Shown here in pieces: positions 1-64,000 of a stretch of 64,000 nucleotides of DNA. Position 1 is the stretch's first letter, and every line of letters begins with the position of its first letter. Location: NCBI GenBank assembly GCA_025765595.1, contig JAIVFH010000036.1, positions 248,001-312,000 of the forward strand, read 5' to 3'. This stretch comes from Obelidium mucronatum. Its lineage: Eukaryota; Chytridiomycota; Chytridiomycetes; Chytridiales; Chytriomycetaceae. The notes beneath the pieces were generated by a model. That model was not told where the DNA came from and ran no database searches. It worked only from the letters and a program-made list of their open reading frames with translations. The position numbers and the translations under genes are program-made.

Positions 1-393
1 ACCAAAAATACATACTCCGCCGTCCTTTGCACGATCCGCTTAAGCATTTCCTTTTCCCTCATTGGTTGTTGTGCTTTTAGATCGGGTGATGATTGATTGG
101 CTGAGTTGACTGACAATGTGGCGACTGCGTCCGGCCTAATATGCGCACTAAGTGGATTGCACTTTGCACAAAATAATTAGAAGACGCTCACTGGCGGTCA
201 TTGGGGATTAGGGGTGTTGTTTCTGATGGATGCTGCGAATCGCCGTCTCTGCTTGGTTGACTTCCACAACAACCCATTTTTTTAAAATATAAATAAAATC
301 GAATAGATGCATGATAGTGTATTTTAAATAAGAGAAAAAATCAACAAAAAATCCCCTTAATTTCCTTTTTTTTTATAACACTTCTCTACTTTT
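1..393. other. Intergenic / 3' flank, no gene seen
   Basis: No ORF with protein-like composition was found in this stretch. It is AT-rich near its right end, where the 3' end of the OTU1-like gene lies. It may hold the end of a gene that starts outside the window, but nothing in the sequence shows that. Confidence 0.5.
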
Positions 394-1628
394 CTAATAC
401 TCTTCAAAGAATCCATGACCAGTCTCTATGGAATGACCCTGCGCCTCCTTTTGCCCCGTTAATCCCTTTCGACACACTGAACAACGCAGCGTAAAAGAAC
501 TCAAATCCGTAAACTTTCTCTTCCGTCTCCAGACTTGAGCAAGCTCCAAAGCCGCCTTCTTGACTTGCCCTTCCGCCTGCTCCCGACCAAACACTGTCAT
601 ATCAAACTCGCGACCACTATCCCCGCTTTCTTGCTGCAGCGGCGAAACCACCACCGCGTCATAATGGATCCCACTGTAAAACAAAATCACAATCTTGCTA
701 TATCCACTGCCTTCACCAAACTGATCGATTCTACATGTCGCCACATCCAGCGACCAAATCTCTGTTTCAAAGTGCGCGCTAAAGATGGCGAGTTCAATCG
801 CACCGCCCCATGAATTCGGGCTTTGGATCCAAGCCACGTATTCTGGAATAGGCCGGCCGAGAAGGGTTGCGCTGTATTCTTGCGTGTGTTTGGAGATGTG
901 CGTGGCAATGATTGTGCGGAGTTCTTGGGTCGAGGTCTGGGAGTTTGTGAGGACATGTGAAACTGCGTGAAAGAGGCATGAGTTGTCGTCTTTCATTTCC
1001 TAAAAAGTGGGCAGGGGGTTTGACGCGTCAGATGGCAAACTCATTGAAAAAAAAAACAGAATAGCTTAGTTACCCGGACTTTCAAGAAGCCATCAGTTAC
1101 TGGCACGCATTCATCGTTATTTTGTTGGGGAGCTGCTGGATGTACAGGTGCGGGTGGTGGTGGTACTTGTTGTTGTGTGCTAGAATTGGAGGCACTTCCA
1201 AATGAAAAGGCTCCACTTGTCTTGACAGGCGATACACTACCCCCACCGCTTGCAGCTACTGCATCAGACAGCTCAACAATTAATTGCTCCCCGTCTTTGA
1301 TTCCACAGGCTGCCAGAGAATCTGCATCGCCATTGGCGATAAACTTTGGAGGAAACCCTGTCTTGACTGAATGAATGCAATCAGACACGCGCAATGAGTC
1401 GCGGAAAGAAAATAAAAAAAAAACCAGCATACTTTTGAAGGAAGAGCTTGAGTCAAGAGACTTTAGTGCAGCAGCCAAATCCCTTCGAAGTTCAGCCAAC
1501 GATGACTGGGCAGTGAGGGACTGTCCAATAACAGCGGTTTCATTTGCAAATCTAGCGCGGAGTCTCTAAGAAGTTTGATGCGATTGAGAGGTGGTCGGTG
1601 TGGGCGTGCTGTCAAAGGAGTTTACCAT
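394..1628 (-). CDS. OTU1: OTU1/YOD1-type deubiquitinating cysteine peptidase
   Basis: Seen: four exons. The first is only the ATG (1626-1628), followed by a 59-nt GT-AG intron. The next exons give MRLRARFANET and a ubiquitin-regulatory-X-like N-terminal domain, then a Pro-rich linker. The OTU domain starts at the last splice with DDNSCLF (catalytic Asp and Cys), and the catalytic His lies in IHYDAVV. The C-terminus is a C2H2 finger (CSVC...HSIETGH). Introns end at about 1566, 1375 and 1000. Known: OTU1 binds Cdc48/p97 through the UBX-like domain and trims ubiquitin chains in ER-associated degradation. The domain order UBX-like, OTU, zinc finger is that of the whole family, so the gene looks complete. 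It is divergent from the GPALPP1 gene with only 45 bp between start codons. Confidence 0.93.
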
Positions 1629-1673
1629 TATTTTATAAGAAGTTTTATTTTATTTCACAACATCAAGCTTATT

Positions 1674-2020
1674 ATGGGAATAGGACCACAGTTGCCACCT
1701 GGCTTTGCCCAGCCTTCGAACACTTCGGACAACGAAGAAGAGGAAGAGGACTTTTCGGTGGACGTTGGACCAGCATTGCCCCCCGGCTTTATCAAAAAGC
1801 CAGTGTCAACTGTTGCTGGACCTTCAGTTATGGACAACAACAACAACAACGCAACAGAACAAGCTCAGCAGGAGCAGAATCCAAAGAAGAGACGGGTGAT
1901 GGGACCCTCCGCTCCCCCACCATCAGGTCTACCAGTCTCATCACAGTTGGATGAAGACGACGATGATGACTTTGGCCCACAACCCATCCCACAAGAGTAT
2001 TCCGAATATCTGGTAGCCTC

Positions 2021-2059
<39 letters not shown>

Positions 2060-2807
2060 ACGTTTTGGCTGATGATTGAGTCCAACAGAACGAACTGGAT
2101 GCCGAACGAAAAAGGCTTGAAATCGAAGAACGAGTAAATGGAGGAAAGAAACAACAGCAAGACGATGAAGGACAGAATGGGCCACCTGCACGGGGTGCTT
2201 GGATGTTGGTTCCACCAGAAGTAAAGAAGTTGAACGCTGTGTGTAAGTCATTGATTTAATCCAATGGATAATAGCCCTTCTTTTATATATATATACTGAA
2301 TTTTTCAAAAAAATTTTCAGTGGGAACTGAGTTGAAGGGTCGTCAATTTAGTCGAACGGCAAAAGAGGAACGGATTGATCAGTCTGCATGGACGCGGTTG
2401 CCAGGCGAACGTGTGGAAGAGTCACTACCAAAGAGGAAACATGTGGAACTTGAAACACCTCAACTATCCCAGCATGAGCTAGAATCTCAGAAAGCTGTTG
2501 AAGAATATGTAAGTGTTTTTTTTTTTTTTGGGAGTGTGGGTCAGAAACAGGTTCTGATTGAAAAGAAAAAACACAACTACTGCTACTACTACTACTACAG
2601 AACAAAGTGAATCGCCCCAAATCGCTGATGGAAATGCACACAAAGGAGTACGCAAGCAGCAGCACGTTTGCCGAGAATAATGCGGCGAAGCGAAAGTTTG
2701 ACCGTGATCGAGATTTGACGTCGAGGAGAACGGACGGAAAGGCTCGACAGAACTTGATTGATGGGGCGGCCAAGCTGGACACACGGTTTTCGCGCGGAAC
2801 CAAATAG
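1674..2807 (+). CDS. GPALPP1: GPALPP motifs-containing protein (DUF3752)
   Basis: Seen: the N-terminus carries repeated GP-x-LPPGF / GPSAPPP motifs (MGIGPQLPPGF, VGPALPPGF, MGPSAPPP, FGPQPIP) separated by acidic stretches. A basic C-terminal half follows, with the family pattern from ARGAWMLVPP to NRPKSLMEMH and a last exon ending in FSRGTK. Four exons are joined by introns at 2013-2088, 2243-2320 and 2509-2600, all GT-AG and all keeping frame. The first intron contains about 36 consecutive T. Known: this family (human GPALPP1/KIAA1704) is nuclear and poorly characterised, with links to RNA processing. The start is the first ATG of the open frame, 45 bp from the start of the divergent OTU1 gene. 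Confidence 0.88.
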
Positions 2808-2823
2808 AGTTACTTTATTATTA

Positions 2824-2839
2824 GGCCCCGTTTGGCAGG
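2824..2839 (+). repeat. Left terminal inverted repeat of the Harbinger-like element
   Basis: The 16 bases match the reverse complement of 4303-4318 exactly. The preceding TTA at 2821-2823 is the left copy of the target-site duplication. Confidence 0.92.
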
Positions 2840-4302
2840 GAAAAATAAAATTTGAGTTTATTTCCAAATCCCAAATATTGGGTCAGATTGAATATTTTGA
2901 AATATTGTGCTCCCAATATTTGTAAATTCGCATTTTACAGATGTTCAGCAGTATTTCCAAAAGAAACAGAGCAAAAGTAAAATTTTCGTTCACAAATTCA
3001 TATATTCTATATATTCTATAAAAATTCCAAAAACTTCATCTGTTTCCCACAACGCTGACAGTCCTACCATTGCCTGTACAATAAAGTCCCTGTAACCTTG
3101 ACAACCCTATCCACACCCTCACACCACCCACCGCTTCTTCTTGCCACCTTCTTCACCTTCGATAGTCTCAGGCTGGTAATCCAAGCCCATTCCGTCGCTT
3201 CGCACGATTTTAAACAAGACACAAGACGCAGAGGGAAAAAAATCCCAGAGTTTCTTGTGTGCAGGCTCCCATTGCTTCAAACACCTGGCCTGGAACGTCA
3301 TGGTTTGGGTTGTTGCACAATGTGGTACGCATGATGCCAGGAAACACAGCTTGTTTGTGCCTTCAATTTGTAGAACTACTGCAACTTTAAGTTACATCAA
3401 GGAGGGCAATTAAAAAAAAAACGGGACTTACTCTTCAATGGCCATTCTCAAGTTCTCCAATAACCATGATGGCGAGACGTTCTCCAATAACCAGGATAGT
3501 GAGACGACAGCATCTTGTTCAGCGAGGTGAGTCGATTCATCGAAAAAAAATGAAGTCGAGAAAAATTGCATGACGCAATTGCAACCGGAACAAGTTGACC
3601 AATCGGCATCTTCTGATCACAGGACTTGTCACGTGCCTTTGGTTGTAAGCTGTCCTTTTCGACTCTTCAACAAAAAAAATGTTGCGAAGAATTGACCAAC
3701 ACGAATACCTACTGGAGTGGCGGCGCAGCCGCATTCTTTAAGACAGGGCAAGGCTTGCAAATCATTCAACGATGATGTGTGGAACTTTGTGCTGGATTGT
3801 TGGAACACCAAACTCACCATCAGCCAACTCAAGTCCCTTCGGGTTGGCTGAACTTCATTTTACTTGCATAATACAAACCCCTTCTGCTTATTGTATAACA
3901 CACGTTCCTTTTTTAATTTCAGCCACTCAAAGAGGAGCATTGTGCAACTACTCGAAATCACAATTGGTTTCTATCATTCTTAACCCTTTTACTTGATTAC
4001 TATTGTTTTTTGTTATTGTAGTGTTTTTGAATAGATTGCATTTATTGTTATTATTCATTTTTTTCTATCATTTTCGAAAGTCAAAATCTGAAATGCTGCT
4101 TCAAGCTGCATTTGATATTTACGCAATATTTGACCAAAATATATGATTTTTGCATTTGGTTTTTTTTGGATATTTGCAAATACTGAATTTGATCAAAATC
4201 TGAAATATTTTTTTGAAATCGTCATTTTTGGCAAATTGGTATTTACAAATATATTTTTTCAAATATTTATTTCTTATTTTCATTTTTCCCTAGGGAAATT
4301 TT

Positions 4303-4318
4303 CCTGCCAAACGGGGCC
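4303..4318 (-). repeat. Right terminal inverted repeat of the Harbinger-like element
   Basis: Exact inverted copy of 2824-2839. It is followed at 4319-4321 by TTA, the right copy of the target-site duplication. Confidence 0.92.
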
Positions 4319-4362
4319 TTATTTACTTGAATAAAGTGTTTTTAATTTTTACAAAATCCGAA

Positions 4363-6118
4363 ATGGGCAACGAAGCCTCGCAGCAGCAGCAGCACCAGCA
4401 CCAGCAGCAGCAGCAGAGTCGACGGGCGTCCACGGCGTCGTCGCAGCGCCAGAGCATGCAGAGCCACAGCGGCGCGCAGAGCGGCGCGGACCGCACGCAC
4501 CACACGGCGGCGCCGATCGCGATCCGCGCGCTGGGCTCGCATTCGCACGCGCACCGCCAGAGCAGCAGCAGCAGCGGCGGCGGCAGCCCGTCGACGCCGC
4601 CGCCCGTCGACGCCGCCGCCGCCGCCGCAGGCGCCAGCAAGCCGCGCGTGTTTGCCTCGAACCAGCGCACCCACCTGGCCCAGCCGCTGCTGGCGTCGAG
4701 CGCCCCGACAACGACAACCACGGCGCGCCAGCACCAACAGCACCAGCAACACCAGCAGCACCAGCAGCCGCAGCCGCAGCTGGCCGGCCTGTTTGCGAAA
4801 ATGGCGCTGGGGCCGTCGCCCGCCGTCGCCGCCTCGAGCAGCGCCGCTGCATCCATCCGCGCGTCGCCGCTGCCGATCGACACGGCGGCGCCCGGGGGTC
4901 CGCGTCCAGCGTCGCCGTCAAAGAACTCGCCTGTCCACCCAACTGAAGCCCAGATGCTCGTGATTCAGAAGGAGCTGGCCGAAAAGGGCTACTTGAACTC
5001 TGCAAAGATTGTCCACAACTATGGTGTGGGTGGAATTGCTCCCTTGGCTCCCTTGGAGAAAAAGAAGGGTAAAAAACTCTGTTGCATAGTGTGCGTGTGT
5101 GCATGTGTTGTGTACTGATCTCTGTGCGGTTTTTTTTTATACTACACACACGCTTTCTACTTTGAAAGACGACAAGAGTGTTATTCCAGTAATGGTGTCT
5201 TGGACTGGCGGGGGTCGTGTTGTTCATATAACGGGAACATTCAACAACTGGAAGCAAAAGATTCGTTTGACAAAAAGGTGTGAAATGGCCAATGTGCATG
5301 TATTGATTTTAATTAGGCACTCACTCACACTTGTTACATTTTTGCAACATTTAAAACCATTTATACAGCAAAACAGACTTTTCGACTGTAATTGATATGC
5401 CCGCAGGGGATACGCATCGATTTAAATTCATTGTGGATGATGAATGGAAGTGTAGCGAGGATTTGCCCATTGCATCCGACTCTGAAGGCAATTTGGTCAA
5501 CTATTTAGAAGTGATGGATGAGTTTGGAGATGCTATTCATGATGGATTTGATAACTTGGCACATGACGGTTAATAACCTTTTGTTTGGTTGTGTCCTACT
5601 TGATGGATTCTTAACATTACCTTTTTTTTTTTTGGTTCTCCCACCATAGATGAAATACAGTCACCATTAGGCGAATCACCTGAATCTTCATACACGTCGA
5701 AAATCCCGCAATATCTCAGCTGGCACTTGGATAACCAAAATGGGCAGCAACAACCACAAGCATCGTCACTTTCAACAAGTCACAGTCCGTCATCGCGAAA
5801 GTCTACACCACCGCCCCTGCCGACAGATCCCCCTCCTCATTTACCTCCACATTTAGAAAAAGTGTTTTTGAACGCACCAGTACCTGTGACGACGCATCGA
5901 GATGACAATTTGATTCTTCCCGTACCCAGCAGTGTCACCTTAAATCATTTGTATGCATGCAGTATCAAGGACGGCGTGATGGCGCTATCTTCAACAACGA
6001 GATATAAACAAAAGGTGACTGTGTGTGGCATGTCTGTAATTATTTTTTTTATTAACATTTTCTTGTTATCCAGTATGTTACAACGATCCTGTATAAACCT
6101 GTGGTGGACGCTGCGTGA
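4363..6118 (+). CDS. AMPK/SNF1 complex beta subunit (SIP/GAL83 family)
   Basis: Seen: starts MGNEAS, a good N-myristoylation signal. A long Gln/His/Ala/Ser-rich, GC-rich N-terminal region follows. The CBM48 glycogen-binding domain is built from two exons (VSWTGGG, ITGTFNNW, then HRFKFIVDDEW). The ASC domain is in the last two exons (SKIPQYLS, LPPHLEKVFLN, LNHLYACSIKDGVM, ending YVTTILYKPV). Four introns keep the frame; the last splits KQK from YVTT. Known: the beta subunit scaffolds the alpha kinase and gamma nucleotide sensor, binds glycogen and sets localisation. The two conserved domains are complete. The ATG at 4363 is preferred over upstream non-ATG codons because of the myristoylation motif. 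The start is only 42 bp from the right end of the Harbinger-like element, so transcription probably begins inside or beside that insertion. Confidence 0.95.
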
Positions 6119-6200
6119 TTTCTGGGGGGTGTCGTCAATAATAAACTGTGTCTTGCTTTCTTTCTTTTTTTCTTGAAAACATCAAACACCCAAACCCAAA

Positions 6201-6875
6201 ATGAGCAAAGACAAGCTTGCAACGTTTTCCGGGTTCCACGTGCTGCCGGTGACGCTGCCCGGCGGCGTCCAGCACTCGATCCTCTTCAAGCCGCACGACA
6301 GCGCGGGCGCCAGCGCCGAGCACCCGGCGGCGCACACGCTGTTCCTGTGCAACCTGCCCGTCGACGCCACGCGCGCACACGTGCTGCGGCTGTTCCGGCG
6401 CTGCGGCGCAGTGGCGCGCGTGGATCTGTCGGCGCGGCGGCACACGGCGCACGTGGTGTTTGCGGGCGACGACGCGCTGCTGCGGTGCGCCGAGATGCGG
6501 CGCCGCAAGCGCGTGTGGGGCGCCGACGCCGCGCCGGACGACGCCGACGCCGCCGCCGCCGCGCCGCAGCCCGTGGGGCTTGAGAAGTGGGTCGCCGCCT
6601 TTGTTGCGCTGCACCCGCCGCTGGCGGAGCTGCAGGCCGCCGCGGACTCGTACATGAAGCAGTACGACCAGATGCAGGCCGAGCGCCAGCGCGAGCTGGC
6701 CAGGCGGCGCGCTGAGCCCGATGAAGACGGCTTTATTCTGGTCGGTGCGCACAAGCAAGTTAAAAAAGCAGAGGATGAGGCTGCGGCTGCGGCCGCCGGC
6801 GAAAAGAAGCAAAAGAAGAAACTGGAACGCGTCGACTTTTACCGTTTCCAAATGCGTGAATCAAAGCGGAATCGT

Positions 6876-6924
<49 letters not shown>

Positions 6925-7026
6925 CAACCTCTTCAAACAGAACTCGTTGAACTTCGAAACAAATTCGAAGAAGACAAGAAACGCATTGAAAAACTGAAAG
7001 CAACACGCAAATTCAAACCTTACTAG
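6201..7026 (+). CDS. RRP7: Ribosomal RNA-processing protein 7 (RRP7)
   Basis: Seen: an RRM-like N-terminal domain (HTLFLCNLPVDAT as RNP2-like strand) in a very GC-rich first exon. A linker follows with DEDGFILV, a known signature of the family, and then the conserved C-terminal tail VDFYRFQMRESKR and FEEDKKRIEKLKATRKFKPY. One intron of about 80 nt holds 43 consecutive T. Joining AATC to AACTC restores Gln-Leu-Val-Glu and keeps the frame. Known: Rrp7 works with UtpC/CK2 in early 40S ribosome assembly in the nucleolus. Length, about 250 aa, fits the family. The GC-rich 5' half against the AT-rich 3' end is a composition pattern shared with several other genes here. Confidence 0.93.
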
Positions 7027-7243
7027 GAAACAACAACAAAATAAACTCCACACACTGATTGATTGCAAAATAAACTATAGATTTTTTTTGAAGAATCTTG
7101 AGCGACAACTCCCCGCTCAACAAAACACCATCATCAAAAGGAAAGAGAAACAAACAAAAGAAAATAATAAGCAAAAAAAAACAAAAACAAAACAAAAAAG
7201 AGCAAAAAAATAAAACCCCCCACCCAACCCCAAATCGTCAATT

Positions 7244-9248
7244 TCAGCCATGTCGACTTCTGAAATCTTTCATACTCTTGATCCCCTTCAACTCACTCTT
7301 TATCCTTCCCAACACCATCCCATCAACATCAGGTCTCTGAACCTTATCCTTTCGATAAAACAAATACGCCCAAAACTTCTCCAATCCATACTTTTGCTCC
7401 AACTCGTCAATATCAAACACCACCATCTCCATAAAATCTTTAAACAAATCTGCACGGAAACTGCTTTCCAGTCCATACGAATAGAATCGAAACAGGCACT
7501 CGAGTCCATATCGATGAGACTGGCGTGCATCTTCTTGTGCCAATGCTTTGAATTCAAGATACATTTTGCGATTGAACCGTTCACGTAGGAAATGACTCCA
7601 GAAACGGAACAGCGTGTTCATTTCTGGACTGACACCAGCTCCCAATGATTCTCGTTCTATGTATATATATATATATTTTTTAATTGACGTTTGAAAATTC
7701 AACTAAAAAAAAAGACTCCTCACCAGCCAAAGCTCTCGCATGATACTTTAAATACTTGAGCTGAATAAATCCATTCTCCTTCAATAGTTCATAAGAAGGG
7801 TGCTGGAACGCATTGAATTCCTTGTAACTTCTTCCTTCTGGTTTCAACGCTGGCGATTTCACCCCAGGCGAGATCCCGCTACGACTCTGGTGGTGGTTTT
7901 GATGCTGATGATGGTGATGACTGCTGCTGCTACTACCACCGTGCTGTCTTTTAGAAGGAATCTCTAATCTCGGTGACGTTCCAGACAGAGAAAAGGCTGG
8001 AACTCCAGCAGATGCACCCGTCAAATACGGAGACTTTGTCATTGAGCTCGACATTGGCGGTGTCTGTGGCTCTCCCCTGTTTATCAACCAACCGACAGGT
8101 GGGCTCGCTGCGCTTGTCGAATCCCAGAACTGGCGATACGTAGCAGGCATCTTGATTGGCCTCGATGTCGAACTGCTTGACACATTTTGTGGAATCTGCG
8201 GTGGCAGATGCTCGTCTTGGTGTTGCTGTTGGTATGGGTTTTGAGCCAGAACTTGCACCTTCTCGTTACTGGCGGCGTTAGCACCACCAAGCAATGAGTT
8301 CCTGGGTGGAGAATCGCCGCCTCCTCCATTAGATGGACTGGAACTTGAATAGATCCCAGCACTCTTCATGGCTGCACGTTTGAGATCCTTTTGATAGATA
8401 TACAAGCCTTCGTTGATAATTTCTGCGATTTCACTGTTCTTGGAAGCTCGATCGTACGGTAGTGTACTGTGCTTTCGAGGAGGAAGGTTCTGGAACGGTC
8501 TTGGTGCAAGTCTCGAGTCAGGCTTTGCACTTGACGAAAGCGGCGCAGCTGTGGATGCCGGCTCTGGGTAGGAGTGATGGTGGTGATTGAGATTTGGGTG
8601 AATAGGTTGAAGTCTATCCTCCTTGTGCTGGGTGACAATCATGAGTCCAGCAATATCATCATCATCGAAATCCTGCCACTCGTCAAAGAAGTCATCTTTT
8701 CCAAGCGATCGAGCCGCAAATGAGCTGGCAACTGTTGAAATAGCAGCATTTGCACCGGAACCTGGACCTTTTGCTTCGACTGCTTCGTCATCAAGCTCAA
8801 ACATCAACTCCTCATCCACTACCTCGTCCTCGCGTTCCTCTTGGTCCTCTTCTTCACTATCAGCTTCTTCCAACTCAACTCTGCTACCCTTTCCTCTTCC
8901 CTTCTTCTTTGCCCCGACACCACTCCCGTTAATGACTCTCACCTCCTTCTTCCAATCATCCATCAAATTAGTATTAGAACCTCCGTCTGCTCCTTCTTCA
9001 TCAAATCGAAAACCACGTTCATGTCCATCCCCCCTTTGGCTTTTAGGCAACAACGCATCCGAAACCGTCATCCTCGAAATTACCTCTTGCTGCTGCTGAT
9101 GATGATGATGATCTTGGTGGTGATGATGGTGATGATGCCGTTTCGACCCCCGAACACTCTCCCACTCCCCATTCCCATCATTTTCATCGTTTTTATGCCC
9201 TGCGCTGTTATTGCTGATTACTTCCTCATCTTTCGCCCCCTTAGTCGA

Positions 9249-9283
<35 letters not shown>

Positions 9284-12021
9284 GCCCCGCCATTTTCACC
9301 GCCTCCACTTTTTTTGCACCTCCTCCCACCACTACTCCCTCATCGTTTTTTCTCATTCCTTCTGCTACACCAACCCCCACATCTCTCGCCTCTATTGTTT
9401 TTGCTTGAATTGCGTTATTGTTGACTGCTGCTGCTGCTGTTGTTGCTGCCTGCGGTCGTGGCAGTGGCTTCGTTTCCTTGCTGCTGCCGCTGATGATACT
9501 GTTGATTATGGCTTTCGTTGTTGTTGTTGTTGTTGTTGTTGTTGTATCGATATGGTTGGTGTTGTTGTTGGTAATGATATTGTTGTTGTTGTTGATACTG
9601 TTGTTGGAATCCGGGGTTATAGAACTGTTGTGGGTAGAAAGGGATGTTTTGGTGTTCTGGATATTGATAGAAGGAAGATTGCTGGTTGTTGTGCTTGGGT
9701 GCCCCGCGGTGGTTGACATTACTGTCCTAGTGGAAGGCACCAAAGAACAAAAGATAAAGAAGAAGCAAAAAAAAAGGAACAAAATTAAGTCAATTTAAAA
9801 AAAAAGAAAAGAAAAAATAGAAAAATTAAAAGTTTACGTACATACCCCATACTGGCCGCGGGGCCTTGACGAAAAACCTGAGCACCTCCCTGTTGTTGAT
9901 ATTGTTGTTGTTGTTGTTGGAATCCAACAAATCTCTGTGGCTGGGCAGACTGGGTTGGTTGAATTACCCATTGCTCCCAGCCTTCTCGCCGCCGAACTCC
10001 GAGTTCTGAGTTGGGAATATCCAATGGAACATGTACAACTTCGGAATCAATCAGAGTGGATTGGATGAACTCAATTGTCCAAGAAGGAGCGTCAGTTGGA
10101 TCCGCTGTCACAGGGATAGCCGCGGGTGGTGTCGCGGAGGATGCGTCAGATGTTTCTTTTGAGCCTTCTGCAAGAAGAGCGGCACTTTTAAGAGCGTTGG
10201 CTTGTTGCGTTTTGATGCGCCCCACAGTAGTAAACGATCTGATACGGTTGAAGCCAGCAATAATCCGCAACGGAACAGTTCCGGTAATTGGATTCATATG
10301 GGCACGGAAATACATATCGCGACACAGATTTTCGATGGAAAAGTAGTATTCACTAAAGAAAGACGGGGTTCAATAACACGTTGTTTCTGAATCTACACAA
10401 TCTTACATTTGCCACTTGATCCAGTTTCGGACGGTGTCCAATTCAACCGAGTTTGGATCAATTGGGCCAGGGCCAGGCAAGGGGCCATTCATACCCCCAG
10501 GAACTCCACCAAGTGGTATAAATCCATTTCTCATTGGCATAACGGGGCGAACGTTGAACGCGTAAGGATTTCCCTGGGGTGAGTCCATGTTATTGAACCG
10601 CTTGTTGTTACTGTTGTTGTAAAAGCCACGATTCACATTTCCACCACGGTTGTTGTTGTTACCACGACCATTGTTCCGGTTGTTATTGTTAACCGAGCGG
10701 TTGTTGTTTACCCCACGATGGTTTGGGACCTTCTCTTGCTGAGGATGTCCTTCAGGGACAGCTGCGACAGTGCCATCATCGTGTGCCACAGGCACAGCGG
10801 CGTCTTCATTTTCAGTTGCAGTCGTCACTGTTTCGTCCGTGGAAGATGACGGCACGATGTCGTCAACTGAAACCACCTCTTTATCTTCAACAGCATTGGT
10901 GGTGGCTTGCTCAGAATTTGAATCAACAGGCACCGCAGAACCTTCCAAAACATCTGTCGCTGCCGCCAGAACAGGCTTTCCTCCTTTGATGTTATTTCTT
11001 TTTCCGTCATTCTTCTTTTTGTTTCCCTTTTCGTGATTTCTGGTACCCTCTTTTTTGGAAGCAGCTCCTCCGGTGCTTGACGGGGGAGTATACCGGATGT
11101 CAACATCCAACTTTGCCCATGGACCCCCTCTTCCAGGTGCTAACGGAGCTGCGGTTTGAAGCTGTTGTTGGTTATTAAGTGTCGGTTGCTGAGTCGATGG
11201 GGTACTAAGGGTCGGCCAGGCGCTAATAGGGGCAATTGGAGCTGATACGGATGATGGAGTTGGTGTAATGACTTCGCTTCTGGTGGTTGTTTGAACAATC
11301 TAAAAGCCAAACCCAAAGTTAACTACTTCCCAAACGTCCTCACAGTCACAAACCTTGGCGGGAGCCGGTCCTGAGACAGAAACCGTACTTGTCTTTTTGG
11401 CCACTTCTTTTACAGGTTCAGGTGATTGTGGAACATCTTTGGGGGTTTGCAGTGGCTTGAATTCTTTGTGACTTTTAGTTTTCCGTACCACCGGTGCATA
11501 TGGCTTCTCCTTCGAATCTTTCGCCGCAACGACGATGAAACCATCGGCGTCAATGGTTTGAGTAACTTCCTCCTTTACGGGTTTCTTCTTTTTGTTGTTG
11601 TAAGGTGCTGATGCTGACGCCGGTGTTGGAGCCGATGGATTGGCTGGAGAATCCGCCTTGAAGTTCAACTGAGACATTCGAGCCTTCCAGACGTTCTGGA
11701 CTGGTGCCGGAAGCGATGCTAAACCACAAGGAAATCCAATTAGTCAACTAACTCAGGTCTCCACCATACGCAGGTCCAAGTCTCCGAAGGTTCTAATCAC
11801 AGCATATCCAACGCATCTGATCGATCGCATGCACACCGCTCTTTAGACCACTGTGTGCGCCTGGGTCTATTGGCAAGTGGGACCATCCTGATGCCTCCTT
11901 CGATGCATTCACCTGCCCTCGCCCGCTCGAAACTCTTAACGAACGCTTCGACTCACTCACCCGCACTCGGCTCAGGCCCAGGCGTTGTACTGCTACTTGA
12001 AGCGGAGTCGTTGTGGTCCAT
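7244..12021 (-). CDS. La-related protein 1 (LARP1-type: La motif plus DM15 repeats)
   Basis: Seen: exon 1 ([13 protein letters not shown] at 12021) joins an exon with [15 protein letters not shown] Ser/Asn/Gly-rich exon follows, and the La motif is split by an intron: WIKWQ then [20 protein letters not shown]. Downstream are a Gln/Tyr/Asn-rich region and an acidic region with EWQDFDDDD. Next is [11 protein letters not shown], then the C-terminal DM15 repeats ([40 protein letters not shown]). Known: LARP1 binds the cap and TOP-mRNA 5' ends through DM15 and couples TORC1 to translation of ribosomal proteins. Odd: between about 9,400 and 9,716 the protein-like frame (Tyr/Pro/Gln-rich) is not the frame of the long downstream ORF. 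A frame switch, perhaps a 34-nt intron at about 9,390-9,425, is needed (see findings). The flanking intron 7657-7723 and the others keep frame. Confidence 0.9.
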
Positions 12022-12077
12022 TGATGGAAAAAGAAAAGAAGAAAAAAAAATGTCTTATTGTTACTGAAAAGAAACTT

Positions 12078-12750
12078 TTAAACAGACCGCAACTGGCTTT
12101 CCGCCTCTCCGATTGCCTGCAAACTACCTCCAAGCCCTGCCTGCGCCGGTGTTGCAAGTCCGGGGGCTTTTCCGTCATTAACTGATCCCGATATTCTAGC
12201 TGTTGCCGCTACTGCTCCTAGTGCAGCTCCCGTGTTTTGAGTACTTGCCGTTCTCGCCAAACCGGCGCCCATTACACTCTGGCTTCTTCCTGTTCTTACT
12301 CCTTGCACACTGTTGACTCCAACAGCAGTTCCACTAGCCACAGCGGAATCCTTAACCGAGCTGCTGTAGTTAGCGCTACTACCTCCTTTCTTGCTGCCTC
12401 CTTTCTTTGATGTCAAATTTTCAATGGAGTTCCCCTTTGTGCTACCCTTTCTTTTCCCTCCCAATTGACTGGAAATTCCACTTTGACTACCTCCGCTGCC
12501 TGGAACTAATGCGGCATGTTTACCACGCCAAGCTGAATGAACCCATCGAAAACCATGTAAAGCTGCTGGTAGGATCAAAACAAAAGTCACAGCTCCCCCG
12601 ATATTCTGATCGTATTCCAATGTACTCAAATTCATAGCCATCAAAATCAACCAGCACAAAACAATTTCTCGATTCATGTAGGCTTCGATACCATAAAGAT
12701 ATGGCTGGATATAGATTCTTTGGAAGCTACAATTGATTGGGGGTTTAAAA

Positions 12751-12795
<45 letters not shown>

Positions 12796-15608
12796 GGAAA
12801 ATAAATTTTGAAGACGTCCCCACAACTTACCACAAAACCGCAAGAATACAAACATAAACAAAACCAATACCCAAAACTTTTCCGTTTAGTAGTTTGAACA
12901 GGAGCACAAGGGCACCCTTTTCCCAAATCAGCACTGGTCCCATGAAAAAGTAGGAGCGACGATAATCCGAATACAACGTCATATTCAACTCATCAAGAAC
13001 AGTCAAATTCTCTTCATCTTCATCATACTTGAGCTTATCTGCCTTGTTAATTCGGTAGAGCTGCCACGCGATAAACCCAGGATAGACACACAACAAAATA
13101 ATCAAAACAAAAATGGCGAAAATAGCGGCTGGCAAATGATATCCTTGAAAGCAAACAACGTCGGGAGCTTGAAAATCCACGACTCGTCCCATCACAGTTC
13201 GACAATCCAAAATTGCCAGACAGGCTTCAACAAGCGGCATCAGAACAAATGTGATTATAATTTGAAAGATTCGGATGAATATGACTTTGACGGAAATGTG
13301 TTTAGAATGTACTGGAAGGTAGACAATGAGTTTCTCCATTAATTGGGGGTAGTGTTGCTTCAGGAGTTTGGCAATGTTGTAGAGAATGGCCGCGTCAATA
13401 AAAAACAGACACGGGAGCACGAAACGAAAGAGTTGCTTGGCTACACCGGATAAAGGTGCTGGGCAGGTTGCAGTCATTCCATCTAAATCCAAACTAGCTA
13501 AAGCAAGGAACTTCTCCAGATTCTGCATTCCATTGAAATTGGTGATTTCAATTCCAAAAATAAGGTGTACGACTTGAAAGTAAAAGAGAAGTAGTTCGAC
13601 GGTGGGGGTTTCGTGTTGTGGGACAAAGAGCAAGAGGAATGTGGCAAGAAAAGACCCAAGTACAATCACGGCCACTGTTCCACTATAACTATCACAATTC
13701 ATACATGTATGTCTCCACATGTACTTGGTAGTATCTACACATTTTGTACAGAGTGTTCCGGTGAAGCCTTCAGCACAAGGTGTTTCAGGCTTACAGCTGG
13801 ACCCTAAATTCAGACCCGCAAATTAAATTCCTCTTGAAAAAATGAGGAGGATAAGATTAAACTTTAACTCACGGTCACAACATGTTGCAGCATATGGACA
13901 TGAGTAAATATCAGGTTCCGTTTGATTAAACCTCCAGTCCTTTGGACTAATCCAATGATCATGTTTGACATCAACTAAAAGAGGCACACAATCAGTGTCC
14001 AGAAAAATACTTTGTGGTTCAGTAATTCAAATCACCTTCACTTCCACCAGGACACACAGCACCCGATGGACAAGGACTGCAAGTTTTATCTGACACTTCC
14101 CAATCATATGTCGATGGAGGACAAGTCAAGCAAATTGGAATTCCACTCGAAATGTAGAACCCTTGACCAACTGGACAAGTTGCTATAAACGAAGGGAAAA
14201 AAAATCACACAGAAGTGCAAAAAAATAAGAGTGGTGAGATAAGTGAAAACACCTCAAAGAGTTCTTGGACATACAGATAACTTGTGGTGGGGGCGGAATC
14301 CAAGTTTTCCATGTATCCACAGTCCGGTACATCCAATCACATACTGCTTGATCATAGGTCCAGTTGTTTACCATCATGTTTTTGAGCAACAAATTGATTT
14401 CAGCTTCGGCAATTGAGATCAAATTCAACAGTTTCACAACATCCGGAAAGTCATTTCCAAAACTCATTGGTGTTGCCTTTTAAAAAGAAAAAGGTTAAGT
14501 ATTCAAAGACGCAAAAAAAAAAGAAGGATCAGTTATCCGAGTCGTTACAATATTTCTAACCTTTGTTATGATTGTAGTTGACTCGTCAGCTTGTCGTGGA
14601 TTATTGACTGGGTCAAGAAGCCACTTTTGAATCAGGCCACCATCAGAATCAGGGAACATGAGACGTGTCACATTACGTCTGAAAACAAACAAAATCCCTT
14701 GTGAATATAACTTCCCTCCCAAAAGATTTTAACGACAAGAGTAAAAAAATCACGACTTACGTTGCAACAAATGTTGATGGTTTCTAAAAGTTGTTTTCAT
14801 CACACAAGAAAGAAGAAATGAGAAGAAATATTTATAACAAAAAATATACACCCCCCCTTACCCAGTTGTAAAAAACAAAAGCGGTTCCATTATTCAAAGC
14901 TTGGTCCACTAAATCGTTGAAAACGGTTCCACCCAGCCAGGATATTGTTGCATTGATTTTCAACCCATCAATCAGACGTTCATAGACATACTGACTCCTA
15001 TTCTCAAAAAAATGGATTTAACAAACCCAAAATATTCCAATAAAAAAAAAGAAAAAAAAAAAAAGAATACCCACCAAGACGGATCAATATGCCACATGCT
15101 AATAAACCGAGAATCTGTTGCAGGAGTCCACCAATCCGGATGATAAGTATTATTCAAACACCCTCTCGCAATGCCAGTACAAATCGGTGTCCCATCATCA
15201 TTATTCACCACCGGTTTCCAACTCTTTCCCCAAACAATCTCTCCCGCTGCCGGGTTCTGGAAAAACCGCCAAAAGTCAAACGCAAGTGTTGGGTGCTTAT
15301 CTGCCAGCCACGATGGGATATACATGCCAGAACGCCCTTGATACCCAACACTCCCATGATCAAACCAAACAACGGGGATTCCCGTGGACCACATTTCCAT
15401 TACAACGTCGGTGACCCCGGCTTGTAGGCGGGGTCCAAGGACGTTGTCGTATCCGCCAGTGTATTCCATGTATCGGACGTTGAATCCCATAATTTCGGAC
15501 GCGAGGCGGTAGAATACGTTTGTGGCTAGTCGGGCTGAATCCCATGCGTCTTGTTCTAGCCTGATTCGACGAAATGTTTTCTAATTACGTGATGTGTGTT
15601 TGTGTGTT

Positions 15609-15707
<99 letters not shown>

Positions 15708-16167
15708 AGGCCGAGGATGGAGAATTCAGAGACACGAGAGGTTCAAAGGAGGAAGTGTTTTTTTTTTGTTGACGTGATTGCAAATGTTTATATATGTGTG
15801 TGTTTGTTTGTATTTTTATAGTTTAATGTGAGTGGCGGTGATAGTATGTTTGGTATTGATAACTAACCGTGTAGTTTCCAAAATTTTCCCATCCAAATCG
15901 CGACCCATTCCAGCATTTAGGAAACGCCATATTATCAGAGACCAAATCTGCCATCAGGGAAGAATACATTGTGAGATTGTTCATGTCCGGATCATTTGCT
16001 GTTGTCGTGATTGACGAGGCGTCGTGGTTGAACGTAGGGTTGTTGCTGTACTGTGTCAATTTTGGGTCCTTTGGACGTTCGAGAAAGCTTCGCCGAGCTA
16101 GCATTGGATGTTGATCGGTGAGGAGGGCACTCCATGACAGGAGGGCGAGGATCTCAAACAGTATCAT
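12078..16167 (-). CDS. Putative receptor: signal peptide, periplasmic-binding-protein-like domain, Cys-rich stalk, multi-pass membrane region
   Basis: Seen: the ATG at 16167 starts a hydrophobic leader (MILFEILALLSWSALL). The extracellular part (exons between about 15,590 and 14,180) contains DAWDSARLATNVFYRLASEI, GVTDVVMEMW, YIPSWLADKHP and ATISWLGG, in the style of glycine-betaine (OpuAC) solute-binding proteins. A Cys-rich stretch follows (CLTCPPSTYDWEV, CSPCPSGAVCPGG, CEGFTGTLCTKC-like), then about seven hydrophobic segments, and a Ser/Gly-rich basic tail ending at 12078. At least ten exons were followed; the exon-exon frame at 15868/15588 works only with acceptor ATTAG at about 15,589. 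Inference: a chytrid-type chemoreceptor or class-C-GPCR-like protein sensing a small osmolyte or amino compound. Known named family not assigned. One intron carries a (CA)n microsatellite. Confidence 0.72.
15612..15706. repeat. (GT)n dinucleotide microsatellite in an intron
   Basis: About 95 nt of nearly pure GT on the plus strand, which reads as CA in the sense of the receptor gene. It lies in the intron between about 15,589 and 15,868. The Val/Cys and His/Thr ORFs that cross it are artefacts. Confidence 0.97.
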
Positions 16168-16367
16168 TCGTGGTTGTTTTCGCACCAAAAAAACCTGACA
16201 ATTCTCGCTTGTCAACTCGAAATTTTGTTATTACAAACACACTCACACACAGACACACACACACGCACAACAAGTTTAAAATACTCAAGTAGCAATACAA
16301 AATCTCCACTAAAGTCACACCCTTCAACATAAAAAAAAAAAAAACTCTTAAATTTTTTTTCCAATAA

Positions 16368-17188
16368 TCAGCGCTTGGGACACTCAAATTCCCCGTGTGA
16401 AAAAGAATCACACTTGATACATGCATGGCGATACCAGCACTTGTGTCCATGAGGGCAAGATCCCTTCTCATTGAACGCAAAACAAGGATTCATCCTTTCT
16501 CCAGGTGCAGGTCCAGGTGGCTGGCCAGATACAGCACCGCGATCGCGATATTGCCGTCTTTCGTCTTCTTCATAGCTAGCTACAGAACCTCTTTCGTTGG
16601 ATCGATCGCTACGTCTAACCCCACCGGCAGGCGATTCCGGTTTTCCCCCATCATCATCTCTCCTTTTACTATACCGACCCCCGCCACCACCGCCACTACT
16701 ACTGCTGGGTACTTCGCGTCTATTTTCATCCTCATTCCTGGATCTCTTTGATTCCCCACCTAAACTTCTTTCATCATATCTGTCATCAGTTGCTCTCCAA
16801 GAAGAGCCAGAACCGCCCATATCTTCATCTCGCACCCGCTTCGACCGATACTCGTCTGGATGATCCCTTCGTTCCCATCGCGGCGGGTCATCGTCTCTGC
16901 TACTGCTATACCTAGAAACCGATGATGATTTCCCCCCGGAATCACGAGCTAATGATGACGAGGAGGTTGGCGGTAGTGATTGTACAGGTCCTCCGTTGCT
17001 GCTATACCGCGAGTTGTATGGTTCGTGGCGAACGACAATTACTTTGGATTTGAATAGCCCATAGATTCGGTTTATCGTTGGATTCGAATGGAAAGAAATA
17101 ACGTTCAGGGGGCATTCAAATGTCGTGTGTTTGTCTTGGCAGCGAAGACATCGATGGGTGCGACCTGTTGTTTGAGTGTTAAAATACG

Positions 17189-17220
<32 letters not shown>

Positions 17221-18294
17221 AAGGAGGAATAGATGGATCGACGATTGATGAAAAAAAAAAGAAAACACCACATTTCTGATTGCATGCGACGATCAATGAA
17301 ATATAAAAAGGAAACCACCTTCGGCGGTAGGCGGTGGTAAAACACTTAACGGCATTGATCAGTTTGACAAAAACTCATTGCATTCCAATTATTGCATATA
17401 TCCTTCATATCATTTCGAGCGTCTTCACTAATTTCAGGACACTTATTTATGGGATGATCACCCAAACAGAATAGACAAATATTGATTCGAGAACATTTAC
17501 TGATATCGCATTCGTTCTTGTTGTAGTAGACGCAGATGCAACCTTTTTGGTCACAATTGAGAAAGATGTGAGAAGACGAGCGACAGTAAAGGCATGTGTG
17601 TGGCCCTCGAGGACAATTAGGAGTTGAGCAATTGTGCTTGTTGAATTCGACACAAGGTATTGAAGAAACACTATCTTGAGGGTGTGATTGTTGCTGTTGT
17701 TGTTGTGGTTGTTGTTGGTGGTGAGACTGAGAATGATGATGATGGTGATGATGGTCACGGTGTTGTTGTTGCTGTTGCTGTGCGTGAGGAGGCGCAGGCG
17801 ATCCATTACTACTGGCATGATGCCGGCTGATGCTGATGCTGCTGCTGGATTCGCCCACGAGATCCCCTTGTGGAGTGATTTTAGCCAATATGCTTCTGAT
17901 ATTGTCCATTTCCCGCTGAGTTTCGGTACTTCGTTCCCGCATGAAATCGGCCATGCTTTCGATTGCCATCCGCTCTGCCTCTTTCTGCGAATTGTTTTTT
18001 TTATTTAGTTTTAGTTTTACTTTAATTTAGTTTGAGTTGGGCGATCACCTGGATCAGCAGGCGCTGGGCCTTGTCCAGGCGGCGCGTGAGTTCCATGACG
18101 TCTTCGTCGAGCAGCACCGAGTCTTCGCGCAGCAGCGGCACTTTGCGCTCGTAGTTTGCGCACACGTCGAGCTCGGTCTGCAGGCGGCCGCTGAGCGTCG
18201 CCAGCTGCGCATTCAGCGCGGCGGCGGCGGCGGCGTCGCTGTGCGTCGATGGCTGCGGCTGCGGCGGCGGCGGCGGCGGCGCGGCGGGCGGCAT
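16368..18294 (-). CDS. Protein with coiled-coil N-terminus and four CCCH/CCHC-like zinc-binding units
   Basis: Seen: ATG at 18294 opens an Ala/Pro-rich, GC-rich start, then a helical heptad-like region (LNAQLATLSGRLQTELD, LTRRLDKAQRLLIQ). A His/Gln-rich linker follows, then repeated Cys/His units. Each unit pairs a Cys-x3-Asn-x(3-4)-Cys cluster with a Cys-x2-Cys-x4-His-x4-Cys knuckle: CVEFNKHNC with CLYCRSSSHIFLNC, CVYYNKNEC with CLFCLGDHPINKC, a third across the intron ending CLRCQDKHTTFEC, and CFAFNEKGSC with CIKCDSFSHGEFEC at the very C-terminus. Between units three and four is an RS/Asp-rich region (RYSSSRDDDPPRW). Known: CCCH and CCHC units bind RNA. Inference: an RNA-binding protein; no named orthologue recognised. 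Introns near 18,050-17,982, 17,341-17,160 keep the frame; the latter contains poly-A on plus, poly-T in the sense strand. Confidence 0.75.
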
Positions 18295-18404
18295 TTGTGC
18301 GGAAATAAAAGTAAAATAAAAGAAGAAGAAAAAAAGAAAATCTCTTTGTTTGTTTGAACTGAAAACAAAAAACAAAAAACTAAAAACTAAAAACTAAAAA
18401 CAAA

Positions 18405-20431
18405 ATGGACGCCGCGAAGCCGCAACAGTGTCCCGATCTGCCGCTGCAGATCGTCAACCCGCCGCCGCCGCAGACCCACTGCGAACGCTCGCTGGCGCCG
18501 TCGTCCGCAGTGCGCCACAAGGACAAGGACGCCCACGACACGCGCGCCGCAAACTACACAACTGTGTCCAGCGGCCCCACACACGACCCGCGCTTCTTCT
18601 ACTCGACAACTTACTCAACCACACACAAGGAATACTCAAACGCCAAGCTGCAAAACCCAATAAACGGAATACACGCGAAAGACCTGCACAACGCGAAACT
18701 CAAGCAACGCACCGGCTATTCAAAGAACTTGGCTGCCTTTGTCAATTACAACAAGAGCGTCGATGAAAACGCGGACTTCAAGTGCGTGCGATCTTGTTCT
18801 GTTTTTTTTTTTTTTTTTTTTTTTTTGTTAGTGACAACCAATCCCAGTATTCAAGACCCTTATTTAACGCGTACTTGTTCCGACTATTCACGTCCACCGC
18901 TTCTCAAAGATTATTTAGCAAGCCCCAAAGCTGGCATCACTGGCATTGTCGATTCAGGTTTCACAAGGCGTCCCTTGTTTAATGTTACTCAAGATGGCAG
19001 CTCGAAAGTATGTAGGCCAGCAGCCCCGCCAAAGGCGGATCTCTGCCGTCTGAAGGCGGGTCTCTGCCGCCGAAGGCGGTTTATTCTTTTTTTTTTGTTT
19101 CAAAGTCTACCGCTGAAAGCAGTCTATCTTTTTCCTACCGCCTATTCCTTCTTTTTTTTATGGTTCTCTCTTTCAAGTTTTACTAACCACCCCCTCCTCC
19201 AATCAAAATACCGTAGTTCAACAAGGACAAGGAGACTTTAATGAAGGCCTGTTTCACGGATGGGAAACTCAAATTTAAGGAAACTCATGTCAACAAGAGA
19301 TTTATTCTGCCTTCAGCAACAGCATACATTAGCGATGAAGGAGAAATCAAGTCAATCGGCAATCCAGATGTTGTTACAGAGGCCGATAGATTTGCGGTAT
19401 GAATTTAGAGATCGTGAGAGAAAATCACATGGCTTACTCGGTTTACACACAACATATTAAAAGCCCGATCCAAGACGACCCCCAAAACCCAGCTCCAAGC
19501 CGTGGGAATGTCCTAACCCAGACATGATTCGTCCAGATGGATACACTCGCTCCACTCGTGCTAAAGACCCTCTTCAAACAGATTATGAAGGAATGCCAGA
19601 AATTCAACCTCGTTTGCTTCAAGGAAAAGTTCTTGAAAAAGTGAAGCATTCAGATCTTGCTGAATGGGTTCATCGGAATGATCCGAAAGCTGACTATAGC
19701 TTCTCAAAGTAAGTTGATTTGTTTGATGTTGATTGATTTCTTTCATTTGTTGCACAAAACTTGCTCATTCATTCACTCTCTTACTCGCTCGCTTACTCGT
19801 CGTGTTTTCTTTCTGACGCTCACTTATGTACTCCCTCACTCACTTAACTACCTTCTCCCTCACTTTACTCACTGACTTACAAAACTCACTCATTCATTCA
19901 CTATACAAAAAGAGTGGTTCATCCTCCAATGGATTTAATGGCAAGCATCAAATCGATCAAGGAACATCCAACAAGAATTGGTTTAAAAGAACCTACGGGA
20001 GGCGTTCAAAACAACGACAAGTTCATTTTCTTGCCCGAACCCAACCCTGCAGAACGATTCCTCACTGAGACAACGACAAGGTTATTTTTATTTATTTATT
20101 GGCAATGGAATTAATCTTTCCTGCGTAACGCGTTCCATAGATTTCAATACCCAGCGCTCAAGTCACCAAATGATCCCAAGTGCAATACCCTTGTCAAGTC
20201 AGGGTTCTCTGATGGCAATCGATACAAGTACGTCAATAAGGCACCAACTGACGAACAAATCGTGAGCATGAATATTTCTTGTGTTCCCAAAATATTCCTT
20301 TTCCTCACATTTCCCTGTAGTTTTCGCGAATGCACCCAACAGTTGCAAAATACAATTGGCTTAACGAGCGCGGCCTCCACACGGCAATTCCAAACAAGAC
20401 TCATTTGGGCTACAAACTTGTTGTCGAATAG
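18405..20431 (+). CDS. SAXO4/PPP1R32-like axonemal microtubule-associated protein
   Basis: Seen: the N-terminal part has SSGPTHDPRFFYSTTYSTTHKEY, then RTGYSKNLAAFV. Middle exons carry DYLASPKAGITGIVDSGFTRR. The C-terminal part has KEPTGGVQNNDKFIF and RFLTETTTRF, ending in MHPTVAKYNWLNERG. From memory of the family, human PPP1R32 (SAXO4) has the same landmarks in the same order: SSG-x3-DP-x-FY-x-T-x-Y, GTGY-x-SN, GKKEPTGF-x-NN, and a LHP ending. Six introns were stitched in frame; the first has a 25-T run. Known: SAXO4 is associated with axonemal doublet microtubules. Inference: a flagellar protein of the zoospore. It is divergent from the zinc-finger gene at 110 bp. Confidence is limited by the weak conservation of this family. 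Confidence 0.68.
19024..19080. repeat. Tandem GC-rich hairpin units inside an intron
   Basis: Three units of about 22 nt each contain a CCGCC-(A/G/T)AAGGCGG-type palindrome: 19025-19038, about 19045-19059 and 19067-19079. A decayed fourth copy (CCGCTGAAAGCAG) lies near 19,110. A similar word, CCACCTTCGGCGG, lies at about 17,315 in an intron of the neighbouring gene. Such GC clusters stand out in otherwise AT-rich introns. Confidence 0.8.
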
Positions 20432-20582
20432 GGGACTTCACCCATTACATCAGCATCTTCATTTTTTATTTATTTTTTTTAACTCATTGCAATAAGAACA
20501 ACATAACACACACACCCCAATTTTCTTTTTCATACATTGCATTCTTTTTCTTTTTCTTTTTTTGGCTCCCCTCACTTCGTCC

Positions 20583-21706
20583 TCAGAGCTCTCTCTCCAA
20601 ATGAACCAAGTAATCAGCCAAATCTCTGACTTGCTGCAACCCTGGTCCAAACGATGCAGTTGTTGGGTCACCCTTGAACTTGTCGCCCTTGACAATCACG
20701 ATACAATCTCCATCCACTTGCACGCTTTCGACGCGCATGAGATCCGCAAGAGATCCATCTTGGACAGCAATCAAAACACGTTCCTGGAATATTTTTTTTT
20801 TGTTAAATACGTGGATGCAAGAATACAAAAAAAAAAAAAAAAATTTGGAAACAAAAAAAGGGACGCAACTTGAGACCACGACACCATAGCCTTAAGCGCA
20901 TCGATTTTAATGCTCGTATAACCCAAAGCCGTCAAAACAAGAACACGCGACGTGATTGAATCCACAAGCGCATCCAAAATCACAGGAGAAATACAGCCAG
21001 AAAACGCGCGTGGTTGAGTCTGATTGTTTTGGGCGGCAGCAAGAATGTCCTGGATCGAACTGTTTGGGGAAGGAAGGAGAATGGCAAGTGTTGCTGGGGA
21101 TGGGGTCACAGAGACGGCGATGGTGGGGAGAACGGGAAGGGTTTTTGCTTCAGTGAGGAGATTGATTGCTTTGGCTGGATTTTGCATGTACAGAGCGGCT
21201 GCAACCTGAAAGTAGACCAAAAAAGTCAATTTAATAAAAACGTAGTCCGCAAAGTAGTTTTGTGGTTGTGTCGGTGGAAGCAAAAACTCAATCATAGCAA
21301 AAAAAAAAAAAAAAAAAAACAACAGCCGTACTTCGCATAATAGATTGAGTTCAAAGGACAGTGATACATGGCGTGGGACTCTCCTCACAAGCAGTCTTGC
21401 AGCCACGAGATCATTGGTGAGCAGATGAGAAGCAAGCAGGAGAGAGTACACGCGGGCATCGTTTCCAACAAACACTGAATCTATCACGGGATGCGGTTGA
21501 TTGGAAGCGAGGGTCAACGGGTGGTTGGGAAGAGGTGTCGAAATAAACTCTGTTGTTTCTGCCTCCTAAAAACAAGTGTTAACCAAGGTCAGGCGATAGA
21601 TCACCCGTTGCACTCGCTTTGGCATTCTTACAGAAAGATGGGTTTCGAGGGCGGACCATGATTTAGTTGCAATTAGTTGCTCCGTGATGCGAAAGAGGTT
21701 ATCCAT
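20583..21706 (-). CDS. CSN8: COP9 signalosome subunit 8-like (CSN8/PSMD8/EIF3K domain)
   Basis: Seen: five exons. Starts MDNLFRITEQLIATKSW. The next exons encode a helical repeat with LLLASHLLTNDLVAARLLVRR, the hallmark helix pair of the CSN8/PSD8 domain. Then come AALYMQNPAKAINLLTEA and DALKAMVSWSQ leading into a winged-helix end. The C-terminus QVRDLADYLVHLEREL matches the known CSN8 ending, where a final helix with LTDYV-FLE is typical. Known: the COP9 signalosome removes NEDD8 from cullins; subunit 8 is the smallest PCI subunit. Length of about 290 aa is somewhat long because of a Ser/Pro-rich insert (VTPSPATLAILLPSPNSS). Two introns contain poly-A on the plus strand, again poly-T in the sense strand. 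It could instead be another small PCI protein. Confidence 0.62.
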
Positions 21707-22031
21707 TTCCTACAACTTTAAATACTATTTTTTCATCCAAAGTAATAAAGTGTTCGACCTATTCGAGAATTCCAGTTGCCAAGGTCCTGTCTTCAACTCT
21801 CTGAACAGCCCAAGATTATTTCAAGAAGTTGAGGTGAAAAGGATGAAATCTGTTGGAATCAGTGAATTGGGTAGTTGAGGTTTCAGAAATTCAGCAGCAG
21901 CGGCCAAAGAGATCTGTATATTTATAATATATATAATATATATTTTGAAAATAAATGGTTCTGCACGTCTCCCCGTTATTTCATTATTGTGTCCAGTTTT
22001 GTTTTTATTTTATTTAACAAAAAAGACAGAC
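21707..22031. other. Intergenic, shared 5' region of two divergent genes
   Basis: AT-rich 325 bp between the start of the CSN8-like gene and the start of the nuclease-like gene. It includes a TATAATATATATAATATATAT stretch (about 21,917-21,940) that could act as a TATA element for the plus-strand gene. No ORF of protein-like composition was seen. Confidence 0.45.
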
Positions 22032-23153
22032 ATGTCCGAACTCACACCATCGTTACCAGACGCTCATATCATCAGAACATATCCAAAAGACTATGCTGCT
22101 TCAGACACTGAATCAGAGAGAGAAGCACAATTTGAAGTGGACTCTGAGGACGAGGCGCAGCAATCTATTTCGACAAGACTCCAACAAAACCAGCAGTTTA
22201 TGGATCAGCAAATCATCCCACCTTCTGGAGAAAACTCTGCTTGGATACTGGAACCTCAGCCCTGGCAAACGTCCGAAGGCACCGACGTTGTTTTGATCAG
22301 AAAGCCAACTGCATCCAACTTGTCGCACAGGCTCCTCAACCCACACATTTACAGACACTTCAAAAATGCTGGAACTTTGGTCGACCTTGCGGTTCTTTTG
22401 TACACCCCTGACGACTGGGAAGAGCGATACAATCAAGTGGTTGCTGACGGCGACATACTTCGAGATTTGGATGATTTTCGAAGTCTTCCCGATGACACAG
22501 CAGAATCGACTATTCAATGGCAGTTTGGTGGGCTTGTATCAGCTATTGCCAGAGGTCTCCGTGTGCGTATTCGTCCCGATTCAGAAACTAAAATCATTGT
22601 GGGCGGCATTCTGGCGCGGTATCAATACGACATTCGCAGCAAGACTGATCCGCACTTTCTCAACGTTAGCGGGAAGAACTTGATTGCCTCGGAAGCCAAG
22701 ACAAATCGCACATTTGCTTCTGGTGAAATGTGGTATCACGGCCCAAGAGGCATTCAAGTATTGTCGGCTCTTTACGCGTTCAACTGTCCTACCTTCCTCT
22801 TCACCCAAAGGCAGTGGAAGCTGTTTGTTGAAAACAGTGACCGAAATAGTGTGTTGACATTCCCGTATGAAGACAAAGTCAACCATACACCTCATGTGAA
22901 TTCTAGTCTAGTTCAGCCAATGGGCACAACATTTCTCAAAGCTATTGTTATTTGCTTGTTGTCCCGACGAGACTCTTTGGAAGAATCTTTGAAATCCTTT
23001 ACGCTTCAAAAACCAATGCCATCCTATGTGTCGGGCTATGATGACAAAGGTCTGCCAATCTACACTATCGCTCGAGTGGTTTCACAGGAAGTGGTTGCCA
23101 GAATCGAAGATCAAATTTCTGCACAGGAAAAGAAGGAATACAAAAAGAACTAG
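22032..23153 (+). CDS. Hypothetical protein with a possible PD-(D/E)XK nuclease-like core
   Basis: Seen: single-exon ORF of 373 aa from MSELTPSLP. The N-terminus is acidic (DTESEREAQFEVDSEDEAQQ). The core contains YDIRSKTDPHFLN followed by LIASEAKTNRTF, which fits the spacing D-x(n)-E-x-K of PD-(D/E)XK nucleases. A helix and strand (GIQVLSALYAFNCPTFLFTQRQW) follow, as in restriction-endonuclease-like folds. It ends Lys-rich (EKKEYKKN). No orthologue is recognised. Known: many fungi, chytrids included, carry lineage-specific families with such a core. Inference: nuclease activity is only suggested by the motif. It lies next to an HNH-like gene transcribed in the same direction. No intron is present, in contrast with most neighbours. 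Confidence 0.55.
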   Translation: MSELTPSLPDAHIIRTYPKDYAASDTESEREAQFEVDSEDEAQQSISTRLQQNQQFMDQQIIPPSGENSAWILEPQPWQTSEGTDVVLIRKPTASNLSHRLLNPHIYRHFKNAGTLVDLAVLLYTPDDWEERYNQVVADGDILRDLDDFRSLPDDTAESTIQWQFGGLVSAIARGLRVRIRPDSETKIIVGGILARYQYDIRSKTDPHFLNVSGKNLIASEAKTNRTFASGEMWYHGPRGIQVLSALYAFNCPTFLFTQRQWKLFVENSDRNSVLTFPYEDKVNHTPHVNSSLVQPMGTTFLKAIVICLLSRRDSLEESLKSFTLQKPMPSYVSGYDDKGLPIYTIARVVSQEVVARIEDQISAQEKKEYKKN

Positions 23154-23349
23154 TGAGATGACTTTGGTTGAGTAAAAATTCCTTGGCAACACGAAAGAAT
23201 CTTGTTTGTATTTTTGAACATTTGCGAAAACTGAAACAGGTAAACGAGTTTCAAAAACAGTTGTTTCAGTTTGGTTCAAGAGTCTTTGGTATTTAAGGAG
23301 GTTCCCTTGAATTGTTTCTGAAACCATCATGATTTGAAACAGACCAGCA

Positions 23350-24000
23350 ATGCCCACTAAATATTATTATTCGAGCGATGAATCCGATGACACCAGTGAA
23401 GACTCATGTAGCGATTCGGATGAAACCAGTGAAGATTCTTGCAGTGATTCAGATGACACCAGTGAAGACTCTTGCAGCGAATCGGAAGGCACCAGTGAAG
23501 ACTCGTACAGTGATTCCGATGAATACAGTGAAGAATCGTACGGAGATTTCAATGACTGGGATGAAGACAGTTGCTGTGATTCAGATGACTGCAGTTGTGG
23601 CAGTGATTATGACAGCGAAGATCCAGAAATCTCTGAACTCACGCGACAGACTTCCAAACTTCGCTTAAAACCCAACGAGCGGTACTTGGGGTGTAAAACT
23701 GGAACGTTCGAAATTCAGAATAACATTGGAAGTGGTGTTGACAAAAACACCAGCGACAGCTGGATCAAGTATTACAGAAAACATACTGGGAAAAGTGGAA
23801 AGCTGAAATGTGCATTTCTGAGGTGCTCTAACGAGAAAGTTGTCGGAGGACATGTTGAGGTAGCGCATTCTAGGTCAAGTAGAACAGCGATTGCAATTGC
23901 GCCCATTTGCCAGCCTTGTAACAAGTCAACGGCAAAAGAGACGTCTTATTTCCGGACGAAAGCGAACACAACCCTGGTTTTTATGAAGAAACAACACTGA
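23350..24000 (+). CDS. Acidic-repeat protein with a C-terminal HNH-like zinc-binding domain
   Basis: Seen: intronless 216-aa ORF. The N-terminal 85 residues are a tandem repeat of the 11-12-residue unit SDS-D-x-TSEDSC, coded by a 33-36-bp repeat. The C-terminal half has CAFLRCSNEKVVGGHVEVAH and, after 20 residues, APICQPCNK. The arrangement Cys-x4-Cys ... Gly-Gly-His-Val ... Cys-x2-Cys-Asn resembles HNH-type zinc-finger nucleases. Known: HNH domains cut DNA or RNA using a beta-beta-alpha metal fold. Inference: a nuclease or a nucleic-acid-binding protein with an acidic, potentially phosphorylated tail; Ser-Asp-Ser-Asp runs are typical CK2 sites. No named family recognised. It lies 196 bp downstream of the other nuclease-like gene and 50 bp before the decarboxylase start. 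Confidence 0.6.
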   Translation: MPTKYYYSSDESDDTSEDSCSDSDETSEDSCSDSDDTSEDSCSESEGTSEDSYSDSDEYSEESYGDFNDWDEDSCCDSDDCSCGSDYDSEDPEISELTRQTSKLRLKPNERYLGCKTGTFEIQNNIGSGVDKNTSDSWIKYYRKHTGKSGKLKCAFLRCSNEKVVGGHVEVAHSRSSRTAIAIAPICQPCNKSTAKETSYFRTKANTTLVFMKKQH

Positions 24001-24050
24001 CACTCAGTTAATCAATAAATATTTGTTGGAGGAAGTAAAAATATTTTTAA

Positions 24051-26360
24051 ATGCATCAGGAGATCCCCTCCGTCGTCAAACGCAGTGTGCGCTTCGAAGC
24101 CCGGCCGGTAGTTTCGTCATCGCACCACCGGGCATCTGAAACTGACTCAACGGACACTGACGAGGGCTTCGACTCGGACTACGCTGACTCTCACCCACTG
24201 TACGCCAGGGCATCGGGTCCATTGAGAGTTAAAGCAGGCAAAAAAGATAGCCTGGTTTCGCTAAATTCAAATGAGGGGGCGGAAGGCGTTTCGGACGATA
24301 GATTTTCAGTGGGGCTGGAGCCAGGAAGTCAGCGAAACAAAGATTCAGTTCTGCACTACTTTGTGGCGACTCACGACTCGGAACACACACTGGATACATA
24401 TTTATCCAGGATTATTACAAGTACGTAGAATTGGGATATTGTCGCGATTAGATTTGATTTGGATTGGCTTCGAAGTTCAGAAGCTTATCTTTGGAAGAAC
24501 TCCCCCAATTTAGCAACATTGGATTATCCCCCCCACTGTCACAAACGCATTGGCTTTATTGCTATCGCTTGTGAACCTATTTCTCTTCTCGAATGTCTGA
24601 TATCAGTTTCTTTTTTTTTATCTGCAACCCTAAGGTTTCTTGGACGCACCCCTTCCTGTCTTTGCTGGGACAAACGAAAACCCCAACATCATCCAATCGA
24701 GATTTTCAAGACACGTTGTTCCACATTCAAATGATGATGGTACTACCCTCGAAGAATATTTAAATTCAGTCAAATTGAATGTGATTGATAAGGCGACTCG
24801 AGTCGCATCTCCGAAGCAAATCGGGCATATGGTAATCCCTTTCCTCTCATACATTACATCTTTTGTCTTTTGTGCTCAACTATAACGTGTTCATCAGACG
24901 TCCGCGCTTCCCTATTTTCATCGCCCCCTTGCCAAACTGCTTACAGCCATGAATCAAAACGTTGTCAAACTAGAAACAGCATCGACAACAACATACCTGG
25001 AGCGTGAAACAATCGCAATGATGCACCATGAATTCTATGGATCGACATGCACGAAATCTTTTTATACGCATTATATACATTCCTTTGATACCGCGCTTGG
25101 CGTGTTTACGTCGGGAGGAACAATAGCAAATTTAACTGCAATGTGGGTTGCGCGAAACAGAGCTCTGGGACCCAAACCGGAACGCAACTTTACTGGAGTA
25201 GATAAGGAAGGACTGTTCAAGTCCCTAAACGTGTATGGATACACTGGCGCGGTTATCCTTGGATCCAAAATGCTTCATTATTCACTAAAGAAGGCGGTCG
25301 ATTTGTTGGGATTGGGAGATGACGGACTGTGTTTGATTGACGTCGACGACAAATTCAAAATCAAACCGGACGTGCTGGAACGCAAAATAGAAGAATTCAA
25401 GGAAGCTAGAGTCCTTGTCATTGCCATCATTGGTATTGCAGGCACAACAGAGACGTAAGAATGGGGCGTTTTTTTTTTGTGTAAAATTTTCTCACTTTTC
25501 CATCATAAACCAACAACAGTGGATCGATTGACCCCCTCAACACACTCGCAGCGATTGCAAAGCGTCATAAAATCCATTTCCACGTTGACGCAGCATGGGG
25601 TGGGCCCTTAATCTTTTCCCGTGAACACGCTTCCAAACTTGATGGAATCGCGCAAGCCGACACAATCACAATCGACGGTCACAAACAGCTCTACACACCA
25701 ATGGGTCTCGGCCTCCTCCTCTTCCAGAACCCAACCATGGCCAGCAGCATCCGCAAGACAGCCAACTACATTATCCGCAAGGAAAGCGCAGATCTAGGGC
25801 AATTCACCTTGGAAGGGTCGCGGCCGGCGGGGAGTCTGCATCTACATGCAGTCTTGTGTTTATTAGGGCGTGATGGGATCGAGAGTCTTGTAACGCGGAG
25901 TGCTACCCTAGTGCGGCAGATGGCGCAGCGGGTTTCAAGTCATCCCAGCAGAGCTTTTCAGTGTTTGCATATACCTGAAACGAATATTCTTCTTTATCGC
26001 TATGTGCCCAAAGTATTGAGGGATAAAGTTGGGGCGTGGGCGCCGTTGGAGGAGGTGGAGGATCATGTGATTAGTGAAGCGACGCGGAGGATTCAGACGC
26101 GGCAGGCTGTTGAGGGGGAAAAAGGGTTTGTGTCAAGAACGAGGGTTCAAGTTGTGAGGGAGGGAGGGGTATTGCGATGGGTGGATGCGTTCCGAGTTGT
26201 CTTGGCTAATCCATTGACTACTTGGGATGATGTAGAGGGTGTTATTAGCGAACAACTGTTGTTGGGGCAGAAAATTGAAAGTGAGATGGAAGGTGAGAAG
26301 CATGAGGGGTTAGATAAAGAAAAGGTCATGATGTGGGTTGGATGGCCGTTTGAAATTTGA
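24051..26360 (+). CDS. PLP-dependent decarboxylase, PanP-type aspartate 1-decarboxylase
   Basis: Seen: four exons. An N-terminal Ser/Asp-rich extension is followed by SPKQIGHMTSALPYFHRPL, then FTSGGTIANLTAMWVARNRALG, IVG-like IIGIAGTTETGSIDPL, the cofactor aspartate in HVDAAWGG, the Schiff-base lysine in TIDGHKQLYTPMG, and TLEGSRPAGSLHLHAVL. These blocks match, from memory, bacterial PanP (TIGR03799) more closely than glutamate or tyrosine decarboxylases. Known: PanP makes beta-alanine from aspartate for pantothenate and coenzyme A. Introns at 24421-24629, 24833-24896 and 25456-25519 keep the frame. Inference: an enzyme of bacterial type, possibly acquired by transfer and later given introns. 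Alternative: a general group II decarboxylase with another substrate. Confidence 0.82.
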
Positions 26361-26628
26361 AAGGCCGTTGGGGGATATTTTATTTTATCCTTTTTTTTTT
26401 CTTTTTTTAAGTATTTAAGTCTCGTGTTGGACTTTTTTCTTATTTCGGAAGTAACATACTTTTCGTTCTTCTATTTGCAAAAGACCAAAAACCATGAAGT
26501 AGAAGAACCCGTCAACACACCCATTCTTTTTTTTTATAAATCATCACCAAAATGGTCACCAAATAACAAAAAAACGAAACAAAAAATAAGAGCACAAGAA
26601 AAAAAACAGCTCAGACACACTGCCTCAC

Positions 26629-28945
26629 TTATTCATCAAACTTTCCCGTACCAGTGATAAATCCGTTACTCCAACCAGGCAAGTTGACTTCCTTCTTCCA
26701 CTGGAAGACTGGCTGTCTAAAAGGGTTCACAGAGACTGGCAAAGTCATGACCCACTTCATGGCCTCAAACTGCTTGCCCATCACAACCGCGCTAGTTTCA
26801 ATCGGTTCTGTAAACAAAATCTTGGCACCCTTATCCATCAACAGTTTGATTGTTGGAGCAAACGTTTGGTACTGGAAGACACCACCGTTCAAAATGATAA
26901 CCAAGTCTGGAGGACTAGTGCCTTGAGTTTTCTTGTTTTGCGCACCAAAATAGGAAGCGTCATAGTGAACGAGACCGTATTCAGCGCTTGTGAGTGTGAC
27001 ATTCAAGGTGGAGGTACCCGATTTGAATTCATAGGCAGTGTGGTCTGGGCGGAGACGTTTGGAGACGGTGGGGCCAACCATGTGGATGATTATGTCCGTG
27101 TTGGGGAGGAGTGGGAGGAGGTACGAGAAAATGTGGATTAAATCGGCTTCACGTTCGGGTCCGAGCATGTGGATGGTGAGTTGGCGACGACCTGATGGGG
27201 AAAAAAAAAAGAATTAACATCACAACACACAAACACACAAAAAAAAACCCATCCCATTACCGTTAACAAGTCTAGTTGGAGCATACTTCTTGATCAGGTA
27301 CCAAACAGTCAATGGCATTTCAAAGACAAGTGCAACAGGGCTCGAAAGGGGCAAATCATACGCCTTGTACCAATCCGCCCAACTCTCAATATCCTCTGGC
27401 TTAACACCATTCTTCAATGGCTTTCCCAAAGGATACAATTCCTTGGGCAATCCCGTGCAGTTGAATTGTTTCTCCAAATCTCCCTTCAACTGATCGGCTT
27501 CCATTTGCACAGCAAGTTCGCCCGACAACTCTCCCCATTGCAATTGCTGGAAACATTGACACAAACGACGGTATACACCGACATTGTGGATGTCCTTTTC
27601 AACAAGGAATGGAACTTGGTTAAAGTTTTCGAGTTGTTTCTTGGAGTTGTAGAAATCAAAGGGGAGGCCGTGGAGGTTTTCTTCAGTCAGTCTTGTCATG
27701 TTGGATTTGTAGATTGGACACATGACTTTGTGGTTGGGCCAGTCTTTAGTCTGTTTGTAAATTTTTGGTTGAGTTTTTCGTTGGTTGTCCCCAAGAAATA
27801 AAATAAAACTCCCTTACCGCACAATCAGCCGAGCAATAGATTACAGATTTACAAGCTGAACACTGCTTAGTCTTTCCTTCCAAATCTTTCTTGCACACAA
27901 AGCAGCCACGTTGTGGGGTTGGGTTGAAGGGCAACTTTGCAGGGGCACCAGGGGTTCCAGGGGCAGGTTTGACGCCAGAAGCTGCGGCCGCAGTGGCAGC
28001 AGCAACATTGGCGGCCTGTTGGGTGGCTTGGACGACAGATGGGGCAGCCAAGGTTGGGTTCTTGGAGATTTCTTCGGTACGGGTCTTGATGAGAGCGGGG
28101 AGTTCAGGTTCAAGGGCGTCCATTGTTGTGATACGAATGTCATCCTTTTCAAATACGGCGGTGAGGTTTGCAGAGATTTCTTGGATCTATGACACGGATA
28201 TTTTTTAATAAATGTTGTGTGTGTGGGTTGCAAGTTTTCTTTCAAAGCGAGAGTTGCTCGTACCTGGGCTTCAGAAATAACAACAGAGGGCAAGAATGCG
28301 ATAATTGACGGTCTGCGAGGAACTCCTTCAAATGGCTTGATCATGACGAGCAAGATTGTTTCAGTGATTTCCTTGACGGATGGGGAACCTGGGACAGCAG
28401 CAAAGTTGAAACCGAGGAGAGAAGCTTCTTCCGAGACGGCAACGGCGTTATTGGAAACTCCAATCTGATCAAATAAAAAGCATGGCGGAACTTTTTTAAA
28501 AAATGGATTGGGAGGGAGGAAGATGGATGAGTACCTGCCAGATGGCTTTGTTCTTGATACTCTGCTTTGCCTTTGATTTAACAACTTCAAGTTCCGCTTC
28601 GGATGGGCTTTGGTCTTCCTCGATTGGAGCATTCAGCTGATATATAATAATACAAGATCAATAAAAAATCGTTTATCGGCACGACAGCAGACGCACATTA
28701 ACTTTCTTGATGTTTCTGATGGATCCAATTTGACCTTGAACCCAGAAGACAAGGGCCGGCAGCAAAAAGAGAAGGACAACCATGTGTGACATCTTGATGG
28801 CTTCCACTGGGTCAGTCACCAGAAGGGTGGCAAACAGAGGAAGATCCTCGGTGACAACTTTCACCAGTGATCCGGTCAAGGAGAGTGTTGCATTGGCTGC
28901 AGCTTCAACCACTGGCTCAGTGTCAATGGGTGGTGTATTTTCCAT
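26629..28945 (-). CDS. MYND zinc-finger protein of the MSS51 type
   Basis: Seen: seven exons. ATG at 28945; the N-terminal exon has a membrane-like segment (MVVLLFLLPALVFWV). Ser/Ala/Pro-rich exons follow. The MYND finger spans an intron: CFVCKKDLEGKTKQCSACKSVIYCSADC joins DWPNHKVMC. The C-terminal half has LTIHMLGPEREADLIHIFSYLLPLLPN and VGPTVSKRL, then DLVIILNGG, ending in a NPFRQP block, as in the MSS51 C-terminal domain. Known: Mss51 in yeast is a mitochondrial translation and assembly factor for cytochrome oxidase subunit 1; related MYND proteins in other eukaryotes have no settled role. Odd: the long N-terminal extension with a membrane segment is not part of yeast Mss51. It sits tail-to-tail, 268 bp from the decarboxylase. 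Confidence 0.75.
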
Positions 28946-29014
28946 TAGAATTTATTTCGTAAAAATCAATGTGCTGGCATTTTTACTGATGTTTATTTCG
29001 TTTCACTTGAGGCC

Positions 29015-30231
29015 TCAGACTTGTAGAGACGCTTTAACAAAAACGTCCAGTGCTTCTTTTGCTTGTCCCCCCTTAATGCTCTCCCGTGCAAGAGCAACAC
29101 CCTCCTTCAATCCAGCCGCCTTTCCACTAACATACAAGAGTGCTCCCGCATTCAACAACACAAAATCAAAGACTGGGTGTCCATCCGGTAGCTCGCCATT
29201 CAAGAGAGAATTCATTGTAGCAGAATTGTAGATCTTGTCCCCTCCGCGAACCAGATCCAATGCATGTTCGGCAAGACCAAAGTCTCGCGGGTGGATTGTC
29301 TGAGGTGTAATTTCGCCATTTTCAAGGGACCAGACGTATGTTTCACCGATAGGAGCGATCTTATTATATGAAAGGTTAGAGACGGTTAGAGACGAGTGGA
29401 ATTGCATACCTCATCAAGACCAATTCCACCGTGCACAATCCAGGCGCGTTCAACACCACTCAATCGCAAAGCTTCGGCCATGATTGGACCAATTTCTTTG
29501 GAGAATACACCGACAATCATGCGTTGTGGCATAGCAGGGTTCGTCAGCGGGCCCAGACTAGATAAGATGGGGACATGAGACCAAAAACGCAAGGGATCGT
29601 CGTAGACAAGGGACTCACATGTTGAAGATTGTCTTGACGCCCAGCTCCTTTCGGGGAGCGGCAAGGGACTTCATTGACGGGTGAAAGACTTGGGCAAACA
29701 GGAAGCAGAAGCGCGAATGCTCCAGAATAGCGGGCACTCGCTCGGCAGTGACGTTCTCCAGCTTTGCGCCGAGGGCTTCGAGGACGTCTGCGCTGCCGCA
29801 CTGCGACGACGACGAGCGGTTTCCGTGCTGCGGCGCTGCTTCAGCGCGCCTGCTGACAAAAACACGACAAATTGCACACGCACCTTCGCCACGTGGCAGC
29901 CGGCGCCGGCGGCGACGATCGCGCTCGCGGTGCTCACGTTGAAGGTGTCCTGGCCGTCGCCGCCGGTGCCGACGATGTCGACCAGCGGCGGCTTGGCGGC
30001 GGCGGCGAAGCGCACGGGGCGCGCGTGTGCGCGCATGGCGGCGGCGACGGCGGCGATGGTGTCGGCGTCGCGGTCCTTGCGCGTCAGCTTGAGCGCCGCG
30101 AGGAACGCGCCCGCCTGCGCCGCCCCGAGCTCGCCGCGCATCGCCGCCGCCGTTGTTTCCTGCGCGTGCGCTGCCGTGAACTGCGCGGGGCTGTCGAGAA
30201 GCAGCTTGAGCAAACTGGCGGGTGACGTCAT
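29015..30231 (-). CDS. TRP4: Anthranilate phosphoribosyltransferase (tryptophan biosynthesis)
   Basis: Seen: four exons, first one very GC-rich. The active-site blocks are present: DIVGTGGDGQDTFNVSTASAIVAAGAG, then HGNRSSSSQCGSADVLEALG across the intron, HPSMKSLAAPRKELGVKTIFN, LGPLTNPA, and VHGGIGLDE. Known: the enzyme joins anthranilate to PRPP in the second committed step of tryptophan synthesis; GTGGD and HGNR-S-S-S bind phosphate and substrate. Length, about 350 aa, is standard and no key residue is missing. The start is the ATG at 30231 (MTSPASLLKLLLDS). It is divergent from the MerTP-like gene at 37 bp, so the two share a promoter region. Confidence 0.95.
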
Positions 30232-30268
30232 TTGCGTTCTTTTTTGCTTTTATTTATTTAATCAAACA

Positions 30269-30934
30269 ATGAGCTATCGAGCGTTTCCAATTGCTGCGGC
30301 CCTCCTCGCTTCGTCGTGCTGCGTCGTGCAGCTCATTCTAAACTCCCTGTCCATCGGCTGTGCCGGCTTCAGTGCGCTGGATCCATACCAGCCCCTCTTT
30401 ACCACCGCAACTGTCATTCTGCTGTCCTCCTCTCTCATCCACTCCAGATTCAAACTCGTCAGTGATCCCAAATTCTGGTTTACGGTCGTTACATGCATTG
30501 TTCTGATGGCCTCTCCAACCCTTGTTGAAATGCACAACAAGAACCATTTGTTTCTGATTCCGTCCATCTCTTCATTAAAATCTGTATCTACTATCCCACT
30601 CCACTCTGATTCCGATCTTTCTTTGCATCCGGGTTTTGCGTGTTTGAAAATTCACACTTGGAAGATTTCTGGACTCAAGTGTCAAGGTTGTGCTGCACGC
30701 GTAAAGTCTGTGTTGGATGCCATTGAAAATGTTGAACGGACGACTGTGGATTTTGAAAATGGTCTCGTGAAAGTCGCTCAAAAGGTTTCATCCATTCCTT
30801 CTACTTCAGAATACGCAGACTTGCAATGGGAAAGAAATGTCGTGCATTCTGTTGCTGGAATCGATTTTTCTTATCAATTGGAAAAGTTGCAAAATGTGGA
30901 ATATGAGGGGAAAGCGTGTGAAAATGTATTTTGA
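30269..30934 (+). CDS. MerTP-like protein: MerT-type membrane segment fused to a heavy-metal-associated domain
   Basis: Seen: an intronless 221-aa ORF. The first hydrophobic segment has a vicinal Cys pair (LLASSCCVVQLIL), followed by SIGCAGFSALDPYQPLFTTATVILL. A second and third segment follow, and the C-terminal HMA domain carries ISGLKCQGCAARVKSVLDAI. From memory, bacterial mercury transporters (MerT) have the same order: a Cys-Cys in helix 1, then Leu-Glu-Pro-Tyr-Arg-Pro-Leu-Phe. MerTP fusions add an HMA domain with GMxCxxC. Known: MerT and MerP move Hg(II) across the membrane. Here the HMA motif is CQGC (Cys-x2-Cys). Inference: a metal-uptake or binding protein of bacterial type. The ATG at 30269 was chosen because the upstream frame is antisense of TRP4. 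Confidence 0.75.
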   Translation: MSYRAFPIAAALLASSCCVVQLILNSLSIGCAGFSALDPYQPLFTTATVILLSSSLIHSRFKLVSDPKFWFTVVTCIVLMASPTLVEMHNKNHLFLIPSISSLKSVSTIPLHSDSDLSLHPGFACLKIHTWKISGLKCQGCAARVKSVLDAIENVERTTVDFENGLVKVAQKVSSIPSTSEYADLQWERNVVHSVAGIDFSYQLEKLQNVEYEGKACENVF

Positions 30935-31160
30935 TGTTTGAGATTGGTATAATAGTATTATTATTATTATTTATTTAAAAATAAAAAGTGCCTCCATGAT
31001 TATTCCCTCATTATTTGGACTCCGTGGTCGCTTTCATTTATGGTGATTCTTTTGATTCAAAATCATAATTTGGCTCACTCAGCCAAATGGGGGTTGACTT
31101 TGCCACAGGATGACGAAGTTGTCAGAAAAATTCGTGAAAAAAAATTCGCGCACATTAGAC

Positions 31161-31170
31161 TATAAAAAAG
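31161..31170 (+). promoter_or_regulatory. TATA-like element upstream of a small ORF
   Basis: TATAAAAAAG lies 65-74 bp before the ATG at 31235, in an otherwise plain AT-rich stretch. A pyrimidine-rich tract (CTTTCTTCGCTTTCTTCTCAC) sits between it and the start. This is position and sequence only. Confidence 0.4.
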
Positions 31171-31234
31171 AGAAACTTTCTTCGCTTTCTTCTCACTAAA
31201 GTACAACCCAGTGGTTAAAATTACAAAGACAAAG

Positions 31235-31456
31235 ATGCACGACGAGATTCCTTTCGAGTACCTTAAAGCTGCCACTCGTCCAGGATCAGAAGCAGCCAGT
31301 TCTAGCAACACCACTATTCTCAAGAAACTGAAGGAGGCTTTGACGATTCCGCCAAAAACCTCTACTAATTCTGGTGCAAAAGAAAATATTCGCATGAGAA
31401 AAGAGAATGCCCTCACTCTTGCGAAAATAAGTGAAGAAATGAATACAGCAATTTGA
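31235..31456 (+). CDS. Small hypothetical protein (73 aa)
   Basis: Seen: intact ORF from ATG at 31235, MHDEIPFEYLKAATRPG, with a hydrophilic Lys/Glu-rich C-terminal helix (NIRMRKENALTLAKISEEMN). A TATA-like element lies about 70 bp upstream. No homologue is recognised. The codon composition is protein-like and the gap around it fits the compact spacing, so I favour a real gene, but with no family to back it this stays tentative. Confidence 0.45.
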   Translation: MHDEIPFEYLKAATRPGSEAASSSNTTILKKLKEALTIPPKTSTNSGAKENIRMRKENALTLAKISEEMNTAI

Positions 31457-31626
31457 TAATGAAAAGTAACATAGCATACGATATTAAAAAATAAAATATA
31501 TGAACATTCTTAATCACGCTCTGAATCAGTCGAATCTTTATGTTGATGACGAATCATAAAAATTAAAAAATTGAATATAAAACATGCATCAAATGTAAAA
31601 AAAAAAAATAGTCAAAAAAACTAGCA

Positions 31627-32397
31627 ATGAATCAACAAGCAAAACAACTCGCATCCCTTCATACCCCAGGAAACCCAGTGATCCTTGCAAACGTATGGGA
31701 CGGCATTTCTGCCAAAGCCCTTCTCGAAACCCCTGGCGCCTCCGCCGCCGCCACGGCCTCCTTCGCGATTGCTGCAGCCCTAGGAATCGAAGACGACGAT
31801 TTATCGCTTGAGCAGAACCTTGCCGCCGTCCGCGTTGTGGCGAGAGTCCTTGGCGGGAAGATCCCACTCTCTGCGGACTTGCAGGATGGGTATGGAGAGC
31901 GCTTGGACAGCGCGATCCAGGGCGCAATTGAAGCGGGTGCAGTTGGATGTAATCTTGAAGATGTGTATCCGCATCGGTCTGAGTTGTATCCGGTGGAGGA
32001 GATGGTGGCGCGGATTCAGAGGGTCAAGGTTGTTGCAGCCCTGAATGGTGTTCCTGACTTTGTTATTAACGCAAGGACGGATACTTTGCGCGTTGGACGG
32101 AGTATGGAGGAGGTTGTTGCGCGTGGGAAAGCGTATCTGGCGGCAGGGGCGAATACAGTGTTTGTCTGGGGGGGAAGACCCCGGAGTCTCGTGGAAAGCG
32201 AAATTGTCTTGCTTGTGAGAGAGTTTGAAGGAAAGTTGGCCATGAAGCTTGGTGATGTGGGTGGGGAAAACCTGACGACCGCGTTTCTTGGTGAGCTTGG
32301 GTTGAGCCGGGTCAGTGTGGGACCAACGCTGATGCGGGTTGGCGTAACAGCATTTCAAGAAACTGCTAGTCGTTTGTTTTCAGGAGGGAAGTTGTAA
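31627..32397 (+). CDS. Isocitrate lyase / PEP phosphonomutase superfamily enzyme
   Basis: Seen: intronless 256-aa ORF, MNQQAKQLASLHTPGNPVILANVWDG. The beta-barrel metal site reads SADLQDGYGE, then VGCNLEDVYPH and DFVINARTDT, all hallmarks of the superfamily. The Lys-Lys-Cys-Gly-His active-site loop of isocitrate lyase is absent, so this is not an isocitrate lyase. Known: the superfamily cleaves or forms C-C or P-C bonds (PEP mutase, oxaloacetate hydrolase, methylisocitrate lyase). The short length and sequence style match bacterial PEP-mutase-family proteins of unknown substrate. Inference: possibly bacterial in origin given the absence of introns; a fungal copy of the same family is equally possible. 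It lies 171 bp after the small ORF. Confidence 0.82.
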   Translation: MNQQAKQLASLHTPGNPVILANVWDGISAKALLETPGASAAATASFAIAAALGIEDDDLSLEQNLAAVRVVARVLGGKIPLSADLQDGYGERLDSAIQGAIEAGAVGCNLEDVYPHRSELYPVEEMVARIQRVKVVAALNGVPDFVINARTDTLRVGRSMEEVVARGKAYLAAGANTVFVWGGRPRSLVESEIVLLVREFEGKLAMKLGDVGGENLTTAFLGELGLSRVSVGPTLMRVGVTAFQETASRLFSGGKL

Positions 32398-32604
32398 ACC
32401 ATGACGAAAATTTTAAGTTTCGAGGAAATTGTGGGCGGCGCTTACAGCGCTCTTCCCCAAAAGTAAAAAAAGAAATCCTGTATTGGCATTTCAAATCAAG
32501 GCGTATGATAGTTTTACTTCAATGGATTACAAAGCCATCTTGCAATGGTATAAAAGATTCACTGCCTTCTCACCTTCAAATTCACGAAATCAAATAAATA
32601 TCAG

Positions 32605-32796
32605 ATGCAACCAACAAATGTCTCCAAAGCCAGCTCCAACCAATTATCTGAAGAACCAGTTTTTCCAAAAGTAGATGCTGATGAGGAACGCCGACCATTG
32701 CTTAAATCCTTGAGTCAGGAGCCGATGGATGCCGTTTCTTCACGAACAGACAAACCTGAAATGAAGCATGCCGAAGCGCTCTCATTTTTGAAGTAG
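32605..32796 (+). CDS. Small hypothetical protein (63 aa)
   Basis: Seen: ORF from MQPTNVSKASSNQLSEEP to AEALSFLK. It is polar, with ERRPLLKSLSQEP in the middle, and has no membrane segment. No family recognised. It may be real because it starts with ATG, is followed by 89 bp and then a firm gene, and resembles the other small ORF at 31235 in composition. It could equally be chance. Confidence 0.35.
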   Translation: MQPTNVSKASSNQLSEEPVFPKVDADEERRPLLKSLSQEPMDAVSSRTDKPEMKHAEALSFLK

Positions 32797-32885
32797 TAAC
32801 TGCTTTTGAATACCACCATGATATGAGTTTCAAAAAAGTAAAATAAAAAAGTTCCAACCTGACAATTCCTCAAAACATTGGGCCT

Positions 32886-35800
32886 ATGGACAAGAAAGCT
32901 CTGAACGCAGGCAAAGGAGCTGCCGCCGCAGCCGCAGCCGCCAATTCAAACTCTGCATCAAAGGCACCGACACCGCTTCCGCCAGCACCGGCTCCAGCTC
33001 CAAACACTGAAAAAGAAAAGGAAAAGGAGAAGGAGAAGGATGTGCCGCCTGGATCAGTTTTGCTTAGTATTCGCATAGGCAAAGCGTTGAATATTCGTGG
33101 TGCAAAAGGCGAAAAGGTGTCATCGTTTATCAGAGTGCAAGTCGCCGACTTTGATTACAAGGATGTGAGTTTGATTCCAATCAGCAAACTGTAGGAGGTC
33201 CTGACTTTGCACCCCCACTAGTCCGCCATTGTGCCTGATACGTCCGCTCCAGATTATAATTTAAATCACGACCAAATCTTTCATGTCGATGAGGTTTGCA
33301 TGGGTTTTGAAGTTGATTTTTTGACAGCACAAGTGTTAAACCCAACCTTTTCTTTCCCCAACCAAAGAATCTGATTGATATCATCGCCAACAAAAAGCTT
33401 TCTGTAACTCTCATTGAATCTCTTCCAAAAGAAAAGACTCAAGTTCTTGGAACGACAGAAATATCACTTTCTTCTTTTGTGAAATATCCACCCCGTGATC
33501 CGAATGCCCCACCAACGACACCTTATCAATTGCCCAGTTTATCCGTCAAAGAAACTACTTCATTCGCTTATTTGAACCCGAAGTTACTGCCACCTCCACC
33601 GAAAGAGGGCGACCCAAACAATCAACCCGAAATCACTGTCGAAGTTTCGCTTTCGGCGCCGCTACTGGCGCCTGAAGTCGTGGAGCAAGGAAATTTCATG
33701 TACATTAAGCTCGAAGATTTGTATCCGGTGCCTGATGAATGGAGCTTGAAAGAAGGAAATGAAAAGGACTTAAACTCCAGTTGAGTCTTTGAAAAATGAA
33801 CAGGCTTTGCCATCAGTCGGGACATAAATTTCTAACCACCTCTCGCCCCCACACCTTATAAATTTTTTTGTTTCTGCAGATATTTACTCGTATTCGATTA
33901 GCTTTATGGTTCCAGCCGAATCGGTACCTGAACGCCTTGTCACAATCCCAGCAGGATCTTTGATGCACTGTGAAGCTGTTATTCCAGGTAGGAGTCGGAT
34001 TTAAAATATTCTGAATCGGATTTAAGATATGACTTTTCGGCTTTCCTCAGACAATCCGACACTGGGCGCCCAGCCAATCTACATCATAAAAGCGGCAGAC
34101 CCACCAGCTATTGTAGCAGATGGAGAAGAAGGAGGTCTTGCAGAAAGCGAAGCTCTCGACGGGGTGAATGCGTCCACCTTGACGCTAGGTATCCCCCCAC
34201 CACCACAGGCGGATCCCAACGCAGCCGACACAAGCGCAAAACAGAGCTTCAAAAAAGTAGCTTGGGCAAGTGCGTCTGCTGGTGCGAGCTCTCCGTATGT
34301 AGTGTGGATTCCGCCTGAAGCTGTTGTGAAATTGAGGGAGAAGATTGTTGCAAAAAATGCATGGGAGTTGGATGTTTGTACCCCTTCTTTCCAGTTTACT
34401 TGTTTGCTTTCATCAATCCTAAGACTTCTCTCGTATTTCAGTTTTCACGTGAAATGCAACCAAGATTTGCTCACGTTGTAGACACAAATTCTGCAAAATA
34501 CAAGGGGAAAGCTGGTATCGACTGGGCTTCGTTGATGTGGCCTCGAGTAATTGGATTGAAGGGGAGATTTTTGTTGGACTTGGCTGATGGTCTTGGCGCC
34601 GATGGTATTTCTGCTGATCACAACGCTGCTAAGGGGAAGAAGGGGGCGAAAGACGAGACTGGTGAGATCAAAATTATAAATCTACTCTCATGGTTGAGTA
34701 ATGTTTCTCGTACAGGCGATGTGAATATTTACAAGGCTCTGGGTACTCACATTGGCTTGGAAGTTAACCTTGACAAACCATTGCTGGACAAAAAGAAACT
34801 ACAACCAGTGAGATATTTTACTAGATTTCGGAATTATTTTTCCTTAATATGGGCTTTTTTTTCAGATCTCAAAGTCTGTGGGGGATTTCATCCCTAAACG
34901 CACAATCCCCGCGCACCTTCTCCACCAAAAGCGTGCGGAAAAAGCGGATGAGAGCTTTCGTGAGCAAATTCAAGAAGTAGTCAAGAGTCTTGTAAATGAG
35001 TATCAAGCATCTCTGCAATCAATAGTTAATAATTCTGCGGCTGCTGCCGCTGAAGGGATGGCAGAGGGTCATGAGAACTTTGACAACTTTGACATTGTAC
35101 ATCCTAAATCCTTGGAAGAGGAGCAAAAGGTTTTTTTTTTGTTTTGTTTTTTCATTGATTTCTCGCTTTCTCCATGAAGTGACACTTTTACTCCAGCGAA
35201 AGAAGAAGTTTTTGTTTCACTTGAACAAGAGCGGTGCTTACTTCAATCTCAAGGAGCAACTTAAATCATCTGTGGTTAACGTTGTTCGTGAGGTATTGGC
35301 CAATTTGTATATTTTTTGGAAGAGTTGGTTATTAATTGACTTTTGGAATTCAGCGATTTCGAAAAAAGTCACCATTTTCGTCGCAAGCCGACCTTCAACT
35401 CTTTCTGAGTGAATTATATGTTTACTTACTTGATCAAATGCATATAAGCATTCATAAGGTACGTGCCTATTGTTAAATGAAACTGTATTGAGCCTTGGAT
35501 CCAGATGTTTAAAGACGTCGACTCCGCATTTATTGATCCAGCAGTTTTGCGTACAGCTGACTTTACTATGCTGAAATCTTTTGCAGATCAAAGTGAATTG
35601 GATCACGATGTTGCCGTTGCTGCTACCTACCATCAAGAACGAATTGCAAAGTACGAAGACAGTTTACAAACTTGGTATGTGTATGACAAGCACATTCACA
35701 GTATCTTGTTAACTTTTTGGGTTTTTAGGTCGGATTATGGAGCTTTCTGTATGCGGAATATGATGGCATCAAAAGGAATCGAATGCTTTAAGGAGATCCT

Positions 35801-37185
35801 GTCCAGAAACCCCAAACATGTGCCAAGGTATGAAGAAGTAGATTTTTTTTATAAAATAATGATCTCACTCAAATTATTACCGGGGATTATTAGTCTTTTG
35901 GCGTATGGATCGATTTGCACAAGTATGGAAAAGTACGAAGAAGCAAGAGTATATCTTGTGACTGCCACCGAGCTTCAGCCAAAATATGTGTTGGCTTTGA
36001 CGATTCTTGGCTTGTTTTATGAAATAACCGGAGAAGAAATGGAATCAGAAAAGTTTTTGGAAGAAGCTGCCAAACTTCATAAAACAACAACAAATGACGG
36101 TAGCATCACATCTGGCGCAAAGTACCCAATTGAAAACTCACACTTTCTCGTAGATAATCAAGCGATAATAATGATCAAAGCTGCAGAATTTCTTGTTCAA
36201 GTTCATGCCACAAAAATTGCAGATGTTGCATTGTCAAACTCGCTGGTCAAGACCGGCCCCTCTGTTGCCCCATACTTACTTCTCTCGCAACTGGAAATCC
36301 AAAGAGGGAATCCTCTGCTGGCCATGGAAAACATCAAAAGTGCCATGCAAGTCCGGCAAGATGATCCTGAAGTATGGGCTGCTTTGGGACATTTACAGTT
36401 CAGGCAAAGAATATGGGGCGAGGCTCAGAACTCGTATGAGACCGTTCTTTCATTGCCGATTGGTAAGAGGTGCTGGTATTTGTTTCAAGTTGTTTAACAC
36501 CACGATTTAGAATCAACCAATATGCCACTGATTTATATGCGCCTTGGATTTTTGTACTTGCGATCACTTGGGGCGATAACAAAAAAGGTGAATGAAAGGT
36601 CTTACGCAGAGGTGGAATTGGCGAAAAAAGCCAAAACAATGTACATCCGTGCTTGCGAAATCAAGCCCTGTTCGTCATCATGGCTTGGTGTGGCCAAAGC
36701 TAGTATTCTGCTTGGGCAATATGAAGAAGCAGAGGACTCATTGTCGGTGAGGTGCTTTTCTTAAAAACAATCGCAACCTTACGAAAATGGTTCTGTTAGG
36801 AAGCAAATGTATTGAATAATCGTGACAGTGAAGTTTGGGCATATCTGTCACTGTTGTGTTTAATATTAGATCGACAATTCGAGGCTGGACAGTGTATCTC
36901 CCAAGCGATTCGAAATAATATCAAGAACGCTGACGCATTAAGGTAGCTCTTCATTAACAAAGCAAAACACTAACAAATGCTTTTAGATTGGTTGGGAATG
37001 CATTTATGGACAGTAACCAGCTTGCGCCTGCCGTTGAATGCTTTAGAATGGCATTAGAGTTGGAACCAAAGGATACAAACACGAGAGCTCTGTTTAGCAA
37101 AGCAGTTTCAATTCAAAGCCAGGATTATTTGAAGTCTCAATTTGGTGGGCCAGCGATTGCTGGAGAAGAAGTCGCAGCAGTGTAA
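32886..37185 (+). CDS. CFAP70: Cilia- and flagella-associated protein 70 (CFAP70)
   Basis: Seen: about 14 exons joined in frame. The N-terminus is an Ala/Pro-rich lead and a KEKEKEKEK run, then a C2-like domain (SVLLSIRIGKALNIRGAKGEK). Middle exons carry PTTPYQLPSL and MYIKLEDLYPVPDEW, typical of CFAP70, and AKYKGKAGIDWASLMWPRVIGL. The C-terminal half is a TPR array (ECFKEILSRNPKHVPSLLAYGSI, EEARVYLVTATELQPKYVLAL, ENIKSAMQVRQDDPEVWAALG, ECFRMALELEPKD). Known: CFAP70 (TTC18) sits at the base of outer dynein arms or the central apparatus and is needed for motility. The presence of all parts supports a functional flagellum. Length, over 1,000 aa, fits the family. Confidence 0.93.
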
Positions 37186-37505
37186 AGCAAATAAAGATTT
37201 TGTCACGTTTAAGATATTGGCATTTCATATCGGGGCTTTTATTGCTGTCTCTGAAAGAGTCGAAGAGACCAAACAAAAATCAGTTATGTTGATTGATTGA
37301 TTACCTCATTCAAACTGAAATTTTAGCACTTCGGGGTTAACAACTTGGATGTCTGAGTAAAAGCGTGCTGTAGAATTGATCGAAACTGAATTATTTTGTA
37401 ATTATTTTGTAGGATAAGGGGTGTCTTTTCGTCAGGTGTTTCAGACTGGAATAAGAAAAAAGGGCGCGCAAACTGAGGTTAAAATTGATTCGAAAATCAA
37501 ACACC
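37186..37505. other. Intergenic, no feature seen
   Basis: 320 bp between the end of CFAP70 and the homeobox gene. It is AT-rich, and the open frames in it are short and of no protein-like composition. It should contain the CFAP70 3' end and the promoter of the homeobox gene. Confidence 0.5.
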
Positions 37506-38345
37506 ATGCACTCATCTTTCTTGAATTCAGATCAAGACTTGATCGAGCCATATTTTGATCAAAGGGGTCTAACAGCCGGTCTTCCCACACTGTGTCCTCC
37601 TCATACGTTTTCTCCACAAGAAGCCACCAACTTGATGCAAACAACTGGAGTACAGAGCCAGGCATTTTCACCGCCGATCAATCTCAATTACTTCAATTTT
37701 GCTACTTCTCCAACGGAAAACTGGTCATTTGTCTCATGCACCCCTTCCGGCCCATTCCCTTTCATCGACTTTTCCTCTATGGACACGATGGCCCATGAAG
37801 CAATAATGCAACCATTTGAGTCCTTACAACCGCTGCAATTGTTGCCATTGAATTCTTTTCCCAACTCGCAATCACTTGACGAGTCGACCGCAGCTTTATC
37901 CCCGCAAGTTGATAGCACTCACACTTTTGAGCAACCTTCTCCTCTTTCCGTCCAGAAGAAATTTACAGAAGCCATCGAAATCAGTCCCAAAACGGGAAAA
38001 CCCAAGAAGTTGCGATTCAAGGCGACAGAAGAAGAGCTCACATATCTTCTTACAATCTTTGAAAACAACCCTTTTCCCACAACGAAGATACGAAGCGAAA
38101 TTGCAGAACGCCTTGGATTGACAGAAAAGCAAATCTTGTTTTGGTTTCAGAATCGCCGGGCAACTTTAAAAACGAACGGAATTATTGCTGTGAAGCCAAG
38201 AGTAGGAAATCCTGGAACGACGGCCGCACTTGCTTTCAAAAAGAAAGGTGGTAGCGGTGGCAGTCTTCCTGGAAAATCCACCGAAGCCTTGTCGATGAGT
38301 CCTTTGAGTGTATCGAATCCGTACTTCTTCGTCAAGGATAATTAA
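37506..38345 (+). CDS. Homeodomain transcription factor
   Basis: Seen: intronless 279-aa ORF from ATG 37506. A Ser/Pro/Gln-rich N-terminus of about 150 residues precedes a homeodomain of about 60 residues. It starts KKLRFKATEEELTYLLTIFE, continues NNPFPTTKIRSEIAERLG and LTEKQILFWFQNRRATLK. Recognition helix 3 has the invariant Trp-Phe-x-Asn-x-Arg (WFQNRRA). A Gly/Ser tail with KKKGGSGGS follows. Known: homeodomains bind TAAT-type sites through Asn51 of helix 3. Inference: a fungal single homeobox regulator; the low-complexity N-terminus could be an activation domain. A TTG at 37485 opens the frame a little earlier but the ATG is the likelier start. Confidence 0.9.
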   Translation: MHSSFLNSDQDLIEPYFDQRGLTAGLPTLCPPHTFSPQEATNLMQTTGVQSQAFSPPINLNYFNFATSPTENWSFVSCTPSGPFPFIDFSSMDTMAHEAIMQPFESLQPLQLLPLNSFPNSQSLDESTAALSPQVDSTHTFEQPSPLSVQKKFTEAIEISPKTGKPKKLRFKATEEELTYLLTIFENNPFPTTKIRSEIAERLGLTEKQILFWFQNRRATLKTNGIIAVKPRVGNPGTTAALAFKKKGGSGGSLPGKSTEALSMSPLSVSNPYFFVKDN

Positions 38346-38423
38346 TGATTAGACTATTTACTTTCTTCTACTTAACAATTATTTGGTGTTAGTTAAAATA
38401 AAATAGATTTCTTTATTTTTGAT

Positions 38424-39460
38424 ATGTTTCGAGTTGAGTTTGCACACTCAAGTAACCAAAAAACTCGATCCGTCGCTGTGGTCTCAAAAACGAAGGAAGG
38501 TAAGGCATATTTAGAGGAAGATATTACATCTCTTTGCTGAATTCGCTGCAAGACTCTATCCAGAAGGTTCTTGCTGTTGCTAAAAACAAACTAAAGCTCA
38601 AGAAAGCTCCACTTTCGTTGGCACTGGATGGGACACCAGTCTGCTCGATTGAATTATTCTGGGCCAACATCAAGGACGGATCGTTGGTGGTTGTGGCGAA
38701 CGAGCAACCGGCATCTGGCACAAATGTTCCCGAACAATTCACTACTTCTGATGCGTGCACAGTGACCACCATTGAAAGCAATGGGAACTTGATTCTTCAT
38801 TTGAAATACCAAAGCGCCACTATGTTGCAACAGGCGCTCAAACGGCCGCATATCTACTACGAAAAGAAGGAACTGAAGGGTCCTCTGAAAGGAATCAATT
38901 TTCCAGTTGAAAGCTGGATACAATGGGCCGAAGAAGTATATCGATCTGCTTTTACATCTGCGGATACTATCTCCCAAGACCTTCAAGTGCTGGATCTTGC
39001 CAACAACGATGCCTCACGAATTCGCAATATCGACTATCGAGCATTATTTACGTCTTTAGAGCTTCAGGCGTTAGATTTTGGACTGGGGGAACAATGGAGT
39101 TTTGTGCCAGAAACTGGGAAACTGTTGCAAAACACGAAAATCGAATACGTTATTGCTCACACTGCCTCAGATCGATCTACATTTGTGCATGAATGGGCGC
39201 ATGCCATTTTTTATCTGCGGAAGCCGTATCGTGATTTGTGCGAATCCGTGTTTAACTCTCAAGCTTCGGAGAGCTTTCGTGCTCATGTCGCCAAAGAGCT
39301 TGTGCAATTATGGAACTATGACGAAAGCGTGGTTCTGGATGAGTTTCAAGCGTATTGTGTGGAGGGACCTGTTGTGGTGTTTGGCAAAAAGTGGTCGAAT
39401 GAAGTCAAGTTGCTTCAAAGTGTTTTGAGAGCAGGCGTTGGAGATATTCCACCATATTAA
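38424..39460 (+). CDS. Ubiquitin-like domain fused to a putative HExxH zinc peptidase
   Basis: Seen: exon 1 (ATG 38424, 76 nt) encodes MFRVEFAHSSNQKTRSVAVVSKTKE. A 53-nt intron (38500-38552) joins it to DSIQKVLAVAKNKLKLKK, then APLSLALDGTPVCSIELFWANIKDGSLVVVANE. Read together this looks like a beta-grasp ubiquitin-like fold. The C-terminal half has STFVHEWAHAIFYLRKPYRD, where HEWAH is the HExxH zinc motif, and 50 residues on VVLDEFQAYCVEGP, which could supply the third (Glu) ligand as in gluzincins. Known: WLM and DA1-type metallopeptidases act on ubiquitin-pathway substrates. Inference: a ubiquitin-guided metallopeptidase. Without the upstream exon the protein would begin at an unsupported TTG. 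Confidence 0.68.
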
Positions 39461-39511
39461 TTAGTAGTTATATAAACATATATATACAGCTTGTATGCAT
39501 AAGCATGCGTT

Positions 39512-40203
39512 TTACTGATTGTCTTCGGAGTTTGAAGTTGAGTCATCCTCTTCAGAATCAGTTCCGACTTCACTAACATCGCTGCTCCCGTCAACACTAG
39601 CCCCGGAATCTGCATCGCAACTGCTCTCTCCGCTATCATCGTCGTCATCCCCTGAACTTGCATCCTCCGCTCCAGTCTCAGCATCTTGCAAATCCAGGAA
39701 CATCTTCTCCTTCAATACTGGTACATACTCAAGAATCAGAGGATTCCGCGGATCGGTTTTTAAAACTGCCGTTGACGCCATAAGTGATTGGAAGGACATA
39801 TAAGAACTTACGTACTTTCAGTAGCGATCTGTAATGCAGACGCGTAGCTTTTTGTTTGTATTTTTACCAGAAACTGTTAGAAGAACGTGTTATTGTTGAA
39901 GTTGGTGGCTGTGTGGTAGGTCAGGTAGGATGAATACCAATTCAAACAAAGTCAATGTCGCATCAATTGGATCCGATTCATTAACTGACAGACAGAGGAG
40001 GATAAAAAATCGATGAGTTAGAATAATGTATGAAACTGATTCTTGAGAATTGCTGTACATGCTGCAGATCTCTCTGGGTCAACCTCCTGTACCGGAGTTA
40101 ACGCGTCGAGCTCTTTTTGAATGAGTGCCACACTAGTTTCCATTGCTGTAGAATCTTTGGAAAGGAAAGAAGGCGGTGGGATTGTCGCTGTTTTGGATAG
40201 CAT
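39512..40203 (-). CDS. ERICH2-like small acidic TPR-type protein
   Basis: Seen: reconstructed from four exons. ATG at 40203 (MLSKTATIPPPSF), then, across a 73-nt intron with a CTAAC branch point, FNESDPIDATLTLFEL. Next is FLVKIQTKSYASALQIATEI and, across the last intron, LKTDPRNPLILEYVPVLKEKM. The C-terminus is a Glu/Asp/Ser run. The helical pair FLVKIQ...YASALQIATEILK-x-DPRNP...EYVPVLKEK follows the pattern I recall from human ERICH2, where a single-TPR block ends the protein. Known: ERICH2 is found in ciliated and sperm tissues in animals. Inference: flagellar. Exon phases all agree, which supports the splice model more than the identity does. Confidence 0.55.
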
Positions 40204-40289
40204 TCGACACAACGACAGTTTGAGATGGAAAAATATCCAAAAATAAATATAGTACTATTGTCTCTTCAGAAGAAAGAATACTTATAGTA

Positions 40290-40952
40290 ATGACCATGTC
40301 CTACCAAAGAACCAAGCGTATCTTTTCTGCACTGCTGTATGGAGAAACAAACAGCGCCACTAAGGCAGCGAAACCGATTACGATTTATCCCGAATCAAGT
40401 GTGGAAACGCTTTTATTGGAGGCATCGTCATCGATAGAGTTATTGCCAGGCATCACTCCTGGACCTGATGGCTCTGAGAAAGCTAGGAATGAAGGGTCAC
40501 ACGCGCCATCGCGGTTTTCAACAATGCTATCGCTTGCCGTACAGCGACCGCAAACTCAACCAACCAATGATAATCCGACGTCGATAGAAACTGTTAAAGG
40601 TACCACAAGAAAAGGAGAAGACTTTGAAAGAAAACAACCTGTTTCAATACCAGTCCCTGATTCCGAAGAAGAGCCCAAAAGACTGAGCGTGATTGATATG
40701 CTGAAATCGATTTGCATTGGAACCCCTGAAGTTGCCTTCATGAAAATGTTGAAGGCTATGCAATCGGGGAACTTGAAGAGAATTACCTGGAAGAGCCAAA
40801 GAGAGTCGAGCATTAGTAGACCCTGCAGTGCAATAAGCGATAGGAACATTGCCTTATTGGATTCCAGTTTGGAGCTGCCCACAGCTGGTGAACTCAAACT
40901 TGAATTTGAGTCGGTTTTTCAAAACTTGGACTATGAAGTAAAATTGGCATAG
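40290..40952 (+). CDS. Hypothetical protein (220 aa)
   Basis: Seen: intronless ORF from the ATG at 40290 (MTMSYQRTKRIFSALLYGETNS). It is polar, with Ser/Pro-rich segments and a conserved-looking block LSVIDMLKSICIGTPEVAFMKMLKAMQSG. No motif or family is recognised. It is divergent from the ERICH2-like gene with 86 bp between starts, so the two probably share regulation, which hints at a flagellar role but proves nothing. Confidence 0.5.
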   Translation: MTMSYQRTKRIFSALLYGETNSATKAAKPITIYPESSVETLLLEASSSIELLPGITPGPDGSEKARNEGSHAPSRFSTMLSLAVQRPQTQPTNDNPTSIETVKGTTRKGEDFERKQPVSIPVPDSEEEPKRLSVIDMLKSICIGTPEVAFMKMLKAMQSGNLKRITWKSQRESSISRPCSAISDRNIALLDSSLELPTAGELKLEFESVFQNLDYEVKLA

Positions 40953-41034
40953 GGTGATTGGAACTTGGGATAAATGTTTATTTGAATAAAGTAGTAGTAG
41001 GTCAAACTTTTTAGTCACATAGAAGAGAGATCAA

Positions 41035-42835
41035 TTAAAAAGTTCCCTCGAATGTGGCGACACGTTTCATTGCAATTGGTCCAATTAATCTACACCAATC
41101 GTAGGGCATAGTGGACTTGCTGGGAGGAGAAGACATAGCTGACACTCCAGAAGATACTGTTTGATGTGGAGATGATGGCGGAGTGCTGACACCGCCAATG
41201 ACGACAACAGTAGACCTCTTGTTGACAGGAACAGGAAGCCTGCTTGCAAGCGACCCCTTTCGAGCCATATCAACCGCAGATGACGATGCAGCGGCAACTG
41301 CCAACTTTTTCTGCCGCAACAATCGAGCCTCCTCGCGTTCAGCTTCCATCAGTGCCCAACAATCTTGAGCTACGGATTCGATAAACGTGCCAGATATCAA
41401 ATCGCAGCCATCCAAACGAACTTCCACAAGAGCACCACATTCCCGAATCAATGTGCGAATGGAATCCGCATCGACTTCAGTGGCACTGAGACCCAGGGAC
41501 TTTAGAGGGCTCAGAGTCATAAATTTAAGACGACCGATTCCATCAATCAGGTCAAGCATGTTTGTTGGCTTGTCGTGTGTTGGTGGATCTATTGGACCAA
41601 GTTTGGAAACGCCAGCGAAAATTGAAGAGATTTTCCCTGGGGTTACCGATGTTAACAAATGGCAGCCATCTAAATCGAGGCACTCCAATTGAATCGTGTG
41701 AGGTGTGGCAGTTTGGCGAGGGATGGCAAGTTGGTCAAGGAAAGACACAACATGATTGTCTGTAAGATTCTCACAACCACTAAGAACTAACGTCTTCAAG
41801 TTGGGTGCTCTTGGATGATGTTAGTTATTTCCTCAGAATATGAAGCAAAACAAACCTCATGGCCAGATTCTTCAGATCTTTCTCACTTGGTTTACTTCCA
41901 GATAGCGATACATAGGATAACTTGTGAGATATAGTTCCTTTCTGGGCTACGAAGACACGTCTTGTTGTTGGCGGTGGTGGCGATCCAATAAAAGAGGACC
42001 GTCTGGGCCGACTCGACTCTTGCTCCACTTCAGCAGGTTGCATTCCATCCAATGTGAGCGATTCCAAAGACTGAAGCCCAGTGAGGAGAGCCTCAAACGA
42101 CGCAAACGACACATTTGTTGCTGACAAATTAACCGAGGTGAGGTTTGGACAGCCAAGAATCAAGTCGGAAATATATCCATCTCCAACAGGACACCCTTCA
42201 AGAGAGAGAGCGGTAAGATGTGGAGCATAATCAGCCAAACTTTGGACAATTTTGGATGAGATGTGTAGACACGAAGCCAAGCGGAAGGAGCGTAGGTTCG
42301 GACATAGGCCAAGAGCGGTTTCTAAATCCCCCATTTCAATATTGTCTGCAGCAGGACCTAAGCAACGGTATTTTGTGTTGTTTAAGATTGCTGCTTGGAA
42401 TAGACAAGGCCTTGCAAATTACGTACCTTCAATGTTCAGGGCTTCTACTAAGGGATGATATTCAAAGAACGAAGTCGAGTTTGGAGCCGCAGAGAGCGAG
42501 AGAATGCGGATGAAGTGGGCAAAAGTTTGGGGACCCCGTAGAGGCGGGCTGGCGTAAAGGGCAGGGATAGCTGCCTCGCACCACTCCGAGCACACCGTCA
42601 GCAATGGCAGCACTTGCTCGACGACTTCCGAGTCGCTTGGGTCTGAGCCTGTGAGCGCAAAGTCGAGAATGCGGGCAAAGACCTTAGGTGGGAGGCGAAA
42701 GATAGCAGGGCCAAGCATGTCGATGTCTTGATCCTCGTCTTCTGAATCGCTTAGGTCTGGATTCGACAGCGCCAGACGTGATTTCGACCGTGGCGGCTGC
42801 GTTGTCACCAGGGAACGCAGAAGGGCTGGCAACAT
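41035..42835 (-). CDS. F-box / leucine-rich-repeat protein
   Basis: Seen: three exons. The N-terminal exon (ATG 42835) has FRLPPKVFARILDFAL, an F-box-like helix pattern. It is followed by a series of Leu-rich repeats: LCPNLRSFRLASCLHIS, APHLTALSLEGCPVGD, GCPNLTSVNLSATNVSF, LQSLESLTLDGM, APNLKTLVLSGCENLTD, LECLDLDGCHLLTS, LKSLGLSATEVDADSIRTLI, LVEVRLDGCDLIS. Repeats are of the Cys/Gly-containing AMN1/GRR1 type. Known: such proteins are substrate receptors of SCF ubiquitin ligases. The C-terminus is Ser/Pro-rich and ends in VATFEGTF. Two introns keep the frame. Confidence 0.83.
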
Positions 42836-42884
42836 GATTCTGATGTACTTTTATTCACAGAATCCGCCAAGCACTCCAATCACT

Positions 42885-44294
42885 CTATCTCTTTACCACT
42901 TCCGACAAAGTACGAATAATGTGATCCACAGATTCCTTTGAAACCTGATGATGCACAACCCAGCGTTGCTCTCCTATGGGACCGCCCAACACACGCACCC
43001 CATTTTGAGCCAAAACAGCCTGAAGTTCTGTTCCAGATAGCCCAACTGACTGGGTGTCGAACCACACCATATTTGTCTCTACTTTTCGCGTTAAAGCAAA
43101 TCCTAAGCTTGTGAGCTGATTGCCCAGATACTTTGCCACTTCATGATCGACCTTCATCTTTGGAAAGTGATTCTCGATGGCATAGATTCCTGCAGCTGCC
43201 AAAATTCCACCTTGCCGCCAGCTGAAGCAGAAAGAACGTCAGCCATGAATAGAAGCTCTGAGTTTCTCACCCCCCGCCAAACATTTTCCTGTAATGTCTG
43301 GCCTTCTTGATGACTGAGTGCGACCCAACCAAGACAGAACCAACGGGAGCACCCAATCCCTTTGAAAGACACAAAGAAACCTAGCCAATAATTCAGCTTT
43401 TTTAACATGCACCAAAATCAACTTAACAGTATCAAACAACTGGCAGTACTCTTTCAAGGAAACGCCCGTCTCCACAGAAGCATTCCACAACCGCGCCCCG
43501 TCCAAATGCATCTTAACACCGTGCTCTTTTGCCAGATTTCGTATTTTGATGAGCTCATTGAAAGGAAAAATCTACTTGAGTTTCGTTAGGTATCTGGGTT
43601 GTAGAACTCCAAACTACCTCTCCCCCCAAAGTGTTTTCCAAGCAAATAACTTTTGTTGGTGCACCATGAATGTCATCATCGATTATCATGTGCTTTTCAA
43701 TTATGTCCGCTGTAAGATGGGAACTTCCGAGCGCAGGTGCAACAGGAATTAGCAATGCCTGTGAATGATGAGCAACACCAGATGCTTCATAGCAATAAAT
43801 ATGAGCACGGGAATCGGTGAGAATGCTGTATGGTGGCGAAGTAAGCAAAGTTCGGATCCCCAGTTGGTTCGTCATTGTTCCTGATGCACAAAAGAGGGCA
43901 GATTCGTGACCAGAGAGGTTTGATACGAGAGATTCAAGAGCTAGGATCGTTGGATCGTCCTATTTGATATCAGTGCCGGTTTTCAGTTTGACGGGTCCCT
44001 TACTCCCATAACATCATCTCCCACTGGTGCATTCGCCATAGCTTGTCTCATCTCCAACGATGGAGTGGTAACTGAGCAATGTTAATAAATCTGGAACATC
44101 AACATTGCGCTGGACGCACCTGTGTCACTCCTCAAATCAGCGATCAGATTGGATGCATCAACTATTGGTTTGATGCTATTTCCACCCGCGTTATACATTG
44201 AAACAGCTCCAGGACTTTTTACACTACTGGAATAACAGACGCGAAAAGGCAAGCGCAGGATGTTTCGGAAACACCTCTTTTGTAATAAAAACAT
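42885..44294 (-). CDS. GLY1: L-threonine aldolase (low-specificity, PLP enzyme), possibly mitochondrial
   Basis: Seen: ATG at 44294 ([24 protein letters not shown]), a basic, Arg/Ser-rich lead typical of a mitochondrial targeting peptide. Exons then give [46 protein letters not shown] and ENTLGGEVV, then [17 protein letters not shown]. The cofactor Lys lies in [13 protein letters not shown], which is correctly read by splicing at GTTAAG/GCTAG inside the FDTV exon. The C-terminal part has [11 protein letters not shown] and RWVVHHQV. Known: the enzyme splits threonine to glycine and acetaldehyde. Six exons are needed. It is divergent from ANKRD39 with start codons 6 bp apart. Confidence 0.92.
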
Positions 44295-44300
44295 AAAAGT

Positions 44301-44753
44301 ATGCAATCACACCCGAAATCATGTGGCTGTTCTGAACATGCACCGGCCAACCCTTCCGTAACACAAACTCTCGAAGAGATGGACTTTTCTCGGTCGATCC
44401 ACCAAGCAGCTCACTCGGGAAACACGGCGAGATTGAGGAAACTGTTGACTCACAAGAATGTGAACCTTTATGATCAGTCAGGATACACTCCGTTGCATTA
44501 TGCGGCAAGGCAAGGGCAGCTGGACTGTGTCAAGGTGCTGGTCGAATTTGGGGCAGATGTTGACATGAGAACGAGAGGACTTGGGACGACGAGTTTAATG
44601 CGCGCAGTGATTGGAGGATGGGAAGACGTTGTAGTTTATTTAATAACGGCTGGTTGCGACGTGGATACGCGTGATTCGGAGGGCAGGGATGCGCGATCGT
44701 TGGTGCCTCAAGATCAAGAGAATAGGGATCGATTATTGGCCTTATTGCGTTGA
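44301..44753 (+). CDS. ANKRD39-like ankyrin-repeat protein
   Basis: Seen: intronless 150-aa ORF. The N-terminus MQSHPKSCGCSEHAPANPSV and VTQTLEEMDFSRSIHQAA match the remembered ANKRD39 start (Cys/His motif then QTLEEMDF-x-RGI). Three to four ankyrin repeats follow (SGYTPLHYAARQGQLDCVKVLVEFGADVD and others), ending NRDRLLALLR. Known: ANKRD39 orthologues are found mainly in organisms with cilia. The start codon lies 6 bp from the threonine aldolase start on the other strand, so at least one 5' UTR must overlap the other gene. Confidence 0.8.
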   Translation: MQSHPKSCGCSEHAPANPSVTQTLEEMDFSRSIHQAAHSGNTARLRKLLTHKNVNLYDQSGYTPLHYAARQGQLDCVKVLVEFGADVDMRTRGLGTTSLMRAVIGGWEDVVVYLITAGCDVDTRDSEGRDARSLVPQDQENRDRLLALLR

Positions 44754-44977
44754 TTATTATTAACAGCATTTGCAATTTTCAATCATATATTGTACGTAAT
44801 TTATTGCAACGTGTGTGGGTTGAAATAGCCAGCAGAGCCAATTGATGCTTTGCAGCGTTGCCACGTGTTTCCCCCCAATTTCACTTGTCTCAGGTTTTGG
44901 GGGTGAAAAAGGAAAGCTGAAAATTGGCACTTCCCCATTTTTTCGCAACGTCAAAAAACATCCTTGGAACATCCAGA

Positions 44978-47900
44978 ATGTCGCCTCGAACTCGATCCCA
45001 GAGCGGAACCAAGGCGTCACCATCGTTTGTTGCCGATGCCTCGGAGGCCAGCAAAATTACAGCCCGTAACACCGCCGTTCCATCGGCACACACGGGTGGA
45101 GGTGTGTCCGTTGGTGTTGGTGCCAGACTCAAGCATGCGACAAAGAAGCGTTCGCTCTTTCAATACAAGCGTGTCTACTTCTACGCCTTAGTGAGTGTCA
45201 ATTGCAATGTTGGCTTTGTCCGGCCTTTTATTAACCATTTCCTGTCATAATTCAGCTTTCCATTATGATTCCATTCATTGCCAGTGATTGGGTGCCAAAG
45301 GCGTCTTTCCTTGGAGAATTGAAGGAGAAGCTTGGTGGAGGTCTCTCTGGAACCTCAGTTGCTGTTCTTCTCGGAGTTTTGGCGCTTGGCGCGGTTGTGT
45401 TTGGCACTGCTGGAGGTTCTTTGTACCTTCGTTTTGCCTACAACTGCTTTATCAAGCCATTTTTCAAGAAGAAGTCCAGTGGTTTGGATTCTGAAGAGCA
45501 CCAGAACCGTCTGGAAGCGTTCTACGAAGGACAAGCGGACATTTACGACGAGACCCGTAAGAGGTGAGCTCCTTTTTTAAATCTTCTTTGCTTGTCTCCT
45601 GCTTCGTTTTGATTTGTTCTGTTTGATTTCACACTGCTTGTCAAATATCCTTATCTCCTTCACTAAATTTTTTCTCTTTTTTTGCACGCACCATGAATCA
45701 GACTTCTTCGTGGACGTTCAACCATGCTCAAGCTTTGTGCTGCTCAGCTTGCACAATTCTACCCTGTTCGTTTTGCCAACGACTTCAAGACTGGAAAGGC
45801 CGGCGAGACCGTCACTGACCCATCCGTCCTGCCATCACCACCAATCTCTCCATCTCTTCTCGCCAACAACAACAAGCGTTATGCCTGGATTGATGTCGGT
45901 GGAGGTACTGGTGCCAACATCGAAATGATGAACACGTTCTTCCCAATCCGTAACTTCGACAAGGTTTACTTGGTTGATATTACTCCTTCTCTCTGCAAGG
46001 TCGCCGAAGAACGTTTCCGCAGATTGGGATGGACTAACGTCACTGTTGTTTGCATGGACGCTACCAAGTTCACTATTCCAAAAGAAGACGGTGATGATTT
46101 GGAGATTGCCTTGATGACCATGTCCTACTCGTTGTCCATGATTGAGCAATTCTTCCCAATCGTTGATGGTCTCGTTAACGTTTTGTCTCCAACTGGTATT
46201 TTTGGTGTCGCTGATTTCTACGTTTCATCCAAGCGATCTGCTGACACTACTCGCCAATTGTCTTGGTTCTCTCGTTGGTTCTGGTCCATCTGGTTTGACG
46301 CCGACAACATCTACCTCCACCACTCGCGTCGTGACTATCTCGAACACAAGTTTAAGACAGTTAAGACTCTCAGTGGAAAGAACTACTCCATGTTTCCAGG
46401 TGTTGCTATTCCATACTATGTTTGGATTGGTGCTCAGCACGGCGCCAACTTGCCTGCTCTCGCTGAAAATATGGATGACACTGATTCGATTGCTGAAGAA
46501 GAAGAGCAAAGCACTCTTGCCGTTGCTGCCAAGATCCCCCACGTTTCTGCTGACCACGTTCACGGACAAGGTCTTCGTTGGAGACAGCCATTTGACCCAG
46601 CCTTGATTCCACGCTTCTCCACCTACATTTATGCGTTTGCTTGGGAAGACCCACGTACCGACTTGGAATTCTTGGACCTTACCTCTGAAGACCGTATGCT
46701 CATCATCACTTCCGGTGGTTGTAATGCTTTGGACTATGCTACTCGTGTTGGCCCAGCCAGGTTTGTCAGTTTTTTTTCAGTCTGGTGTTGTTATTCGCTG
46801 ACATTTCCAATGCAGAATCCACTGTGTTGACTTGAACCCATGCCAAAACAACATGCTAGAGCTTAAGCTTGCTGGTATCTCATCTCTTCAATATGCCGAC
46901 TTCTGGCGTTTGTTTGGAGAAGGTGTCATGCCAAACTTCTCCAACGTCCTTGACACTCACTTCTCGCCATACCTCTCCCCATACGCCTACCACTTCTGGA
47001 AGGAAACTGCTGGATTCAAGAACTTGTTCAAAACTGGTTGCTCTGGTCTCGCTATTCGTATTTTCCAATTTGTGTCCAAAGCTCGCGGTCTTCAAGGAGC
47101 CGTTGAACGTATGTGTAATGCTGAAACTCTTGAAGAACAATGGGCTGTATGGGAAAAGGAAGTTCGTCCTCACTTTTTGAGCAAATGGTTGATTATGTTG
47201 TTGAACAATGACCGATTCTTGTGGGGTGCTCTTGGTGTTCCACCAGCGCAGATGCAGATGCTCTTGGAAGAAGGTGATTATTATTTCTATTTTCTCTTAT
47301 AGCCCTATTTGTACCTTTGTGTGGGTTGTCCCGACTGTTGTCTCTGCTTGAATGATAAGCTCTATGGTTCTGGTTGCACGTTCCTAGTCGATCGAAAGTT
47401 CAACCTTTCACTTGTCGACTGGGTGTGCCATGTTGTGAAGAGCTCTTACCGGGGCTATAGGATTTTCAACCTTCCTAGTTTCACTTCTATGACAGACATT
47501 GGGCTTTCATTTTGTATAAGCTTAGATGACATAATTTAAGTCATGGGGAACTTTAAGTGCAGGGGAATACTGTAGTGGTACTTCTTTTGTGGGAATTCAA
47601 CATCCCACCCTTGCGCTTTTCGGACCCTGTTTGCTGACCTCAACGTCGCATTCGCCTACCCTCCCTCTTTTCTCCTTTTTGTTTCGAAATAACTCTAGGT
47701 TCCGCATATGAATTTGTTGTCAACACTTTCGACCCAATTCTCAAGTACTCCCACCTCCGCACGGACAATTACTTCTACTACGCCTGCCTCATGCTTAAGT
47801 ACACTCCAGCCAACGCCCCCTCCTACCTCACTGAAGAAGGTTTCAAGACTCTCCAGGAGAACCCATCCCGTTTGGATGCTATCCGAATCCACACTCGTAC

Positions 47901-48274
47901 TATTGTTGAAGTTCTCAATTCTGAAGTACCAGATGGTGATCTGACTCGCGTCATTCTGATGGACCACTTGGATTGGTTCTCTAACGAAGATGCTGACGAG
48001 GAAATCACTGCTGTGCACAAGAAGCTGGCGAAGGGTGGACGTGCGTACTGGCGTTCTGCCGGAAAGTACCCATGGTACAACACAATGTTTGAGGAGAAGG
48101 GATTCAAGGTTACTCCTTGCCAGATTCGTTGTGAAAAGACTCCATACATTGATCGTGTCAACAGTTGAGTTTCTCTTCTTATATTTATACATATATATAT
48201 TTTTTGGTCGTGTTTCTGAATTTTTCTGCTTTCGTGTAGTGTACGCGTCGTTCTGGATGGGAGAGAAACTTTAA
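44978..48274 (+). CDS. BTA1: Betaine lipid (DGTS) synthase, BTA1-type bifunctional enzyme
   Basis: Seen: ATG at 44978, then a Lys/Ser N-terminus with a hydrophobic segment (GTSVAVLLGVLALGAVVFG). The first catalytic half is an AdoMet-dependent methyltransferase-like domain with YAWIDVGGGTGANIEMM and VTVVCMDATKF. The second half has FAWEDPRTDLEFLDLTSEDRM, IHCVDLNPCQNNML and KLFLDHLDWF-like VILMDHLDWF, the mark of the amino-carboxypropyl transferase part. Six exons; the last, joined across 48167-48239, ends MYASFWMGEKL. Known: BTA1 makes betaine lipid diacylglyceryl-trimethylhomoserine, which replaces phosphatidylcholine when phosphate is short. One intron (about 47,276-47,698) is 420 nt and unusually long for this locus. 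Confidence 0.94.
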
Positions 48275-48517
48275 AGGGGCCGGTGTATTTGTTGATGTAG
48301 CGTTCATTCTTCCGTCTTTCATAAGGATCATCACATCCAATGTTGTTATTTTATTGAGTAAACTGCACCCTTGTTCTAAATATATCAAGTGAACACAGTT
48401 TTTTTGCCAAGTGCAAATCGAAATGCACATCACTGATGTTTTTTAAGTTTTATTGAACGAAAAGGTCTTTGAAACGCAAGCTGTTTCTGCCACAAGGGTT
48501 GCTATTATCAAATACTT

Positions 48518-49888
48518 CTATGCCTTGCGGACAAGGCAAGGCATCCCATCTACTGGAACAACTAAATTCTGTTTCCAAGTAAAGTCCTGATCTTTGGGGA
48601 TTTGAATGTCCAGTGACGAGAGAATCTTTGCAACGGCAAATCGAATAATTGTGAAGGCAGTCAAACCTCCAGCACATTGTCTCTGATCTCTTGTGGTTCC
48701 CCCAAAAGCAACAAACTCAAACAATCCCAACGGGCTTTCCGATTTTGATGGACCCAACAAACCAAATTCATTACCAATCCATCTGTCAGGATCAAAGGTT
48801 TCGGGAGATGGGTACACGTTGGGGTTCATGTGAACCGCCCAAAACGAGGCCATCAGGGTGTCACCCTTGTTGACAAGAACACCATCAAACTCTGATTGTT
48901 CGATACAAGTACCAAGACGAAAGGGGAGTACAACGTAACGGCGCAGCGCTTCTTTAACAGTGCGGGAAAGAATGGGAAGGTCCTTGACGTTGGTTGTTGT
49001 TGGGCTTGTGAGGAAGGCTTGTGAGGAAGGATCCTTCAATTCCTTCTGGAGGGCCAGAGAGTGTTTCGCGTCTGTCTTGCTCAAACCAATCAAGGTGCTT
49101 GCAATCACCATGGGGATACCAGTGATTGCTTGGAAAAAGTGCAAGGATTCATGGACAATTGCATCATCGGAGAGGGTGTCGTTCTGGTGAGCAAGAAGAA
49201 CACTGAGGAGAGTGTGCTGGTACTTTTCCGGCTCTTGGCGGTGGAGGGTCAGTTGGTGGCGGATGATCCCTAAGATGGCGTCGCGGCCCTGGACAGCATA
49301 GTGGAAAGCGGTCAAGGGGATATCGAGCGGCAGCGAGTTATAGCCCTTCTTCCACGCTCGAACGCTAGCCAACAGGTCCTCAGACACGGCATCAAGCCCG
49401 ATGGCCATTGCAAAGCCGGCCTGCCACACAAGCAGCTCGATGTCGTCGTACACGTTGAGGGTGAGGGCAAGCGTGTCGTTGGCCGCAATGCGCTCTAGCA
49501 CGCTTGAGGTCCAGGTGGCCAGGCGAGGGGCCCAAACGGCTTGCAGAATCAGGTCGACGACGCGTGTTGCCGTGGCCTGGTTCAGCAGCGCCTTGCGGGC
49601 CGCGTGCTTCTCTCCGTCCAGCTCGGTGACCACGTCCGGCGAGTCGCCGCCCGTCAGCACGCGGCTCGTGACGACCATCGCGCCCGCGCGCGCAACGCGG
49701 CTCTCGTCGTAGAAGAAGCGGAGTCCCTGCGGACTGGTCAGCACAAATGTTGTCTTTCCCAGCAGCGCCGTTGCAACGATCCCGCGTCCGTCACGAAGCG
49801 CCTCTTGGCCCTTCTCGGCATTCCAAAGAGTGGCGCCGGTGGCGGCAAACTTGACGGTTTCAACTGCGTCCGTGATAAGCGGTATCAT
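48518..49888 (-). CDS. Cytochrome P450 of the CYP152-like (peroxygenase) type
   Basis: Seen: intronless 456-aa ORF, ATG 49888 (MIPLITDAVETVKF). The C-terminal Cys-ligand loop reads FVAFGGTTRDQRQCAGG, with Cys as heme ligand. The ExxR helix is EALRR, followed by a PERF-like FDPDRW. The I-helix region HFFQAITGIPMVIASTLI lacks the usual acid-alcohol pair. The N-terminal part (LRFFYDESRVARAGAM and GEKHAARKALLNQAT) recalls, from memory, bacterial and fungal CYP152 fatty-acid peroxygenases. Known: CYP152 enzymes use H2O2 to hydroxylate or decarboxylate fatty acids. No membrane anchor is predicted, in line with that family. The first half is GC-rich. Substrate is unknown. Confidence 0.78.
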   Translation of the reverse strand: MIPLITDAVETVKFAATGATLWNAEKGQEALRDGRGIVATALLGKTTFVLTSPQGLRFFYDESRVARAGAMVVTSRVLTGGDSPDVVTELDGEKHAARKALLNQATATRVVDLILQAVWAPRLATWTSSVLERIAANDTLALTLNVYDDIELLVWQAGFAMAIGLDAVSEDLLASVRAWKKGYNSLPLDIPLTAFHYAVQGRDAILGIIRHQLTLHRQEPEKYQHTLLSVLLAHQNDTLSDDAIVHESLHFFQAITGIPMVIASTLIGLSKTDAKHSLALQKELKDPSSQAFLTSPTTTNVKDLPILSRTVKEALRRYVVLPFRLGTCIEQSEFDGVLVNKGDTLMASFWAVHMNPNVYPSPETFDPDRWIGNEFGLLGPSKSESPLGLFEFVAFGGTTRDQRQCAGGLTAFTIIRFAVAKILSSLDIQIPKDQDFTWKQNLVVPVDGMPCLVRKA

Positions 49889-50025
49889 TTGATGTAAACA
49901 AATTTTCAAATTTTCAAAAAATAAATTACTTCATTTCCACAATTTACACAAGTGAACCGAAACCAGCCACTTCTTTTTCCACAACACTTCTCTCTCTCTA
50001 TATATATATTATATATAAGAATAGC

Positions 50026-51347
50026 TTATTTGATAATAAGTCGCCGCATCGCCCAATCAAGAGCGTCATTTCGATCAGGCAAGACTCTTGAATCACTGGC
50101 CAACAATTTCGCAATTTCGACATGACTTCTCGTTGATGCATAATACAGGGGCAGATTGTCTTTTACCGTTGGATCCACACGATGATCTGTCAACAAAACC
50201 CTAACAACCTCCAGATTCCCATATTTTGCCGCAGCTTTAATACAATAGTTATCGTTCGCAGAGGGATCGACGGACGGGTGTTTTAACAAAAGGCGCACAA
50301 TATCTGCATGGCCTTTCAAGCTTGCTTTTTGAATCGCTTGGTTGTCTTTTGTTGCGGGATTGACGCGCGAATCGTTGAGGAGGAGGCGGATGCATTCTGT
50401 ATGGCCCTTTTCAGCTGCTTTGAGTACACCAATGCTATCCTGGTCTATGTGTTGAATAATGTGTCAGAAACCAGAGTAGTGTTTTATGCTCACAAGCAAG
50501 ACTCACCGCCAGGATCAACCCTGGGATCCCTCAACAAAACCTCTAAAACGGCGTAAAAGCCTTCATCGGCCGCAACGCGCACGCAGTAATTGTCGTCTGC
50601 GGCAGGATTGGCACGGCGGTCCTTCAGGAGAATTTCAACAATGTCGGCAAAGCCAAAAATGGACGCCGATTGAATGCAAGTGTTTTGGTGTGTGGCGGGA
50701 TCGACGGCCGACGACGCCAGCAGCAGACGAACGACGTCCGTGTGGCCGTTCCGGCACGCCATCCTCAGGGCGTAGTTGCAGCGGCTGGCGCCGTCGACGC
50801 GCGCATCGGCGAGCAACAGCGCCACGACGGCAGCATGGCCCTTCTCGGAGGCGGAGCGCACGGGCTGGTTGTCGGCGGTGGCGGGGTCGCAGGCCGGCCG
50901 CGCGAGCAGCAGCCGCACGATCGCCGCGTGGCCCTTCTCGCACGCCGCCAGGATGCAGAACTGCGCCTCGGCCGCCGCGTCCGCGCGCCCGTCAGCGAGC
51001 AGCAGCGCCGCGACGTCTGCGTGTCCGGCGTCGACGGCCGCGCACAGACTGGCGCTGCTCCGCGCCGCCGGGTCGACGCCGCCGCCGCGCTCGCGCAGCA
51101 GTCGCTCGACGATGCGCGCCTGGCCGCGGTGCGCCGCCCACTGCAGCAGGTGGTTGTTGGCCTGCGCGCTGTCCGCCGTCAGCCCGACGATGGCGTCCTG
51201 GTACGCCGCCGGCAGCGCTGCGCGGATCTCGGACGCATTCAGATACTTCCAGAACCGATCGCAGCCAGAGACCCGGAACTGGTGCTGAATGTGTTCGTGC
51301 GCCAGCTGCGGATCAATATCGCCGTCGACAATGTCTTCAAGGTTCAT
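50026..51347 (-). CDS. Ankyrin-repeat protein
   Basis: Seen: two exons. ATG 51347 opens MNLEDIVDGDIDPQLAHEHIQ; this is chosen over an upstream non-ATG extension. About nine ankyrin repeats of about 33 residues follow, each of the form Asn/Ala-x-Ala-x-x-Lys-Gly-His-x-x-Ile-Val-x-Leu-Leu-Leu. An intron at 50446-50507 joins RVDPGG to DQDSIGVLKAAEKGH. The C-terminus ends WAMRRLIIK. Known: large ankyrin proteins are common in fungi and act as protein-binding scaffolds; no function can be given here. The repeats are GC-rich in the first exon. A long antisense ORF here is an artefact of the GC-rich repeats. Confidence 0.85.
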
Positions 51348-51415
51348 GAACCCAAGAAGAAAAAAATAGGACAAGAACTCAATGCAATCAATTAAGTATT
51401 TATTATTTAACTGTT

Positions 51416-53283
51416 CTAGCCAAAGGTAGAGATACAGTCGTTGCAGAGAACTCCAGGTAGAGATCCTAATGGCATCTTTTGGTTGCATGCAGGGCAAGAA
51501 ACGGCCGATGCGGGTGGTGATTGCTGTGGAGGATTCGAAGGACGCATCCAAGGCTTAGCTCCTCCAGTCAAACTGCCCATTGACGCCACTGCATTTGACT
51601 GCAAATTCCCTCTAGCTGGCGCTGGTCTCATCCATGGTTTTATTCCGTTTGGTGCTGGCCCCGCTGGGCCTGTCGCAACAGTAGCGACAGGGGTTGGCTG
51701 TTTTAACGCTGGCATTGGCTTCATCCATGGTTTTTGTGCTACTGCATGCACTGTTGACGATTCTTGACGCATGATTGGTTTCTGCTCGCTGAATGAGGTA
51801 CTGTGGCTTACATTCGAAACTGGAGCCTGTGGTCGAACATAATTCATCCACGGTTTTTGGCTCACGTTTGGTGGTTGCTGCTGAAGATGTAAAGGTGCAC
51901 TAGCAGGCTCTGCCGCTGCTGACAGGATTACTGCATCCGGTTCAGGTGTTGAAACTAGTGCAGAGACAGCCATTCGTCCGTGCTGCGTCGATCCTGCTGT
52001 TTGTCCTGGCGCTGATTTCATCCACGGTTTAATTCCTATTCGAGCCGATGGTTTGACTTCGTCTTCTTTTGATAATTCCACTGCAGGCAGTTGCTGTAGA
52101 GGTGGTTGGCCAATCGCCACGGTATTCAAAGTTGGTGCAGCTTGATAAGGGGAATTTCGCTGCGCTTGAGCGGATGGCTGCGCGCGTACTGATGTGGGAG
52201 ATTCTTTTGAACGTCGTTTAGGAGTGTGCAACTCTGACTCTGAATCCAAAGTGGTACTCGTTTGTTGTGCGTCATCGAACGCATTGCCATGTATTCGCTT
52301 AGCAGAGGAAATTGCTGGTACTAGATTAAAATGTATATATCTATTTTTTAGTTATACGTTGATGGTGGGGATAGTTTACCTTCGACTGGTGGTACGTAAA
52401 TTGGGTGAAGCGAAGGAGTTCCCGGCATTTCAAATGGATCCGAATCACTAATGCTTGGCTGACTGCTGGTTAACGATATTGGCGGCGGCACTACATTCGA
52501 GGGCAGGCCTATGCCTGGTGAAATTATTGCGTCTTCTTCCTCGTCAGCATCCAACGTTAAATCAATCACATCAACTGCCATTGAATGAGCAGTTCCGATT
52601 ACTAGCTTCGGCTGCTTGATTTCGAAACTTTGATTCTCCTCAGGCGGTTGTGTTGGGGGTATTGAGGGACTACTGGAGACGTCATTCTGGCTGGAAACGA
52701 CGACAGCTGGAACCAAATCAGGTTCGTAAAACAAGGAAGAAATTGCGCCTTGTCGAATCCACAGTGTTGTTTCTGCTGATGGAAACAAGTTTTGTTTTTC
52801 GAGACTCGTCGCAGTCGCTTTGGATTGGCCGAGACAGCGCGATAGCGACGGAAGTAGACACGCTTCATTCGACAGATTCAGTTGGTTGAAAGTATCGCGG
52901 AGCGCGGCATGGAGTTCGGCTTCGCTTGGCTTTGGTTTTGCAGTGTCAGCCTGGATCGGATTGGGCTGGCCAACAGAGAATCCACGAAGACTTGAAGCAG
53001 CCGATATTGTCTCTGACAGATTCAAATGGCTGTTGTTGCGAATGTTTAGAGTTTTGAGGGGTGATTGGATGGGAGGTGCATCGTTGAGGTCATCTGGCCA
53101 CAGATTCGGGATTGGAGCTGGTGAGGACGAGTTTGTGTGATGGCGGACTCTCTGAGATGCTGTAGATGGTTTGGAAACTGCGAGAGAGACCTTGCGACGC
53201 TTTTTGATGTGTTGAGATTGCATCAAAAAAACATGGAAGAAAGACACCCAAAAGTCCTCACGAAACAGCCTTGATCTACGCAT
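51416..53283 (-). CDS. Disordered protein with five KPWM motifs, a SUMO-interacting motif and a zinc-binding tail
   Basis: Seen: two exons, ATG 53283 (MRRSRLFRED), basic KKRRK near the start. The N-terminal exon is Ser/Pro-rich and contains VDVIDLTLD, a textbook SUMO-interacting motif followed by acidic residues. The second exon carries five copies of the short motif (I/A/Q)KPWM(K/R/N)-x-A/P, spread over about 200 residues in otherwise low-complexity sequence. The C-terminus has CPACNQKMP and CNDC, four Cys that could bind zinc. No named family is recognised. Inference: a nuclear adaptor whose KPWM motifs bind a partner, with SUMO input. Frame is intact throughout both exons. Confidence 0.6.
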
Positions 53284-53658
53284 AATCTTGTATCAATCCT
53301 ATTCCACCTTCTGCCAATGTTATTTTTTCTTGACGGATAATGCAGGGCCCTTTATGTCAGGGGTTGAGTCTCTGCAGTCGAGTCAAGACACCGCAAACTC
53401 AAACCATGAAGTTTGACATCTGCCATTTTCTTTCTTTTTTCCTTGACCTCAAATCATGTTCTTTCAGCATTTTCTTCTCTTTTTTTTACTTTTGTTTTTA
53501 AATAAATCTATTTGCGTTTTTTAAGGGATCTTCCCTTTTAGATCTTGCTGTTCTCTGAGTCCAGAACACAAGATTCTTGCAAAAGCTCCCTATACATATT
53601 TGTAGTTTCACCCTTATCATGTTAATACATCCATCTCTGCCACTCAGTTGAAGATCAC
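53284..53658. other. Intergenic, no gene seen
   Basis: About 375 bp, T-rich on the plus strand, with no ORF of protein-like composition. It separates the KPWM gene from the degraded block and may include the left boundary of that block, but no terminal repeat could be identified here. Confidence 0.4.
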
Positions 53659-54660
53659 TCACTTTTCAACTGACTCTTTGTCAGACGTGTAATTCAGTGA
53701 GGTATCACCTTCATAGCTGAGATCATCCAGATCTTCAAGACTAGCACGCTTTTCTAACATTATTGGTTGGATAGCCGCGTTGAATGCTTCCCACACTATT
53801 TTATATACAGCAGCGTCTTGAAATTTGCAAATTTCTACTTTGCCTTTGTTGGGTATTCCCCGTTTATAATGGCCCAGTCAAATTTCAGCACTTGGCAGCT
53901 GGGGAATCCAGCATAGCAATGTGTAGAAACGAATGAAGTCCAAGTAATGGTATGAGCAGTGGTGAGTTGTAGTTTGTCTTCCGTTTGCAACAAACACATT
54001 GCGAGTAAACTTGTCATTCAATCCAGCAAGAAGAGAGACAGTAGGCCTATGCCAGTGAAATCCCATGAAATGTGGCTGAAAGAAGAGAACTGACTGATCC
54101 TCAACTACAATAGCAACAGAATGGCTTGGGGAAATCCTCTTTGTTATAATTCAACATAAATTACACCTTCACAACCAATTCACAGTAACCAAATACACTT
54201 ACTTTTTTTTGGTCTGAGATATCAAATGGACAATGGCTATTCCCAACTCTTCCACTTTTTCCATGACTTGTTTGCAGTATTCAGAAGTTGCACAACAGCA
54301 GCCAGCCCATTTCCTTTTGGATTCCTTATTCATGCGTAAGAATTCTCACTTAGCTTGATCTGCTTTTCCATACCCAACAGCCTTTCCCATAATGTATTTG
54401 GTGGCATGTGGTGCTAGCTGTGTCTCAAACCCATTCACAGGCAGCCCTCCCTTGTATGGCCAAAATTCCAGAATACTACATGTTTCTTTGAGGTCAAAGA
54501 ATCTGTCCACAGGTATCCGTGGCATTGCTGAGGTTGGGTTGATGGGGTTATTGGCTCCAAGAGAGCAGCCATGATCAATGAGCGATTTCATGGCATCAAT
54601 GGCATTCATGACAGTTTCAACGTTATAGGGCCCTCCAGCAAAGTCATTGGAGGCTATTAA
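53659..54660 (-). pseudogene. Adenain/Ulp1-like cysteine peptidase, copy 1 (in-frame stops)
   Basis: Seen: on the minus strand a frame runs from ASNDFAGGPYNVE (about 54,650) through ADQAK, an in-frame TGA (about 54,346), then EFLRMNKESKRKWAGC. A splice near 54,205/54,134 (AAAAAAAA|GTAAGT ... AAAGAG|G) leads to ISPSHSVAIVVEDQSVLFFQPHF, then FTRNVFVANGRQTTTHHCSYHYL, a second in-frame TGA (about 53,870), and LGHYKRGIPNKGK. The frame ends at 53659. The order His ... NGRQ-x(3)-His/Asp-x-Cys recalls adenain/Ulp1-type peptidases (His then, after about 60 residues, Gln and Cys). Copy 2 at 57850-58749 is its paralogue. Inference: a decayed gene; function rests on motif spacing alone, and the usual catalytic Asp is a Gln (FQPH) here. 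Confidence 0.55.
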
Positions 54661-54924
54661 CCTGCTTTAGAAGTGAATGGCTGGAACCCTTAAATACATA
54701 TGAAGGGCCGGTCTCCTATCAAGTCGTGAGAGAATGCATTCTATTGCCAAGCACTTGATAAAAATAAACCATCAACAGAGAACATACCCTCTCCTTCCAT
54801 TCACAGGCCAAGGATTGTTAAAATATTGAAAGGTAAAATCTTTTTTATCACCCAATCCATGTCTAAACAATTAAATAAACCACTCTTTTTTAGAAACAAC
54901 ACCAAATACCCCAATCTTTTTTAG

Positions 54925-55679
54925 AAACAACACCAAATACCCCAAATGATCCCACCAATCCTTCCTCATCAAATAAACTTTTGGAAGAACCATTGATGGA
55001 ACTTCCTCTGGATCAAATGCGTATTGATCAAGATGCAGAGGTAAATATTCTGTTTTCATCAAAACTGTTTTAATCAATTCACAAAGAACTCCTTTTGCGA
55101 TGACGCAGAAATAGCTCAACCGTGCTTATTGGCTGCCAAACAATATGAGCGCAGCTATAAAATCAAAACACAAGAAGCTAAAGAGGAGCAAGTAAAACTG
55201 GCCTTCTTATGCAGCTATGCTTGCTAAATTCTTTTTCTCAATTATTTGAAATGATTTTCTAATTGAATGATATTCTAATTGACTTGGGCCCATCAGTCTT
55301 GTGTCTGATCAATGCGATTCTGAAACTCGCGCTACCACAGACACCAAGATTCCAAAAAATGTGTCGAAAAGCCGTCAAGCTCACTGGTCAGCCTGTTAAC
55401 TCCAGCAGCACCACCACAGTCAAACAAACCTGCTTCCACTGACTCAGCTCCTCCTGCTGAAACTGCAACTGACAAAGATACTGCAGAATCTCCCAACAAA
55501 GACACGGCAAAAACTGCCAAGGATGCCCCTCCTGCTGCCGCTCCAACCACCAAGCCAAAACCAGCCAGAGGCACCAAGTGGCAGAAATATTCACCATTTC
55601 CCAGAGTCAGAAAATCCCACACCCGTCCCAAAGAAATAAAAGTCCCCAACAAGCAGTCAAGCCTGACCCGGATCTATTG
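54925..55679 (+). pseudogene. Exons of an unidentified, probably broken gene on the plus strand
   Basis: Seen: exon 54925-55040 encodes TTPNTPNDPTNPSSSNKLLE and ends RIDQDAE. The next exon, 55087-55191, encodes NSFCDDAEIAQPCLLAAKQYE and ends AKEEQ; both splice sites fit. A third, Pro/Thr/Ala/Lys-rich stretch (about 55,390-55,676) reads STDSAPPAETATDKDTAESP and PKPARGTKWQKYSPFP, but the frame does not join it to the exons without a 1-2-nt change. A 30-nt direct repeat (TCTTTTTTAGAAACAACACC, 54,888 and 54,918) duplicates the first acceptor. No homologue is recognised; the low-complexity part would be disordered. It runs antisense to copy 1 of the peptidase. Confidence 0.4.
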
Positions 55680-56269
55680 ATTGCTAAGAATAAGGGTTTT
55701 TTTATTGATGCGTTTGAAGGAACTTTCGACAGACAATGACTGTGTTATTATTGAACACACAGTTGAGCCTGTCTTTGGAATCTGTGGATGGGTTTGCGAA
55801 CTTGGTGTGGATGGGGACTCTGGTCCTGGTACTGGGAGTGATGGTGCTCCTGAAGAATCAGTAGCTGCAAATAACAATGAGTAGGCAAGTTTGGACATTA
55901 GCTAACGCCTGGTTGGGGGAGGGATACAGTTGAGGGGTTTGGGTGCGTTAGGAACTTTGGCTGGAAATGGAGTTGAACCACAGGCCAAACTGGCAGGGGT
56001 GGACAATCCTGGTGAAAAATTGTTGGAAAATGAGATGCCAGCTCGCCCCACCTCCTGTCAACAGCACCACAGGCCAACGGTGGTGACAAGTGAAAGCAAC
56101 TGGACCATTTTGATGCCCAGGTAATGGGCGTTTATTCAACATTGATGAGCATTGAGAGCACCACAAAAACAACTCTGTTTTATCAAACAGACAAATTCAT
56201 GGAGGAATACTGTTACGGGTGAATTTGTTTTATTGGCTTGAATTCTTTCAGATTGTTCTAATCAGTGAT

Positions 56270-57336
56270 TTTACAATAATCAGATATCAAAAAATTGGAG
56301 AAAGAGATGCAGCTATACTACAAAGTGCCAGTGGAATGCCACTTGATGAGGACGACCCATGCTATGTCAAGGCAAATTATTCACGCCTGCTTACAGAGTC
56401 ACCACCACAGCAGTGGAGTGCAAGGACTTACATTCCCGGCTCTGAAGTTTCATTCCTAGGTCTAGCTGCCCATTGTGAAGTGGGAAATAAGGCTGACATT
56501 CCAAAGTTGGCTGACAACTGTTGGTGCAAGAGACAATCTGTCAAGCCCCAGTATCAAAGCAAGTCGCCTGTTGGCATCTTATTTTGCAAATGCCAACTGT
56601 TTCCCCCCAAATCAAAACTACACACTTTGCCCACCTATGTAGACGGAGTCAAACCGCAATACAAGTTTTTTGACCAACTGTGTGCCAAAGTAGCTCAGCA
56701 GCTGTGTGGAACAGAGAACCGAGCTTGCCTCCTTTGCTTGTTGTTCCACGTCAATCTAGCAGTTGATTGCTCTTCTGACTAGGTAAGTGTCTACTTGTTT
56801 CCAATTTAACCACCTTCCTTTTATTCCAAAACGCGTACACCTACATGAGATTTGCTTTCCCACAGCTGCCTACATCAAAGGTTTCTGCCATTCTGTCCAC
56901 TTAGTTCAACTTGCAAGAAATGTGCTACATGAGGGTTAGTTGTCTTGCATCAGTTTCACCTCTATCTGAAAGTAACTGCTCTTTTCCGGGGCATACTATG
57001 CTGGGGTTTGTTGAAAGTGACCGTGAAGGTTTTGACTACTTGCACCGTTACATGCGAGCTGCAAAACTTGTTGATTTGTTTGGCGGTGATAGTTGTTCTG
57101 TAGTTGCTGATAACTTGGAATACATTGTGGACATGCCTTTGGAGAGTTAGGAGGAATATAACATAAGAGAAATTGGTGACTCTACTGTAGTGAAGGAAAC
57201 CTCCACTGTGCTTGCCGAGAGGAACAATCCCTGGGGTATCAAAGGCATTCCCATTGATCTTTATCTGGCGGAGTGGGATTCCAGTAAATATGCTGATTCT
57301 AGTTCAATGAGTGAGATGGGCTCGTTGGATGGGTAA
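56270..57336 (+). pseudogene. Unidentified ORF remnants with in-frame TAG stops
   Basis: Seen: exon about 56,285-56,782 reads YQKIGERDAAILQSASGMPL through VKPQYKFFDQLCAKVAQQL and stops at TAG directly before a good donor (GTAAGT). After the intron a frame from about 56,877 reads SESNCSFPGHTMLGFVES and GFDYLHRYMRAAKLVDLFGG. It passes a TAG at about 57,148 and goes on with EEYNIREIGDSTVVKE to a TAA at 57336. Each TAG could come from CAG by one C-to-T change. No domain is recognised; several Cys pairs are present but not in a familiar order. Inference: one degraded gene. Confidence 0.4.
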
Positions 57337-57397
57337 ATTAGTTTTTAGAGTAAGTAAGAATAAAGAGTACTTGTTAGGAATCAATCCTGAAGAGTCA

Positions 57398-57478
57398 TGA
57401 AACCGGACGAAACCGGGGATGGAACCTAGTGCCTCCAGATTGCTAGGCCCCAACATTACCAATAGGCTATGCAACTCA
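57398..57478 (-). other. tRNA-like sequence (possible SINE head or degraded tRNA)
   Basis: On the minus strand TAGCCTATTGG resembles a pol III A box, and GGTTCCATCCC about 34 nt downstream resembles a B box (GGTTCGANTCC) with one or two differences. A GCCT...AGGC stem lies between them, in the place of an anticodon stem, though the loop is too long for a normal tRNA. No intact tRNA fold was found. A tRNA-derived SINE promoter or a decayed tRNA would both look like this. Confidence 0.35.
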
Positions 57479-57849
57479 TGTTATTTGTTGAGTTTCACTG
57501 GAGGCCTTATCAGTTTCTAACAGTACCTGTCGTTATTGATTCCTTCACAGTGTACAGAGGCCCCCAGCCTGAAAGTTTCAGTCTTCCTGGAGTGGCCGTT
57601 GGTTTTGTTGCAGTTGATTCCTGCGCAGTTAATTCTTGTGTCTGTAATCCAAAAAATAAGAACTGTAGGCACTTCCCCCTTCCCCTCAATCATCCATCTT
57701 TGGATCATATGGTGGGTCCTTAATAACCTGCACTGCATCCGTCTTGATTTCATCAAGCTCCAACCCAACACTATGAACCAGCTCCTCAAACTCCTTACCC
57801 AATCCCTTTACCAACTCCCTTTTGTTTATGTTGAGTTTGCGACATATGT

Positions 57850-58749
57850 TCAAGCCTGGAGGAATCTCATTCGCAATGACCCTTCAAAGCGACGAGCTTG
57901 GCAACGTGACAAGCCACCATTGGGTGGAAGACCCAAATAAAACAAAAGGAATGCAATGCAGCGGTAAGCACAATTGTCAGATGTTGTCTTCCATTGACCA
58001 CGTACAAGCTTCGCATTTGACGAGAGGTCAACTTGCTCAACAAGTTTACAGCAGGCAAAGACCACAGATCCCCTGTGTAGTGTGGTTGAAAAAGAATGAC
58101 AGAGGTGGCTTCAACAACAACACTGGTGGAATGAGCTGGAATGGTCTTTGTCTGACTACAGTTTTTTTTAACAGCTTGTATTTCCCACCAACAAAAAAAC
58201 CACAACTTACTTTTTCATTGTGTCATAAACAACCTGCACAGCGCACACTCCAAGAGTTTCCACTAGAGCTTCCATTTCCTTGGCAACAGCTGCACTAGGG
58301 TACACTGCTGCATCTCCATAGTTTGGCAGATCCACATATTGTTTCATTTGTTTCATGGTTGTGAAACAAATGGACTTCTCCATTAGGTATGGCAGTAAAC
58401 AAATAGGGATTCTTGATCAAAATTCGGAAACGGGGAGGCCCGTCTTGATTGGATCAAGAAGTAGGAGTGGGGCGTTCTTGCGCAACTCATTCATGGAGAA
58501 GGGGGGGAGAGATGGGAGGTTGTCGGGGAGGCCCGATTGCGGTAGGTTGAAGAGCGTGTGCATTCTGTTGAGAAGGTCTTTGGCAGCCTGGAGATGGATG
58601 CTGTGGGGATTGCTGCTTGCTTCAACAATGCTCTCTCCAAAGACTGCTGCATCTGCTGCAGAGGCTTTCCTGGCTGCTTTGGTTCCAAGCTGTTTGCGTG
58701 GCGCCTTTCCTCCAGTGGATTTACAAGCACTCTGCTTTGTTTTTGCCAT
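57850..58749 (-). pseudogene. Histone H3-tail-bearing adenain/Ulp1-like peptidase, copy 2 (one TGA, one frameshift)
   Basis: Seen: ATG 58749 opens [20 protein letters not shown], then [10 protein letters not shown], a close copy of the histone H3 tail with K4, K9, K14, K18, K23 and K27 in place. The histone fold does not follow. The frame continues ([31 protein letters not shown]), meets a TGA at 58417, then stays open through YVDLPNYGDAAVYPSA and VETLGVCAVQ. A splice near 58,211/58,157 leads to IPAHSTSVVVEATSVILFQPH and YVVNGRQ. A one-base shift later, SDNCAYRCIAFLLFYLG reads on to a stop at 57850. Copy 1 matches it along most of this length. Known: adenain/Ulp1 peptidases have His, Gln and Cys spaced like this. 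Inference: a chromatin mimic joined to a ubiquitin-type peptidase, now damaged. Confidence 0.6.
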
Positions 58750-59135
58750 TTTGATTGTGAAAAATAAAATAGACATAATTTCAATTCACCCCCAACAACC
58801 ACACTATTCACCCCCAACATGAGCTACCATTTTAAACATGAGCTATTAGTAATATATATTAACCAAAAACACGCTCAAAACCGCGACAGGTAGCGAGATT
58901 CTGGTGTGTTGGGGAAACCAACACCAGCTCACAACTCCTCCAATTGGGCCCCAATTTGAAAATTGAAAGAGAATAATTTCCATTTAATGTAATAAGAATA
59001 ATGTATATTTATTGTAACCACATTCAAAAGTGATTGGGAAATAGCAATGTTGCTCATTAATAAATCTCATTTTACACCTAACCCTAAATCTCATGTGTAA
59101 AATGAGATTTATTGACAACGAAAAAAAACTCAAAA

Positions 59136-59341
59136 ATGACCACACCAACCAACCAACCACCAACGCAAGACCAACACCATCACTGCTGGCACTGCACTGC
59201 TCCCTGCAATGTGGCTTATTCCACCAACCAAGTGGTTTCGGAACCTATGATCCTGGGGCTCTGCAGTGGCAGCTGTAGACAAACAGCCTGGTTTGACAGG
59301 CCTCAGTACTAGCCACCCATCTGCACCCTCTGCTCTCTTTG
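59136..59341 (+). pseudogene. Short Cys-rich zinc-binding-like exon
   Basis: Seen: ATG 59136, MTTPTNQPPTQDQHHHCWHC, then TAPCNVAY, LGLCSGSCRQTAWFD and, past an in-frame TAG, PPICTLC up to a good donor (GTAAGT at 59342). The Cys pairs (C-x2-C, C, C-x3-C, C-x2-C) suggest a RING- or PHD-like metal-binding unit, but the spacing fits no family I can name. The TAG could be CAG changed by C-to-T. Downstream exons were not found. Confidence 0.35.
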
Positions 59342-59869
59342 GTAAGTGGTATAATTTTATCAGCACAATGTCCCAGCCAGAGCTTATGTTTGTTCATACC
59401 TAGTCTGCTGCTTGGCACCTGACTTCAAAACTAAAGACCAATTGTGAAAACGCGCTCTGATTAGCCAAAACCTAGTCTTTTAACGGTAAATAGTGCAGGG
59501 TTTTATTTTATTTGATGGGGCAATCTCCAAAAGTGCTGACTTTAAGTTTGACAGTTTACAACACTCATGATAAATCAGAAATGCGAAAATACCAAATAAC
59601 AACGCTGTTCTTTCATAAAGTCTTTTATAAAGACTGGAATCCAAGGTCCAATATTGCTTCACTACTGAATTGTGCATTTGGATTTGGAACCTCAAACAAA
59701 ACATCCTCACACTCCACACAACACCATTAATTAAAGGTATAGATTACTAACTTGGAATTGAATATTGTGCAATATTAACAACTTCAGGTAGGCTGTTTGA
59801 CTCTTGTTTACCTAAACTGTCCATCTGGTTTCTTTGGTGAGCAACCAAGATTCTGGTGTCGCGTTGGTC

Positions 59870-60735
59870 AACCTGGGGAGAGATGGGGATTGTAACTTTT
59901 GAGTCCACCAGAGCCCTTGTCACGCTGACCTTGAAGTTGGGGACACTGGCATTGGCAGTTGTTGCGATTTATCTCGCTGCCTATGCAAACTAGTTTGTTT
60001 GGCTGGTGGTGTCAATGGCCATATTGTGACTATAATCCCTGGATTGCCTACGCTCTGAAACTGAGTTTTTGACTCTGTTTCCAATTGTTCTTTTGAATGA
60101 ATTTATTCCTCACACCTCCATATCCATCTCCCTCTCTCCTATATATGGGCACTCGATATAAGCCAAGGACACCAGCAAATGCAGGTGTTGTGATTTTCAC
60201 ACACTGCGTGGGCAACCAGTTTATCAAGAATGATTGTGGCTGGTGGTGTCGTCTTTTGGCTTCTATTGAGTTTTATGGATTGGTTCTGGAGTTTTGGATC
60301 CCCAAGCTCCTGTATTGTGGCCAGATTTTATTCATGGTAAAGCCATTTTTTTTTGGTTTTGTTTTTAAATCTAAGGGGTTATTAAATCTTCCAATTTACA
60401 ATAGGCTGTTTTACTGCTGTTGCTCTGCTATTTATTGTTGGTCCATCCTTGTGGGTATGAGGCAGACAGGATAGCAGAGTTGTGTTGGTCTGTCTGGGGG
60501 AGGAGGGGGCTGTATTCTTTGAGCCTGCCTACGCCTTTGCCAAGCCAGGCTCTGAAGCCTTGGACTCCAGGCAATGCAGATGTCCTCACACGCGCTGCAT
60601 TGACAACCAGTATGTTGAGAATTCTCTCAGCTGGTGGTGTCTTTGTCTTCTGTTTGGTTTGGGGTGAATCCCTTGATTGGCTACACACTTGAAACTTTTA
60701 TGTTTCCATGATTTGTTCTCTTGAATGAATCTCTC
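59870..60735. repeat. Three diverged direct repeats
   Basis: Three segments (about 59,870-60,120; 60,150-60,330; 60,480-60,735) share the order: GGCAATGCAG-like block, CAACCAGT-like block, (G/A)GCTGGTGGTGTC, then, in the first and third, GATTG-CTAC...CTGAAACT...TTTCCA...TTGTTCT-TTGAATGAAT. The second and third also encode similar short peptides (NQFIKNDCGWWC and NQYVENSLSWWC). They look like tandem copies of one degraded sequence. Confidence 0.55.
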
Positions 60736-61243
60736 TCTCTTTAACTACTGCCATGTCTCTAATCAGAGTCATAGCGGGAGCAAAGGGGTTGAGGACGCAA
60801 CTGGTTTGAAGAAGGACATCACCCAATTCCAACAGCTTGCAATGGAGTCTTTTGATTCTGTGTCCCAAATTGGGCTGTTTGGTAAAGACATGTGGGCGAA
60901 TTGTAGGTAATCTCATAACCAAAACAGTTTATTGCAACAAGGTGAATGTTAAAAGGCCAATTTTATAGAGGGGTTATCTATGGAGCGTTTGAATCAAAAA
61001 GGAGAAAATTTTCTCCTTCATCAAAATCAAGTCAAAATTTTAGTCTTGTTTGAAAATTGGCCAAAAAAAGTAGCCAAAAACTACGATACGACACTTTCAC
61101 CCACCCCTGAAATTAAAACACTTTCAAAACAGCATGCAGCACCCTTGTAGCAACCCCAAGGCCAACCACGTGAGTAATAGATACTTGAGTTTGACTTGGT
61201 TATGGGCCCTGTGCACTGACAAACATTTGATGCACACAAACAG
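60736..61243. other. No gene resolved
   Basis: About 500 bp with only short frames. An open stretch ending CWANCR-like at about 60,725-60,910 has splice-like edges, but nothing in it resembles a known protein. AT-rich between 60,950 and 61,080. Confidence 0.3.
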
Positions 61244-62141
61244 ATGCCAGCCCCTTTGACGACAACCGCCATCACTCCTTGCTTGCAAGATCATCAAAAA
61301 GTGCAACCCATGGTACTCCTTGACTGTCTGTTCAAGTGGGGCTGTCGCGAGACACCCCTCCCCTTGTCTCCAAAAACAAGGCTTACAACAACACAAGCTG
61401 CAACACAGTCGATGCCAGCAATGCAACCACTACTTCAACAACATTACACAGTCAAGTCTGATCCTGTGGTATGTGATCTGGTGTTTTTGGGTTGATAGGG
61501 GGGTGCTTGTTCTAAGTTACAACTTAAAATTTTTTTAAGTCCTTCTCCTCCGCGTCCAAACAATCAAAAGTGTTTGGCATCTCTGCTTGCATCAAAACTA
61601 AGGTGCATGTCCAGCTTTTCGACAGGTCGTCTCTCACTCTGTCAGTGGGCCCTGGTACTACTATTGGTGATGCAAGACGCACAATATATTCAAAGACTGG
61701 GATTCCCATGTGTTGCAGCCATTTATAATTTCAATCCAAAGTATTAAGAGACTGTTTGTTGCTGTCAAGTTTTTTTTTTGGTTCGTCTTGCATAAGAACC
61801 CTAACTTACATTACTGCTTTATAGATTGTGGGGTTGATTCTATCTCACGACTCACCTTATCGTCGTATTTGCCTGGAGGCAGCACCAGGAGGAAAGCTCA
61901 AAGACTGTTTGATGGTGGAGGTCCTTCTAATCCACCTCCAGTTGTTCCGCACCCAGTTGTTGATGCCCCCGTTCCTCCACCCACCTCATTATCTACAACC
62001 AAACAACCATTGTTGGGCAAAGGAAAAGAAAGAGCTGTTGGCCTTGTGGTTGGCCTTGTACTTGAGGCCATCACCCAACCACCACCACTGCCAAAACACA
62101 CGAGGGCTCAAGAGAAGGAGGACTCCAACAAAAAATCAAAA
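61244..62141 (+). pseudogene. Ubiquitin-like domain protein, split by an intron, one in-frame TAA
   Basis: Seen: exon 61244-61468 (open, phase 0) joins exon 61540-61753 across a 71-nt intron. The second exon begins SFSSASKQSKVFGIS and continues VHVQLFDRSSLTLSVGPG and TTIGDARRTIYSKTGIP, matching the first half of the ubiquitin fold (strand, strand, Thr-Ile-x-Asp/Asn helix, Lys-x-Gly-Ile-Pro). After CCSHL comes TAA (61726), then FQSKVLRDY. An intron 61754-61824 joins CGVDSISRLTLSSYLPGG, which fits the last strand and Gly-Gly of ubiquitin. A disordered tail (GPSNPPPVVPHPVVDAPVPP) follows to a donor at 62142. The loop before the last strand is shorter than in ubiquitin. Known: terminal Gly-Gly is the cleavage and conjugation site. 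The stop may make it a pseudogene; CAA to TAA explains it. Confidence 0.65.
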
Positions 62142-62440
62142 GTAAACAAATGTTCACTTTTTTACCATCAACCACAACACTTGCTTATTTTTTTCCTTAC
62201 TTCAACGCCAATTCTGACATACCCACCCTTCCTGCTGGCTCATTAATAGTAAATGCCAATGGAACTGTAGCCCCTGCTCCCCCCCATCTTGTCCAATGCT
62301 ATGCTTGGAAATACGACATTTTTATTTGATCGGGGGGGTCTCAGCAGAAATGTCAAGACTTTTTAGCCCATCTTGACACCAGTCTTGACGTATTCAACAA
62401 CTTGGAAACTTGCCTTGCCGAGTTTTTCTAAGTTTTCCAG

Positions 62441-63892
62441 TTTGAACACCCTGCCAAGAACGCGCTGATTCAAATCAAGGAGGTGATCCACCATCAGCAG
62501 CAGGTCAACATTGGCAGCGACTCTCTGGACATTGATGGTGGTGTGTTGGTGCCAACCACCAAGTTTGAGGTAGTACCATGCCTGTACAAGTGCCCCCAAG
62601 GCTTTCATGATGGAATCGACCAGTGTTCCTGTTTTACTGGAGATTGGAGCTGGGCAATCAACGACGCATGCCTTGACATGCTACAAGCCAACAGGGACAT
62701 CAGCCACTGCACTCTTCAACAGGCTATTGGACACCCGCAAGCCAATTATCCAAGAATTGTGTTCATGCTCTCGCTCAACTGCTACCTTTATTGTCCAAAG
62801 TTACTGGTGGATTATGGTGTTTGCGCACAACCACTCTTGGGGTCTTCTTCCAAAGCTTGTATGGAAGCCACTCATCAAGCCATGTATGCCATCACACTCA
62901 AGTTGATTTCGAAAGCTGGAAACTACCCCAATCAACAGGAACCTGGGTCCAATACTCCTGAAATTTTGAAACAATTGGTTGCTGGATCGGATGCTAGCCA
63001 GTGTGTCACCAACAAGGGAATCATGAAGATTCTTGGGAATGTTGTCAAAGTGGTGGAGCACTCCATCTTTTCAATCAACCACCCTGCTACAGCTCCCCAC
63101 ATTTGAGTCAGGGGCATTCCCAACTTATAATAAACGCGGTGGTGGCGGCACAGCAAACTGGATTCTGGATCCACCAAAGGCTCCTATGCGGGACAGAGAC
63201 TTGAAGTTGCTGGACTTTCTGGTCTTGACCCAAATCAAGGCTACTGTTGGCTGTCTTACTGGAGTAGACCTATCTGATGAAGAATGTTCTACAGTCTATG
63301 CAAACCTCAAGAATCAAGAAGCCGATCGTGCTTTTGGACCCTGGTTGGCAAGACAAAACAACTACCAGACAGCAAATTTGTATCAACTGTCTCTGGCTGA
63401 TGCGGTGGTTCGACTTGGGGCTAAGCAGCAGTGGATACTGAAGAAGACGCTGAGATGGTGGATGCATCTCTGGAGACTTTGCCTGCGGACCCTGTGGCCA
63501 TGGAAGTGGATCCTCCTGTTGTTGAGGATGATCCCAATGGAAATCCCTGCCAGCTTGTGGTTGATAATCAACCAGTCTCTGCAGCTTCCTTCAGTCAAGC
63601 CTGCACTTTGTTCAGTGAGCTCTCTCTACTGGCTAAACTGCTTGGAATTGGCTTGTCACTGGTCAACAAGAAGTTAATCAGCCGGTCCTACAAGATCCAG
63701 CGCGAGGGAGTTCATGTTGTGTTCCAGCGAGCTATGGATAAACTGACTGAGTTGGACAAGTCTCTAGGAACGTGGCATCCAGGAACAGTCATGTACAGAA
63801 TCTATACCAAAGATCCAGGGGGATGGGACTCAGACACTCGGCTTGTTTCTGAAAAAAAGCCCGTGAAAAATTTGTTAGTTGTAACGTTACAG
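62441..63892 (+). pseudogene. Long unidentified ORF set broken by frameshifts
   Basis: Seen: after a good acceptor (TTTTCCAG) a frame runs from FEHPAKNALIQIKEV through KFEVVPCLYKCPQGFHDGID and YPRIVFMLSLNCYLYCPKL to about 63,106. Protein-like sequence goes on in another frame (YNKRGGGGTANWILDPPKAP, LTGVDLSDEECSTVYANL), and near 63,428 a one-base shift leads to VDTEEDAEMVDASLETLPAD and YKIQREGVHVVFQRAMDKL. A last shift near 63,865 gives VSCNVTVKACGCRCDVTSRQ. No domain recognised; several Cys pairs suggest metal binding. Inference: one large protein gene with at least three shifts, by mutation or assembly error. It runs to the window edge. Confidence 0.45.
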
Positions 63893-64000
63893 TGAAGGCT
63901 TGTGGCTGCAGATGTGACGTTACATCAAGGCAGGTATTACGGAAACTTAACAAAATCTATAGTCATGTGTAGCCACAAGTCTTTTACCTTGATTATGGAA

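Follow-up and report, generated by a model that had tools for sequence, protein, structure and literature searches.

What does a histone H3 tail do at the start of a protein that is not a histone? We met this question in a 64,000-nucleotide stretch of the Obelidium mucronatum genome, here called the window (C36:248001-312000 in an assembly of 48.3 Mb and 694 contigs). A preliminary description of the window reported that a minus-strand ATG at position 58749 opens with an H3-like tail on an unrelated, cysteine-peptidase-like body. We followed the tail, the body, and the surrounding DNA through the genome.

The window copy is a decayed gene with an H3-like N terminus

We compared the N terminus of the 58749 frame with the tail of the H3 loci of the host, O. 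mucronatum. The two are identical at 23 of 27 positions (H3 residues 1 to 27), so the tail is where the preliminary description had placed it. The substitutions listed there (R2K, R8C, A21G, and then S28A) are all present, along with T6S, which had been overlooked. A phmmer search of Protein Data Bank (PDB) sequences with the window frame found histone H3 at an E value of 1.1e-8. The search gave 121 distinct sequences at E <= 0.001, and the best 60 of the 121 are all named as H3-type histones, with the similarity stopping at residue 32 to 36. This E value and these H3-type matches put the H3 likeness of the window tail far beyond chance.

The frame had been described as continuing into the domain downstream, and this proved wrong: a TGA at codon 111 separates the tail frame from that domain. 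The first exon also lacks 18 bp that three intact copies have, and the database model of this relic (P0123) starts without the tail. Over its whole 1.3 kb, the window copy is 91 to 92% identical in DNA to copies on C149, C118, and C67, which we call subfamily A. The window copy is a dead, decayed member of an O. mucronatum gene family, and its parts are as follows.

58640..58749, minus strand: H3-tail-like N terminus of the window copy (23/27 identical to H3; PDB H3 match at E 1.1e-8, residues 1 to 36)
58211..58749, minus strand: exon 1 of the decayed subfamily-A gene, coding for the tail and the N-terminal half of the body
58417..58419, minus strand: in-frame TGA closing the window frame at codon 111; the site is open in the three intact A copies
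58156..58210, minus strand: 55-bp intron, GTAAGT...CTGTAG; the same splicing approach reproduces database models P0121 and P0122 from the genes on C54 (subfamily B) and C35 (subfamily C)
57687..58155, minus strand: exon 2, coding for the C-terminal domain (His, Gln, and Asp-Cys conserved), decayed through small deletions relative to the intact copies

Intact relatives join the tail to an unrelated body

A protein search of the genome returned 20 matches, among them the window copy and nine host H3 loci. Three more are close relatives of the window copy, and the rest are weaker. The three relatives are the subfamily-A loci, which a DNA search of the genome also retrieved; they are 88 to 89% identical to the window copy in protein and have longer open frames. 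Each is a two-exon gene in which 343 amino acids are open once an intron of 47 to 55 bp is removed, and in all three the tail and the body lie within one open first exon. Subfamily B (C75, C35, and C54) has three exons, 355 to 367 amino acids, and the tail MARTRQTAGKSTGGK(A/T)PKKQL.... Subfamily C has an open member of 476 amino acids at C35:32585, with the tail MARTPQTASRSTGGHAPK... and a long acidic insertion behind it, and a decayed one at C53:1998 with the tail MARMPQTASRSTGGHAPK... A further C-type copy, Cx at C14:295037 (tail MTRTRQTARQSTGGHAPRKEL), is broken; between its tail and its body lies sequence that we take to be a copia-like retroelement.

The spliced proteins of the B gene on C54 (B54) and the C gene on C35 are identical at every residue to database models P0121 and P0122, and both begin with the tail. 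The database model of subfamily A, P0001, begins at Met69, 68 residues downstream, and so leaves the tail out. The A, B, and C bodies are homologous (59% identity between B and C and 33% between B and A in aligned models). Intact family proteins have 343 to 476 amino acids, of which residues 1 to about 20 to 32 are the H3 tail, followed by the unrelated body.

These intact genes uphold the claim of an H3 tail on an unrelated body: the A copies join the two in frame, and the database models agree for B and C. The same evidence disposes of a complete H3 gene split by an intron, an explanation raised in the preliminary description, because the intact A tail continues in one open exon into the unrelated body and the B and C models make the same junction. 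The other explanation raised there, a pseudogene fragment, is right in that the window copy is a broken relic and wrong for the intact members, which keep tail and body in one frame.

Searching the genome for further copies with the same tail, as had been proposed, was productive: we read 10 tails including that of the window, and seven relatives are open (three A, three B, and one C). In all, we counted 14 loci with an A-, B-, or C-type body. The four beyond the 10 with a tail that we read are a B relic in the window, C207, C45, and C392. C207 is decayed, with no tail in three forward frames of 2.1 kb; C45 is a C-terminal fragment, and C392 lies at a contig start. Since the genome search overlooked the C53 tail, which we found on reading the locus, further diverged tails may exist. 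The window B relic is the following.

53622..54700, minus strand: subfamily-B relic, 5' truncated before exon 1 and tail-less; 84 to 88% DNA identity to C75, C54, and C35

Five more loci, group D, are similar to the family only over about 50 residues around the conserved Cys (E 4e-6 to 4e-5). We found no H3 tail at the three group D starts that we read (C35, C54, and C75). This result suggests one tail gain in the ancestor of A, B, and C, with loss in D as the alternative.

The body carries no histone fold

The histone fold (PF00125) was absent from the intact A protein at a Pfam E value of <= 10 and was also not found in the B and C models. With the PDB similarity ending by residue 36, this confirms the earlier statement that no histone fold follows the tail. 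The best Pfam match of the A protein was PF15715 (PAF, "histone like domain") at residues 1 to 28, with 15.2 bits against a cut-off of 23.4. The body itself matched no Pfam family. When the whole A protein was searched against the protein database, there were 2847 hits at E <= 1; the best 120 of them were one Obelidium protein (P0001) and 119 proteins with PF00125, covering 10 to 16% of the query, and lower-ranked hits may include a similar fusion from another species. The tail-less body found only Obelidium proteins, with 2 hits at E <= 10 among 2113 candidates. A second search with the tail-less body gave 6 hits among 7997 candidates aligned, all from Obelidium, one of them the window's own frame.

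The backbone of the tail is kept, and the lysines are kept in part

We compared the 10 tails with H3 without gaps. Three of the tails are decayed (the window copy, C53, and Cx), and the set includes four from subfamily A and three from subfamily B, so these are not 10 independent events. Invariant in all 10 were Q5, A7, S10, T11, G12, G13, P16, and L20, and A1, R2, T3, and A15 were present in 9. Among the lysines, K18 was kept in 8 tails, K9 and K14 in 7 each, K27 in 5, and K4 and K23 in 4 each. The preliminary statement that all modified lysines are retained is thus accurate for the window copy and fails for the family (K4 in 4/10, K23 in 4/10, and K27 in 5/10).

The intact A copies share 18 or 19 of their first 20 residues with H3, at the exact N terminus, and the C-type tails share 12 to 15 of 20. 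All three intact A copies have Gln in place of K23, and B has Arg in place of K4. In the C-type tails, K4 is Pro or Arg, K9 is Arg or Gln, and K14, which is kept in A and B, is His in all three tails read. The pattern of conservation points to the tail backbone, the N terminus, and the S10-T11-G12-G13 turn. Because the lysines, on which many readers and writers of H3 act, are not generally kept, several known docking modes cannot fit all subfamilies.

The tail is strongly conserved between subfamilies A and B

We counted substitutions in the first 21 codons by the Nei-Gojobori method; synonymous sites were saturated. Between A and B, pS was 0.73 and pN was 0.19 (Fisher p = 1.8e-4 on rounded counts). 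When we aligned the A protein from C149 (A149) with B54, the tail was identical at 16 of 21 positions, and none of the 318 segments of 21 residues did better (best segment clear of the tail, 13/21; mean, 6.9). Nonsynonymous change in this pair was 0.21 in the tail and 0.50 in the rest (p = 7.6e-5 on rounded counts). Between A149 and the C protein from C35, 9 of 311 segments exceeded the tail. Between B54 and the same C protein, the tail was ordinary, with 13 of 21 residues identical and 103 of 328 segments better. In these segment and substitution comparisons, the tail has been strongly conserved between A and B, whereas B and C show no special conservation of it.

Against the nine host H3 loci, the A copies and the window copy gave pS values of 0.52 to 0.82 and pN values of 0.02 to 0.08. 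Two of the nine loci have a broken frame (L013 and L021), and L021 is the nearest to the A and window tails. No fusion tail is close to any of the nine. The counts cover few codons, and repeated recapture of host H3, or conversion from it, could mimic constraint. We rejected a recent H3 pseudogene fragment as the source of the tails, given a pS of at least 0.52 against all nine host H3 loci and the intact, constrained relatives. Capture of an H3 promoter was also rejected: when the 400-bp upstream sequences from 8 of the 10 fusion loci were compared with the 1-kb upstream sequences from ten H3-type loci, all matches were short and at chance level (best E 0.039, 19 to 21 bp).

The gene family travels in an element that looks like a DNA transposon

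The four A loci are embedded in long common DNA. A complete element at C67:13048-32480 (19,433 bp) has terminal inverted repeats and a TA on either side; its 32-bp ends are 93.75% alike, inverted, and 19.4 kb apart. The left end (101 bases) matched at 14 places, and 13 of the 14 matches reach the first base of the end. At four more left ends (C35, C54, C90, and C45), TA stands next to CTGTTAATTT, and the flank is different each time. The right end occurs at three loci (C67, C149, and C118) with differing flanks. Since the ends recur with TA and different flanks, the element has moved. The complete element, at about 19.4 kb, looks like a cut-and-paste DNA transposon, with the inverted ends and TA target duplication by which the Tc1/mariner-pogo type is recognized.

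An open reading frame (ORF) at C35:29377-30831 matches DDE_1 (24.9 bits; cut-off, 22). An ORF beside the right end on C67, C149, and C118 is 34 to 36% identical to the N-terminal part of this DDE_1 ORF. We did not find the DDE part of the right-end ORF or a complete transposase in the A element, or the right end of the B and C elements. The elements also hold a gene with a partial ubiquitin-like domain (E 7.3e-7 and 1.1e-6). The window element is a decayed, rearranged copy that runs from 53622 to beyond 63816 and includes the following blocks.

54699..57372, no strand assigned: element blocks, 85.5 to 94.4% identical to the C67, C149, and C118 copies
58784..60735, no strand assigned: element block on the upstream side of the gene, with 89% identity to C67, C149, and C118
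60995..63816, no strand assigned: element block common to C75 and C67 (85 to 95%) and partly to C149 and C118 (77 to 85%)
62432..63892, plus strand: decayed element gene without a Pfam match, open over 664 to 688 amino acids elsewhere

Other features of the elements

Each of the three B copies has a SET-domain gene (PF00856, 35.8 bits; cut-off, 22.4) at a distance of 1.1 to 1.4 kb.

C54:102155-103138, plus strand: SET gene near the B copy, frame open
C75:8375-9355, minus strand: SET gene near the B copy, frame disturbed
C35:36897-37881, plus strand: SET gene near the B copy, frame disturbed

The three B copies are one duplicated block, and their association with SET therefore counts as one linkage, not three. 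Further SET copies are present on C31, C16, and C41 (two), and SET copies also occur with no B copy nearby. The gene is of the histone methyltransferase type, and its nearest PDB sequences are KMT5A/SETD8 (E 7.5e-4).

At C35:36140-36640 (about 2140 to 2640 of L058), we observed an H3-variant-like gene with a diverged tail and a disturbed frame, which by eye resembles centromeric H3. It sits between element blocks that are adjacent on C75; C54 has a NIF3 gene at that place. The region C35:29-54 kb brings together the DDE_1 transposase, group D, C, and B genes, a SET gene, and the H3 variant, and thus holds two different H3-tail genes, with a left element end at 53.2 kb. It may be one element or several nested ones.

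Beside the left end of the complete element, C67:13104-13835 (minus strand) encodes a zinc-ribbon-like segment resembling the end of a Fanzor/TnpB-type protein; its Pfam match to the TNB domain (E 0.033) is below the cut-off. The intact A genes are directly preceded by a tandem repeat with 283-bp spacing, at C149:61809-64463 (10 hits), C118:94243-94916 (3 hits), and C67:24353-25035 (3 hits), and the same DNA search of the genome listed none beside the window copy. The targets of VANC in Arabidopsis are often tandem repeats too (PMC5735166). At C75:7349-7606, the B gene is followed on its 3' side by repeats of a unit of about 130 bp (GTACACTGTGAAGGAATCAA...), which also occurs 3' of the A genes.

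A transposon-borne mimic of the H3 tail is the preferred reading

We favor, with moderate confidence, the explanation that the family encodes a transposon-borne mimic of the H3 tail that docks on host proteins that bind this tail. Before subfamilies A, B, and C diverged, a mobile element would have joined the 5' part of an H3 coding sequence from its host, in frame, to a gene of its own; the amino acid sequence would then have been preserved by selection. Translation would start at the tail ATG, and the initiator Met would be removed as in H3. The nearly invariant ART.QTA..STGG.AP..L at the exact N terminus could thereby expose a tail resembling that of H3 to the host proteins by which H3 tails are bound, read, or modified. 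Such proteins might be drawn to the element's protein and DNA, or they might be titrated off the element's own nucleosomes, for a role in anti-silencing or chromatin docking. The host genome has 68 chromodomain matches, many of them in long frames that we took to be retroelements; with chromodomain proteins in the genome, machinery for the tail to engage is present. The "molecular mimicry of chromatin" of the preliminary description remains a good hypothesis.

A narrower version, which we put forward tentatively, is that the tail is a selected N-terminal decoy: the element's protein would titrate or recruit the writers and readers of the H3 tail and so let the element escape silencing. If so, the lysine changes in B (K4) and in the C-type tails (K4, K9, and K14) would be the making of an unmodifiable decoy, and the SET-domain gene beside the B copies would be its partner.

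The chief rival to a docking mimic, in our judgment rather unlikely, is that the tail persists chiefly because it directs nuclear import, residues 1 to 28 of H3 being a known karyopherin cargo signal (Kap123 and Kap-beta-2). The tails are basic, with K14 retained in A and B, and Kap123 is reported to bind H3 residues 1 to 28 through K14 and K23, with weaker binding by Gln mutants of these positions (PMC5677370). However, one of these two residues is itself Gln in the intact A copies (K23) and the other is His in the C-type tails (K14), three of three in each case, and a plain basic signal needs no ART.QTA..STGG.AP..L at the exact N terminus.

It is improbable, in our estimate, that the body does the work as a clan-CE-like cysteine peptidase, similar to a deSUMOylase, with the tail as its chromatin address label. 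The C-terminal domains of A, B, C, and Cx (five aligned) have an invariant His, Asn-Gly-x-Gln, and Asp-Cys, with the Gln six residues before Asp-Cys, an order that we take to resemble that of clan CE peptidases. Against this, there was no Pfam peptidase match for A (E <= 10) or for B and C (E <= 1), the aligned domains have no invariant acidic residue at the place expected for clan CE, and an AlphaFold2 model from a three-sequence alignment was unusable (mean pLDDT, 34.8). Both searches with the tail-less body also kept to Obelidium. The peptidase-like body of the preliminary description is so far not supported, the order of His, Gln, and Asp-Cys being its one suggestive feature.

We give still less credence to a tail that is a functionless passenger, in which an accidental fusion let the 5' end of H3 provide a start codon or promoter. 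When transposons capture genes, such fusions are known to arise, and B and C show no added constraint on the tail. Purifying selection on the tail between A and B already disfavors this explanation, as does the lack of convincing similarity when upstream DNA from 8 of the 10 fusion loci is compared with that from the ten H3-type loci. Chance convergence, or a cause unrelated to H3, is very remote: the C-type tails do match H3 at just 12 to 15 of 20 residues, but the intact A copies, which match 18 or 19 of 20 and do so at the corresponding place at the N terminus, in effect refute it for A, and even the decayed window copy finds H3 in the PDB at E 1.1e-8.

Comparison with known systems

Canonical H3 from the Obelidium loci and the intact A proteins have in common the exact N terminus and 18 or 19 of the first 20 residues. 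The family proteins differ in having no histone fold and a different body, and in B and C the modified lysines are partly replaced. The nearest likeness by Pfam is PAF15/PCLAF, the PCNA-associated factor, which has an H3-like N terminus and docks on UHRF1. Like our family, it is a nonhistone protein that opens with an H3-like tail; unlike it, PAF15 is a host gene with another body, and the PF15715 match stays below its cut-off (15.2 versus 23.4 bits).

Histone mimics are also known from viruses and bacteria and from the SNAG domain. These are nonhistone proteins with an H3-like stretch, as in our family, and the stretch in the mimics is able to engage H3-tail binders. Most of them have short motifs, whereas the Obelidium proteins have about 20 to 30 H3 residues at the true N terminus and are carried by a transposon. 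The automethylation motif of G9a/GLP is another histone mimic (PMC9768651).

We found no transposon-encoded H3 tail among the listed matches of our search of open-licence PubMed Central papers; if the decoy reading is true, this would be the first one known from that literature. The family would also provide variants of the H3 tail in a natural series, under selection for something besides DNA packing, that would separate the tail residues needed for docking from those needed for modification, and it would allow a direct test of a mobile element against chromatin silencing in an early-diverging fungus.

Two transposon systems come close in other ways. VANC of the Arabidopsis VANDAL elements is sequence specific and induces loss of DNA methylation. 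Like the gene described here, it belongs to a transposable element without being the transposase gene, and it has been proposed to act on silencing by the host; the abstract of the VANC report describes no H3 tail for it (PMC5735166). Fungal DNA transposons of Basidiomycota and Ascomycota have captured a TET/JBP dioxygenase, so that they too carry epigenetic cargo, although that cargo is an enzyme and not a piece of a histone, and the transposon lineages and the fungi are others (PMC12730594). A transposon carrying a histone piece would unite histone mimicry with the epigenetic cargo of transposons.
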